Shown here: in pieces, positions 1 to 50,918 of the stretch | How positions within the stretch are numbered: the stretch's first letter is position 1 | Layout of the letters: every line of letters begins with the position of its first letter | DNA from: Magnetococcales bacterium | Lineage (GTDB): Bacteria; Pseudomonadota; Magnetococcia; Magnetococcales; UBA8363 | Length of the DNA stretch: 50,918 bases | Assembly (NCBI GenBank): GCA_015228815.1 | Contig: JADGCV010000031.1 | Span: forward strand, 1-50,918 | Direction: 5' to 3' | Position numbers and translations under genes: made by a program | The notes under the pieces: model-generated | Databases searched by the model: none | What the model saw: only the letters and a program-made list of their open reading frames with translations | What the model was told of the DNA's origin: nothing

Positions 1-40
1 CGCGTGGTTTTTGCGGGAATCTTGCGTAGGCGCGGGCTTT

Positions 41-276
41 GGTTTGCCCTTCTTCGCGGTTTTTGCGAAGGAAGACAAACCCCTTGCGTGTTGAAAGGCC
101 TGGAAACTTGCAATGTGTCCTGGTTTTTTCGCAAAAAACCGCGAAAAAACCAGGACAAGGGCGCGCGCCTGCGCGAATTTCCGCAGAAAACGCGGAAATT
201 CGCTTTGGGTGAAATGGCGCGTGAAAAACAAAGTCAAAACAAAAAGAAAAGTCAAAACCCTGGGGGAAATCCCCCA
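41..276. repeat. Cluster of four hairpins (palindromic repeat region)
   Basis: Four strong inverted repeats follow one another. 41-57 pairs with 65-81 (17 bp with three G-U wobbles). 116-132 pairs perfectly with 141-157 (17 bp, 8-nt loop). 173-184 pairs perfectly with 192-203 (12 bp). 261-266 pairs with 271-276 (TGGGGG/CCCCCA) and is followed by a T-rich run near 282-292. The arms of the first three end in GCGAA/TTCGC-type sequence. Open frames across this stretch have no recognisable product. The last hairpin and its CAAAACCC lead recur near 14446 and, inverted, near 46625, so this is a dispersed family. Confidence 0.75.
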
Positions 277-350
277 GACCCCTTTTTTCTTTCAATAATT
301 TTAATACGGGGAGGGGTCTGAATAGTTACTCCGAGACAGGTAATCCAGCA

Positions 351-830
351 ATGCGGAAGATGATGGGAAGGCTGAAGCTGACGGTGAACGAGGAGAAGAC
401 CCGTACTTGTCGCATCCCGGAGGAAACCTTCGATTTTCTGGGTTACACCATTGGCCGGTATTATCCCACCATGGGTGAGGGGAAGGCCAAATATGGGACC
501 TGGCCATCGAAGAAGAGCGTTAGGCGGATGTATGACGCCCTGAGCGAACGCACAGATGTACGATGGTTGTGGCAAGATGCCGGGGATTTGGTGCATGACC
601 TGAATCGCAAACTGATCGGCTGGGCGAACTACTTTTCACTGGGTTTCGCTCGACGGTCCTATTCGGCGGTAGAGGCGCATACCAAGCATCGGCTCCGACA
701 GTGGTTGTGTAGGAAGCACAAGCAAAGAGGTGACGGGCAGTCACGCTACCCGGACAGGTACCTGCATCAAACGCTGGGACTGGTCTCTTTGCAAAGGGTG
801 CGACAGAACTTCCTGCGTGCGCAAGCGTGA
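351..830 (+). pseudogene. Group II intron maturase/reverse transcriptase, 5'-truncated
   Basis: This is the C-terminal ~159 residues of an LtrA-type intron-encoded protein. It starts inside the last RT block (LKLTVNEEKTR...FDFLGYTIGR) and continues through the maturase (X) domain with GWANYFSLG and the basic tail HRLRQWLCRKHKQRG. The fingers and palm, including the YADD catalytic box, are missing, since intact proteins of this family exceed 400 residues. The ATG at 351 is only the first Met after the break and has no ribosome binding site. An intron domain V follows at once. I infer a dead remnant of a retroelement; the fragment could not reverse-transcribe on its own. Confidence 0.9.
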
Positions 831-842
831 CGCTTTGTCCGA

Positions 843-875
843 GAGCCGGATGCGGGAAAACCGCACGTCCGGTTC
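843..875 (+). ncRNA. Group II intron domain V
   Basis: The segment begins GAGCCGGATGCGGG, has an AAAA-type tip and closes with CCGCACGTCCGGTTC. It forms the expected long hairpin with a two-nucleotide bulge region. This is the catalytic domain V, the most conserved part of group II introns, and it lies 13 nt after the maturase stop as expected. Domain VI and the 3' splice site should follow immediately but I could not define them with confidence. Confidence 0.85.
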
Positions 876-1011
876 GATGTGGCGGGAACTGGAAACGCGG
901 TTAAGGGAGCAGGATTTACGCCCACGGCGAAAGCCTTGTGGACCCATGCTACCTCCTCCTACCGCTGGCGCGCCAGTTCTCGACCCTACCAAATGTCGTA
1001 ATGCAAGACCT

Positions 1012-1039
1012 GACCCCAGACATTAGACCCCAGACATTA
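1012..1039. repeat. 14-bp tandem direct repeat
   Basis: GACCCCAGACATTA occurs twice back to back (1012-1025 and 1026-1039), just after a related CAAGACCTGACCCC string. It sits at the right edge of the intron remnant, where the sequence turns abruptly AT-rich, and may mark an old insertion boundary. Confidence 0.7.
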
Positions 1040-1353
1040 TGTTCCCATGGTTTTGACTCAAGGCGAAGGATTTTTGTGCGTAAAAATAATAACAGAAATA
1101 AAAAATAATTTTACATTATTTTTTGGAAATTATAAAATTGTTTATATAATTATTATTAGTTTGCATTTGAAATTGATTTGGGGTAGAATGGGGGTTCCAT
1201 GATGGCCGTAGGAGTGATTTTTCCTGTTTCTCCGGCCAGTGGTTCTGGGTGCTGGGTTTGGAAATTCTGGCACTAATGAAAATATTGAGATGTAACAAAG
1301 GAAATTGAGATACTTTCTTCGATTTTTTCCAACCAATTGATAGGATTATTACG
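1040..1353. other. AT-rich intergenic region, no gene seen
   Basis: This stretch is strikingly AT-rich, with poly-A/T runs near 1090-1160, unlike the GC-rich chromosome around it. Short minus-strand open frames here lack codon bias or ribosome binding sites. It probably carries the promoter of the SEC-C gene that follows and belongs to the same imported segment. Confidence 0.5.
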
Positions 1354-2253
1354 ATGGGTTTAGGCCAAGATCGCAATCAGCCCTGTAGCTGCGGCAGTGG
1401 AAAGAAGTTTAAGCGATGCTGTATAGATCGTAAGTCTGTGTCTAACACAGTGACTGGTGATTTTGGAGAACCTACTACAATCAATGGGTGCAGATTTGGT
1501 CCTGATGGGCAGGTTGAATTTCTAATGGATGGCAAAGTTTTGGTGCCGAAGAGATCCTATCAAGGTTCACACAGAGAATCTAATAAAGGAGAAAAGCACC
1601 TGTTACGGGTTCCAATTAATCCAGAGTCAATGAATCTGGATGAAAGTAAGATTTTAAGAAGTTTTTCTCGTGTTTTTGCTATAGATACGAACACAAAAAC
1701 AAAACTATTGCATCATACGGTTTCTATTGCATGCATTGTTGAATGTCAGTTTATCACAGAACAACCTGATCAGTATGGCTGTGTCGTTTTGGGGACGTTT
1801 GAGTTCCATGACGGTCCTGTTGAACAGCAGGAGAATTTTGCTTGGCATTTTTTGATTAGGATGATTCAAAATAGTTTGGACTTTTCTCCAGAACAACGTA
1901 TTGCAATCGTTACGGATTCAGACTTAGGTAAACATGATGAATATAATGAGAGAAAGAAACCTTATTTTAAGGATTTCTTTCTTCCGATAGGGTTTTCTCT
2001 TCTGTACGCAAATGAAAATGGTCGGTCGATGTGCAATCAGGCAATACGTTACTGTGATAGACAAGCTGGCAAGATGTTGCAACTATCGTTAGATAGTAAA
2101 TTGCAATATGCGCAATGGATCGATATCCATGGGGGTTGGTGTACTCGCTTCCATGGTTGGCATAATCCTGTTTCACGGGAAAATGCTAACATTTTTCGAT
2201 TAGGGTCTTTGCCTAGCGATGCCTTGGGTCCAGGTTTTTCAATGAGTGCTTGA
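1354..2253 (+). CDS. SEC-C motif protein of unknown function
   Basis: The 299-residue product starts with a textbook SEC-C zinc-binding motif at residues ~9-24 (QPCSCGSGKKFKRCC). This is the C-terminal motif of SecA, also used as an N-terminal tag in many phage-defence and accessory proteins. The rest (~60-299) is not a family I recognise; it has mixed alpha/beta composition and no membrane segments. The gene is AT-rich with A/T-ending codons, unlike the chromosome, so it is likely a recent acquisition. Near 2230 another frame opens that reads on to 2375 with a plausible helical, Glu/Lys-rich sequence. The original C-terminus may therefore have been altered by a frameshift. Function unknown. 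Confidence 0.75.
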   Translation: MGLGQDRNQPCSCGSGKKFKRCCIDRKSVSNTVTGDFGEPTTINGCRFGPDGQVEFLMDGKVLVPKRSYQGSHRESNKGEKHLLRVPINPESMNLDESKILRSFSRVFAIDTNTKTKLLHHTVSIACIVECQFITEQPDQYGCVVLGTFEFHDGPVEQQENFAWHFLIRMIQNSLDFSPEQRIAIVTDSDLGKHDEYNERKKPYFKDFFLPIGFSLLYANENGRSMCNQAIRYCDRQAGKMLQLSLDSKLQYAQWIDIHGGWCTRFHGWHNPVSRENANIFRLGSLPSDALGPGFSMSA

Positions 2254-2339
2254 AAGTTCAGGCACATTGCACTGTTATTCTTTCTGAGTTTGTAAAGATT
2301 TTGAAAGAAAAAAAAGATCTTGGGGATCTGAACAGCTGC

Positions 2340-2468
2340 TTAGAGGAGATTCTCAACGTTTCTGGAAGCGTGTAACACCCGGATGATTTCCACTCCATGA
2401 TTGGCGGGGCGATAAAAAATCAGGTAGTTACCAACAGGAAACATTCGCAAGTCTCGGTAGGAATTCCA
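2340..2468 (-). pseudogene. RelE/ParE toxin C-terminal fragment
   Basis: Read on the minus strand, this encodes NSYRDLRMFPVGNYLIFY followed by RPANHGVEIIRVLHASRN and VENLL then TAA. That is the C-terminal half of a type II RelE/ParE-fold toxin, with the typical R-x-F-P-V-x-NYLIFYR strand and EIIRVLHxxR ending. The N-terminal half and any antitoxin gene are absent; upstream sequence (2470-2630) is unrelated. The fragment overlaps the end of an alternative reading frame trailing the SEC-C gene. It is a decayed toxin-antitoxin locus, not an active toxin. Confidence 0.75.
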
Positions 2469-2637
2469 GGGACAGTATATCCATTTCACTGAACTCCGGG
2501 GACACCATCAATTCGGTCCTTCATCGTTTCCCCGGACCCAGGTTTGACCGTTTCCCGACCCACGAGGCAACCAAGTTCACCATCGAACGAGTCCAATATC
2601 AGCGACTCATGTTAAACTTTGATATTTCGATGGAACA

Positions 2638-2869
2638 GTGAGTCCGGTTTTGTCGGACTCACCAGGGGTGAGTCCAGAGCTTTTGGAGAATATTGGCAGA
2701 GAGAGAAGAAAAAGGCAACTTTCGACTCCGGCGGGTCCGGCGGGGGACCAAGTTCCTTCTCGAACCACCCGCGCTAACCATTGGAAACATTTGGGTTTTT
2801 CAAACGACCACGGTCACCCCGAAAGGTGGCCGCGACGTAGAGAAAACCCTGTAAAATCAAAATGGTGGA
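2638..2869. repeat. Copy A of a ~230-bp direct repeat (ssrA-downstream sequence)
   Basis: This segment aligns along its length with 8577-8808: shared blocks include GAGTCCAGAGCTTTTGGAGA, CTAACCATTGGAAACATT, GGGTTTTTCAAACGACCACG and AAAATCAAAATGGTGGA. It opens with a perfect hairpin, GTGAGTCCG/CGGACTCAC. It contains a second hairpin (2811-2818 with 2825-2832) whose counterpart in copy B keeps pairing despite base changes. It ends with TGGTGGA (2863-2869), the same seven bases that are the 3' terminus of the tmRNA in copy B. I infer a duplicated att-flanking region. Confidence 0.8.
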
Positions 2870-3279
2870 CCACGTGATACGGTTTCGAACCAATTCTCCG
2901 GCTTTGTTGCAGAGCCGTATAGAGAAGAGTTTGAAAGCGTCTTGGCTACCAATTGATGCATGTTCCGTTGATCGCCATGATCTGCAAAGGCTTTTTTCGT
3001 CTGCTCAAACTCTCCTCTCGAAAACGGATGCAACCCGTGGACCCGCATTCTGACGCCCGTTTGGTCAGCAAGATGATGTTAACGCAAACTTTTACTCTAT
3101 TCGCGGAGAATGGAGAATTCTGTGCTGCGGAAACGAGGCCCTTCCACCGCTTTTCCAAAACATTTTCATCGTCCACTTGGTGGCCATGATCGAGTGCCGA
3201 TTCGAACAGATTCTCCGGCTCTCACGGTCGGAGGGCAGGAGCAGATTTCGATGATCGTTCGGGCACCAAGAGAAACAAG
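2870..3279. other. Degraded region, no recognisable gene
   Basis: Several short open frames exist on both strands (for example minus 2857-3048), but none has a recognisable domain, consistent codon use or a ribosome binding site. The first bases contain GGTTTCGAACC, resembling a T-loop, possibly a worn-out tRNA/tmRNA end. I see nothing functional. Confidence 0.4.
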
Positions 3280-4233
3280 TCAATGAAAGACGGCCTGCAG
3301 GGAATCGGCTTTGAAAATCTTCCGCGCCCAAACGTTGATGTCGTCCAATTTTGCCGATTCCACCTGCTTCTGAACAGATTCTGGGATCAGGCCAAAACGC
3401 TCTTGGAGCAGTTCGAGCAGCATTTCTGCCTTGCCTTTTTGCTCTCCCTTTTTCATCCCAATCCGTTCTACGCTTGTGATATAAGGCATTTTTTTGTTCT
3501 CCTCGAAGTTGGATAGATTTGTCCAGAATTGGTTGTCCAACTCTTCTGGCAGGCTCAACACCCAGTCGATGAATCGAAAGAGATCAACGATCTGTTGGCG
3601 GTTGAAACCACGTTCGTACAGCATGCGCGTGATGCGCATTTTCTGCTGAAATCGCTCTGCCGGTTGGTTTCTGGTCTGTTTGCCGGTCAGATGCGCCAGG
3701 GTGACGATGGCAAACGGATTGGTGGATGACTCCAAAAGATCCAAACGGGACAGGTAATCCAGCAATTTGATAGCATTGAACTGGAAGCTGACCTTCGATC
3801 CCCACTTCTGATAACCAAACGCCGATGGCCGCCAAGCACCTTCTTCGTCAGCGAGGATGGCCAAGCTGACTACAGGTCTCTTGACTACAGGTCTCTTGTA
3901 GAGGTCGAAAGCCCGATACTGACAGGTGAACATCCGCTCTTCGAAATGCGGATCACGGTTCTCCTGGATTTCGACATGGATCAGCACCCAGAGTTCATCA
4001 CCGTCGAGCAGCCAGACCCGGACCAGCAGATCAACCCGACGATTGCCAGACTCCGCCTCCCGAGTGATCCGGTCCAGCTCCTTGTCCAGGAATTCTGGAG
4101 CGCACTGCCAGTCGATACCATCATGTGCCTCTGGCAGGAAAAACTCCAGAAAGTCGTTGAAGTACGCCTTCAGGATCTCCTTCCACGGCGAATCGTACTC
4201 GGTCGTCTGGCTTTGATTGTCGTGATCGGTCAT
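3280..4233 (-). CDS. Rpn family recombination-promoting nuclease (DUF4351-type tail)
   Basis: The 317-residue protein has the Rpn/YhgA-like PD-(D/E)XK layout. An N-terminal SPWKEILKAYFNDFLEFFLPE is followed by a nuclease core in which RRVDLLVRVW...VLIHVEIQ supplies the D and ExQ catalytic positions (~residues 66-90). A helical region follows, and a C-terminal tail AEMLLELLQERFGLIPE matches the DUF4351-like end. Such proteins are DNA endonucleases spread widely within genomes. The five residues KRPVV occur twice in tandem, matching a 15-bp DNA duplication at 3868-3897; this may be a recent slippage event. The gene stands alone in the island, diverging from the transposase gene that follows. 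Confidence 0.85.
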   Translation of the reverse strand: MTDHDNQSQTTEYDSPWKEILKAYFNDFLEFFLPEAHDGIDWQCAPEFLDKELDRITREAESGNRRVDLLVRVWLLDGDELWVLIHVEIQENRDPHFEERMFTCQYRAFDLYKRPVVKRPVVSLAILADEEGAWRPSAFGYQKWGSKVSFQFNAIKLLDYLSRLDLLESSTNPFAIVTLAHLTGKQTRNQPAERFQQKMRITRMLYERGFNRQQIVDLFRFIDWVLSLPEELDNQFWTNLSNFEENKKMPYITSVERIGMKKGEQKGKAEMLLELLQERFGLIPESVQKQVESAKLDDINVWARKIFKADSLQAVFH

Positions 4234-4342
4234 GTCAACATCCTCGAATGCTCTGCCTTTGGATTGGAGTGCAAAGCCTTCAAAAAACGATCACATGGGT
4301 GATAATGTCAATCATGATCAATCCACCAAGAGCAACTCATTC

Positions 4343-5371
4343 ATGAAATCACTTCTCATCATCGGCACCTTCATCGCCGACTTGTTCCTCAGCCGAACCG
4401 CCTTGCAGATGGAGATCCTGGCTTTGCGTCATCAACTGGCGGTTTTGCAAAGGACGAAACCCAGCCGATTACAGATCCACCCATTGGACCGCTTGCTTTG
4501 GATCCTGCTATCACGCATTTGGCAAGGCTGGCGTGAAGCCTTGGTCATCGTCAAGCCAGCAACGGTGATACAGTGGCATCGTGAAGGGGTTCGGCTGTTT
4601 TGGAAATGGAAATCCCGCCGCAAACGCCCCGGTCGTCCTGCCGTCACGAAGGAAATCAAGGATCTGATTCGCAAAATGAGCCTTGAGAATCCACTCTGGG
4701 GCGCGCCCCGCATCCATGGCGAATTGCTGAAACTCGGCTACCAAGTGGCAGAAACATCAGTCGCAAAGTACATGGTCAAGCCAGCCAAACCGCCATCTCA
4801 AACCTGGAAAACCTTCCTGGAAAATCACGCCAACTGCATGGTTGCCATGGATTTCTTCACTGTTCCGACACTCTTCTTCACGGTGTTCCACGTCCTGATT
4901 TTGCTTGACCATGAACGTCGCCGCATCATCCACTTCAACATTACCACCAACCCAACTGCCGCATGGGTCGCTCAACAAATCAGGGATGCTTTCCCCTGGG
5001 ATTCGGCACCACGCTACTTGATCCATGATCGAGATCCGATTTTTCAGGGCAAATGCCAAGACACCCTGAAGGCCATGGGAATCAAGGAGGTAAAAATTGC
5101 GCCAGCATCTCCTTGGCAAAACGCCTATTGCGAACGAGTGATCGGGTCGATTCGCAGGGAGTGTCTGGATCACGCCATCGTGATGAACCAGGAACACCTG
5201 AGACGGACCCTGACCTCGTACCTGATCTATTATCACGAAACGCGCACCCATCTTGGTCTGGCCAAAGACTGTCCTGAGCCAATGGCGGTTCAACCAATGG
5301 GGGCAGGCGATGTTATCGCCATCCCGCATCTTGGTGGGCTGCACCACCAGTACCTGCGGAAAGCTGCCTGA
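4343..5371 (+). CDS. Integrase-core (rve) transposase
   Basis: This is a DDE transposase with an N-terminal helical region (RTALQMEILALRHQLAVLQR), a helix-turn-helix-like middle (GRPAVTKEIKDLIRKM...WGAPRIHGELLKLGY) and an rve integrase core. The catalytic acids are visible in MVAMDFFTVPT, YLIHDRDPIF and NAYCERVIGSIRRECLDH (D-D-E). It is a single-ORF, solo element. I see no clear terminal inverted repeats or target duplication, so it may be immobile now. The ATG at 4343 matches where homologues usually begin; in-frame starts exist at 4232 and 4295 but would overlap the divergent Rpn gene's promoter. Intact by length (~343 residues). Confidence 0.85.
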   Translation: MKSLLIIGTFIADLFLSRTALQMEILALRHQLAVLQRTKPSRLQIHPLDRLLWILLSRIWQGWREALVIVKPATVIQWHREGVRLFWKWKSRRKRPGRPAVTKEIKDLIRKMSLENPLWGAPRIHGELLKLGYQVAETSVAKYMVKPAKPPSQTWKTFLENHANCMVAMDFFTVPTLFFTVFHVLILLDHERRRIIHFNITTNPTAAWVAQQIRDAFPWDSAPRYLIHDRDPIFQGKCQDTLKAMGIKEVKIAPASPWQNAYCERVIGSIRRECLDHAIVMNQEHLRRTLTSYLIYYHETRTHLGLAKDCPEPMAVQPMGAGDVIAIPHLGGLHHQYLRKAA

Positions 5372-5819
5372 TCCAACTCCGGTTTCGACTTGTCAAAGAG
5401 CGCATCCAAAGGGTGAGGTTCCGATGCCTCTTGCCCGCTTCAGAAAAATCTGGGCCATGACGACCACCAGACCCTCAATCCTGAAGCTGATTTTTGCGGA
5501 AATCCGCCTTACTGTCCAGAGAAATCCAGCGACTTCATCGTCAAACTGCTTGGCGATGGGACCAAACCGGGTCGGATTGGGTTTTTGGTAGGGACAGTGT
5601 GCGGCAGGGTCATGCGGCGCTTGTCGATGAAACCGGCTTCGTGCAGATCACGAGCGGTCTCATGAACGGCATCGAAAACGGGGCATCCCAGAACGGCGGC
5701 AAAGGTGTTGCGGAAGAGAGATTTTGGATAGAATGGGTAGACAGGGGTAAAGATTGCAAACCTCTCGGGAAGAAAACTTGGGACTCAACTGCTCTACTTA
5801 AGCGAATGCACCGACTGCC
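5372..5819. other. Intergenic remnant region before the R-M genes
   Basis: No intact gene is visible. The minus strand carries a short antitoxin-like fragment (listed separately), and weak open frames on the plus strand (5494-5832) have no recognisable domain. The promoter of the methyltransferase gene must lie in the right half. Confidence 0.45.
5611..5676 (-). pseudogene. HTH antitoxin N-terminal fragment
   Basis: The minus strand reads FDAVHETARDLHEAGFIDKRRM, resembling the N-terminus of the small helix-turn-helix antitoxins encoded next to RelE/HigB-type toxins (family form: FDAxHETAxxLxxAGxIDxxTMREFD). The expected REFD continuation is lost and no start codon sits in the right place. 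With the RelE/ParE remnant at 2340-2468 this suggests decayed toxin-antitoxin genes in the island. The fragment is short, so the call is tentative. Confidence 0.35.
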
Positions 5820-7565
5820 ATGGGCCGATTAGCCGCAAAAAATCTGAGAATGCACGGCCAGATGGTTCTTCCTGGGCTGTGCCCCATAGGGGAAGCCTCT
5901 CGCCAGATGGCCATGGCCGACGTGGCAGAACGGGGTGCTTTTTTCACTCGGAACAGCGTTGTTGAGTTCATCTTGGATCTGGCCGGTTACACCGTTGACC
6001 AACCCCTTCATCGCTTTCGGTTGCTGGAACCATCCTTCGGGCGAGGAAATTTCCTCCATGTCGCCGTAGACCGGCTGCTGACATCGTTTCTTGATCATGA
6101 AGGTTGGGATGGCTCTCTCCATGAAAAACTGGCTCCTTCCATTCAGGCAGTAGAACTCCATCCATCCAGCATTGAGGAGACCCGCTCAAGGCTTATGGAA
6201 CTGATGATTGAGAAAGGAATCAACCGTAAAGACGCCGTGCAACTGATCGACGCTTGGATCGTGGAGGGGGATTTTCTTCTGGCCCAGTTCCCCCATCCGT
6301 TCACCCATATTGTGGGCAATCCTCCCTACGTCCGGCAGGAACACGTTCCCGACATCCTCATGGAAGAGTATCGTTTCCGTTATGACACGATTTTTGATCG
6401 GGCCGATCTTTATATTCCCTTCATCGAACGGAGCCTGCACAGTCTCGATGCCGGTGGCAAGCTGGCATTCATCTGTTCCGACCGATGGATGAAAAACCGC
6501 TACGGCGGGCCGCTTCGAGCCATGGTTGCCAATGGCTATCATCTGGCCTGCTATATCGATATGGTGGATACACAGGCTTTCCATGAGGATGTCACAGCCT
6601 ATCCGGCTATCACTCTTATCACGCGGGAAAAAGCTGGCCGTACCCGGGTCGTCCACCGTCCTGAAACTGATTCCGGAACCCTCTCCCGCCTTGCCAAGTC
6701 TCTCAATGTCGAATCCCTTCCCAAAAGCAGTGAGGTGTTGGAAATCCGGGACGTTGCCAGGGGGCAGGAACCGTGGATTCTGCACTCAGCGGATCAATTG
6801 GCCGTCATCCGTCGTCTGGAGAAGGAGTTACCACTTTTGGAGGAGGTGGGATGTCGGGTGGGAATCGGGGTGGCCACTGGAGCTGACAAGGTGTTTATAG
6901 GCCCATTCGAAGCTCTGGACGTAGAACCAGACCGTAAACTACCCTTGGTCCAAACGAAGGACATCAAGGGAGGATGCGTTGCATGGCAAGGGCAGGGGGT
7001 CATCAACCCGTTTAACAATGATGGGACACTGGTGGACCTTAGACAGTATCCCAAGCTGGCCGATTACCTTTCAAAACATGAGGAGGTGATCCGAAATCGT
7101 CATTGCGCCCGCAAGAATCCAGGTGGATGGTATCGTACCATTGATCGCATTCATCCGGACCTGTTGAGTCGTCCCAAGCTGCTGATTCCCGACATCAAGG
7201 GAGACGCCCATATTATCTATGACGATGGGGCATTTTATCCACACCACAACCTCTACTTCATCACCTCCGACCAGTGGGATCTTCAGGCGCTCCGAGGGGT
7301 GCTCCTATCCGGCATCGCCCGGCTGTTCGTCTCCCTCTATTCCATTCAGATGCGGGGAGGATATCTCCGTTTTCAGGCCCAGTACCTGAGACGGATCCGG
7401 GTTCCCAAATGGGGCGATGTATCGCATGGAACGCGCAAATCCCTCGTCGCCGCCGCAACTGAAAACGACTACGATGCCTGCAGTAGGGCCACCTTCGGCC
7501 TGTACGGGTTGAGCCAGGAGGAGTCCGCAGTGATTGGCGGAAACAGGGAGGATGTGGTGCCATGA
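5820..7565 (+). CDS. Type II N6-adenine DNA methyltransferase (PaeR7I/XhoI-like)
   Basis: The protein is a gamma-type adenine methyltransferase. [16 protein letters not shown] precedes the SAM-binding motif I region [12 protein letters not shown] (~residues 68-80), and [12 protein letters not shown] carries the catalytic NPPY motif IV (~160-170). The C-terminal half is the target-recognition region, with a [12 protein letters not shown] element shared by Eco57I/PaeR7I-type enzymes. It overlaps the next gene by 4 bp (ATGA), and that gene is a PaeR7I-like endonuclease, so it should methylate adenine in CTCGAG. The true start may be ATG 5907, preceded by AGGGGAAG, because the residues before it look non-conserved. 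Confidence 0.92.
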
Positions 7566-8296
7566 CCATTGATTTGGGCGATTTCGATCATGAGGTTCGC
7601 GAAGCGGTTAAAGCTTTCTGGATCGGACGTTCTGCAGCCGTCCAGAAGCAGCAATCCAGTGGCAAGGCGGACCAGGGGGAACGGGCTGGGGTCACCGCTG
7701 GAAAGAATATGGACGGTTTCGTGGCACTGGTTGAAAAGGTGGTGCGTCAGAACGGGCTATCCCGTGCCGATATTCATCTGGAACGGAGGGTGCTCACCCT
7801 GCCTGGATATTTCCGCCCCACAAAGCTGTGGGACATGTTGGTGATGAACAATGGTCGGTTGATTGCCGCTCTGGAGTTCAAGAGTCAAGTGGGACCGTCT
7901 TTTGGCAACAATTTCAACAACCGGACCGAGGAAGCCATCGGCACGGCGCTTGACCTATGGACGGCCTTCAGAGAAGGGGCCTTTGGCGATTCTCAAAGGC
8001 CCTTTGTGGGATGGCTGATGCTGGTTGAGGAGTGTGATGGCTCTCGGACCCCGGTCAAGGACCGCTCCCCTCACTTCCCCGTATTCTCTGATTTCAATGA
8101 TGCTTCCTACGCGGATCGGTACGATATTTTATGCAGAAAGCTCGTTCGGGAACAGCTCTATACCACTGCCTCGGTAGTGCTTTCGCCCAGAACCGCCGAG
8201 AAAACCGGTGCGTTCAGCAACCTGTCTGAGATGACGAGTCTGCGCTCGTTCATCGCATCATTCGCAGGGCATATTGCCAGTGAAGCAGCAAGGTAG
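7562..8296 (+). CDS. Type II restriction endonuclease, PaeR7I/XhoI family
   Basis: The 244 residues match PaeR7I in length and signature. The core reads [26 protein letters not shown] and continues [17 protein letters not shown] (~residues 80-125), a PD-(D/E)XK fold with the acidic residue in WDMLV and ExK in LEFKSQ. PaeR7I and XhoI cut CTCGAG, and this enzyme very probably does the same. Its ATG overlaps the methyltransferase stop (ATGA), so translation is coupled and the protective enzyme is made first. No controller (C) protein gene is visible. The pair lies in the block bounded by the ssrA-linked repeats. Confidence 0.93.
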
Positions 8297-8310
8297 CTCC
8301 TGAACTGGAA

Positions 8311-8472
8311 ATGGCATGTCATCGGGATATTGATTTTACTCTTTCCGAATCGATTACCCATATCATGCAGGGATATAATACCCTGCCAGCCGACCCGGAC
8401 GGCCATCCCTGGGAGATCATCTGGGCCCCCATGTTTCCCCTGGGACCGGCGGGGGAGTTGCACCTGCCGTAG
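8311..8472 (+). CDS. Possible small protein, 53 residues
   Basis: An ATG-initiated frame encodes MACHRDIDFT... and ends GELHLP. It contains LSESITHIMQGYN and GHPWEIIWAPMFPLGPAG, which look protein-like with a sensible hydrophobic pattern and GC-ending codons. The ribosome binding site is weak (TGGAA close to the ATG). I recognise no family. It could be a real small ORF trailing the R-M operon or a fragment of a lost gene. Confidence 0.3.
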   Translation: MACHRDIDFTLSESITHIMQGYNTLPADPDGHPWEIIWAPMFPLGPAGELHLP

Positions 8473-8576
8473 GACGCGGGTTTGCACGGCTTTTCGTCTT
8501 CAAGCCGACCATCTTCCGTGTCGAACGGGTCCGGTTCCGGTAAATGACGTTACTGTTTGAAATACCAAGGAAAAGA

Positions 8577-9170
<594 letters not shown>

Positions 9171-9240
9171 AGTCTTCCTAAGAGAAGAGAGACAAGACAA
9201 CTTTATGAACCGGTGGATAAAGCGATGTATGCAGAAGAAA

Positions 9241-9327
9241 TGGTGCCCAGAAGAAGACTCGAACTTCCACGACCGCGAGGCCACTAGACCCTGAATCTAG
9301 CGCGTCTACCAATTCCGCCATCTGGGC
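9241..9327 (-). tRNA. tRNA-Leu (anticodon CAG)
   Basis: The acceptor stem GCCCAGA pairs with TCTGGGC, followed by an encoded ACCA end. The anticodon stem is CTAGA/TCTAG around TTCAGGG, giving anticodon CAG (codon CUG). A long variable arm marks class II, and the T-arm reads GGAAG-TTCGAGT-CTTCT. It is 87 nt with CCA and lies just upstream of ssrA, possibly co-transcribed with it. Confidence 0.95.
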
Positions 9328-9464
9328 TTCTCAAGGGAGATGATATGGGAGATCAGTGGAGATTGTCAATGTTTCATTTTCGAAATCATGAGACGAATGA
9401 ACCTTGAAGTTCCACCTCACACCACGACAATCAAAAAAAATCCATCACCCGTATTTTTCCGGCC

Positions 9465-10553
9465 TCACTTGGAACCGCCAAGACTGTTGAACAACTCCAC
9501 GCGGATTCGCTCCAGAGAAGGTTCTCCTCCAGCGTGAAAGGGAACCAGACGACAACGGTTCATGGCCGCCAAGCCGATTCGGGCGGTAAAAAGGCCATTG
9601 GCTACCCCCTTTCCCGCCTGGGCCAGTACCAATGAGGCGGCATGACCTCCCACCACATCCGATACCCGATCTACCACCAAATCCGTTGTTCCCACCATGA
9701 AGGTTCCCAACAGGACTTCACGAGTCAAATACAAACTCGCCATCCCTCCCGGATGGATCCCATAACAACAGGCAATCGACCGGATCATGCGCAAATTCTG
9801 CCACAAAAAAAATAAACCGTTCAAGCCAATCATTGGACTCATGGCGGAAGCAACGGCCATCGTCGTGGCATGCTTTACAATCAATCGATAACCACGAGCG
9901 TCCAGACGTCCATAAACTGTCCTGGATAACAGTTCCAATACCTCATGGTCATCGTAATGACTTCGAACAAGATTATTAAAATTTTTCCAGTCGGATTCAC
10001 ATTCAGCGTCGCCAACCATCGTTTCACGCAGTCTCAACGCCACCCCGACGGCATGGCCATGACCACGGCGTTCCCACATGCGCTGAATGTCCAGGCGCAG
10101 GTTTTCGGCCCGTCGTAGACTGGAAAACCCCCTGATTTCACCCGTAATCAATAGTGCCGCTGCCACCAGGGTCGTCCCCGCCACAACGAAAAAAAAGATC
10201 CCCAAGGCCCAATGCTGATGAAATCGTTCCCATAAGAACAGGTACGTCTCTTCCAGAAAAATACCCGCCAGCCAAAGAAGTCCTCCCAGTATGAACCCGA
10301 TTGCCCCGCGATCTTGAAACCATCCATACATCCCTCTCGCCATTCTGGGCGTGGACGGAATCTTGAATTCATGTCCCAGCGCCGCATCTTCCCGTCGCTC
10401 CCCGGATATCGGCAAGACCACCGGAGATGCCGACAAGAGCGATGTCTCCACCTCGGTTTCCTTCGGCGCATTCACCGTCAACGCGACAGGGGCGATCCAT
10501 GATTCATCCGAATTCACGTCAGCTTGTCTCCCAGAAGAAAATCGAGAGCCCAA
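9465..10553 (-). CDS. YcjF-like DUF697 membrane protein
   Basis: The 362-residue protein has a polar N-terminus (~1-80) and two hydrophobic helices, GAIGFILGGLLWLAGIFLEE (~84-103) and LGIFFFVVAGTTLVAAALLI (~118-137). A C-terminal DUF697 region follows, including VKHATTMAVASAMSPMIGLNG and GMASLYLTREVLLGTFMVG. This is the architecture of YcjF, an inner-membrane protein of unknown biochemical role. Its start overlaps the end of the upstream YcjX-like ATPase gene by 40 bp, matching the conserved ycjX-ycjF pairing and implying a joint function, perhaps in envelope stress. The gene is the last of the operon, before tRNA-Leu. Confidence 0.85.
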   Translation of the reverse strand: MGSRFSSGRQADVNSDESWIAPVALTVNAPKETEVETSLLSASPVVLPISGERREDAALGHEFKIPSTPRMARGMYGWFQDRGAIGFILGGLLWLAGIFLEETYLFLWERFHQHWALGIFFFVVAGTTLVAAALLITGEIRGFSSLRRAENLRLDIQRMWERRGHGHAVGVALRLRETMVGDAECESDWKNFNNLVRSHYDDHEVLELLSRTVYGRLDARGYRLIVKHATTMAVASAMSPMIGLNGLFFLWQNLRMIRSIACCYGIHPGGMASLYLTREVLLGTFMVGTTDLVVDRVSDVVGGHAASLVLAQAGKGVANGLFTARIGLAAMNRCRLVPFHAGGEPSLERIRVELFNSLGGSK

Positions 10554-11950
10554 TCCAGGCGCAGATGTGGCAGGGATGTCTGATCATTCCAGTCGCTCCC
10601 TGCCGGTTCGAATTCCAGAAAGTTGAACCGTTCCTTCTTCCAGGCCTCCGGCTTTGGGATCGTCTCGGGGATTTCTCCAGGAAAGAGAAGAACTTCCTCC
10701 TGACGACCCTTCGGACGACCACGTACAAACGACAGCCTCCGCCCCTGATGCTCCTGAACGACCGTCTCGGTCGAAACGATCGAGGCAATGGCCATCGACT
10801 CCACCTTCACCCCATAAAATGAGACATCGTTGACCTGATCCATGACCATTCGTTCCAATAACCGTTCCATGTTGCCGTGCTGATTCGCCGCCACATGATC
10901 CGATTTGGTCGCCGCAAACAACAATCGATCGATCTTCGGCTGAAACATCCGTCCCAGCAGGGAAGAACGGCCATAATCGAAATTCTTCATGATGCTTTTC
11001 AAGGATCGGCTCATGTCACCAAAATTCTCCGGTCCACGATTCAACCCCTTGAGCACATCGACCAGGACAATCTGCCGATCGAACCGGGAAAAATGGTCCC
11101 GATAGAAACGACGAACCACCAACTCCTTGTAGGATTCAAAACGTTCCGACATCACCTGGAGCATCGATCCCTCCTTCATCGATTCAACCGTGCATCGGAG
11201 CGGGCAGAACGTCAGCAATGGCGTGTCTTTCAAATCCCCTGGAATGAGAAATCGTCCTGGCTGCAAAAAACTCAAACCGACAGGCGCTTCCTTGCAGCGA
11301 ACGAGAAATTCGGTAAACAACCGGCTTGCCTGGCGAATTCTTCCCTCATCCGCGTCCTGGAGCGGATCCTCTCCCGACAAATGATCCAGCCAGGATTGCG
11401 CCAGGCTGCGTCTGGGTTCCTGTTCACACAGCGCCAACACCTCCCTGGACCACTGGCAATATCCCTGTCCCAGAAGAGGCAGATCCAGCAGCCATTCCCC
11501 AGGATAATCGATAATATCCAAATGGATCGTCGTTCCCGACATCAGGTGACCGCGCAACAGTCCCGATGGACGGAAGCGAAGTGCAAGACGTATTTCGCTC
11601 AAGCCATCCGTGGCCCTGGGCCAGGCGGGAGGATCCCCCATCAGAGACTGAATGAACTGGTCATATCTGAACGAAGCGATTTCCATGTTGGGCTGCAATA
11701 CGATTTTCGCTCCCTGGTACCGTCCTTCCGCCACGACACGGAAAAAAGGGAGCCCCCCCAATCGGGCCCCCTGCAATAACTGATGGATCAACGAAGTGAT
11801 GAACACCGTCTTGCCTGCCTGGTTCAATCCCGTGACGGCAAGGCGGATTCTGCGATCCATCGCCAGATACAACAGATCTTCCACGCTTTTCAGGGCTTCG
11901 TTCGCCAGGATACCCAGCGAATCGTGTTTGATACCAGGTACGTGCCACAT
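10514..11950 (-). CDS. YcjX-like P-loop ATPase/GTPase
   Basis: The product belongs to the YcjX (DUF463) family. A Walker A motif AVTGLNQAGKTVFITSLIHQ lies early in the chain, and a DIIDYPGEWLLDLPLL segment serves as the switch/Walker B-like region. VLVDVLKGLNRGPENF and LFAATKSDHV (TKxD-like base recognition) come later. Members are dynamin-like nucleotide hydrolases tied to stress responses. I start it at ATG 11950 because GGAAAG precedes it at good spacing and the family region begins there. A 33-codon upstream extension to 12049 is open but looks non-conserved. It shares the operon with the DUF697 gene it overlaps. Confidence 0.88.
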   Translation of the reverse strand: MWHVPGIKHDSLGILANEALKSVEDLLYLAMDRRIRLAVTGLNQAGKTVFITSLIHQLLQGARLGGLPFFRVVAEGRYQGAKIVLQPNMEIASFRYDQFIQSLMGDPPAWPRATDGLSEIRLALRFRPSGLLRGHLMSGTTIHLDIIDYPGEWLLDLPLLGQGYCQWSREVLALCEQEPRRSLAQSWLDHLSGEDPLQDADEGRIRQASRLFTEFLVRCKEAPVGLSFLQPGRFLIPGDLKDTPLLTFCPLRCTVESMKEGSMLQVMSERFESYKELVVRRFYRDHFSRFDRQIVLVDVLKGLNRGPENFGDMSRSLKSIMKNFDYGRSSLLGRMFQPKIDRLLFAATKSDHVAANQHGNMERLLERMVMDQVNDVSFYGVKVESMAIASIVSTETVVQEHQGRRLSFVRGRPKGRQEEVLLFPGEIPETIPKPEAWKKERFNFLEFEPAGSDWNDQTSLPHLRLDWALDFLLGDKLT

Positions 11951-12175
11951 GCCGATCTTTCCTGGACTGGAGTGGACCGTTTCACTCCGGAAACGTATGG
12001 ACCACGATTTCCCGGAGTGCGCGGGATGATACCCGTTCGACTTTTTCATTCACATGCGAACCATTACCCGCTACGATGTTCTTATCGACACAGTCTGGAT
12101 CCGCTCCGTCTGGAGGCGTCCTCCAGTGGAACTGGCCCGACCGCCAAGCCTGAACACCTGCCGGGAACCCAGCCG

Positions 12176-12601
12176 ATGAATCGAAAAACATTGTTGAGCA
12201 GATTGGATACCATCGACTTTTTCAAGGAGTTCACTCCGGATGAACGGGCCTGGTTCTGTGACAACAGCCTGTTTTGTTCGTATCAGGACGGCAAGAAAAT
12301 CATCATCGAGGGGGCGCAGGATCGAACCTTCTATGTGCTGATCGATGGTACCGTCCTGGTGACGAAAAATGCCGTCCCCAATGAAATCCTGGCCCGACTT
12401 GAATCCGGCGCGGTTTTTGGTGAAATTGCCCATTTTGCCCGGCAACAACGGGCAACCAATGTCCTGGCCCAGGGAAGGGTACTCGTTTTTCGACTGGAGC
12501 ACGACATTTTCAAGAAACTTCCCGCCGAGGTCAAATTGAAAATCAATCATCAGGCGATGGCGATCTTGATGCACCGCCTTGAAAGCAGGAAAAATTCCTG
12601 A
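12176..12601 (+). CDS. Cyclic nucleotide-binding domain protein
   Basis: This 141-residue protein is essentially one cNMP-binding beta-roll. RLDTIDFFKEFTPDERAWF is followed by IIIEGAQDRTFYVLIDGTVLV, by ARLESGAVFGEIAHFARQQRATN (the phosphate-binding cassette, GEIAHF...RQQRATN) and by a short C-terminal helix. No DNA-binding domain follows, so it is not a CRP-type regulator. It probably acts as a ligand sensor or protein partner. The cassette keeps the GE pair and an Arg near the phosphate site. The gene diverges from the ycjX-like gene and converges on the HAD phosphatase gene with a 3-bp gap. The ATG at 12176 fits the domain start. Confidence 0.8.
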   Translation: MNRKTLLSRLDTIDFFKEFTPDERAWFCDNSLFCSYQDGKKIIIEGAQDRTFYVLIDGTVLVTKNAVPNEILARLESGAVFGEIAHFARQQRATNVLAQGRVLVFRLEHDIFKKLPAEVKLKINHQAMAILMHRLESRKNS

Positions 12602-12604
12602 TCG

Positions 12605-13348
12605 TCAGTGTGCCGCCGATCCCTGTTCTTCATCCTTCCACCAATCGGCGATCACTTGTTGCAGTCCGGACAGATCGGGAACCGTTCGGACATGGGATGG
12701 AAATGGATTGAGCTGTCCGACGCCGACAACTCCCAGGAATGAGGCCCCTGCCACACGGGCCGCCCGATGATCCGAATCAGAGTCGCCAATAAAAAGAAGT
12801 TCCCGGGGTTCGCACCCTTCCCGCTGAATCAGACGGGCCAACACCTCTTCCTTGGGTGTCGGACCGCCGAAGATGTCGCGAAAATACCGAAACAGATCCC
12901 GATGCCGGGCCACTTCGATCACCTCCTGTTGCGGCGCGGCGGAGACAATGTAGGAGGGAATCAATGGCCAACCGCGCAGATATTCCAGACTGCCACGGAT
13001 CGGCGCAGCCTCAAGAGTTCCTTGATGGACCATCTGTCTGTACCTTTCGACCCTCCCATCGAGCGAAGTCTCGTCCAGTTCAAGGTTCATGACCTCGCAA
13101 AATACCTTGCCGATTCGCTCCCGTCGATACATTCCCCGGGTTCGGTTCCATAACTCTGCCGCCGCCTTTCCTTTTCCCGGCGCTTCCATTTCCACCAACC
13201 GTACCAGCGCCTCATCCTTGATTGCAACCGAGTCGGCCAACACACCATCGAAGTCGAAGGCAACCGCTTGTATCTGCAAGGCGTTGAAGCGTGCGATCAA
13301 CTCCTTGCGCTCCTTGTAGGTCATTCCATGATGGCACGGGGAAAACAA
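12605..13348 (-). CDS. HAD-superfamily phosphatase (phosphoglycolate phosphatase-like)
   Basis: HAD motif I is FDFDGVLADS (nucleophile Asp, ~residues 38-47). Motif II is represented by YIVSAAPQ, motif III by the Lys in GPTPKEEVL, and motif IV by FIGDSDSDHRAA. A helical cap sits between I and II. The substrate cannot be read from the sequence; sugar phosphates or phosphoglycolate are typical. I favour the TTG start at 13348, because AGGTGA precedes it at about 4-5 nt, whereas the ATG at 13324 lacks a good ribosome binding site. It is the downstream neighbour of the TPR-like protein gene, 20 bp away, and may be co-transcribed with it. Confidence 0.85.
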   Translation of the reverse strand: MFSPCHHGMTYKERKELIARFNALQIQAVAFDFDGVLADSVAIKDEALVRLVEMEAPGKGKAAAELWNRTRGMYRRERIGKVFCEVMNLELDETSLDGRVERYRQMVHQGTLEAAPIRGSLEYLRGWPLIPSYIVSAAPQQEVIEVARHRDLFRYFRDIFGGPTPKEEVLARLIQREGCEPRELLFIGDSDSDHRAARVAGASFLGVVGVGQLNPFPSHVRTVPDLSGLQQVIADWWKDEEQGSAAH

Positions 13349-13368
13349 GGTCTCACCTCATGATCGGA

Positions 13369-14211
13369 TCAATAGTTGAATCCCGAAGACATCATTCCCT
13401 CACGGGTCCGGTGAAAAAAACGGATCTTGACCTGAGAGAGAATCCGCCGGTCCAGGTGAGAGCGCGATAGGGCCTGAAGCAACCGGGCATTCAGCACTCC
13501 CAACGGATCTCCCCGGACCGAGGTCTGAATGCCCCACATCAGAAATTGTCGGTTCTGCATGTCCCCGGACCGGGAAGGATCGGCGGGGGCATGCAGAAAT
13601 TCCATATGAACGGCTGGAGATCGCAACACGCCCACGGGCATGAGTTCCTCCATACGCAGCACGGCAATTGCAATCTGTTGCAAACGTTCCAGTTCCGGAT
13701 CGCCAATTTCCGTCTCCCTGAAAAAATGGACCGCATGGGAGAGAAAATTGTATTCTCGCGTCATGATGCGGGCATTGGCCTTGATCGCCAGGTCAAGATA
13801 ATGCCAGGATGCCTGGAAAAATCCGGAAATCACACAGTTTTTGACCAGATGTCGCAGCAGTTCCCCATCATGTGGCACCAACTCATGGGCCCGACGCGAC
13901 GTTTCACGGGCCTCCGAGTAATACCCCATTTTCCTCAGGGATTCACTGTAGTCGCGATAACCTGTCGGATCTTCGGGGGCCGACTCCAGAATGCTGTAAT
14001 GATGGCGACGCATCGCTTCTTCATCCCGCGACAGACAGGCCATGCGGGCCAGAATCAGGTGCGCCGTGGTGCTGTGCGTTTCGGTGAAGTCCTCGGCTTC
14101 GTCCTGCAGGGCGGAAATACGATCCTTGTCGATGCCGATTTCATAATTGAACATCTTTTCCGATTCTCGAAGGAGTGCATTGATTCTCTTGTTTTCGTCG
14201 AGACGAGCCAC
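13369..14211 (-). CDS. TPR-like helical protein of unknown function
   Basis: About 280 residues, almost entirely helical. The middle contains degenerate tetratricopeptide-like helix pairs (AHLILARMACLSRDEEAMRR, then GYRDYSESLRKMGYYSEARE and TSRRAHELVPHDGELL). The C-terminal third (MGIQTSVRGDPLGVLNARLL and KIRFFHRTREG) is not a repeat and not one I recognise. I start at GTG 14211, which has GGGAG seven bases upstream; the longer frame to 14382 has low-quality residues before that point. No signal peptide or membrane helix is seen. It likely mediates protein contacts. Followed 20 bp later by the HAD phosphatase gene. Confidence 0.65.
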   Translation of the reverse strand: MARLDENKRINALLRESEKMFNYEIGIDKDRISALQDEAEDFTETHSTTAHLILARMACLSRDEEAMRRHHYSILESAPEDPTGYRDYSESLRKMGYYSEARETSRRAHELVPHDGELLRHLVKNCVISGFFQASWHYLDLAIKANARIMTREYNFLSHAVHFFRETEIGDPELERLQQIAIAVLRMEELMPVGVLRSPAVHMEFLHAPADPSRSGDMQNRQFLMWGIQTSVRGDPLGVLNARLLQALSRSHLDRRILSQVKIRFFHRTREGMMSSGFNY

Positions 14212-14445
14212 ATCAATACTCCCGAAACATCTGTCGCCTTGAGATGTCGGCGTCACAAGTCCGCACGCCAATCCGTCGGTTATTCTGCATCGGAACCGGG
14301 TCTCTTGAGAAGGTGAAAAAAATTGCTTATGATTCCTGCATATGGTGGAAAAGCCGTCAAACCGTGAATGGGCTGTCTCCATTTTTCACTGTATCACATT
14401 CTTCAATGTTGGATTGATGAATGACCATTTTTGGACTGCCGAAAG

Positions 14446-14490
14446 AAAAAAAAGGGTCCGAGGGAAATCCCCCCAGACCCCGGCTGCTTT
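14446..14490. repeat. Dispersed G/C palindrome repeat
   Basis: A poly-A-led GGGTCCGAGGGAAATCCCC followed by CCAGACCCC is related to the block at 255-292 (TGGGGGAAATCCCCCAGACC). It lies between convergent or divergent genes, outside coding sequence, and belongs to the same short dispersed family as the repeat near 46625. Confidence 0.6.
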
Positions 14491-14586
14491 ACGCCGCATC
14501 ATTCTTTTCCTCCCCAACCCATGCGAACCATCCGGTTTCATGAGGACTCCCAGGAAGAGGGAACGGTTCTTGCCGAACCGGGTGTG

Positions 14587-14886
14587 TCAGCAGGTGATCC
14601 CGACACATCCTACCGCAAGATTGGACCAGGAGTAGTACACTGGCGCGGTGTAATAGGGGTAGACGTAGGAATAGGATGGCCAGACCACCGGCGCGGAATA
14701 GACCACCGGCGAGGAATAGACATAGCTCACCGGGGTGTAGACGTAGGATGCGGCGGGGACCAGGGTGGTGGCGCAGCAAAAGGCTTCAGCGTTGGAGGTT
14801 GGGACAAGAAGGCCCAGGGACATCGAGGCAACGGCGCTCAATGCCAAAAGGGTGTTGCCGGTCCTGTTGCGGTGGATGGTCGTCAT
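14587..14886 (-). CDS. Small secreted Tyr/Val-rich protein
   Basis: A 99-residue precursor starts at the ATG that has AAGGAG six bases upstream; an adjacent ATG (14889) is too close to it. Residues ~1-35 form a signal peptide: a basic N-region (TTIHRNRTGN), a hydrophobic stretch (TLLALSAVASMSLGLLVP) and a cleavage-like SNAEA. The mature part has two adjacent Cys (FCC) and a low-complexity Tyr/Val/Pro/Ser segment with repeated SYVY, PVVY and PYYTAPVYY motifs, ending CVGITC. Similar short Tyr-rich exported proteins are common but uncharacterised; surface or matrix roles are possible. The four Cys could form disulfides. Confidence 0.7.
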   Translation of the reverse strand: MTTIHRNRTGNTLLALSAVASMSLGLLVPTSNAEAFCCATTLVPAASYVYTPVSYVYSSPVVYSAPVVWPSYSYVYPYYTAPVYYSWSNLAVGCVGITC

Positions 14887-15081
14887 CATTCGCTCCTTGT
14901 TATCGAAAATATTAAGAGAACTCATACACATGCCAGATTAGCACCATGGCAAGGGAATGGAAAGGAAACTTCGAGAGGATATTGTACAAAAAATGGCCTT
15001 CGTTCCAACCGGGGCCAAGACGCCGCAACGACGACCAAAATCCGGTCGATCCTGGTGTTCGGCTTTCGGGAAAGGCGGGGG

Positions 15082-15501
15082 CTATTCCATCTCGCTTTCA
15101 AAATTCAACCCCAAACCGCGGGGGGTGATTCGGGCGATGGTGCAGTGGAATGAAACTTCGAAGGTGTTGCCCTCCTTGCTCATCTCGACGAACACCACGC
15201 CTTCCATTCCTTCCGTGAGTCCCGGAAAAAGGGTTTCAGTGCTGAGAAAGGCGCCACTCATGCTGACGTCGGAGGTGGTTCCCTGGATGATGTAGCCGCC
15301 ATCGTCCGATTCGAATCTCAAGCGGGTGCTGAAGGGGATACGATCGTCCCTCTGGACCGGTTTCTTTTGCGGCTCCTGGGAAGACCGGGCGGTTTCCGAT
15401 GGTCCCGAAGCGACCGTGGCGGCGCCGGGAGACGCAGCTTCCCTGGGCCGTTGCGATTTCGACCTTGAAAGGGTTTCCTGGTTGTTGGCGGATGTGGGCA
15501 T
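15082..15501 (-). CDS. PilZ domain protein (probable c-di-GMP binder)
   Basis: The first ~50 residues are Ser/Pro/Ala/Arg-rich and probably disordered. The rest is a PilZ barrel: QRDDRIPFSTRLRFE gives the N-terminal arginine cluster, TSDVSMSGAFLST carries the DxSxxG motif, and ARITPRGLGLNF closes the fold. The canonical RxxxR spacing is not perfect here (RDDR followed later by STRLR), so affinity for c-di-GMP is uncertain. No other domain is attached, so it would act as an adaptor. I start at ATG 15501; a 14-codon upstream extension is open but rich in rare residues. A second PilZ protein lies at 48900-49700. Confidence 0.8.
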   Translation of the reverse strand: MPTSANNQETLSRSKSQRPREAASPGAATVASGPSETARSSQEPQKKPVQRDDRIPFSTRLRFESDDGGYIIQGTTSDVSMSGAFLSTETLFPGLTEGMEGVVFVEMSKEGNTFEVSFHCTIARITPRGLGLNFESEME

Positions 15502-15832
15502 GGTCTTCGGGCATGGTCGGGAAGGTTGACGATGACATCCCACCTACAAGAATGCGATCCGATGGTGTGAAGGGATGTCGTTGCGTCGGTTCGGAATCGA
15601 TCACGGGTCCTCGGGTTCGGGTCCGATTCAGGGGGCGGATCCAGTCTTTCCACACATGTTCCAGAATAGCCAATTTTCTCCGCGTGTGCAAAGGACCTTT
15701 GCGGCGGGGCTGACCTCCCGTACAATCTCTTTGCGTGGAAACGGACGGATAATGATCGATCGGGACGGTCGGCATGGCAGGACTTGAGGATCGGGCCATT
15801 CCGCGGGCCAGGACAAAGGGGATCCGACATTC

Positions 15833-16252
15833 ATGAACGACAAATTGCAGATTGGTCTGGAACACCTCCCGGCCATGAGTGTCGCCGACGCCGCATGGAC
15901 TGCCGGCATCGCCGTCGAGGCGATGGAACGGTTCCTGGCCGATGCCGATCTTTCTCCAGGTCAATCCCTTCGCGTCTCCGATCTGCTCCAATCGGCGTTT
16001 CATCTTCTGGGCTTCAGGCAACTCCAGGTCGAACTTCTGTCCCGACAATTGTGGGATGCCCTCAACAGGGAACGCGAGCTTGTCCTGGCCCTGCAAACAC
16101 GACTCGATGCCACCTGCCCCCCCGTGACCTCGGCCCACGCCAATCCCGCCACGCTGCTTGATGGCCGGCAGGGATCCGTCGTTCCGATCGAACCAACCAG
16201 GGGGAAAAAAAAAGGGGGGAAAAAAAAGAAAAAGGAGGTTTTCTTCCCTTGA
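15833..16252 (+). CDS. Hypothetical protein with polylysine tail
   Basis: A 139-residue protein with good GC-ending codon use, mostly helical (SVADAAWTAGIAVEAMERFL and LRVSDLLQSAFHLLGFRQLQ). Its middle resembles no family I know. The last ~20 residues (GKKKGGKKKKKEVFFP) are encoded by an A/G homopolymer stretch, 16201-16233, with runs of nine and eight A and six G. Such runs are prone to slippage, so the C-terminus may vary between cells or be a sequencing artefact. A longer antisense frame overlaps it but has poor codon logic. It precedes the cysE promoter. Confidence 0.6.
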   Translation: MNDKLQIGLEHLPAMSVADAAWTAGIAVEAMERFLADADLSPGQSLRVSDLLQSAFHLLGFRQLQVELLSRQLWDALNRERELVLALQTRLDATCPPVTSAHANPATLLDGRQGSVVPIEPTRGKKKGGKKKKKEVFFP

Positions 16253-16313
16253 TTTTTTTCTCTGGTTTCGATACGCCCGGTTTTTTTCCTTTTTTGACCG
16301 CAATGGCGGACTG

Positions 16314-16347
16314 AATACTTGACAAGAACGATCGGAATTAGCACAAT
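16314..16347 (+). promoter_or_regulatory. Promoter of the cysE-isc operon with IscR-like half site
   Basis: TTGACA (16319-16324) and CACAAT (16342-16347) are separated by 17 bp, a good sigma-70 layout 42 bp before the cysE start. The bases ATACTTGAC (16315-16323) match one full half of the type 1 IscR site (ATASYYGAC) and overlap the -35 box; the other half is poorly conserved. Repression by the iscR product of this operon is therefore plausible, but the match is partial. Confidence 0.45.
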
Positions 16348-16388
16348 CGCTTTTCATGCGGGTTTACGATCGTTTGCCAAGAGGATCC

Positions 16389-17081
16389 ATGTTCAGTCGC
16401 ATCAAGAATGATATCCATGTCATCCATAAACGCGATCCGGCGGCCCGGGGAATGTGGGATGTCCTTTTGTGTTATCCCGGTTTGCATGCCGTCATCGGTT
16501 ACCGGGTGGCGCATGGGCTGTGGCGGCGGGGGTGGCATCTGCCGGCCCGGTTTCTTTCCTACATGGTCCGCTTTTTCACCGGGATCGAGATTCATCCGGC
16601 GGCGCGGATCGGCAATGGATTTTTCATCGATCACGGGATGGGGGTGGTCATTGGCGAAACGACTGAAATCGGGGACAATGTGACCATCTATCATGGGGTT
16701 ACGCTCGGTGGAACGAGCTGGAACAAGGGCAAGAGACATCCAACCCTGAAGGATGGGGTGATTATCGGCGCCGGGGCCAAGGTTCTGGGACCACTGACGG
16801 TCAACACCAACGCCAGGATCGGTTCCAATGCCGTCGTCGTCGAGGATGTCCCGGAAAATGCCACGGTTGTCGGCATTCCGGGCCGGGTCGTCATGGGCAT
16901 GAATCCGTCACTGCCGCGGGAGTCGCCGTTGTTTCCCGCCTACGGCCAGATCGGGGCGATGCCCGATCCGGTGGCCAAGGCGGTGGTGTGCATGTTGGAG
17001 CAGGTCCATCATCTGGAACATCGTCTCAAGAAGATCGAGAAGAACGGGGACGGTACTCATTCACGGGAGGAGGGGCCATGA
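16389..17081 (+). CDS. cysE: Serine O-acetyltransferase
   Basis: It makes O-acetylserine from serine and acetyl-CoA, the first step of cysteine synthesis. The left-handed beta-helix hexapeptide repeats are clear: [18 protein letters not shown], the active-site stretch [19 protein letters not shown] and [20 protein letters not shown], ending in GIPGRVV. At ~230 residues it is the short EpsC-like form with a C-terminal helix ([14 protein letters not shown]). ATG 16389 has AGAGGA at ideal spacing; an upstream ATG at 16356 lacks one. It is the first gene of the isc operon and overlaps iscR by 4 bp, feeding cysteine to the two desulfurases. Confidence 0.94.
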
Positions 17082-17518
17082 AACTGACGACCCGCGGTCG
17101 TTATGCGGTCACGGCGATGCTCGATATTTCGGTGCATGGCCAGACGCGACCGACTGCCCTGGCGGACATTTCCACCCGGCAGGAAATTTCTCTGTCCTAC
17201 CTGGAACAACTTTTCTCCAAACTCAGGCGCAAGGGGCTGGTCCGCAGCGTTCGTGGGCCGGGAGGTGGCTACATGCTGGCGGCATCGCCGGCGACGATCA
17301 GCATTGCCGACATCATCCGCGCCGTCGATGAACCGATTCAGGCTACATCATGCGGTTCCTCCGATGGTTGCCGTCCTTCCAGCCGTTGCATCACCCATCA
17401 TTTTTGGCAGCGTCTGGGAGAATATCTCAATGGATACCTTGAATCGGTGAGCCTGGATCTTCTGGCGCGGGAGAGCCATGGACACCCGGGAGAAAGATCC
17501 GGCCATGACCGGACTTAA
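17078..17518 (+). CDS. iscR: Iron-sulfur cluster regulator IscR (Rrf2 family)
   Basis: The 146-residue protein opens with the Rrf2 winged helix ([48 protein letters not shown]). The [2Fe-2S] ligand region is [20 protein letters not shown], with three Cys at the usual spacing and the His that completes the IscR ligand set. Holo-IscR represses isc operons when clusters are abundant; the operon promoter carries a matching half site. GGAGGAGGGG precedes the ATG, which overlaps the cysE stop. The C-terminal tail ([15 protein letters not shown]) is variable in the family. Confidence 0.94.
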
Positions 17519-17527
17519 GGTGCCGTC

Positions 17528-18688
17528 GTGATCTATCTGGACCATAACGCCACCACCGCCATCCGTCCCCAGGCGCTGGCGGCGATGATGCCGTTCCTGG
17601 AGCGGCAGACGGGAAATCCCGCCTCGGTCCATGGTTTTGGCCGTGCCGCCCGGCAGGGACTGGATCAGGCGCGGCAGCGGATCGGGTCTTATTTCGGGGT
17701 TCACGACAGCCTGGTCTGTTTTACCGGCGGCGCCACCGAGGCCAACAATCTGGCCATTTCCGGGATCGCCGCAATGCGCGACCGGCCTGGGCATGTCGTC
17801 ACGAGCGCCATCGAACATCCCTCGGTCCTGGAGGCGGTCGAGAATCTTGGGTCGCACGGACATGAAGTCACCGTGCTCGAAGTCGATGCCTCGGGGCGCG
17901 TTTCCGTGGAACACCTTGAACGGCATTTGCGCGCTGATACCTTCCTTGTCTCCATCATGATGGCCAACAACGAGACGGGGGTGGTGCAACCCTTCGCCGA
18001 AATCGGACGACTGTGCCGCGAACGGGGCATTTTGTTTCATCTGGACGCGGTTCAGGGGGTGGGGCGCATTTCCTGGTTCGGGGAACGGGGGGGGCGTATG
18101 CCTGCCGACATGGTATCGGTTTCGGCCCATAAACTGGGGGGGCCCCAGGGGGTCGGGGCGCTGATCCTGGAACGGTCCTTGCCGTTGAAACCCTTGTTGT
18201 TGGGGGGGGGACAGGAACGGGGACGGCGTGCCGGCACCCAGAATCTTCCGGGGATCGTTGGTTTCGGGACGGCCATCCAATGGTTGTCCGAACATCAGGA
18301 GGAGGAACTCGGGGCCATGGCCCGATTGCGCGATCACCTGGAGGAACGCTTGCTGGACGGGGTCCCGGGATTGGTGGTCTTTGGCCGGGAGGTGTTGCGC
18401 ATTCCCAATACGTCCATGGTGGGAATCGAGGGAATTCATGGTGAAACCCTGGTGATGAACCTGGATCTGGCGGGGTTTGCGATCAGTTCGGGGTCGGCAT
18501 GTACTTCGGGACGGGGAACGGGATCCCATGTGCTTGCCGCCATGGGGGTGCCGGAAGGGTTGGCGTTGGCGGCGGTGCGTATCAGTGTCGGTTGGAATAC
18601 CCGGATGCTGGAGTTGGAGCGATTCATTCAGCAATTCATACACATCCTTGCCAGGCTTCGCGGGGGGACCGGTACGAGGAGCAGCTGA
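17528..18688 (+). CDS. Cysteine desulfurase, NifS/IscS-like paralogue
   Basis: A PLP-dependent class V aminotransferase fold enzyme of 386 residues. YLDHNATTAIRPQAL starts the fold, GGATEANNLAI binds the cofactor phosphate, HLDAVQGVG stacks on PLP, SAHKLGGPQG carries the Schiff-base Lys, and SSGSACTSG contains the persulfide Cys on its mobile loop. It is diverged from the next gene, lacks the WAQH end and looks closer to NifS/group I relatives. It lies 9 bp after iscR and 45 bp before iscS. Two desulfurases in a row in an isc operon is unusual; this copy may serve a different acceptor, such as thiolation or a specialised cluster system. Confidence 0.9.
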   Translation: MIYLDHNATTAIRPQALAAMMPFLERQTGNPASVHGFGRAARQGLDQARQRIGSYFGVHDSLVCFTGGATEANNLAISGIAAMRDRPGHVVTSAIEHPSVLEAVENLGSHGHEVTVLEVDASGRVSVEHLERHLRADTFLVSIMMANNETGVVQPFAEIGRLCRERGILFHLDAVQGVGRISWFGERGGRMPADMVSVSAHKLGGPQGVGALILERSLPLKPLLLGGGQERGRRAGTQNLPGIVGFGTAIQWLSEHQEEELGAMARLRDHLEERLLDGVPGLVVFGREVLRIPNTSMVGIEGIHGETLVMNLDLAGFAISSGSACTSGRGTGSHVLAAMGVPEGLALAAVRISVGWNTRMLELERFIQQFIHILARLRGGTGTRSS

Positions 18689-18733
18689 TTTCGCGGCGGG
18701 CCGAAGGCGACTGGAACGTTCAAGGTAAAACTC

Positions 18734-19945
18734 ATGAAACTTCCCATCTATATGGATTATCAGGCCACCACCCCCGTCGATCCACGGGTCCTGGAGGTGA
18801 TGATTCCCTGGTTTACCGAGCGGTTCGGCAACCCCGCTTCGCGTTCCCATCCTTTTGGCTGGGAAGCGGAACAGGCGGTCGAGTCGGCCCGCGGCGAGGT
18901 GGCCCGTTTGATCGGCGCCGACCCGCGCGAAATCGTTTTCACCTCCGGGGCGACCGAATCCAACAACATTGCCATTCTTGGCATCGCCCGGTTTCACAAA
19001 TCCCGGGGCAACCAGATTATCACGACCACCATCGAACACAAATCGGTGCTGGATGCCTGTCGCCATCTGGAATCGGAGGGGTTCGAAGTCACCTACCTTC
19101 CGGTCGATGCCAACGGACGCCTGGATCCGGACCGGCTGGCCGCGGCCATCGGAGAACGGACCATCCTGGTCTCGGTCATGGCCGCCAACAACGAAATCGG
19201 TGTCCTCCAACCCCTGGAGGCCATTGGGGCCGTGTGCCGCAAACGGCAGGTTCATTTCCATACCGATGCCGCCCAGGGGGTGGGCAAGATTCCCATGGAT
19301 GTTTCCGCCCTCAATCTTGATCTGATGTCGATCTCCGGCCACAAGATCTACGCTCCCAAGGGAATCGGCGCCCTGTACGTCCGGCGTCGTCCCCGTGTTC
19401 GATTGCAGGCGGTGATGTTCGGTGGCGGTCACGAACGCGGCCTGCGTTCGGGAACCCTGCCGACGCCCCTGATCGTCGGCCTGGGGGCCGCGTGTGACCT
19501 GTGTTCCCGGGAGATGACCGACGAAAACGCCCGCATCACCGCCCTGCGCCAGCGTATGGCGGACGGGATCATGAGCCGGTTGACCCATGTCGTCCTCAAC
19601 GGGGATCCGGTCCATCGTCTGGCGGGCAATCTGAACATTTCCTTCGCCTATGTCGAAGGGGAATCCCTGATGATGGCAATCAAGGACATCGCCGTTTCCT
19701 CGGGATCGGCCTGCACTTCCGCCTCCCTGGAACCTTCCTATGTCCTGCGCGCCCTGGGGGTCAACGAGGAGTTGGCCCATACCTCCATCCGTTTTGGCCT
19801 GGGACGCTTCACCACCGGGGAAGAGGTCGATCATGCGGTACGGGTCGTGGTCGAGGCTGTCACCAGACTCAGGGAAATGTCTCCCTTGTGGGAGATGGTC
19901 CAGGAGGGGATCGATCTTGATTCCGTCCGCTGGGCGCAACATTGA
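18734..19945 (+). CDS. iscS: Cysteine desulfurase IscS
   Basis: It takes sulfur from cysteine and passes it as persulfide to IscU. The 403 residues show [41 protein letters not shown], the PLP Lys in [10 protein letters not shown], and the persulfide Cys in [14 protein letters not shown]. The ending [10 protein letters not shown] is the hallmark tail of housekeeping IscS, which contacts IscU. Length equals E. coli IscS. This is the canonical member of the pair; the gene before it is the extra one. A 132-bp gap with a strong hairpin separates it from iscU. Confidence 0.95.
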
Positions 19946-19951
19946 CGGGAC

Positions 19952-20004
19952 ACGGTATGTTCCCGGGAGTGCCCGCGGGAGGGAACGTTCGCTGGGGGAA
20001 CCGT
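19952..20004 (+). other. Intercistronic hairpin between iscS and iscU
   Basis: In the 132-bp gap, ACGGT (19952-19956) pairs with ACCGT (20000-20004), and GTTCCC (19959-19964) pairs with GGGAAC (19981-19986). All other gaps in this operon are shorter or overlapping. The structure could be an RNA processing or partial termination point that sets the ratio of desulfurase to scaffold. Confidence 0.4.
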
Positions 20005-20077
20005 CGCCAACAGACAGGGTCCAAGGGATCGATGGAACCTGGTTGGAAGTTCAACTGAACTCATGGAAGGAACGATC

Positions 20078-20476
20078 ATGGCTTATAATGACAAGGTGCT
20101 GGAACACTACGAAAAACCGAGAAATGTCGGCAGCATGGACAAGAACGACCTTCATGTCGGAACCGGCATGGTGGGGGCCCCGGCATGCGGCGATGTGATG
20201 AAACTTCAAATCCGGGTCAACGATGAAGGGATCATCGATGATGCCAAATTCAAGACCTTTGGTTGCGGTTCGGCCATCGCCTCCTCCTCACTGGTGACCG
20301 AATGGATCAAGGGCAAGACCATCGACCAGGCCTTGTCGATCAAGAACAAGGACATCGCCGAGGAATTGGCCCTTCCGCCCGTCAAGATCCATTGTTCGGT
20401 ACTGGCGGAGGATGCCATTCGTTCGGCGGTCGATGATTATCGCAAAAAACAAAAAGAGGTGGTCCATGGACGCTAG
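20078..20476 (+). CDS. iscU: Fe-S cluster scaffold IscU
   Basis: The scaffold on which IscS-derived sulfur and iron are assembled into [2Fe-2S] clusters. Three cluster ligands are visible in GAPACGDVM, FGCGSAIASSS and KIHCSVLAEDAI, plus the conserved Asp after the first Cys. LPPVKIHC contains the LPPVK motif recognised by HscA. It has 132 residues, normal for IscU. AAGGA precedes ATG 20078 at good spacing; a further in-frame ATG 15 bases upstream is less likely. Its end overlaps iscA by 11 bp. Confidence 0.96.
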   Translation: MAYNDKVLEHYEKPRNVGSMDKNDLHVGTGMVGAPACGDVMKLQIRVNDEGIIDDAKFKTFGCGSAIASSSLVTEWIKGKTIDQALSIKNKDIAEELALPPVKIHCSVLAEDAIRSAVDDYRKKQKEVVHGR

Positions 20477-20801
20477 GGGAATTTCCCTGACGGAAAAGGC
20501 GGCATCCAAGGTTCGGGAGATGTTACAGCGTCGGGGAACTCCCGATTCGGCCATACGGATCGGCGTGACCACGGCGGGATGTTCGGGCATGTCCTACAAA
20601 CTTGAATATGCCGATGCCCTCGACGAGGGGGATCATGTGTTTGAACAGCATGGCATCCGGGTGGTGGTGGATGGCAAGTCGCTCCTGGTCATGGATGGAA
20701 TACAGATGGATTATGTCACCGAACAGTTCAAGTCAGGGTTTCGCTTTGCCAATCCAAGGGAGAAGGAACGCTGTGGTTGCGGCGAATCGTTCAAGATTTG
20801 A
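20466..20801 (+). CDS. iscA: A-type Fe-S carrier protein IscA
   Basis: A 111-residue HesB/IscA protein that carries clusters from IscU to apo-targets. The three ligand cysteines are present: VTTAGCSGMSYKLEY and the C-terminal ERCGCGESF (CxC). ISLTEKAASKVREML is the usual N-terminal helix. The start ATG lies inside the end of iscU with AGAGGTGG just before it, indicating translational coupling. hscB follows 30 bp later. Confidence 0.95.
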   Translation: MDARGISLTEKAASKVREMLQRRGTPDSAIRIGVTTAGCSGMSYKLEYADALDEGDHVFEQHGIRVVVDGKSLLVMDGIQMDYVTEQFKSGFRFANPREKERCGCGESFKI

Positions 20802-20831
20802 CGGGATGGACCATTGGATGGGATTGAGCTT

Positions 20832-21476
20832 ATGAACCGGATGGGGACGTGTTGGTCCTGCCGTGGCGGTGTGACGGCGGATGCTTTTTTTTGTCCAACC
20901 TGCCGTGTGATTCAACCACCCGATCCACGGATGGATCATTTTTCCTGTTTTGGCCTGGCACCGGGGTTCGACATCGACCTGGCGGCCTTGGAAACGGAGT
21001 ATCGGGAGCGGCAGCGACAATTTCATCCCGATCTGTTCGTTGCCCGCGGGGCGGCGGAACGGCGGTATTCGATGGAACATGCGACCCGATTGAACGAAGG
21101 GTATCGCATTCTGCGCGATCCGTTGCGCCGTGGGGAATATCTGTTGCGTGTCACCCGATTTCGAAGCGAGACTCCGGAGAATGTCGCTCCGACCGATCCG
21201 TCATTTCTCGGAGCGATGATGGAATGGCGCGAGGAATTGGCGGAGGTCGATCCGGGAGCTTCCGATGCGCCGGTCGTACTGGAACGGTTGCGGCGGCGGG
21301 TGGAGGAGGCATCACGAGGGGAGGTCGAGGGGTTGGCGGGGTGTTTTTCGGCATGGTTTTCCGGGGGGGATCGAAACAACCTTGAAATGGCGGGGCAAGG
21401 AATCGATCGCTTGCGTTATTTCAATCGGTTTCTGGAGGAGGTGGATCGCAGGGAAGAGACGATCCTGGCAAGGTGA
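20832..21476 (+). CDS. hscB: J-type co-chaperone HscB with N-terminal zinc ribbon
   Basis: The J-protein partner of HscA that delivers IscU to it. The J domain spans ~40-105, with FHPDLF carrying the HPD triad that stimulates HscA ATPase and the DHFSCFGL start typical of HscB. The C-terminal three-helix domain (ASDAPVVLERLRRRVEEA, LRYFNRFLEEVDRREE) binds IscU. Unusually there is a zinc-ribbon-like front end, GTCWSCRGG and FFCPTCRV (CxxC...CxxC, ~residues 6-30), as in mitochondrial HSC20/HSCB; E. coli HscB lacks it. I start at ATG 20832; a TTG at 20814 and an ATG at 20841 are alternatives, none with a strong ribosome binding site. Confidence 0.92.
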   Translation: MNRMGTCWSCRGGVTADAFFCPTCRVIQPPDPRMDHFSCFGLAPGFDIDLAALETEYRERQRQFHPDLFVARGAAERRYSMEHATRLNEGYRILRDPLRRGEYLLRVTRFRSETPENVAPTDPSFLGAMMEWREELAEVDPGASDAPVVLERLRRRVEEASRGEVEGLAGCFSAWFSGGDRNNLEMAGQGIDRLRYFNRFLEEVDRREETILAR

Positions 21477-21538
21477 TCACATCTTGCTGTCGCGGAAAAT
21501 TTCCAGGTTGTACGAACAGATTTCCAGGATGATGCGTC

Positions 21539-23425
21539 ATGTCGCTGTTGATGGATATAGCCGAACCGGGACAATCGTTACGTCCCCATGAAACCCGTCC
21601 CGAGGATCGAAAACGGGTGGTGGGCATCGATCTTGGGACCACTTTTTCCCTGGTAGCCGCGGTCGATCCGAATGGAACGCCGGTCTGCATCCCCGATGAA
21701 GCGGGGCGGGTGGCGCTTCCTTCGGTGGTGTGTTATTCCCCCGAGGGACCGGTGTGGGTCGGCGACCTGGCGGTGACGGAGGGGATGCGTCATCCCGCCG
21801 ATACCATTGCCTCGGTCAAGCGGATGATGGGGCGCGGTCTTGCCGACCTGGAACGCCTCGGGCAACGGACCGTTTTCGGCGTGGAAGCGGGTGAAGGGGG
21901 AATGGTTCGGATCATCACGAGCGGGCAGAGGGTTTCTCCGGTCGAAGTGTCGGCAAACATTTTGTCCTCGTTGTCGCGCCGGGCCGAGGAGGCACTGGGA
22001 GGACCACTCCATGGAGCGGTGATCACGGTACCGGCTTATTTCGATGATGCCCAACGGCAGGCAACCAAGGATGCGGGCCGTCTGGCGGGTTTGGAAGTGC
22101 TGCGTCTGGTCAACGAGCCGACCGCAGCGGCCTTGGCCTACGGCCTGGATCGGGGGCGCGAAGGGCTTTATGCCATCTACGATCTGGGGGGCGGAACCTT
22201 CGATATTTCCATCCTGCGCTTGACGCGCGGGGTGTTCCAGGTGATGGCGACCGGAGGTGATTCGGCCCTGGGGGGCGATGATTTCGATCATCGCCTGAGT
22301 GAATTTTTTCTCAAGGAGATGGACTGCGCCGATCCCCCGGTCGCGCTGTTGCAGCAGTGTCGCCGGGTCGCCCGTCAGACCAAGGAACGGTTGAGCCGGG
22401 AGGATTCATGCCCGGTCACCATCGATCTGCCCGAAGGGGGAATCTTTTCGATCCGGGTGACCCGGGAGCAGTTCGAGGGGATGATCGCCGACCTGGTGCG
22501 GGCGACCGGGATTCCCTGTCGCCGGGCCTTGAAGGATGCCGCGGTTGGTGCCATGGATCTTCAGGGGGTGGTCCTGGTCGGCGGTTCGACCCGGATTCCC
22601 ATGGTGCGGCGTTTCGTGGCGGAGGTGTTTGGGCGGGAGCCGTTGTCCGATCTTGATCCCGACCAGGTGGTGGCGTTGGGGGCGGCGCTCCAGGCGGAAC
22701 AGTTGTCGGGCAACGCCCGGGACGGCATGTTGCTGCTCGATGTGACCCCACTGTCATTGGGGATCGAAACGATGGGAGAACTGGTGGAAAAAGTGATCCC
22801 ACGCAACGCCCCCGTGCCGACCGCCCGTTCCCAGGATTTTACCACCTTCAAGGACGGGCAGACCGCGATGGCGATCCATGTGGTTCAGGGGGAGCGGGAA
22901 CTGGTGCGTGATTGTCGATCCCTGGCCCGGTTCGAACTCCGTGGGATTCCTCCAATGACGGCGGGGGCGGCACGGATTCGGGTGACCTTCCAGGTGGATG
23001 CCGATGGACTTCTGACGGTGGCTGCCGAAGAGCAGACGACGGGGGTGCGACAATCGGTGGTGGTCAAACCTTCCTATGGTCTGGGGGATGAAGAGATCGA
23101 GCGGATGTTGCGCGAGGCCATGGTGCATGGGGAAGAAGATTGGCGGCAACGGCTGTTGAACGAGGCGCGGGTCGAGGCCGAACGGGTCCTCGCGGCGGCA
23201 GGGGCGGCGCTCGGAGCGGATGGCGATCTTTTGAGCGAGGAAGAGATCAAGCGGGTCAAGAAGGTGATGCTGGCCCTGTGGGAGGTGTCCCGTTCCGAGG
23301 ACCACGAAGCGATCGACCGGGCGCGGGAAACCTTGGACCGGGAGACGGTCTTCTTTGCCGAACGGCGGATGGATCGCAGTGTGCGCAAGGTGATGACGGG
23401 ACGTAAGGTCGAGGAATTTCAATAG
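21539..23425 (+). CDS. hscA: Fe-S assembly Hsp70 chaperone HscA
   Basis: This specialised Hsp70 drives cluster release from IscU. The 628-residue protein has the actin-like ATPase: [14 protein letters not shown] (phosphate 1), [14 protein letters not shown] (phosphate 2) and [17 protein letters not shown] (adenosine). [14 protein letters not shown] and [15 protein letters not shown] precede the substrate-binding domain and lid. Length matches HscA (about 616-620) rather than DnaK, and there is no DnaK-type acidic tail. It lies between hscB and fdx, the standard order. The start has AGGATG upstream; a 62-bp gap separates it from hscB. Confidence 0.95.
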
Positions 23426-23508
23426 GTTTTTCATATGGTGAAACGAATGGTCCGGAACGGGGTTTTCGGCCCGCCAGTCCACGTCGAGCACCAGGGGAGG
23501 ATGAATCG

Positions 23509-23850
23509 ATGCCGCGGATCACTTTTCTACCGATGAATCGGACCGTGGAAGTGGCGGTGGGAACGACGGTGCTGGAAGCGGCCCATGAACATGACATTCC
23601 CCTCGAAGGGGCATGCGAAGGTTCCCTGGCCTGTTCCACCTGCCATGTCATCGTTTCCGACTCATGGTATTCCCGCCTCGATTCCGCAGGGGAGGAGGAG
23701 GAGGACATGCTGGATCGGGCTTTTGGCCTGACCCCGACCAGTCGCCTGGGTTGTCAGTTGGAAATCACCGACCGCCTTGACGGACTGGAGGTAAAAATTC
23801 CGGAATATTCGGTCAATATCAGCGTCGATAAAAAAAGGGGGGGATCATGA
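23509..23850 (+). CDS. fdx: ISC-type [2Fe-2S] ferredoxin
   Basis: Adrenodoxin-like ferredoxin of 113 residues that donates electrons to cluster assembly. The ligand loop is GACEGSLACSTCHVIV (CxxxxxCxxC), with the fourth Cys in SRLGCQLEIT. The acidic segment AGEEEEDMLDRAFGLT is the partner-binding face typical of this type. GGGGAGGATG precedes the ATG. The stop overlaps the iscX start by 4 bp. The Lys-rich end (DKKRGGS) is a little longer than in E. coli Fdx. Confidence 0.95.
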   Translation: MPRITFLPMNRTVEVAVGTTVLEAAHEHDIPLEGACEGSLACSTCHVIVSDSWYSRLDSAGEEEEDMLDRAFGLTPTSRLGCQLEITDRLDGLEVKIPEYSVNISVDKKRGGS

Positions 23851-24041
23851 AATGGACCGATGTTCAGGAAATCGGGATGGCATTGGCTGATTCCATGCCA
23901 GAGGTGGACCCGATCGAGGTCCGTTTTACCGATCTTTTGGCATGGGTGATGGCCCTGCCGGGGTTCGAGGATGATGAAAAGCGGTGCAACGAAAAAATCC
24001 TGGAGGCAATCCAGCAGGTGTGGCTTGCGGAACAGGATTGA
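23847..24041 (+). CDS. iscX: IscX (YfhJ) iron-binding adaptor
   Basis: A 64-residue acidic protein matching IscX: MKWTDVQEIGMALADSMPEV, then PIEVRFTDLLAWVMALPGFE and a C-terminal NEKILEAIQQVWLAEQD. IscX binds iron and IscS and tunes the rate of cluster assembly. Its Asp/Glu-rich surface is intact. It is the last gene of the operon, overlapping fdx by ATGA, and converges on an Rpn nuclease gene 100 bp away. Confidence 0.95.
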   Translation: MKWTDVQEIGMALADSMPEVDPIEVRFTDLLAWVMALPGFEDDEKRCNEKILEAIQQVWLAEQD

Positions 24042-24144
24042 TAAAGATCAGGTCCGCGATTCCCTGTCGGGCAACGATGCACGTTCCAGGCGTGCCGGGC
24101 CATTTCATGTTTTCGTAGGTGACTTCCCTGATCGCAAGGACAGC

Positions 24145-25095
24145 CTACCGAAAAACATCGGGTATGGATTCGGCAAACAGAATATTCTCGCTCCAGCTTT
24201 CGATCAGTGAAGGTTCGGCAGTCGCCACCTTGGTCGCAACCCACTCGGGAATGGAACCGAAGCGACGTCGCAAAAGGCGTAGGAACAGGGCTGCTTCGCC
24301 TTCTTTCCGTCCCCGTTTTTCACCGATTTGCTCTCCTTCCTTCAGGCCTTCCTTCAGGCCTTCCTTCAGGCCTTCCTCCAGGCCTTCCTTCCGGGCCAGT
24401 TCCACCCGTCCACGGGCGTCGGTGATGGCCATGCCGGCTTTGTCGTAGAGGTCCAGTTCCTCCCTGGTCATATTGGCCACCATGGCCTTTTCGAAGGCAT
24501 GTTTGAAAGGGGGTAGGTCCAGTTGACTGGGGATTTGATCCAGGGTTTCGGCGTAGCGGATGAAGTAGATCCATTTTTCCATGATGGAGTCGCATAAGTC
24601 CAGAGTTTTACTGAACTTGGGTAGTTCTATGAAATAATAGATAATATCGTCGAGATAGGTGTTCCCGGTGATGGTTTCATGGGATACATGGCGGGAAACG
24701 CAGTGGTTGAAATCGGGAAAAGTGGTGAAATCGGTGATGGTGACAGCGACGATCTGGTTCAGGTCGGGATAATGCTCCCCCTTGGCGATTTGTTGGGTGT
24801 AGGCCTTGGCGCTGTTGTATTGGATTCGTTTCAGGAAGCCGTCCACCTTCTCGATTTGCATTTCAACGATGTAGGAAATGCCGCGAAGGTCGGTGCAGCG
24901 GACATCGAGTATGGAAGATTTGAGTTCCTTGATGCGTGGGGCCAGGAAAGGATCGAGAATGGTCAGTTCGGCGATGCGCCGGTCTCCCTCCAGTTCGAGG
25001 AGACTCTCCAGGAAACTGGTTGGAATATCCTTGGCGTCCTCGCTGCCGAAGATTTTTTTGAAGGCAAAGTCGATGCGCGGATCGATGAATTTCAT
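24145..25095 (-). CDS. Rpn/PD-(D/E)XK nuclease family transposase-like protein
   Basis: The product is a 316-residue member of the PDDEXK_2/TIGR01784 group. It begins MKFIDPRIDFAFKKIFGSED, has LDVRCTDLRGISYIVEMQI as the nuclease core (D...ExQ, ~residues 62-82), and ends with SIPEWVATKVATAEPSLIES and a helical tail. Between ~230 and 255 lies LEEGLKEGLKEGLKEGEQ, coded by tandem 12-bp units. Such proteins cause RecA-independent recombination and are often found in many copies. It differs from the one at 3280-4233 (different core and tail), so it is not a recent duplicate. It lies tail to tail with iscX. Confidence 0.85.
   Translation of the reverse strand: MKFIDPRIDFAFKKIFGSEDAKDIPTSFLESLLELEGDRRIAELTILDPFLAPRIKELKSSILDVRCTDLRGISYIVEMQIEKVDGFLKRIQYNSAKAYTQQIAKGEHYPDLNQIVAVTITDFTTFPDFNHCVSRHVSHETITGNTYLDDIIYYFIELPKFSKTLDLCDSIMEKWIYFIRYAETLDQIPSQLDLPPFKHAFEKAMVANMTREELDLYDKAGMAITDARGRVELARKEGLEEGLKEGLKEGLKEGEQIGEKRGRKEGEAALFLRLLRRRFGSIPEWVATKVATAEPSLIESWSENILFAESIPDVFR
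24335..24388. repeat. 12-bp tandem repeat inside the Rpn gene
   Basis: The unit CTTCCTTCAGGC occurs about four times, the last with one change (CCTCCAGG). It encodes EGLK repeats in the linker of the minus-strand protein. The unit length is a multiple of three, so copy-number changes keep the frame and simply alter linker length. Confidence 0.8.
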
Positions 25096-25422
25096 GGCAG
25101 TGTCTCGGGGTCAAATCCATGCGTGTTTTTGATCATTACCGGTAAAAAACGGCGCGTCACCACTTTAGTTCAGGCATCGGTGCCGTGGCGTCCCTTCAGG
25201 GCATTCTCTTTCAAGGATATGATAGCGCATTCCTGGCCGGAAATACCAATGCGCGAAAGATAAAGCGATCTTTCCGTCGTTTGCATCCCTTGCCGAGAAC
25301 AGCGTGAAAATGTAAACGATAGGAGGTGGCCATGCCATGTGACATGGATCGTGACGCCGAACCAGGATATCGCCAGGATATTTGTTTGATGCCGTCAGGT
25401 TTGAGGCCGGTCAGGAGAATGT
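25096..25422. other. Intergenic region, no gene seen
   Basis: This stretch holds the promoters of the divergent Rpn nuclease and Hsp70-like genes. A plus-strand frame opening at 25326 overlaps the start of the large gene in another phase and lacks a recognisable domain. I see no hairpin or repeat of note. Confidence 0.4.
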
Positions 25423-28302
25423 ATGAAAGTCAACAAGGTCTGGTTTCGCGAAAATCAGTTGACCCCGCAACTCCAACCCAGAATGGACCCCGACCGGGAG
25501 GCGGAAATTCGTGCCTTGCGGCAGGAAATTCTTCGATTGTTGCAGAAACAACGGTTTGTTTCGTTCGTCAAGCAGCCAAAGTTTTTTTTCGACAATCATC
25601 TGCGCTGTCTTTGGTTGCTGCATGGTTTCCAGGCGCAGGGGGAGGAGGTGTTCCAACATCTTTCCCGGCTTCAGATTTATACCTTCAAGAATTGGGAACT
25701 TCCCAATGTCGGGGAATTGAAATCCATTGCCCGGGAACCGCTGTTCCGGGAACATGAAATCTTTTCCCGCGAGGCGCTGTTGTCCAGCGAGCGGACCGCG
25801 GATGGGGTGGGGTTTCAGACAGTCCGGGTCGGAACCGGGGAGGTGGGTCGGTCGTCGGATCAACATCTGGTCCTTCCCGTGCATCGGGTGGCGCAACGGG
25901 ACGTTTTTTCCTTCATTGTCGCCAATTCCCTGTTGCCCCAGGATGTTTCGGGGGTGACCGACAAACTCAATCAACTCTACTCCCTGACCCTCGATGCCAG
26001 CCGCAAACAACATCCCACCGCTCCGCCATCGCTTCGGGCCCTCAAGCAGTTGCTCCTCGAAGGGGATTACATGCGGGCGCGACTTCCGGTGTTGGAGGAA
26101 TCCTACCTTCTGGATATGGAAAAGGGATTGTGGGAACTCTATCAACCGAAAAAACCGCTCGGGGCCGGTTGGATCGGGGTCGAACTCAAGCAGCCCTGGG
26201 AGGCGCGCAATCCCGAAAAGGATGTCAAGGATGGGGTGGTCGCCATTGATTTTGGCACCAGTTCCACGGTGGTCGCCTGTCGGGAGAACGGCAAGATTAC
26301 CCTGCTTCGGGTCGGAATGACCGATTTTTTCCGCAAACCGGTCCCGGAGGATTATCAAAATCCGACCGTGCTGGAATTCGTCAATCTGCCGCAGTTGCTC
26401 GATGCCTGGAAGTCGGACGCCTATCGTCCGCTGACCCGCTGGGATGATTTTCATTTTTCCCATGAGGCACTGAACAATTTTCGTGAAAACGAGGCCAATC
26501 AGGTGATTGTCGCCAGCATGGTGACCGCCATCAAGCAGTGGCCGCTGCATGGGCATGCGGGAGGACATCTGCGTATTACCGATCAGGCGACCGGATACGA
26601 AATGGAAATCACCCCCTCCCTCGCCCCCATGCCGGTTCCGGGACAGCGGTTGATGGTGGGCAAGGATGACCCATTCGACCCCATCGAACTGTATGCCTAT
26701 TATCTGGGATTGTTCATCAACAGCCGTTCCAACGGTTTGTTTCTCGAATATTGCATGACCTTTCCGGTCACCTATCCCCGGGAGGTCAAGAACCGGATCC
26801 GGGCGAGTTTTGCCCGGGGATTGATGCGTACCTTGCCGATGAACCTGATGGATTCGGAGCGGATTCAACGCTTTCGCGTGACCGAGGAGGCCTCGGAGCC
26901 TGCCGCTTATGCCGCCTGTGCCCTGGATGAACTCGAAATCGAACCGACCGAGGACGGGGTGGCCTATGCCGTGTTCGACTTTGGCGGTGGCAGCACCGAT
27001 TTTGATTTTGGCATCTACCGCAAACCGACATCGGACGAGCTCAAACAAGGTTACGAACAGGTCATCAACCATTTCGGCGCCAGCGGCGACATGTATCTGG
27101 GAGGAGAAAACCTGGTGGCCAACATCGCCTACCTGGTTTTTCGCGACAACCTTGAAATCTGTCGCGAACATCGAATCCCTTTTTCGGTGCCCCCCGAAGG
27201 GGAACGGTTTCCCGGTTATGAACTTTTTCTCGATCATTCCCACGTCGCCCAGACCAATACCGCCCTGGTGATGGCCCAGGTACGGGGGTTGTGGGAAAAT
27301 TTTCAGTGGGACCTGCCGGGGGATGACGCTGCCGTGGTGGAGGAGGGCGGGGCGGGGTGTGTTGCCGCAACCCGGCGTTTGTCGGATCGGATCGGCGATG
27401 TGTTGAGTCAGGAGATCATCGATGCGGGATTTACGCTCCGTCCCGATTTTCAATCCTGCCATCCAAAAAAGAGGATCATTACCCTCGAACTGGAATTGCT
27501 CAACCGCTCCAGGGAAAAGACTCCGGTGCGCCTTCAGTTGGATCGGAATCATATCAATCATTTTCTGGTGGCGCGCGTGGGCAAGGGGGTGCATCGGTTT
27601 TTCATCGCCCTGAAACAGGCCTTTGGCTCCAGGGGGCTGGACCCGGCGGAAATTCATATTCTCCAGGCGGGCAATGCCAGTCGGGCGCTCCTGGTTCAGG
27701 CGTTGTTCGCTGCCTTGACCCAGGAAAAAATGCACAAGTGGGAGCCGCCCAAGGGGGGGCTGAAGAAAAATCCGGTTTTGGAAAAGATTCAGAATTCCAT
27801 CGGCGACAAGAGGTTGATCATTCATCGTCCGCCCCCGGGAGATCCCGACAATCCTTATAAACCAACGGCAAAAACCGGCGTGGCCATCGGTTTGTTGAAG
27901 CTGGTCCCTGGAGAACCGTTTCTCTCCCTGGGACCCAATATGGAGAATCGGCAAGGGGAGGCGCCCTTTACTTATTTTGTCGGCGGGCTCAAACAGGGTC
28001 GGTTCCAACCGGTCCTGAAACAGAATGGTCCCTACAATGTCTGGGAGGAGTTGGGCATTCCGACTCGTGGAACCTTCGTCCTGGTATTTTCGACCTCGCC
28101 CCAGGCCGGTCTGGGAGAACTTCGCCGTGGCGCACGGGAACTGAAGGAAAAAAGCCTGACTTTTGGACCGCCATCGCTGGGGCGGAATCTGTTCATTCAG
28201 GCAGTGGCGCCGTCTCGGGTCGAGATTTGTCTGGCCAATTCGATCGAACAGATCGAAAAACGGCCCGAGGAGGTTCTCTATCGGGACATTATCGTTTTGT
28301 AG
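25423..28302 (+). CDS. Large Hsp70/actin-fold ATPase (SrfB-like)
   Basis: A 959-residue protein with a complete actin-like ATPase core deep inside the chain. Phosphate 1 is VVAIDFGTSSTVVACR (~residue 273), phosphate 2 is AVFDFGGGSTDFDFGIY (~516) and the adenosine-type motif is EIHILQAGNASRALLVQALF (~745). The first ~270 residues are a unique helical extension, and the last ~200 are also unlike Hsp70 lids. The layout recalls the SrfB family of putative virulence factors. No signal peptide or membrane helix is seen. AGGAG precedes the ATG. It lies shortly before rlmJ and after the isc operon, with an Rpn gene between. Its partner and substrate are unknown. Confidence 0.75.
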   Translation: MKVNKVWFRENQLTPQLQPRMDPDREAEIRALRQEILRLLQKQRFVSFVKQPKFFFDNHLRCLWLLHGFQAQGEEVFQHLSRLQIYTFKNWELPNVGELKSIAREPLFREHEIFSREALLSSERTADGVGFQTVRVGTGEVGRSSDQHLVLPVHRVAQRDVFSFIVANSLLPQDVSGVTDKLNQLYSLTLDASRKQHPTAPPSLRALKQLLLEGDYMRARLPVLEESYLLDMEKGLWELYQPKKPLGAGWIGVELKQPWEARNPEKDVKDGVVAIDFGTSSTVVACRENGKITLLRVGMTDFFRKPVPEDYQNPTVLEFVNLPQLLDAWKSDAYRPLTRWDDFHFSHEALNNFRENEANQVIVASMVTAIKQWPLHGHAGGHLRITDQATGYEMEITPSLAPMPVPGQRLMVGKDDPFDPIELYAYYLGLFINSRSNGLFLEYCMTFPVTYPREVKNRIRASFARGLMRTLPMNLMDSERIQRFRVTEEASEPAAYAACALDELEIEPTEDGVAYAVFDFGGGSTDFDFGIYRKPTSDELKQGYEQVINHFGASGDMYLGGENLVANIAYLVFRDNLEICREHRIPFSVPPEGERFPGYELFLDHSHVAQTNTALVMAQVRGLWENFQWDLPGDDAAVVEEGGAGCVAATRRLSDRIGDVLSQEIIDAGFTLRPDFQSCHPKKRIITLELELLNRSREKTPVRLQLDRNHINHFLVARVGKGVHRFFIALKQAFGSRGLDPAEIHILQAGNASRALLVQALFAALTQEKMHKWEPPKGGLKKNPVLEKIQNSIGDKRLIIHRPPPGDPDNPYKPTAKTGVAIGLLKLVPGEPFLSLGPNMENRQGEAPFTYFVGGLKQGRFQPVLKQNGPYNVWEELGIPTRGTFVLVFSTSPQAGLGELRRGARELKEKSLTFGPPSLGRNLFIQAVAPSRVEICLANSIEQIEKRPEEVLYRDIIVL

Positions 28303-28331
28303 GGTGTGTCATCAATGGGTATGGACGCGAC

Positions 28332-29123
28332 ATGCTTTCCTATCAACACGAATATCATGCCGGAGGTCCGGCGGATGTCCATAAACATGCCTCCCTGGCG
28401 GTCCTTCTGGCACGTTTGACGGTCAAGGAGCGTCCCCTGACCTATATTGAAAGCCATGCGGGCGATGGAATGTATGATCTGGAATCACCGTCGGCGCTCA
28501 AGACCGGGGAGGGGCAACAGGGAATCGGGTCGATCTGGGATCGTGGCGTGTTGGAATGGGACCATCCCTATCGGCGGGTCATCGAACAGGTGCGGGAACG
28601 TTTTGGCGTCAATTGGTATCCGGGGTCGCCCTGGCTGGCCGGGGCGTTGCTGCGCGAGCAGGATTCCATTCATCTGATGGAATTGCATCCGGGGGCGCAT
28701 GGTTCCTTGCGGCGGGTGTTTCGGGCGGACAATCGGGTCCATGTGCATCGCCGCGATGGTTATGAAGGGGTGCTGGCAATCCTTCCTCCAAAGCCGCGAC
28801 GTTCCCTGATCCTGATCGACCCCGCCTATGAGGTCAAGACCGAGTACGAACAGGTGGCCCGGTTCATTCCCCGGATTCATCACAAATGTCCCGAGGCGGT
28901 AATCATGGTGTGGTACCCCCTGCTCCGGGACCCTCTGCATCAGGGACTGTGTTCAATGCTTTCCCAGGCGGATCTGCCAGGCTTTTATCGGCGTGAAACG
29001 ATGGTCGCCGCACCGGGGTCCTCTCGGCGTCTTTACGGCAGTGGACTTGTGTTCGTCAATTTGCCTCATGGGGTCCTGGATGCCTTGGATGCGGTGGATC
29101 GCATCGTTCCTCTTCATGAGTGA
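28332..29123 (+). CDS. rlmJ: 23S rRNA (adenine-2030-N6)-methyltransferase RlmJ
   Basis: The product starts MLSYQHEYHAGGPADVHKH, the hallmark N-terminus of RlmJ (formerly YhiR/ComJ), and has YIESHAGDGMYDL as SAM motif I. The catalytic motif IV is ILIDPAYEVKTEYEQV, where the usual DPPY is DPAY, a substitution worth noting. IMVWYPLL and GSGLVFVNLPHG follow as in the family. Length (263 residues) is close to the ~280 of E. coli. RlmJ modifies A2030 of 23S rRNA; mutants show mild phenotypes. The start at 28332 fits the family; no strong ribosome binding site. It lies 29 bp after the Hsp70-like gene. Confidence 0.9.
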   Translation: MLSYQHEYHAGGPADVHKHASLAVLLARLTVKERPLTYIESHAGDGMYDLESPSALKTGEGQQGIGSIWDRGVLEWDHPYRRVIEQVRERFGVNWYPGSPWLAGALLREQDSIHLMELHPGAHGSLRRVFRADNRVHVHRRDGYEGVLAILPPKPRRSLILIDPAYEVKTEYEQVARFIPRIHHKCPEAVIMVWYPLLRDPLHQGLCSMLSQADLPGFYRRETMVAAPGSSRRLYGSGLVFVNLPHGVLDALDAVDRIVPLHE

Positions 29124-29176
29124 TCAACATTGGATGGATTGTGTTGGTTGAGGGGGAGATCCCATGAAATCGTCTC

Positions 29177-29383
29177 GTGGAAAATGAATCAGAGCATTAA
29201 TTTCAGAGTTCCTGATCCCGCAGGATTCGTTAACGGCACTTTTTGAGCAACATGCACTTTGATTTACCTATCAATTTTGCTAGATTTAGTGCCACCGCCG
29301 CTTCCGGTCTCGTGGACAAAAAAGCCAGCATTATCTGGAAGGGATCAGGAAGTCTGAATTTAGAGTTCTGTTTTCCACCCATG
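29177..29383. repeat. MITE-like element with imperfect inverted ends
   Basis: TTCAGAGTTCCTGATCCC (29202-29219) is repeated inverted at 29341-29358 with one mismatch. Weaker pairing extends outwards to GTGGAAAA (about 29178) and its inverted partner near 29371-29382. The ~120-bp interior has no gene. The sequence is AT-richer than the neighbourhood. It has the shape of a short non-autonomous transposable element at the left edge of the luxR insert. Confidence 0.55.
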
Positions 29384-29395
29384 ATCAAATACTCC

Positions 29396-29549
29396 CCGCC
29401 CTCTGAATAATGTGCCCCCCTCTGAGTAATGTATCCCCCCCTCTGAGTAATGTATTCCCCCCCTCTGAGTAATGTATCCCCCCTTCAAATGATGTTCCCC
29501 CTCTTTGAGTAATGCCGCCCTCTCCAAGTCATGTTCCCCTCTGAACATA
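29396..29549. repeat. Degenerate ~20-bp minisatellite
   Basis: Eight or so units of CTCTGAGTAATGTATCCCCC run in tandem, varying in the length of the C-run (3-7) and in a few bases (for example CTCTGAATAATGTGCCCCC and CTCTTTGAGTAATGCCGCC). It lies between rlmJ and luxR. The minus-strand reading gives HYSEGGI repeats, but no start or ribosome binding site supports a gene. Confidence 0.8.
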
Positions 29550-29612
29550 CTCCCTTTGTAGCGGCATCCCCTCCGATGTCGAGAGATTGCTTCAAACTGG
29601 ACAATATGCGCA

Positions 29613-29632
29613 ACCTGTAAGATATTACAGGC
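29613..29632 (+). promoter_or_regulatory. lux box upstream of luxR
   Basis: ACCTGTAAGATATTACAGGC contains a perfect palindrome, CCTGTAA-GATA-TTACAGG. It is very close to the classical Vibrio fischeri lux box (ACCTGTAGGATCGTACAGGT). It lies 97 bp before luxR. A CATATT hexamer at 29655-29660 could be the -10 box, placing the box over the -35 region as in class II activation. The LuxR encoded just downstream probably binds it and controls itself. Confidence 0.65.
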
Positions 29633-29694
29633 TGTAGTGTATCTTCAGTATTTCCATATTTGATTAATTGATTTTCTCTATTTATGAGGTAGAA

Positions 29695-29727
29695 ATGCAA
29701 ATCGATCACATCACACGGTGGGGTTGA
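29695..29727 (+). CDS. Possible 10-residue leader peptide
   Basis: ATG CAA ATC GAT ... TGG GGT TGA encodes MQIDHITRWG. GAGGT precedes the ATG at four bases, a better ribosome binding site than most genes here. Its stop lies two bases before the luxR ATG in another frame, which would allow translational coupling. A chance frame of this size is common, so this is tentative. Confidence 0.3.
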   Translation: MQIDHITRWG

Positions 29728-29729
29728 CG

Positions 29730-30467
29730 ATGAATGTTATTGAATTTATCGAAAAAATAAAACAGTTTGAGACGATTGAACAATTCAAGAAATCTGTCGG
29801 ATTCTTCCTGTCTCGATGTGGTTTTGACTCTTGGGCTTATACGGTTAAATTTCCAGATTCCTATAATAATGGAACATTTGAAACGATGCATAACTGGAAC
29901 CAGGAATTTGTCGATCGTTATGTCAACATCCATATGCCCCATTGTCCAAGATTCAAACATTTATGGAATTCTCCGGTTCCCCTTGTTTATGATCGTGAGT
30001 TTTTTAAAAATGATTTAAAGATGTTACCTGTTCATCCAGAACCGGTCAAGAAGGTCATCGATGATATTATTGATTTTCGGTATCACGGCCATGGTTTTTC
30101 ACTGGTGACGCATGGCAAATATGGTGACAAGGGGGTATTGACGCTGCAAAACAGGGATCAAAGAAGGGATGGATTGGATGCGATCACGTTGAGCTTTCAT
30201 GTGGCCAATGCGTTTTTTCCCTTCATGCACATGAAATACATCGAACTGACAGGATGGCGTCCCCCTGGTGGGGTGTTCGAATTGACCGAGCGGGAAAAGG
30301 AGTGTTTGCGTTGGGCTGCCGACGGCAAGACCTCATGGGAAACGGGAATGATCTTGAACGTTTCCGAGAGGACGGTGAATTTTCATCTTGCCAACGCGCA
30401 AAAAAAACTTATGGCAACGAACAAGATTCAGGCTGTGGCGCGGGCGATTCTGTACCATATTCTCTAG
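29730..30467 (+). CDS. LuxR-family regulator (orphan, autoinducer-binding type)
   Basis: The 245-residue protein has an N-terminal autoinducer-domain fold (~1-165) and a C-terminal LuxR helix-turn-helix (FELTEREKECLRWAADGKTS, ILNVSERTVNFHLANAQKKL, ~175-240). Aligned by eye with TraR, the ligand-pocket Trp57 is Phe (NWNQEFVDRY), Tyr61 is kept, and the Asp70-Pro motif is lost (IHMPHCPRF). The pocket may therefore bind a non-standard acyl-homoserine lactone or another signal. No luxI synthase gene is near. GGTGGGG precedes ATG 29730. The gene is AT-rich, and its TAG stop lies inside an inverted repeat (30464 onward), so the C-terminus was probably set by that insertion. Confidence 0.88.
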   Translation: MNVIEFIEKIKQFETIEQFKKSVGFFLSRCGFDSWAYTVKFPDSYNNGTFETMHNWNQEFVDRYVNIHMPHCPRFKHLWNSPVPLVYDREFFKNDLKMLPVHPEPVKKVIDDIIDFRYHGHGFSLVTHGKYGDKGVLTLQNRDQRRDGLDAITLSFHVANAFFPFMHMKYIELTGWRPPGGVFELTEREKECLRWAADGKTSWETGMILNVSERTVNFHLANAQKKLMATNKIQAVARAILYHIL

Positions 30468-31302
30468 CCCAAGTTTAACACGGTGAAAATTTTCCACTTT
30501 GATATCATGATCTTATGACAAAGAAAAAAATCGTGTGGCACTACATTTTTAATTTCTTGCCTACATAGTCACCTACCGGATTGGAGCGCAAAGAGGTTTC
30601 ACAGTCCCTTTAGAAATACTTGACAATATCAAAATAATCAACGATTTTCAATTACTGTGAGTTAGCCCATGTTTAACATGCTTAAAAAAATGCTATTATA
30701 AATCAATATTTTACGTGATAGTTTTTCTTCGAGTGGCACTACATTATGTCAATTCTTCATTTTCTGTTCCTGTAACATATTGTTATTTCATAGGAATATT
30801 CCAGAATCTCAGTTCTGACGTTTTTGTTTTTGCAGGTAACCTATCGTAGTGCCATAATATATGGAATTATCAGTTTCCAACGAACTGATTGTTATTGTAA
30901 CCTTGATGGGTATGCTTGTCACCTTTCGACCAGTACTGGAAATGAAAATCGTGCGATATTTTCTCATGTTTTTCACCTTGATAGCAGACGTTCAATGTTG
31001 GCGTATATGGAGTGAAAAAATGACCGTCTGATTGTCTCAAATTTCAAAGAATGGCGGTTTTGTAGTGCCACTCCAAAAAAAATCGTCACGTATCTTATTG
31101 ATTATAGTGAGAATATAAAATGCCATGTTAAACTCGGGTTAGAATTTTTTGGAATCCAACCCGAACCCAGATGGAAAATAAGATGACAGTCTGAAGAGTC
31201 CAATCAGAGAATTGTACATTTGTAGTGCCTTACGGGAAAAATCGATAGCGTAAATATTTGATTAATAAGTAAATAAAAATCACTATGTTAAACATGGGCT
31301 AG
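30464..31302. mobile_element. Nested MITE-like inverted repeats
   Basis: Four related ~80-bp arms occur. The left arms start CTAGCCCAAGTTTAACA (30464) and TTAGCCCATGTTTAACATG (30662), and each leads to GTGGCACTACA (30535, 30733). The right arms are their reverse complements: TGTAGTGCCAC (31061) to CATGTTAAACTCGGGTTAG (31142), and TGTAGTGCC (31221) to ATGTTAAACATGGGCTAG (31302). The two right arms are also direct repeats of each other over ~130 bp. One element thus appears inserted within, or duplicated beside, another. No transposase is encoded inside the AT-rich interior. Mobilisation in trans is an inference. Confidence 0.7.
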
Positions 31303-31375
31303 GGAAAGGAAAAGTGATTCATATCAGCCAGACAAATTATTGATTCCAATGTTTTTTATATCGAGGAGCTGTCCG

Positions 31376-32110
31376 TTATGAGCTTCGGTGTGGCATGTTT
31401 TCGAACCGATTCCAGTCTTCGGGACGGTCAACGTCCCATCCGATGGTGGTTTCCGTCCAGGAAAAACCAAGAGTGACCAATCTTTTTCTTGTATTCTCGG
31501 CGACTGTTTCCGTTCCCCATGGGATGTCCACGAATAATTGCGGATGGTCACGGGTCAGGGCAAGCAGAAGATAGCCGCCGTCTTCCGCGGGGACGAGGAC
31601 GGCATCATGGTTGTCAAGGGACGCTTCGACCTGATCGAGGAGGGGGGGGGCGATGGAGGCGGCGTCACCGCCGAGGAGCAGAATGGCGCGGTGGGATTGA
31701 AGTTGGGTGCTGACAATGGCGGCCAGGCGTTGACCGAGGTCGCCGTTTCCCTGAAGACGGCGCCGTCCAGGGTCGGCGATGGTATCGAATGACGGATGAT
31801 CGCATGTCGGGGTACACCACAACAGGAACTCCCGGCCTGGGGCCTCCTGGCACCAGGAACGGGCAACGGTGGCGACGTGGCTGAGCAATCGTTCATGCGC
31901 CCGGGCCGCTCCACGGGGACCGAGCAGGGGGATCAGCCGGGTTTTGACCTGCCCCGGCTCCGGGGTCCGGCCCAACAGGTTGAGCGACAGGGGACGTCGG
32001 CGAAGAAGCGGCGTCCCTTCCTGATCTCCGGTTCCCGGCGCGAGGGCCAGATGCCGGTCAGGGGAATTTCGGTCAAGGGGTGTCGGCAGGGGGGTGCGGT
32101 TGTTTTTCAC
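31376..32110 (-). CDS. DUF2064/TIGR04282 glycosyltransferase-like protein
   Basis: About 244 residues. [20 protein letters not shown] matches the start of the family (nucleotide-binding GRxPxPGxxKTRL), and [20 protein letters not shown] plus [16 protein letters not shown] match the GDxP and EDGGYxL motifs of this GT-A-like fold. It is annotated elsewhere as an rSAM/selenodomain-associated or arsenosugar-type transferase; the substrate is unknown. The first ~40 residues are not conserved and overlap lpxD by 38 bp; the GTG start lacks a clear ribosome binding site, so a start further in is possible. It is the last gene of the shape/envelope operon. Confidence 0.8.
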
Positions 32111-33047
32111 GGTCGAGGACGGAACGCATTTTTTTCATCAATTCAGGAAGTTTCCGCATCATGACGATTTGTATTTTGTTGTCGCGATGATTTTGTCCCC
32201 ACCATCCGGACCAGGTGGCGCCGGGGGGGACATCTTCGGCGACTCCGGTACCGGCGGCGATGCGGGCGTTTTTGCCAATGGTGACATGGGGGACGACCCC
32301 GGCCTGACCGGCGAGGATGCAATGGTCTTCGATCCGGCAGGACCCGGAGATTCCGACCTGGGCGACGATGATGCATCCCTTGCCGATATGGCAGTTGTGG
32401 GCAATTTGCACCAGGTTGTCGATCTTGGTGCCGTCGCCGATGCGGGTGGCCCCGAATCGGGCACGGTCGATGGTGGTGCCGGCGCCGATTTCGACATCGT
32501 TGCCGATGTGGACGGTCCCGAAATGGGGAATCTTGACGTGCCGCCCCTGAATGAATTCATAGCCGAAGCCGTCGGAGCCGATGACCGTGTTGGACTGGAC
32601 GACGCACCGTTCTCCGATCACCGTTCCCCGATGGATGATTGCGCCGGCATGGATGACGGTATCGTCGCCGATGGTGACCTCATCGTCGATGAAGGCCCCT
32701 GGTCCGACGCCGACCCGCCGACCCAGGCGGGCGCCGGGGTGGAGGATGGCCTGGGGGTGGATCGATGGCTCCATGGCGAACGCCCGCATCCCCAGAAGAA
32801 CCGCCGCCCGGGCCGCGTCCAGTGGCGGATGATCGCTCAGGAGGGCGGGGCGGTCCATCAAGAGGGGGGCCAGTTTTCGTTCGGCGATCAGTGCCGTCGT
32901 GATCGGGGCCTTTTCAAGCCATTGGGCATTGACGACAAAGGAAAGATCCCGAGGGCCCGACTGTTCCAGAGGGGTTACCCGGAAAACGTCCATGTCGGTC
33001 CCGGATCGATCCAGATTGAGGGCTTCTGCCAGTTCGCTGAGTTTCAT
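32073..33047 (-). CDS. lpxD: UDP-3-O-acylglucosamine N-acyltransferase LpxD
   Basis: It adds the N-linked 3-hydroxyacyl chain in lipid A synthesis, using acyl-ACP. The N-terminal uridine-binding domain ([12 protein letters not shown]...[10 protein letters not shown]) is followed by a left-handed beta-helix of hexapeptide repeats. Catalytic-type residues lie in [17 protein letters not shown] (the His of AHN), and [17 protein letters not shown] is the family signature. At 324 residues it is standard length. Here it follows rodA rather than lying in the usual bamA-lpxD-fabZ-lpxA cluster. A long open frame antisense to it is a by-product of codon bias. Confidence 0.93.
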
Positions 33048-33104
33048 TCATCGATTCCTCGATTTTCGGAAGGGTTCGAAGGGGGTGATTTCCCTTTCTC
33101 ACCT

Positions 33105-34262
33105 TCAAATGGTCCGTCCATGCTGTTTGGAATGAACTCCGACATGGGCGACGAGACCCATGGCGATCATCAGGGTCAACATGGAACTACCGCCATAGCT
33201 GATCATGGGCAGTGGGATTCCCACCACCGGCAACAGGCCGATCACCATGCCCATGTTGACCAGGACCTGGAAGGCGAACAAGGTGGTAAGCCCGACGACG
33301 GTCAACAGTCCGAAGCGGTCCGCGGCGGTGGTGGCGATGATCAATGTCCGCAGGATGATCATACAGTATACGATCAGAAGAAGCAGCCCCCCGACGAAGC
33401 CCCATTCTTCGGCGAGGACCGAAAAGATGAAATCGGTATGCCGTTCGGGAAGGAAATTAAGCTGGCTTTGGCTGCCCGCCATGAATCCCTTGCCGAAGAG
33501 TCCTCCGGAACCGATGGCGATTTTGGACTGGATGATATGATAACCGGCGCCGAGCGGGTCTTTTTCCGGGGAGAACAGGGTCAGGATGCGGCGGCGCTGA
33601 TAATCGTGCATCATGTTCCATCCCATCGGAAGGGAAGCCCCGAGAAGAATGATGATGCCGATGAACAGTTTCCATTCGAGGCCGGCGGCGACGATGACCG
33701 ACATGCCGACGGCGCAGAGGAGGATGGAGGTTCCAAGATCGGGTTGTTTGACGATGAGCGCGGTGGGGAGGGCGATCATCAGCAGGGGGATGACAAGGTC
33801 GGCGGGGCCCAGGCCCGAGGAGACCGAGCGGTCGTGGAAATAGCGTGCCAGGGCCAGGACCAGGGCCACCTTCATGAGTTCCGAGGGTTGCAGATTGAGG
33901 ACACCGATTTCAAGCCAGCGCCGCGCCCCCATGCCGATGGTCCCCGAGAGAAACACCCCCACGAGGAGCGACAGCGACAGGCCGTAGAACAGGTAGGCGT
34001 AGCGACGGTAGACCTTCTCGCTGCCGGCCATTGCGATGACGAGCATGAGGATGGCTCCGAAACCGAACCGGGCGGATTGGCGCCATACATAATCGATGTT
34101 TTCCCCTCCGCCGACCGCGGAATACAACACCACGAATCCACCCAGCGTCAAAAGCGACAGGAGGACCAGGAGGCTTGTGGGAAACCTGGAAAGCCGGTCC
34201 CGCCATCCGGGGCCGTTGCCTCCGAGATGGCGAAAAGTCCGGTCGTCGGCAGGGATGTTCAT
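33105..34262 (-). CDS. rodA: Peptidoglycan glycosyltransferase RodA
   Basis: An SEDS polymerase with about ten membrane segments. Signatures include GMGARRWLEIGVLNLQPSEL (the conserved RW and QPSEL stretch), KQPDLGTSILL with the catalytic-type Asp, GGLFGKGFMAGSQSQLNFLP and LPMISYGGSSMLTLMIAMGL. It polymerises glycan strands with its partner PBP2 during elongation. The start overlaps the mrdA stop by 4 bp (ATGA), so the pair is coupled. 385 residues, normal. Confidence 0.95.
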   Translation of the reverse strand: MNIPADDRTFRHLGGNGPGWRDRLSRFPTSLLVLLSLLTLGGFVVLYSAVGGGENIDYVWRQSARFGFGAILMLVIAMAGSEKVYRRYAYLFYGLSLSLLVGVFLSGTIGMGARRWLEIGVLNLQPSELMKVALVLALARYFHDRSVSSGLGPADLVIPLLMIALPTALIVKQPDLGTSILLCAVGMSVIVAAGLEWKLFIGIIILLGASLPMGWNMMHDYQRRRILTLFSPEKDPLGAGYHIIQSKIAIGSGGLFGKGFMAGSQSQLNFLPERHTDFIFSVLAEEWGFVGGLLLLIVYCMIILRTLIIATTAADRFGLLTVVGLTTLFAFQVLVNMGMVIGLLPVVGIPLPMISYGGSSMLTLMIAMGLVAHVGVHSKQHGRTI

Positions 34263-36079
34263 GATTCGGCGATTCCGTACTTGTCAAAAAAGAAATCGAA
34301 GATTCTCTTGGCGATGGGAGCGGCCGCGGAGGCGCCATGACCGCCATGTTCCACGACCACCGACAGGGCCAGGCGGGGGTTGTCGATCGGGGCGTAGGCG
34401 ACGAACAGGGCGTGATCCTTGAAACGGGCGTTGTCTTCCTTGATCAGTTTACCCGATTTTTCCCGTTTGTGCTTGACGACCTGGGAGGTTCCTGTTTTTC
34501 CCGCGGCCAGGATTTTTTCCGGTTTGTATTGTCGGGCGGTTCCTGATCGTCCATTCAAAACCGCGATCATTCCCTTGCGAATCAGGTCGAGGTGGGCCGG
34601 CTGAATGGTGGTGGCATGGATGGGGGTGGGTGGTTGATTTTCGGGGGAGGTGACGAAGGTGGGGCGAAAGATGCGACCACCATTGGCGATGGCCGCGACC
34701 ATGCTCGCCAGTTGCAGGGGGGTGGCGAGAACGGCCCCTTGACCAATGGCGGTGATGAGCGTTTCCCCGGGATACCAGGCGTGGCCGAAGGTGGCCTTTT
34801 TCCAGGCCCGGGAGGGCATGAGTCCCGGACGTTCCCCTTCGAGGCCGATGCCGGTGGTTTCACCCAGCCCCAGGCTTTTGGCCTGTCTGGCGATCGCATC
34901 GATGCCCAGGGACTCCGATACCTTGTAGAAGAACACGTCGCAGGATTGCTCCAGGGCGGCCACCAGGTCCAGATTGCCGTGGCCGCCGCTTTTCCAGCAG
35001 TAGAAGGTATGGTTGTCGCGGACGACGCTGCCGCTGCAATAGTGACGGGTATGGGCCGATATTTTTCCTTCGCGCAGGGCGGCCAGGGCCACGACCATCT
35101 TGAAGGTGGAACCGGGGGGATATTGCCCCTGGATCGCCTTGTTGATCAGCGGACGCTTGGGATCGGTGACCAGCTTTTTCCACTCGTCGTTGGAAAAGCC
35201 GCGGATGAACTGGTTCGGATCGTAGGAGGGCTGGCTGACCATGGCCAGGACTTCACCATTGTTGGGGTCGAGGCAGACGGTGGAACCCGACAGTCCTTGC
35301 AAGGCCCGTTCCGCCTCCGCCTGGAGTTCGACATCGATCGAAAGGCGCAGGTCGTTGCCGGGCCGGGCCGGTTGCCGTTTGAGTTCGCGGATGTGGCGTC
35401 CGACGGCGTTGACCTCCATTTCGCGGAATCCTTCCTTGCCGCGCAATTCCAACTCGAACATTCGTTCCATTCCCGTCTTGCCGACGATGTCGCCGGAACG
35501 GAAGTTGATGCCTTGAAACTGGAAAATATCCTTGTCGTTGACCTCGCCCAGGTATCCCAGCAGATGGGCGGCGGTGTCGCCATTGGGATAGCTGCGGGTG
35601 GTCTGCACCTGGATGGTGGCTCCGGGAAAGGTGTGGATGCGCGATTCGATCTGGTTGACCTGGGCCCAGGTCAGATGCGATTGCACCATCAGAGGGAGAA
35701 AACTGCGCTGCCGTTCTACCTGTCGCAAAATTTTTTCGATCTTGTCGGGGGGGAGGGCCAGGTAGGGTTGCATCCGTTTGAGAAGGGTTTTGATGTCGCC
35801 GGTCAATTCCGGGATGATGGCCAGTTGGAAATCAGGGCTGTTTTCGACGAGGATCCGTCCATGACGGTCGAGAATGCGTCCGCGAAGCGCCGGGACCGGT
35901 TGCAGACTGATCCGGTTGTCCTCGGCCAGATCGCGGTATTCGCCGCCGTTCATGACCTGAAGATGGAACAGTTGGCCACCGATGATCACCGCTCCTCCGG
36001 CGAAAAGTCCCCCCAGGAGCAGAAGACGGCGTCGGGTATCGACCTTGAAGGTTTCATGTTCGTTTTCGAGGGAATACAT
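34259..36079 (-). CDS. mrdA: Penicillin-binding protein 2 (elongation transpeptidase)
   Basis: This class B PBP crosslinks new peptidoglycan with RodA. A short cytoplasmic N-terminus precedes one membrane anchor (LLLLGGLFAGGAVIIGGQLF). A pedestal domain follows (AEDNRISLQPVPALRGRILD), then the transpeptidase with the catalytic SxxK in PPGSTFKMVVALAAL, an S-x-D triad in ALEQSCDVFFY and the KTG box in AAGKTGTSQV. I start at ATG 36079, directly after the mreD stop and with GGAGG upstream; a longer frame would run into mreD. 606 residues, about normal. A final HGGHGASAAAPIAKRIFDFF segment closes the domain. Confidence 0.95.
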   Translation of the reverse strand: MYSLENEHETFKVDTRRRLLLLGGLFAGGAVIIGGQLFHLQVMNGGEYRDLAEDNRISLQPVPALRGRILDRHGRILVENSPDFQLAIIPELTGDIKTLLKRMQPYLALPPDKIEKILRQVERQRSFLPLMVQSHLTWAQVNQIESRIHTFPGATIQVQTTRSYPNGDTAAHLLGYLGEVNDKDIFQFQGINFRSGDIVGKTGMERMFELELRGKEGFREMEVNAVGRHIRELKRQPARPGNDLRLSIDVELQAEAERALQGLSGSTVCLDPNNGEVLAMVSQPSYDPNQFIRGFSNDEWKKLVTDPKRPLINKAIQGQYPPGSTFKMVVALAALREGKISAHTRHYCSGSVVRDNHTFYCWKSGGHGNLDLVAALEQSCDVFFYKVSESLGIDAIARQAKSLGLGETTGIGLEGERPGLMPSRAWKKATFGHAWYPGETLITAIGQGAVLATPLQLASMVAAIANGGRIFRPTFVTSPENQPPTPIHATTIQPAHLDLIRKGMIAVLNGRSGTARQYKPEKILAAGKTGTSQVVKHKREKSGKLIKEDNARFKDHALFVAYAPIDNPRLALSVVVEHGGHGASAAAPIAKRIFDFFFDKYGIAES

Positions 36080-36080
36080 G

Positions 36081-36575
36081 TCATCGGGCCTCCAGCCAGG
36101 AGCGATGCAGAACAATCAGCAGCCGAACCACCAGTGGCATGACGACGATGGTCGCCAGGGGACGCCCGATGAGGATGTCAAGGCGGAAGGAAAGGCCGCT
36201 CATGATCATGATCCAGGCCAGTTGGATCGCTTCGTCGATCAGAACGAAGATGGCCATGACGGGCAGCAGCAGGATGAAGTCGAGGGCGCGAAACATTTTC
36301 GCATAGCGACCGATCAGAAGCACGAGAATGATTTTCGACAGGGCGTTGAGTCCGACGGGTGTCGTGGAAAGAATATCCAGCATCAGGCCAGTCATGAAGG
36401 CCAGAACAGGGCCGCACAGGTCGGGACGGTACATCCGCCAGTAGAAAAGGCAGATGACCACCAGGTCCGGTCGCAGGACGCTCCATGAGGCGATGGGGAT
36501 GGCGGTTTCCTGGAGGACCATGGCCATGAAAATCGAAATCCCCGGCAGCAGGGTGGTGACGAGGGAGAGGATCAC
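36081..36575 (-). CDS. mreD: Rod shape-determining protein MreD
   Basis: A 164-residue hydrophobic protein with about five to six membrane segments (PGISIFMAMVLQETAIPI, PDLVVICLFYWRMYRPDLCG, FMTGLMLDILSTTPVGLNAL, and two more). The LDIL-x-x-T-P-x-G-x-x-A signature is typical of MreD. It links MreB filaments to the elongasome together with MreC. It overlaps mreC by 4 bp and is one base from the mrdA start. Sequence conservation in this family is low, so the call leans on context. Confidence 0.92.
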   Translation of the reverse strand: MILSLVTTLLPGISIFMAMVLQETAIPIASWSVLRPDLVVICLFYWRMYRPDLCGPVLAFMTGLMLDILSTTPVGLNALSKIILVLLIGRYAKMFRALDFILLLPVMAIFVLIDEAIQLAWIMIMSGLSFRLDILIGRPLATIVVMPLVVRLLIVLHRSWLEAR

Positions 36576-37456
36576 GGCGATTTGGATGCGGCCTCGGCGG
36601 GCGCCATGGCAGGGGGAGGGGCGGGAGGCTGTTTTCCGGGAATGATGAGGCGAACCTCTTCGATGCGATCGAAATCGACGGCGGGCTGGACGAGGATTCG
36701 TTGAAACAGGCCGGTATCGCCGTCCCGGACCTCCTTGACGATGCCGACCGGCAACCCTTTGGGAAAGCTGCCGGCGATTCCCGAGGTGAGAATCTGGTCA
36801 CCCGGACGGATGTCGGCATCCTTGGAAATGTATTCCAGTCTGAGATTTTGTCCATTGAAACCGGCGACGATTCCATTGGTTCGGGTGCGCTGGACAAGGA
36901 CAGGGACGCGAGAGTTGAGATCGAGCAGGGTGAGGACGAGTGATGTGCGCGAGCTGGTTTGGACGATACGGCCCACGACCCCCTCGGGAACGAGAACGGA
37001 GGCGTTGACCCGGGCCCCGTGAAGTCGTCCGGTGTCGAGCAGAAGGGCGTTGGCGAAGGCAGTCGAGGTGTCACCGACCACTCTGGCGGCAATGCTGTGG
37101 AATACCGGATCCAGGGGCATGGACAGGAGTTGGCGCAGACGCTGGTTTTCCATTTCCAGTTCCATCACCCGGGTATCCAGAGGACGCAGCAGTTTGAGTT
37201 CCTGGCGGAAGCGGTGGTTTTCCTCTTCCAGCATGTGCCATTGGGCCATGCGGAAGGTGAGGGACTGCATGGCATCGACCGGGAGCTGGATCAGTCCCTG
37301 GAGGTTGCCGACCGCGTTGAGGGCGGCATCTTCGACCATGCCGGGGCCGCGGTTGCCCGGGCGCACCGCCAGAAGGAGGAGCAGGGAGACGACGAGGGTC
37401 GCCACGGCGACGATGGCGTGGCGGTGTTCCTTGAGCAGGACCAGAAGATAGTCCAA
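36572..37456 (-). CDS. mreC: Rod shape-determining protein MreC
   Basis: It has a single N-terminal membrane anchor (HAIVAVATLVVSLLLLLAVR), a coiled-coil (MLEEENHRFRQELKLLRPLD then MELEMENQRLRQLL) and the periplasmic beta domain. The latter shows VVGDTSTAFANALLLDTGRL, VPEGVVGRIVQTSSRTSLVL and ILTSGIAGSFPKGLPVGIVK. MreC is the periplasmic scaffold that activates PBP2-RodA. The C-terminal ~20 residues are Pro/Ala-rich. It lies 18 bp after mreB and overlaps mreD by ATGA. 294 residues. Confidence 0.95.
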   Translation of the reverse strand: MDYLLVLLKEHRHAIVAVATLVVSLLLLLAVRPGNRGPGMVEDAALNAVGNLQGLIQLPVDAMQSLTFRMAQWHMLEEENHRFRQELKLLRPLDTRVMELEMENQRLRQLLSMPLDPVFHSIAARVVGDTSTAFANALLLDTGRLHGARVNASVLVPEGVVGRIVQTSSRTSLVLTLLDLNSRVPVLVQRTRTNGIVAGFNGQNLRLEYISKDADIRPGDQILTSGIAGSFPKGLPVGIVKEVRDGDTGLFQRILVQPAVDFDRIEEVRLIIPGKQPPAPPPAMAPAEAASKSP

Positions 37457-37474
37457 CGGGCGACCTCCCAGGAG

Positions 37475-38569
<1,095 letters not shown>

Positions 38570-38652
38570 TCAACCGGTCATGCACCAGGGGAGGCTTTCA
38601 CCAAGGTGAGACTAACATTCCCCGCAAACCCCATCAAGGTCGAGAACAGGAC

Positions 38653-41463
38653 TTGAACAACCACCCTTCCACCACGAAAAAGCGCCCGATCCTCCCGAAG
38701 GAGTTTCCCGTTGAAGACTTTCTGGAGTCCATCGGCTTCGACGCGAAGCTGGGGGCCTTGCTGCCCTCGATACCCGCGACCGCCATTTCCGAAGACCTCC
38801 GCCGTCAAGTCATTGACATGTTGCGCACCACTCTGCGCCAGGGCCGGGAACATCTGCACACCATCCATCTCGGGGGCGCCTCCGGGGAATTCATCGTCAA
38901 GGGACACGCCGCCCTCACCGATGTGGTGCTCAAACGCATCTTCCGCATCATTCACACCCATCCCGCCGTGGAGGAGGAGTCTCTGGCCCTGGTCGCCACG
39001 GGCGGCTATGGCCGTGGTGAACTTTCTCCCTATTCCGACGTCGATCTGTTGTTCATCCTCCCCAACGACAACCGTTCCAGGAATGAACAACTGGTGGAAC
39101 GGATGCTGTACTGCCTTTGGGACCTGGGCATGGATGTCGGCCATGCGGTGCGGCAGTTGGAAGATTGTGTGCAACAGGCACGCCAAGATCTTGAGGTTCG
39201 GACCTCAATGTTGGAATCGCGCTATCTGGCGGGGAACAGGGAGCTGTTCGACGCCTATAAACGCAGGCTCTTCAAGAAGGTGTTGGACAAGGATCCCGAC
39301 AGTTTTCTGCGGGCCAAGCTGTTGGAGCAGAACAAGAGGCATGAAAAATTTGGCAACTCTTTCTATTACCTTGAGCCCAACATCAAGGAAAATCCGGGGG
39401 GATTGCGCGACATCCAGACGTTTGCCTGGATTTCCAAGTACCGTTACAAGGTCGATCGGGTGCGGGATCTGGTGGAAAAGGAGGTGATCACGGCCAAGGA
39501 ATACCGGGTATTCACCCGGAGCCTTTCTTTTTTGCGTCGCGTGCGCAACGCTTTGCACTATCGTGCCGGGCGACGCGAGGATCGACTGACCTTCCAGCAT
39601 CAGATCGAGATCGCCCGGGAATTTGGTTATCGCGATCGCCCCGGGCGTCAGGGGGTGGAGCAGTTCATGCGCCGTTATTATCAGGTGGCGGGGCAGGTGG
39701 GCGATCTGTCGCGTATTTTTCTGCGTAAATATCAGGAGGAGCATTTAAAGATTCGTTGGTGGAACAAGCGGCGTCTGGAGGAGAATTTTCAGTTGGTGGG
39801 GGACAAGGTGGCTCTGCGCGCCCCCGAGTTGCTGGATGCCCATCCCATTTTGATGTTGAAAATATTCGATGTTGCACAAAGGCACCTGAAGTCGATTCAT
39901 CCCGAAACCGAGCGTCTGTTGCGGCGGCGTCTGGGGTTGATCGATCGTGATTTCCAACGCAATCCCGAGGCCGCGGCCTTGTTTTTGCGGATGCTCGATG
40001 GCCGCCAGGCAGTGGCCTGGACCTTGAGACGGATGAATCAGATCGGCATCCTGGGGCGGTATATTCCCGAATTCGGACGGATCATGTGGCAGTCGCAGCA
40101 TGACATGTTTCATGTGTTCACGGTCGATGAGCACACCTTGCTGGCGGTGGCGGCGGTGCGGCGGATCCAGGAGGGGAAACTGCGTGATTCGCTGCCCTGG
40201 GCGACCATGGTCCATGCGGAGTTGGAGAACCAAGTCATTCTTATTCTCGCGGTATTGTTTCATGACATTGCCAAGGGGCGTGGTGGGGACCATACGCGGG
40301 ATGGAGCGGTCATTGCACGGGAGGTTTGCCAAAGGTTTGGATTGGCCGCGGCGGACGTGGACCTGGTGGCATGGCTGGTGGAGAATCATCTGGTTTTTTC
40401 CCGCACTGCCTTTCGCCGTGACCTGGGCGATCCGGCGACGGTGACCGCCTTTGCCGAACAGATGGGGCAGCCGCAACGGTTGAAACTGTTGTTGCTCCTG
40501 ACGATCGCCGATATTTGCGCCGTCGGTCCCGGGGTATGGACGCCGTGGAAGGGGACTTTGCTCAATCAACTGTACAATTTTACCTTGGAGACCCTGGAAA
40601 AGGGGGTCTTCAAGACCAGCGACATCGTGCGTCATGCCGAGAACCGCCGGCTCGAAGCGCGGCGGTTGCTGGTTCCCGAAAACGACGAAGCGACGGTGGA
40701 TCGTCATTTCGAGCGTTTTTATCCCGATTATTTCATCCAGTACGATGCCCGAACCCTGGTGGATCATTTCCGGGCGATGACACCGCTGTTGGAGGAGCCT
40801 ATCGGGGTGGTATTCTGGACCAATCCTGCCAGCAACACGACCGAATTGTTGTTGCACACCCCCGATCATCCGGGGTTGATGGCGCGGATTTCCGGGGCGT
40901 TGACCGCCGAAGGGATCAATATTCTTTCGGCCAGCATCACCACCACCAAGGATGGCATGGCCTTCGACACCTTCATTCTGCAAAACAATCAGGGCAAGGC
41001 GATCGAAAGCCGGCATCGGCTGGACCGGATCGAGCAGACATTGATTTCGGTGCTCAAGGGCAAGACCTGGCCCGAGGCGCTGCTTTCCAATACCGTTCCG
41101 GCGTTCGTTTCACCCAGTCCGTTCCGGGTTCCGGTTTCCATCGAGGTGGACAACAGTCTTGATGGGTTTACCATTCTGGAAATCACCTCCCTGGATCGGG
41201 TCGGGTTGTTGTTCACCATCACCCGCGAGGTCGAGCGTCAGGGGTTGCAGATCCGGACCGCCAAGATTTCCACTTATGGCGAACGGGCGGTGGACGTGTT
41301 CTACCTGAGGGATATTTTTGGTTTGAAGTTGAATGATCGCAAGATTGAATCCTTGAAGACCCACCTGTCCAAGGCCCTGGAGAACATCGACGCGCGCAGT
41401 CTTTCGACCCCGCCGACGTCGTTTCTGGCCGGCGGATGGGGGGCGGAAGACGGTCAAGGTTGA
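38653..41463 (+). CDS. glnD: Bifunctional [protein-PII] uridylyltransferase/uridylyl-removing enzyme
   Basis: It senses glutamine and modifies PII signal proteins. In order: a nucleotidyltransferase domain with GGYGRGELSPYSDVDLLF (GxG...DxD), a PII-uridylyltransferase helical domain, an HD hydrolase domain with ILAVLFHDIAKGRGGDHT (HD pair), and two C-terminal ACT domains (HTPDHPGLMARISGALTAEG; ITSLDRVGLLFTITREVERQ). At 936 residues it is slightly longer than E. coli GlnD. No ATG lies near the conserved start, so TTG 38653 is the best initiation point; the ribosome binding site is modest (CAGGA). It is divergent from mreB. Confidence 0.95.
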   Translation: MNNHPSTTKKRPILPKEFPVEDFLESIGFDAKLGALLPSIPATAISEDLRRQVIDMLRTTLRQGREHLHTIHLGGASGEFIVKGHAALTDVVLKRIFRIIHTHPAVEEESLALVATGGYGRGELSPYSDVDLLFILPNDNRSRNEQLVERMLYCLWDLGMDVGHAVRQLEDCVQQARQDLEVRTSMLESRYLAGNRELFDAYKRRLFKKVLDKDPDSFLRAKLLEQNKRHEKFGNSFYYLEPNIKENPGGLRDIQTFAWISKYRYKVDRVRDLVEKEVITAKEYRVFTRSLSFLRRVRNALHYRAGRREDRLTFQHQIEIAREFGYRDRPGRQGVEQFMRRYYQVAGQVGDLSRIFLRKYQEEHLKIRWWNKRRLEENFQLVGDKVALRAPELLDAHPILMLKIFDVAQRHLKSIHPETERLLRRRLGLIDRDFQRNPEAAALFLRMLDGRQAVAWTLRRMNQIGILGRYIPEFGRIMWQSQHDMFHVFTVDEHTLLAVAAVRRIQEGKLRDSLPWATMVHAELENQVILILAVLFHDIAKGRGGDHTRDGAVIAREVCQRFGLAAADVDLVAWLVENHLVFSRTAFRRDLGDPATVTAFAEQMGQPQRLKLLLLLTIADICAVGPGVWTPWKGTLLNQLYNFTLETLEKGVFKTSDIVRHAENRRLEARRLLVPENDEATVDRHFERFYPDYFIQYDARTLVDHFRAMTPLLEEPIGVVFWTNPASNTTELLLHTPDHPGLMARISGALTAEGINILSASITTTKDGMAFDTFILQNNQGKAIESRHRLDRIEQTLISVLKGKTWPEALLSNTVPAFVSPSPFRVPVSIEVDNSLDGFTILEITSLDRVGLLFTITREVERQGLQIRTAKISTYGERAVDVFYLRDIFGLKLNDRKIESLKTHLSKALENIDARSLSTPPTSFLAGGWGAEDGQG

Positions 41464-41577
41464 CATTGATCGTGGAAAGTGACAAATCAATGGAGGCGTG
41501 GATCGGACGAAGCGGAGGCGAATCGGATCGATCCACGCACGACCTTCAACTTATTTTTTTGCAAGGAAACTGAAATC

Positions 41578-42927
41578 GTGGCCCAACCCTGGACGAAAGA
41601 ATCCTGGAGGAATCATCCGGCCAAACAACAACCCGATTGGCCCGATCCTCGGGCTCTGGCTGCCGCATGCGAACGTCTTTCCTCTTATCCGCCCCTGGTG
41701 TTTGCCGGCGAGGCGCGTTCGCTGGAAGCACGGCTTGCCGAGGTCGCACAAGGGCGAGCCTTTTTGCTCCAGGGGGGTGATTGTGCCGAATCCTTCAATG
41801 AATTCAATGCCAACACCATTCGGGACAAACTCAAGGTATTGTTGCAGATGGCGGTCATCCTGACCCATGGTCTGGGCAAGCCGATCGTCAAGGTCGGACG
41901 GATCGCCGGACAGTTCGCCAAACCGCGCTCCAGCCCCACCGAAACCAAGGATGGGGTTTCCCTTCCCAGTTTCCGGGGGGAGTCGGTCAATTCCGCCGAT
42001 TTTTCCGAGGATGCGCGCCAACCCGATCCGATGCGTCTGGAACGGGCCTATTTCCAGTCGGCAAGCACCCTCAATCTGCTGCGGGCCTTCACCGGTGGCG
42101 GATTTGCCGACTTGAAAAAGGTTCATACCTGGAATCAGGATTTCGTGGCCGCTTCCCCTCAGGGGCAACGGTATGCCAAACTTGCCGATCAATTGAGCGA
42201 AAATCTCCGTTTCATGGAAGTCCTGGGCATCAATTCCGGCAACACCCCCATCCTGCGCGAGATCGAATACTATACCAGCCATGAGGCGTTGATTCTCGAA
42301 TACGAAAGCGCCCTGACCCGGATCGATTCCCTGACGGGGCACCATTATGACTGTTCGGCCCACATGTTGTGGATCGGAGAACGGACCCGTCAACCCGACG
42401 GCGCCCATGTTGAATTTTTGCGCGGGGTCCACAATCCCGTCGGGGTCAAGATTGGCCCCGACATCGGTGTTGACGATCTGAAAACATTGTGTGCCCGCCT
42501 CAATCCCGACAACATTCCCGGTCGTCTGACCCTGATCGGTCGTTTCGGACATGCAAAAATCGCCGGATGCCTCCCCCGGATCATTCGCGCCGTCCAGTCG
42601 GAAGGATTGTCGGTCGTCTGGTGCTGCGACCCGATGCATGGCAACACCTATGGGACTCCCAGTGGCTACAAGACCCGTTCCATCGACCATATCATGTCGG
42701 AACTGGAACAGTTCTTTGCCATCCACAAGGCGGAGGGGACATGGCCCGGCGGGGTTCATTTTGAACTGACCGGCGGCAATGTGACCGAATGTGTCGGTGG
42801 TTCCACGACCGTCCTCGAAGAGCACCTTCAACAATGCTACGAGACTACCTGCGACCCCCGACTCAACGCCGCTCAGAGCCTTGACGTCGCTTTCCTGGTT
42901 GCGGAGACGCTACGCCAATTGGCATGA
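41578..42927 (+). CDS. Class II 3-deoxy-7-phosphoheptulonate (DAHP) synthase
   Basis: First enzyme of the shikimate pathway, condensing PEP and erythrose-4-phosphate. Class II (plant/mycobacterial-like) signatures are clear: [20 protein letters not shown], the metal Cys and PEP-site residues in that block, [38 protein letters not shown] and the GxKxGP stretch. [11 protein letters not shown] and [14 protein letters not shown] complete the metal site. GTG 41578, with AAGGAAA nine bases upstream, gives 449 residues, the usual length; the frame extends to 41479 but the extra residues are not conserved. It follows glnD by 114 bp. Confidence 0.94.
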
Positions 42928-43071
42928 TTCCCGCCTTGACCAGACGGTTGGCCAACACGCCAGGGGGGGGAAGGCGTTTTCCCCCCTTGGGAAACATGAT
43001 TTCAGAGTTGATCAGACGCATGATGTCTTCCTTGGCAAGGGTGACGGTTGCGGGTCGGATTGCGGGGATGT

Positions 43072-43281
43072 TCAGATTCCCGCATTCAGGTCCAGAAACA
43101 GCATGAAGGCCAGTGTCAGGCTGATGACGGCCAATGTCAGAAAGATCCTCAATTCGGAGGGTTTTTCGTTTCCGGGGACTCGGGACTTTCGTTGCCGGTC
43201 GAAGGAGTCGGGGACCAGCGAATCATGGCTTTGTACGATGATGGTTTTTTCCATGATGACGCGAACCATTCTTTCGGTCAT
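43072..43281 (-). CDS. Possible small single-pass membrane protein
   Basis: A 69-residue frame with GC-ending codons. It has a polar N-terminus (EKTIIVQSHDSLVPDSFDRQ) and one C-terminal hydrophobic helix (IFLTLAVISLTLAFMLFLDL). No family is recognised. Three Met codons in the first ten leave the start uncertain, and the ribosome binding site is weak. A plus-strand frame overlaps at 42924-43106 but looks less protein-like. Confidence 0.4.
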   Translation of the reverse strand: MTERMVRVIMEKTIIVQSHDSLVPDSFDRQRKSRVPGNEKPSELRIFLTLAVISLTLAFMLFLDLNAGI

Positions 43282-43623
43282 TGCAGCACCACGTTTTCTG
43301 TGTTGAAGGGTTCTCTCCTTGCAGCAGTAGTTGGCGGGATTAATGCAAGCAACCTGCCAATATTGAAAGAAAGAAAAATAAGTCTTATATCAATGGGATG
43401 ACACAATCCAACAGGGCGCACTGGTAGTCAGGAATCCGTCAGGGGCCGGAGTGGGTGTCAACGAAATCATGAAGTGATCGAGGGGAGGGCGAGGGAAGCG
43501 AATGGAAACCGTCATCCGGTTTTCGGAGTGGGTCGTATTCCTGTCGGTCCTTGATTTTCTATCTCCTGTCGGCATCATGTCGCTCGGGTGTCGAATGTCG
43601 ATCGGGGCAGAGCAGGGGGATCC
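43282..43623. other. Intergenic region before the glycan cluster
   Basis: It probably holds the promoter of the polysaccharide gene cluster. Weak open frames on both strands lack domains and ribosome binding sites. A purine-rich GAGGGGAGGGCGAGGGAAGCG stretch near 43480 is notable, but I assign it no role. Confidence 0.4.
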
Positions 43624-45807
43624 ATGAAGCAGATCATGCAGAATTACAAGACCGGGGACCTGGAGATCAAAGAGGTGCCGGTCCCTTTGGTGACCGGTCA
43701 TACCGTTCTGGTGCGGACCATGGCCTCGTTAATCAGTGCCGGGACCGAAAAGATCAAAGTCGATACGGCGCGGATGAATTTGCTCGGCAAGGCGCGTCAT
43801 CGGCCCGACCTGGTGCGCCAGGTGATGACCAATGTCGCTCAGGAAGGGTTGTTGCCGACGGTCAAGAAGGTGCTCAACAAACTCGACACCCCGGTGTCGC
43901 TTGGGTATTCCTCCGCGGGCGAGGTGGTGGCGGTTGGACCGCAAGTCCGTTGTCTCAGGGTTGGTGATCGGGTCGCCTGTGCCGGGGAAATTCATGCGGC
44001 CCATGCCGAACTGGTGACAACGCCACAAAACCTGTGTACCGTGGTCCCTGCCGGGGTCGATCCAAGGGATGCCGCCTATGCCCCGGTGGGGGCGATCGGT
44101 TTGCAGGCGGTTCGTCTGGCGGGGGTGGAACTGGGACAGAAGATCGGGGTCATTGGTCTGGGCTTGATCGGGCAATTGATTGTCCAACTGGCGCGCAACG
44201 CCGGGGCGGATGTCCTTGGCCTTGAAATCGATCCGGTCAAATTGCAGTTGGCCCGCTCCAAGGGGATGCTGGCCGGGGGCAATCCTCTGACCGATGCGGT
44301 GGAGGCGATGGCCGCCGATTTCACTGACGGCATGGGACTGGATGCGGTCATCGTCGCCGCCGCCGCCGACCAGGAAAAGACCCTGGACCTGGCCGGGGCG
44401 ATCTGTCGGGAAAAAGGGCGCGTCATACTCCTGGGGGCGGGCGACATTCACGCACCAAGGTTGCATTATTACCACAAGGAACTTCATCTGGCGGTGTCCC
44501 GGGCCTTTGGTCCTGGTTCCTATGATCCGGATTACCTGTATGGTTCCCAGGATTATCCTCCGGGGTATGTCCGCTGGACGGCGCAACGCAACATGGAAGC
44601 CTTCCTGAATCTTTTGGGGCAGGGCAGGATCGATCTGGAAGGGATCACGACCCATGTGTTCCCGTTTGAACGGGCGGGGGAAGCCTATGACCTGATCAAC
44701 GCCGGCAATGCTTCCTATATCGGCATCGTTTTAACCTATGGGGAGACCCCTTCCGCGGGGCACAAGGTGGTCCGGTCGGAGGGGATTCGTCCTTCTCTGG
44801 CCCAGGTGCGGGTTGGTTTTGTGGGCGCGGGAAGTTTTGCCCAGAACTATCTGATCCCGCCGTTGCGCAAACATGCCCAGGTGCATCTGGCGGGGGTGGC
44901 CACCTCCAGGGGATTGACGGCGCGCAACACCGCCGACAAGTTTTCCTTCGATTTCAGTTCCACCGATGCCCTGGAACTGATTCAGGATGAGCGGATCAAT
45001 ACCGTTTTCATCGCCACGCGCCACAATCTTCATGCCCGTTTTCTCATTGCCGCCCTCAGGGCGGGAAAGCATGTATTCGTCGAAAAGCCATTGGCGACCC
45101 ATCCGGGAGAGTTGCAGGAGGTGGCCGATGTCGTGGCCGGGTCTCCCGGGATTCTCATGGTCGGGTTCAACCGCCGTTTTGCCCCCTTCGTCGAAAAGAT
45201 CGCCGCCTTCTTCGCCAACCGCTCCGGTCCCATGGTCATCGATTACCGCGTCAATGCCGGCCCCCTGCCGCTGGAACACTGGGTCAATACCGAGGAGGGC
45301 GGGGGACGGATCGTCGGCGAGATCTGCCATTTCATCGATCTTTTCCAGTTCCTGACGCGCTCGCCTCCGGTTCGGGTGTACGCCGAGGTTGCCAAAAATA
45401 TTGGTTCCACCCGTTCGTTGGAACTGTCGGACAATGTGACGGTGGTGCTGACCTTCCAGGACGGTTCCATGGCCAATCTGGTCTATACCGCCCTCGGGGA
45501 CCTTTCATTTTCCAGAGAGCGAATGGAGGTCTATTGCGGACATTCCATCGCTATTCTCGATAATTACAAAAAACTCAATCTGGTTCGCAAGGGCAACCGG
45601 GAGGATTTCTCCCTCCTGTCGCGGGATATGGGAATCAACAAGGAAATGGCTCTGTTCATCGATGCCCTGCGTTCCGACAACCCGAAATCGCCGATTTCTC
45701 CCATGGAGCTTTTTCTTACCACCCAGTGTACCTTCGAGATTCTCGAAGCATTACGAACGGGGCAATCTCGGGAAATTTCCTGGAAATCTTCCGGGGATCC
45801 TGCATGA
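43624..45807 (+). CDS. Two-domain dehydrogenase (zinc-type alcohol dehydrogenase fused to Gfo/Idh/MocA oxidoreductase)
   Basis: The product fuses two NAD(P)-binding enzymes. Residues ~1-370 are a medium-chain dehydrogenase (GYSSAGEVVAVG, GDRVACAG, GLGLIGQLIVQLARNAGADV). Residues ~395-727 are a Gfo/Idh/MocA oxidoreductase (VGFVGAGSFAQNYLIPPL, HVFVEKPLATHPGEL with the catalytic EKP, MVGFNRRFAPFV). Such fusions occur in exopolysaccharide and LPS clusters, and presumably make or modify a sugar or amino-sugar precursor; the exact substrate is unknown. AGGGGGATCC precedes ATG 43624. Its stop overlaps the glycosyltransferase start by 4 bp. Confidence 0.9.
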   Translation: MKQIMQNYKTGDLEIKEVPVPLVTGHTVLVRTMASLISAGTEKIKVDTARMNLLGKARHRPDLVRQVMTNVAQEGLLPTVKKVLNKLDTPVSLGYSSAGEVVAVGPQVRCLRVGDRVACAGEIHAAHAELVTTPQNLCTVVPAGVDPRDAAYAPVGAIGLQAVRLAGVELGQKIGVIGLGLIGQLIVQLARNAGADVLGLEIDPVKLQLARSKGMLAGGNPLTDAVEAMAADFTDGMGLDAVIVAAAADQEKTLDLAGAICREKGRVILLGAGDIHAPRLHYYHKELHLAVSRAFGPGSYDPDYLYGSQDYPPGYVRWTAQRNMEAFLNLLGQGRIDLEGITTHVFPFERAGEAYDLINAGNASYIGIVLTYGETPSAGHKVVRSEGIRPSLAQVRVGFVGAGSFAQNYLIPPLRKHAQVHLAGVATSRGLTARNTADKFSFDFSSTDALELIQDERINTVFIATRHNLHARFLIAALRAGKHVFVEKPLATHPGELQEVADVVAGSPGILMVGFNRRFAPFVEKIAAFFANRSGPMVIDYRVNAGPLPLEHWVNTEEGGGRIVGEICHFIDLFQFLTRSPPVRVYAEVAKNIGSTRSLELSDNVTVVLTFQDGSMANLVYTALGDLSFSRERMEVYCGHSIAILDNYKKLNLVRKGNREDFSLLSRDMGINKEMALFIDALRSDNPKSPISPMELFLTTQCTFEILEALRTGQSREISWKSSGDPA

Positions 45808-46565
45808 TGATCGACAAGTTTACCTTTTTTGGTTTACAGTACAGCAATGTGGATATGGATGAGGCGGTGGGCATCATGGAACAGTTTATCCGTGAAGGCC
45901 GACCCCGTTCGATCATGTCCACCGCTGTCGAACTGATCGTCCGGTCCCTTCGCGACCCTGGTCTGAAGAGCACCTACGAACGGACCGATGTCTTGATGGT
46001 CGATGGCACGGTCGGTATGTGGGCGGCAAGGCTGTTGGGAAACCGGGTGAAAAGTCCGGTGGGGACTGCCAAACTCATGCTTCGTTTTCTGGAGACGACT
46101 CAGGGAAAGGGGTATCGGTGTTATTTTCTCGGGGCCCGGCCCGAGGTGGTCGAAATGGCGGTCGTCAAGGCCCGGGCGCGTTATCCCGGTTGCACCATCG
46201 TTGGCTGGCATCACGGATATTTCAAGGAGGACCGGGCCGTTTTGGCGGAGGTGGAACGGACGAAGCCCGATGTCGTCTTCGTGGCGATGAGTTCTCCCAT
46301 GAAGGAACGGATCATCGATCAGAACGGATCCACCTTTCATGTCCCTGTCGTGGTTGGCGTGGGCGGGGGGGTTGATGTGTTGGCGGGGTATACTGTACTG
46401 GCTCCGTCATGGATCAGCGCCATCGGCATGGAATGGTTTTTCAGACTGGTTCAGGAACCGCATCGGCTGTGGAAACGTTATTTGACGACCAACTCTTTGT
46501 TTATTCTTCTTATGGTGCGGGAACTGTTTCTCAGGTGGATCGTCGGGAAAAAGCAGTCCCGATGA
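45804..46565 (+). CDS. WecG/TagA/CpsF-family glycosyltransferase
   Basis: The product belongs to GT26, enzymes that add N-acetylmannosamine(uronate)-type sugars to lipid-linked acceptors. Motifs include NVDMDEAVGIMEQFI, VDGTVGMWAARLLG, YRCYFLGARPEVVEMAV, GWHHGYF and DVVFVAMSSPMKERII. A C-terminal amphipathic segment (SAIGMEWFFRLVQEPHRLWK) is the membrane-association region. 253 residues, normal. Partnered downstream by WecB, which makes the ManNAc precursor, so UDP-ManNAc-derived transfer is a sensible guess. ATG 45804 overlaps the previous stop. Confidence 0.9.
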   Translation: MMIDKFTFFGLQYSNVDMDEAVGIMEQFIREGRPRSIMSTAVELIVRSLRDPGLKSTYERTDVLMVDGTVGMWAARLLGNRVKSPVGTAKLMLRFLETTQGKGYRCYFLGARPEVVEMAVVKARARYPGCTIVGWHHGYFKEDRAVLAEVERTKPDVVFVAMSSPMKERIIDQNGSTFHVPVVVGVGGGVDVLAGYTVLAPSWISAIGMEWFFRLVQEPHRLWKRYLTTNSLFILLMVRELFLRWIVGKKQSR

Positions 46566-46581
46566 CTCGGAATGGTTGGAT

Positions 46582-46652
46582 CATCATTGAAAGAAAAAAG
46601 GGGTTCCCGCCTTCGCGGGAATGACGGGGGATTGCCCCCAGGGTTTTGATGG
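46582..46652. repeat. Extragenic palindromic repeat
   Basis: TTCCCGC-CTTC-GCGGGAA (46604-46621) is a perfect seven-bp hairpin of the widespread 'CGCGGGAATGAC' type. It is followed by GGGGG-ATTG-CCCCC (46626-46639) and AGGGTTTTGAT. The second part is the reverse complement of the 255-276 motif (CAAAACCCTGGGGG...). It sits between the glycosyltransferase and epimerase genes and may attenuate or terminate transcription. Confidence 0.7.
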
Positions 46653-46699
46653 CGACGTTCTGTCTGGTGGGCAGCGTCCCGGATCATGTGGAGATCACT

Positions 46700-47746
46700 G
46701 TGCCTGATTATATTGACTATTATAAAGGAAAAACAATTCTCGTAACAGGGGGCGCCGGGGCGATCGGCAGTAACCTGTGCCAGAGGCTCGGCGAGGCAGG
46801 GGCCAGAATGGTTATCATTCTGGATAACCTCTACTCTTCCTATATGTGGAATATTCCGGTTTTGCCAAATATTCTTTTCGTTAAGGGTGACATTACCAAC
46901 GACATCGATCTGAAAAGGGTCTTCACGGAGAAACCCGATGTCGTTTTTCATCTGGCCGCTTTTTTCGCCAATCAGAATTCCATCGATTATCCCGAGAGGG
47001 ATCTTCATGTCAACGGAACGGGTTCGTTGAAACTCCTTGAGTACGCGACCTTGAGCCGGATTTCCCGGTTTGTCTATGCATCCTCGGGCTGTTCCATCTA
47101 TGGCAGTGCCGCACCTCTGCCATTGACGGAAGAGTTCATGTCGATGAACCTGTCTTCGCCCTATCAGATCACCAAGATGCTCGGGGAACTCTATTGCAAC
47201 TTTTATTATAATCATTTTGAGTTGCCGGTCGTCAAGGCCCGATTCTTCAATTCCTATGGTCCTGGCGAGGTCCCGGGGCAATATCGTAATGTCATCCCCA
47301 ATTTTCTCTATTGGGGGTTGAAGGGTGAGACCCTTCCCATCACTGGAACCGGGGAGGAGACGCGGGATTTTACCTATGTCGGCGATCTGGTCGATGGTCT
47401 GCTTCGGGCGGGTTATTACGAGTCGGCCATCGGAGAGGAATTCAATCTGGCATCGGGGGTCGAAACCCGGATCGTCGATCTGGCCAATCGGGTGGTGGCG
47501 GCTACGGGAGGAAAGTCCAAGGTCACCATTGCCTCGCGGCGCAAATGGGATACCAAGAGTCGTCTCCTGGCCTCGGTTGACAAGGCACGAAAATTGATAG
47601 GCTATGAACCCAAGGTTTCCTTTGACGAGGGTTTTACCCAGACCATCGCCTGGTTCCGGGACAAATGGAACCTGATCGAACGGGATGCCGCTTTTACGCC
47701 GGGGATGTCGTCCGCGGTCAAGGATCGTTTCAAGGAAAAGTCCTGA
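46700..47746 (+). CDS. NAD-dependent sugar-nucleotide epimerase/dehydratase
   Basis: An extended short-chain dehydrogenase. ILVTGGAGAIGSNLCQRLGE is the NAD-binding glycine motif, FVYASSGCSIYGSAAPLP provides the catalytic Ser/Thr region, and SPYQITKMLGELYCNFYY carries the YxxxK catalytic pair. ARFFNSYGPGEVPGQYRNVI and TRDFTYVGDLVDGLLRAGYY match UDP-sugar epimerases such as GalE/WbpP types. Substrate uncertain. GTG 46700 has GGAG seven bases before it and puts the Rossmann motif near residue 12; the frame is open back to 46646 but lacks conservation. It is part of the glycan cluster, 12 bp before wecB. Confidence 0.9.
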   Translation: MPDYIDYYKGKTILVTGGAGAIGSNLCQRLGEAGARMVIILDNLYSSYMWNIPVLPNILFVKGDITNDIDLKRVFTEKPDVVFHLAAFFANQNSIDYPERDLHVNGTGSLKLLEYATLSRISRFVYASSGCSIYGSAAPLPLTEEFMSMNLSSPYQITKMLGELYCNFYYNHFELPVVKARFFNSYGPGEVPGQYRNVIPNFLYWGLKGETLPITGTGEETRDFTYVGDLVDGLLRAGYYESAIGEEFNLASGVETRIVDLANRVVAATGGKSKVTIASRRKWDTKSRLLASVDKARKLIGYEPKVSFDEGFTQTIAWFRDKWNLIERDAAFTPGMSSAVKDRFKEKS

Positions 47747-47757
47747 CTGGATCTTGA

Positions 47758-48903
47758 ATGTTGAACGTATTGACAGTATTCGGAACCCGGCCCGAGGCGA
47801 TCAAAATGGCGCCACTGGTCCAATCCCTGGCCGAACACCCAGGGGTTGTTTCGCGTGTCTGTGTCACGACACAGCATCGTGAAATGTTGCATCAAGTGCT
47901 CGACCTGTTCGACATGCGCCCTGATTTCGATCTGGACATCATGAAATCGGGACAGGACCTGACCGACATTACCACAGCGGTAATGATTGGCCTGCGTGAT
48001 GTGTTTCGTCGGTTCAAGCCTGACTGGCTTTTGGTCCATGGTGATACCACGACCACCCTGGCGGCGAGTCTTTCCGGTTTTTATCATCGAATCTTCGTTG
48101 GCCATGTCGAGGCGGGGTTGCGTACTGGAAATCTGTATTCTCCATGGCCGGAGGAGGCCAATCGTCGGGTGGCGGGGGCGATTGCCCAGCTTCATTTCGC
48201 CCCGGTGGAGATGGCGCGTGACAATTTGCTCCGGGAAGGGGTGGATCCCGGTGTCATTCATGTGACGGGCAATACGGTCATCGATGCCCTCAAGTTGGTC
48301 GTGAAAAAACTGGATGACAATCCAGCGTTGGAAGAGGAACTGGCGACGCGGTTTCCCTTTCTGGAAGCGGACCGAACGGCGCATCCGATGATTCTGGTCA
48401 CGGGCCATCGGCGGGAAAGTTTTTTCGGTGGCTTCGAAAGGATTTGCAACGCCCTGGCGCACCTTGCCCGGCGCCATCCCCATCTTCGTATCGTCTATCC
48501 GGTACATCTTAATCCCAATGTTCTGGAACCGGTCAACCGGTTGTTGGGAGGGATTGCCAACATCCATCTGATTCGACCCCTCGATTATCTTTCTTTCGTT
48601 TTCCTGATGAAACGGGCCCACATCATCTTGACCGATTCCGGTGGCGTCCAGGAGGAAGGGCCCTATCTGCGCAAGCCGATTCTGGTCATGCGGGATACGA
48701 CCGAACGTCCCGAAGCCATTCGTGCGGGTACGGCACGTCTGGTCGGAACCGACGATAAGGTGATCGTCGCTGCCATCGAGGAACTCATGAATGATCAGAA
48801 AGTCTATCGATCAATGAGTCAGGCGCATAATCCTTATGGGGATGGCCTGGCTTCCAAAAAAATTACTGAAATACTTTTGCGGCACAATCCGCAGCGACCA
48901 TGA
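47758..48903 (+). CDS. wecB: UDP-N-acetylglucosamine 2-epimerase
   Basis: It interconverts UDP-GlcNAc and UDP-ManNAc. [19 protein letters not shown] is the N-terminal signature, [20 protein letters not shown] and [20 protein letters not shown] are the nucleotide-sugar site, and [14 protein letters not shown] and [20 protein letters not shown] carry the catalytic His/Glu region. 381 residues, standard for WecB. It fits with the WecG/TagA-family transferase two genes upstream, which would use a ManNAc-derived sugar. The stop overlaps the PilZ gene start (ATGA). Confidence 0.94.
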
Positions 48904-49700
48904 GCGGGTCGGGAAACAACAGAAGGGCCTTTGATCGTTCACGGTTTGTCGTTGGATGTACCTGCACCTTGGCGACGGGAGAAATCGTGTCGGGCGAAAC
49001 AGCCGATATTTCTCCACGGGGGGTCGGGGTGGGCGGTCCTTTGGGGGGGCGATGTGAGATCGGGGCGGAGGGGGTGTTGCGGTTGAACCTGACCGGTTTT
49101 TCCGATCGGGCCTTTTCCTGCATCGTGATTCATCACTCTTCGGGAACCGTCGGGCTCCAGATCAAAAACCCCAGGGACAATCTGGGCCTGGTCGTGACCC
49201 AGGCCGTCCTTGGCGACATCAATGTCCGAATGGGGGTCGATGGGACTCAATGGACCGGGTTTGATGTATTCATCAAGGGGATGGGTGGGGTCCCGCTCCC
49301 GGTCAGTATCGAAAAATTGACTGTTCGGAACGCTGAATTCAGTTTTTCATCGTCCGTGCAACGGGCGACTTGGCTGCAACGGGATCTACGGATTGAGGTA
49401 ATCGTGCGTCTCCGGGGATCCGAGGTCAGGGTCTTTGGAGTGGTAACGGAGCCTCCCTTTTCTCGCCGGGACCGATTTGGGATGATCTCGATTGTCCGCG
49501 TGCTTTTCCATAACTCTGTCGATGGCAGCAGCAACCGGTTGGCGGAATTGATTCGCGGGGCTCACGAAAAACGACTGACAGTGCTTCTTCAAAACCGTGC
49601 CCTGGCCCATGTCGAACGGTTTGACGACCCTTTGCACCGTTTTGGCCGTGAAAAAATCCGGCGGGATATGGATCGTTTCCTTCCTCAAAAAAGAAAATAG
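48900..49700 (+). CDS. PilZ domain protein in the glycan cluster
   Basis: Residues ~1-105 form a PilZ barrel with both c-di-GMP motifs: [11 protein letters not shown] (RxxxR) and [13 protein letters not shown] (DxSxxG). A second, more divergent barrel-like half follows (~110-220, including [20 protein letters not shown] and [14 protein letters not shown]), then a charged helical tail. It would let c-di-GMP control the polysaccharide genes' products, as PilZ proteins do in alginate or cellulose systems. Its ATG overlaps the wecB stop, so it is translated with the cluster. Confidence 0.85.
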
Positions 49701-49946
49701 CCGTCCAGGTCGTTGTCCGAATGGGGAAAAGCCGTTCCTCTGAATTCGGGAATCGGTTGTATCGTTATATTTTTTCGGGTACCTTGCCTGTTGATGGGGA
49801 TGTTTTCGTTGGGGGAGAAAGTCTGCATTCCTTCGTCTTGAGACGTTTTTCACCATTTTCCGGTTGCGGGGGTCGATGATGTCCGATCCGGTCGTTTTTT
49901 TCCTGCCATTGCCTGATCCTGCCCGCACGCACTTCCTGGAATGATC
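49701..49946. other. Intergenic region, no gene seen
   Basis: About 245 bp between the PilZ gene and the last gene. A minus-strand frame crossing it lacks a domain. It probably contains the promoter of the next gene. Confidence 0.35.
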
Positions 49947-50918
49947 ATGATGCAATCTTCTATCAATTCCTTCTTGAAAAAATGGCTTTACCAGGATGTC
50001 AAGCCGGTGTGGGCCTTCCGCTACCTTGAGGCGCTTCAGGAGGGGGATGTCCGGGTTAAAAAACTGGCCATTGTCGGTTTTCTCGCCCGGGTCGAGGTCG
50101 AAGAATCTTCGGGTCTTTCCCTGATCGAGGATCGGACCCAGGGAGAACGCCGGGCTGTTTATGAAGAAATTCACAAGCTCTTCAAAGGGGAGGAGGAGTT
50201 CAGGAAAAAAATCGCCGGTGAAAGCTGGACCATGGCGATTCTGGAAAAGAAGGAGGAACTGCTGCGCGATTTGGCCCAGGCCCGGCGAAAAAGGACCACT
50301 GTTTTATGGGGTGGCGCCGGAACGGTGGCTGCGCTGGTGTTTGGATTGACGGTTTTTCTGTTTCTGGTCGATGGTTCCGCTCCTCCCGCCGTTGTCGAAC
50401 CGGAAACAGTTGCCATGCCGGAGCGGGGCGTGGTTGTGCCCATGGGTGCAGTCAAATCCGAGCCAAACAAGGGGGGAGGCGTTGTTGCGTCTTCGAAGCC
50501 CATCGAAAACCGGGGACCGTCTTCAACCCAGGCTGTCGCTGCGATTGCCGCGAGTCCGAAAACCACGGAACATCCGGGGGGGGGAAATTCGGGTGCGCCG
50601 GTGAAGGACTCGGTTGCGGTGGTCGCGCGGACGAATGATGCCGCTGTTCCCGCGGCGAAGGAGGGTTCGACTGGGGACGCGCCTGACGGGGCGGAAGAAT
50701 TGTTTGTGGCGGAGATGGATCGATCGCGTCCTGCTGCGGTGGTGGCCGAACAAGAATCTAAGTTGTTCCCCGAGAAGGAAGCGAAACTGGCCGCCGAGAA
50801 GGAAGCGAAACTGGCCGCCGAGAAGGAAGCGAAACTGGCCGCCGAGAAGGAAGCGAAACTGGCCACCGAGAAGGAAGCGAAACTGGCCACCGAGAAGGAA
50901 GCGAAACTGGCCGCCGAG
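49947..50918 (+). CDS. Membrane protein with KEAKLAAE repeats (partial, runs off window)
   Basis: The frame is open from ATG 49947 to the window end. Residues ~1-110 are a charged helical cytoplasmic region (VWAFRYLEALQEGDVRVKKL, MAILEKKEELLRDLAQARRK), followed by one membrane helix (TVAALVFGLTVFLFLV, ~125-142). A long Pro/Ala/Val-rich, probably periplasmic linker comes next, then Lys/Glu/Ala repeats (EKEAKLAAEKEAKLAAEKEA). The layout resembles TolA or TonB-like spacers or Sel1-containing proteins whose C-terminal domain lies beyond the edge. Function unknown. An antisense frame reading SFASFSAASF is a by-product of the repeat. Confidence 0.7.
   Translation, partial: MMQSSINSFLKKWLYQDVKPVWAFRYLEALQEGDVRVKKLAIVGFLARVEVEESSGLSLIEDRTQGERRAVYEEIHKLFKGEEEFRKKIAGESWTMAILEKKEELLRDLAQARRKRTTVLWGGAGTVAALVFGLTVFLFLVDGSAPPAVVEPETVAMPERGVVVPMGAVKSEPNKGGGVVASSKPIENRGPSSTQAVAAIAASPKTTEHPGGGNSGAPVKDSVAVVARTNDAAVPAAKEGSTGDAPDGAEELFVAEMDRSRPAAVVAEQESKLFPEKEAKLAAEKEAKLAAEKEAKLAAEKEAKLATEKEAKLATEKEAKLAAE
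50772..50918. repeat. 24-bp tandem repeat
   Basis: Six complete or near-complete units of GAGAAGGAAGCGAAACTGG plus CCGCC (or CCACC) start at 50772, 50796, 50820, 50844, 50868 and 50892, and a seventh begins at 50916. The units encode EKEAKLAA/T and are nearly identical, so recent expansion or slippage is likely. The array runs off the window. Confidence 0.9.

Follow-up and report, generated by a model that had tools for sequence, protein, structure and literature searches.

The repeats that follow a LuxR-type regulator gene in the window (the whole stretch of 50,918 nucleotides that was analysed, i.e. positions 1-50,918, forward strand, of contig JADGCV010000031.1 of a Magnetococcales bacterium, GCA_015228815.1) are almost certainly two internally deleted, non-autonomous derivatives of IS1634-family elements, inserted in turn: an outer element at a CTAG at the end of luxR, and an inner element at a TTAG within the outer one. 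Both are related to full-length insertion sequences (ISs), both are flanked by duplicated target sites, one is nested in the other, and the luxR stop codon occupies its ancestral position. The features of the locus are listed in Table 1. Genomes, contigs and collected loci are designated by G, C and L, respectively; the genome containing the window is G000.

Table 1. Features of the luxR locus (window coordinates)
Feature	Position	Strand	Basis
LuxR-type regulator gene	29730..30467	+	ORF; Pfam PF03472 (Autoind_bind), PF00196 (GerE); homologue ends
luxR stop codon TAG	30465-30467	+	sequence
Outer target duplication, left copy, CTAG, includes luxR stop	30464..30467	.	sequence; YTAR duplications in relatives
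Outer IS1634-derived non-autonomous element	30468..31298	+	tips, matched CTAG duplications, profile matches
Arm A1, 3'-type IS end, left of outer element	30468..30545	+	3'-end profile E=4.2e-8, 23.9 bits
Inner target duplication, left copy, TTAG	30662..30665	.	sequence
Inner IS1634-derived non-autonomous element, 473 bp	30666..31138	+	tips, matched TTAG duplications, full-length similarity
Arm A2, 3'-type IS end, left of inner element	30666..30743	+	3'-end profile E=9e-19
GTAGTGCCATAATA, remnant of region upstream of transposase gene	30846..30859	+	5' regions of G042, G038, G022 elements
Transposase last-codon remnant, inner element, frameshifted	31007..31031	+	3' coding ends of G028, G034, G038 elements
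Arm A3, 3'-type IS end, right of inner element	31061..31138	-	3'-end profile E=8.7e-27; 69/78 to L052, L057 ends
Inner target duplication, right copy, TTAG	31139..31142	.	sequence
Decayed transposase gene end, outer element (TGGAATCC...AAGATGACAGTCTGA)	31150..31194	+	3' coding ends of full-length elements
Arm A4, 3'-type IS end, right of outer element	31221..31298	-	3'-end profile E=1.5e-21; 75/78 to G045 end (L060)
Outer target duplication, right copy, CTAG	31299..31302	.	sequence
Convergent gene downstream of luxR and the elements	31376-32110	-	ORF

Arm architecture, target duplications and nesting

All four arms are 78 bp long and consist of the tip CCCnnGTTTAACA, a 56-bp interior and the motif GGCACTACA, spaced identically in A1-A4; their interiors are moderately alike (41-53 of 78 positions). 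The same two-part end signature is present in 13 of 48 genomes of the same order (own genome counted), where the 56-bp spacing is nearly invariant, and a reversed control pattern gave no matches; this architecture is not a product of chance. Judged by a profile of 3' ends made from other genomes, with the window sequences left out, all four arms are 3' ends (bit scores: A3 84.3, A4 67.3, A2 58.4 and A1 23.9), and their alignment with a 5'-end profile covers little beyond the tips. An earlier, sequence-only reading of this DNA had described four arms with common tips and inner motifs, forming one inverted pair inside another. The arms lie where it placed them, and the nesting is also right: the outer pair (A1-A4) is bordered by CTAG on both sides and the inner pair (A2-A3) by TTAG on both sides. 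The other possible pairing (A1-A3 with A2-A4) was rejected because of its mismatched flanks. The outer element measures 831 bp with the inner element, and 354 bp without it and without one TTAG.

Among the matches listed, 82 of 100 ends with a proper tip, collected from public genomes and viral contigs, adjoin YTAR (TTAG 28, TTAA 21, CTAG 19, CTAA 14). The bases next to the tips in the window are therefore the target of the IS, duplicated on insertion. The two-part end pattern also occurs in ten IMG/VR viral contigs (L255-L264); some of these may be chance matches, and others ISs residing in phage or prophage DNA.

The symmetric arrangement, in which all four arms are of the 3' type, would also be produced by an inverted duplication giving rise to a single 3'-3' fold-back element rather than by two independent insertions. 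We regard this origin as highly improbable, since each pair of arms is flanked by a matched duplication of its own (CTAG or TTAG) and the two right arms represent different subfamilies: A4 agrees at 75 of 78 positions with an end from G045, and A3 at 69 of 78 with ends from L052 and L057. Such a difference fits two separate insertion events.

Full-length relatives and the derivation of the window elements

A search for a transposase gene with identical ends, proposed in the sequence-only reading, was successful: an IS1634-family transposase is encoded by Magnetococcales elements of about 2.1 kb. In the complete genome G038 (4,719,581 bp), a 2,095-bp element with the signature end is present eight times, each copy containing a 643-codon ORF, and those copies read at both ends have matched 4-bp duplications (e.g. 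TTAA, TTAG, CTAA). Full-length elements of 2.09-2.12 kb with matched 4-bp flanks are also present in G028, G034, G042, G044 and G045. The transposase from G044 matches model NF033559 (IS1634 family) with 270.6 bits (cut-off 100) as well as Pfam DDE_Tnp_1, and the end consensus C-----YT is found in the full-length elements (CCCATGTT... in G038, G042, G044 and G045). The 5' end of these elements has only the tip in common with the 3' end, and the GGCACTACA-like motif is reversed there.

Two other identities were considered for the repeats. YTAR elements of the IS5/IS701 type are ruled out by the NF033559 match. The sequence GTTTAAC/GTTAAAC fits the R-box consensus of integron attC sites, which are likewise ruled out, the arms being transposon ends with target duplications and with IS1634 transposases between them. 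For an IS1634 subgroup that is widespread, the window locus provides a compact end signature (GTTTAACA-N56-GGCACTACA) as well as a 4-bp target, YTAR, and this signature allows ends of the subgroup, together with miniature derivatives, to be located without recourse to the transposase. The transposase itself would recognise a two-part end, composed of the tip CCCnnGTTTAACA and the GGCACTACA site 56 bp further in; judging from its conservation, GGCACTACA may be a second transposase-binding site, whose 5' counterpart would overlap the transposase promoter.

Almost nothing of the transposase gene survives in either window element: its last codons, in decayed form, are kept beside the right arm (outer element, AAGATGACAGTCTGA; inner element, GTGAAAAAATGACCGTCTGA, frameshifted). 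In addition, the stretch GTAGTGCCATAAT, which precedes the start of the transposase gene in full-length copies, is preserved in the inner element. Both elements are therefore products of internal deletion, non-autonomous and oriented alike. A promoter-like scan match (30829-30858) covers part of the GTAGTGCCATAATA remnant, which is possibly the -10 region of the transposase gene. Unlike their full-length relatives, both window elements have a transposase-3'-side arm at each end; their left ends may have been replaced, most obviously by recombination or transposition that joined two 3' ends from adjacent copies in inverted orientation. At none of the other loci collected do opposed 3'-type ends lie 3.5 kb or less apart, although many of these loci stop at a contig end.

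Remains of full-length copies occur in the own genome as well. The end of C10 holds the 5' end and most of the transposase gene of such an IS, and the start of C79 a second 5' end, while two IS 3' ends close C50 and open C91, respectively; all four contigs break within the element. C50 and C91 have exactly 77 bases in common before they break off, a pattern resembling the collapse of a multi-copy repeat in a de Bruijn assembly, and full-length copies are probably hidden in the assembly gaps. The transposase that moved both window elements in trans would presumably be of the IS1634 type and come from another place in the genome. A further IS1634-like transposase, only distantly similar (30% identity), is encoded at G000:C21:71942-73111, with relatives in G041, G043, G022, G023 and G038.

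The genome-wide search with the arm, also suggested by the earlier reading, thus revealed IS ends elsewhere in the own genome, while no miniature copies of either element came to light apart from the two nested ones in this draft assembly, where copies may have been lost at contig breaks; the remaining matches are ends of full-length elements. The window elements share with MITEs their short length (473 and 354 bp), terminal inverted repeats, lack of a transposase gene, target-site duplications (CTAG/CTAG and TTAG/TTAG) and the presence of a related IS in the same genome (as partial full-length copies). Multiple near-identical copies are missing from the draft genome, and the elements are for this reason better termed MITE-like than a MITE family. 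The MITE-like character originally proposed for the nested repeats is borne out by the transposase with the same ends, the matched duplications and the occurrence of similar miniature derivatives in other bacteria. Against the explanation by two successive insertions stand the absence of another miniature copy in the draft genome, the lack of a base-exact empty site, the 3'-type left ends and the weak profile match of A1.

The luxR stop codon and RNA folding

According to the explanation that we favour, the outer element of about 354 bp would have entered the CTAG at the end of luxR (CTC-TAG), duplicating 4 bp and keeping the stop codon; the site before insertion would be CTCTAGGGAAAGG, with a single CTAG. 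Later, the inner 473-bp element, representing a different subfamily, would have entered a TTAG inside the outer element.

The luxR TAG directly adjoins the element tip, and this had led to the proposal that the repeats supply the stop codon, i.e. that the insertion truncated or re-terminated luxR and so defined the end of the protein. This is extremely improbable and, of the initial interpretation as a whole, it is the part that has to be abandoned, whereas the repeats, their nesting and their MITE-like nature stand. The TAG belongs to the duplicated CTAG, whose second copy follows the opposite end of the element (31299-31302), so the stop codon predates the insertion and the original site read CTC-TAG. 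In addition, the comparison with relatives lacking the insert, which the earlier reading had itself set as a refuting condition, revealed that luxR homologues in four genomes of the same genus (G041, G042, G043, with three copies, and G045) have their C-terminus at the same position as the window protein, whether the stop codon is TAG, TAA or TGA. The element must therefore have entered at a stop codon that was already in place, without destroying it. A base-exact empty site was sought in relatives by way of luxR and its downstream neighbour; the two genes are not adjacent there (their counterparts are on separate contigs or, in G043, about 10 kb apart), so that no such site was obtained and the argument is carried by the C-termini of the homologues. 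An insertion placed precisely at a stop codon can thus spare the gene, and adjacency of a stop codon to an element tip does not equal truncation.

Relatives of the window luxR also occur as tandem paralogues, two in G043:C146:146247-147773 (L111, L118) and three in G015:C9 (L117, L119, L122). Upstream of luxR in the window (29400-29540), a degenerate motif of some 25-30 bp (CCTCTGAGTAATGTATCCCCCC...) is directly repeated several times, with C-runs of varying length.

Among the matches listed, 7 of 101 insertions fall on the stop codon of an ORF of at least 200 codons (a threshold picked after the fact), compared with 61 of 2,619 (2.3%) other YTAR sites (Fisher p 0.012). Landings on stop codons may be slightly commoner here than among other YTAR sites, which is suggestive only, and selection against gene-breaking insertions would explain the excess. 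A more far-reaching view, which we consider rather unlikely, is that this IS1634 subgroup, through its YTAR target (four palindromic bases with TAA or TAG on either strand), can land on stop codons and, by duplicating the target, leave genes intact; that derivatives with two 3' ends are favoured substrates; and that luxR has thereby been given a long structured 3' UTR.

It had also been suggested that the arms could fold into very long RNA hairpins, and folding in silico agrees with this: the inner element reaches -142.3 kcal/mol, against a mean of -96.2 for shuffled sequences (z -9.8), and the whole region has a z of -9.2. The luxR mRNA would carry a long fold-back RNA just after its stop codon, with a possible effect on luxR expression. 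Taken together with the position between convergent genes, such folding might mean that the nested repeats have been kept as a regulatory RNA, i.e. a luxR 3' UTR hairpin that controls how stable the mRNA is or keeps transcription from running on into the convergent gene. We find this improbable, because the inverted repeats of any transposon must fold, a scan of the locus for terminator-like sites found none, the element is absent beside luxR in relatives, and the arm interiors differ widely.

Comparison with known elements

The length of the target duplication varies in the IS1634 family, and IS1634 and IS1549 make long, variable ones. A 2008 review assigns to this family (formerly the IS1549 group) ends of the type C-----YT, a length of 1500-2000 bp and AT-rich duplications of 5-6 bp (PMC2266710), and ISPfe2, another member, generates 6-bp duplications (PMC3281130). 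The full-length partners of the window elements resemble the family in their NF033559 transposase and C-----YT ends, and the window elements differ from it in having no transposase. The duplications, both in the full-length relatives and in the window, are of 4 bp and mostly YTAR instead of 5-6 bp and AT-rich, and the full-length relatives (2.09-2.12 kb) slightly exceed the reviewed range of 1.5-2.0 kb. The papers searched, as distinct from the ISfinder database, describe no subgroup of the IS1634 family that targets a 4-bp YTAR.

Miniature derivatives of the same kind were encountered in other bacteria (L165/L246, 369 bp; L197/L228, 216-217 bp; L181, 400 bp). They resemble the window elements in their end signature, in 4-bp YTAR duplications that match on both sides and in the lack of a full-length transposase gene, and two of them occur as pairs of near-identical copies. 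They combine one 5'-type and one 3'-type end and none is nested, whereas the window elements are of the 3' type at both ends. A further parallel is the 187-bp ISL3-related MITE of Microcystis (PMC11448079), which is also short and non-coding, with IS-like ends, target duplications and strong fold-back; it is a high-copy element (31-33 identical copies), while only two nested copies were found in the window genome. The window elements are thus an ordinary addition to a known kind of IS derivative.
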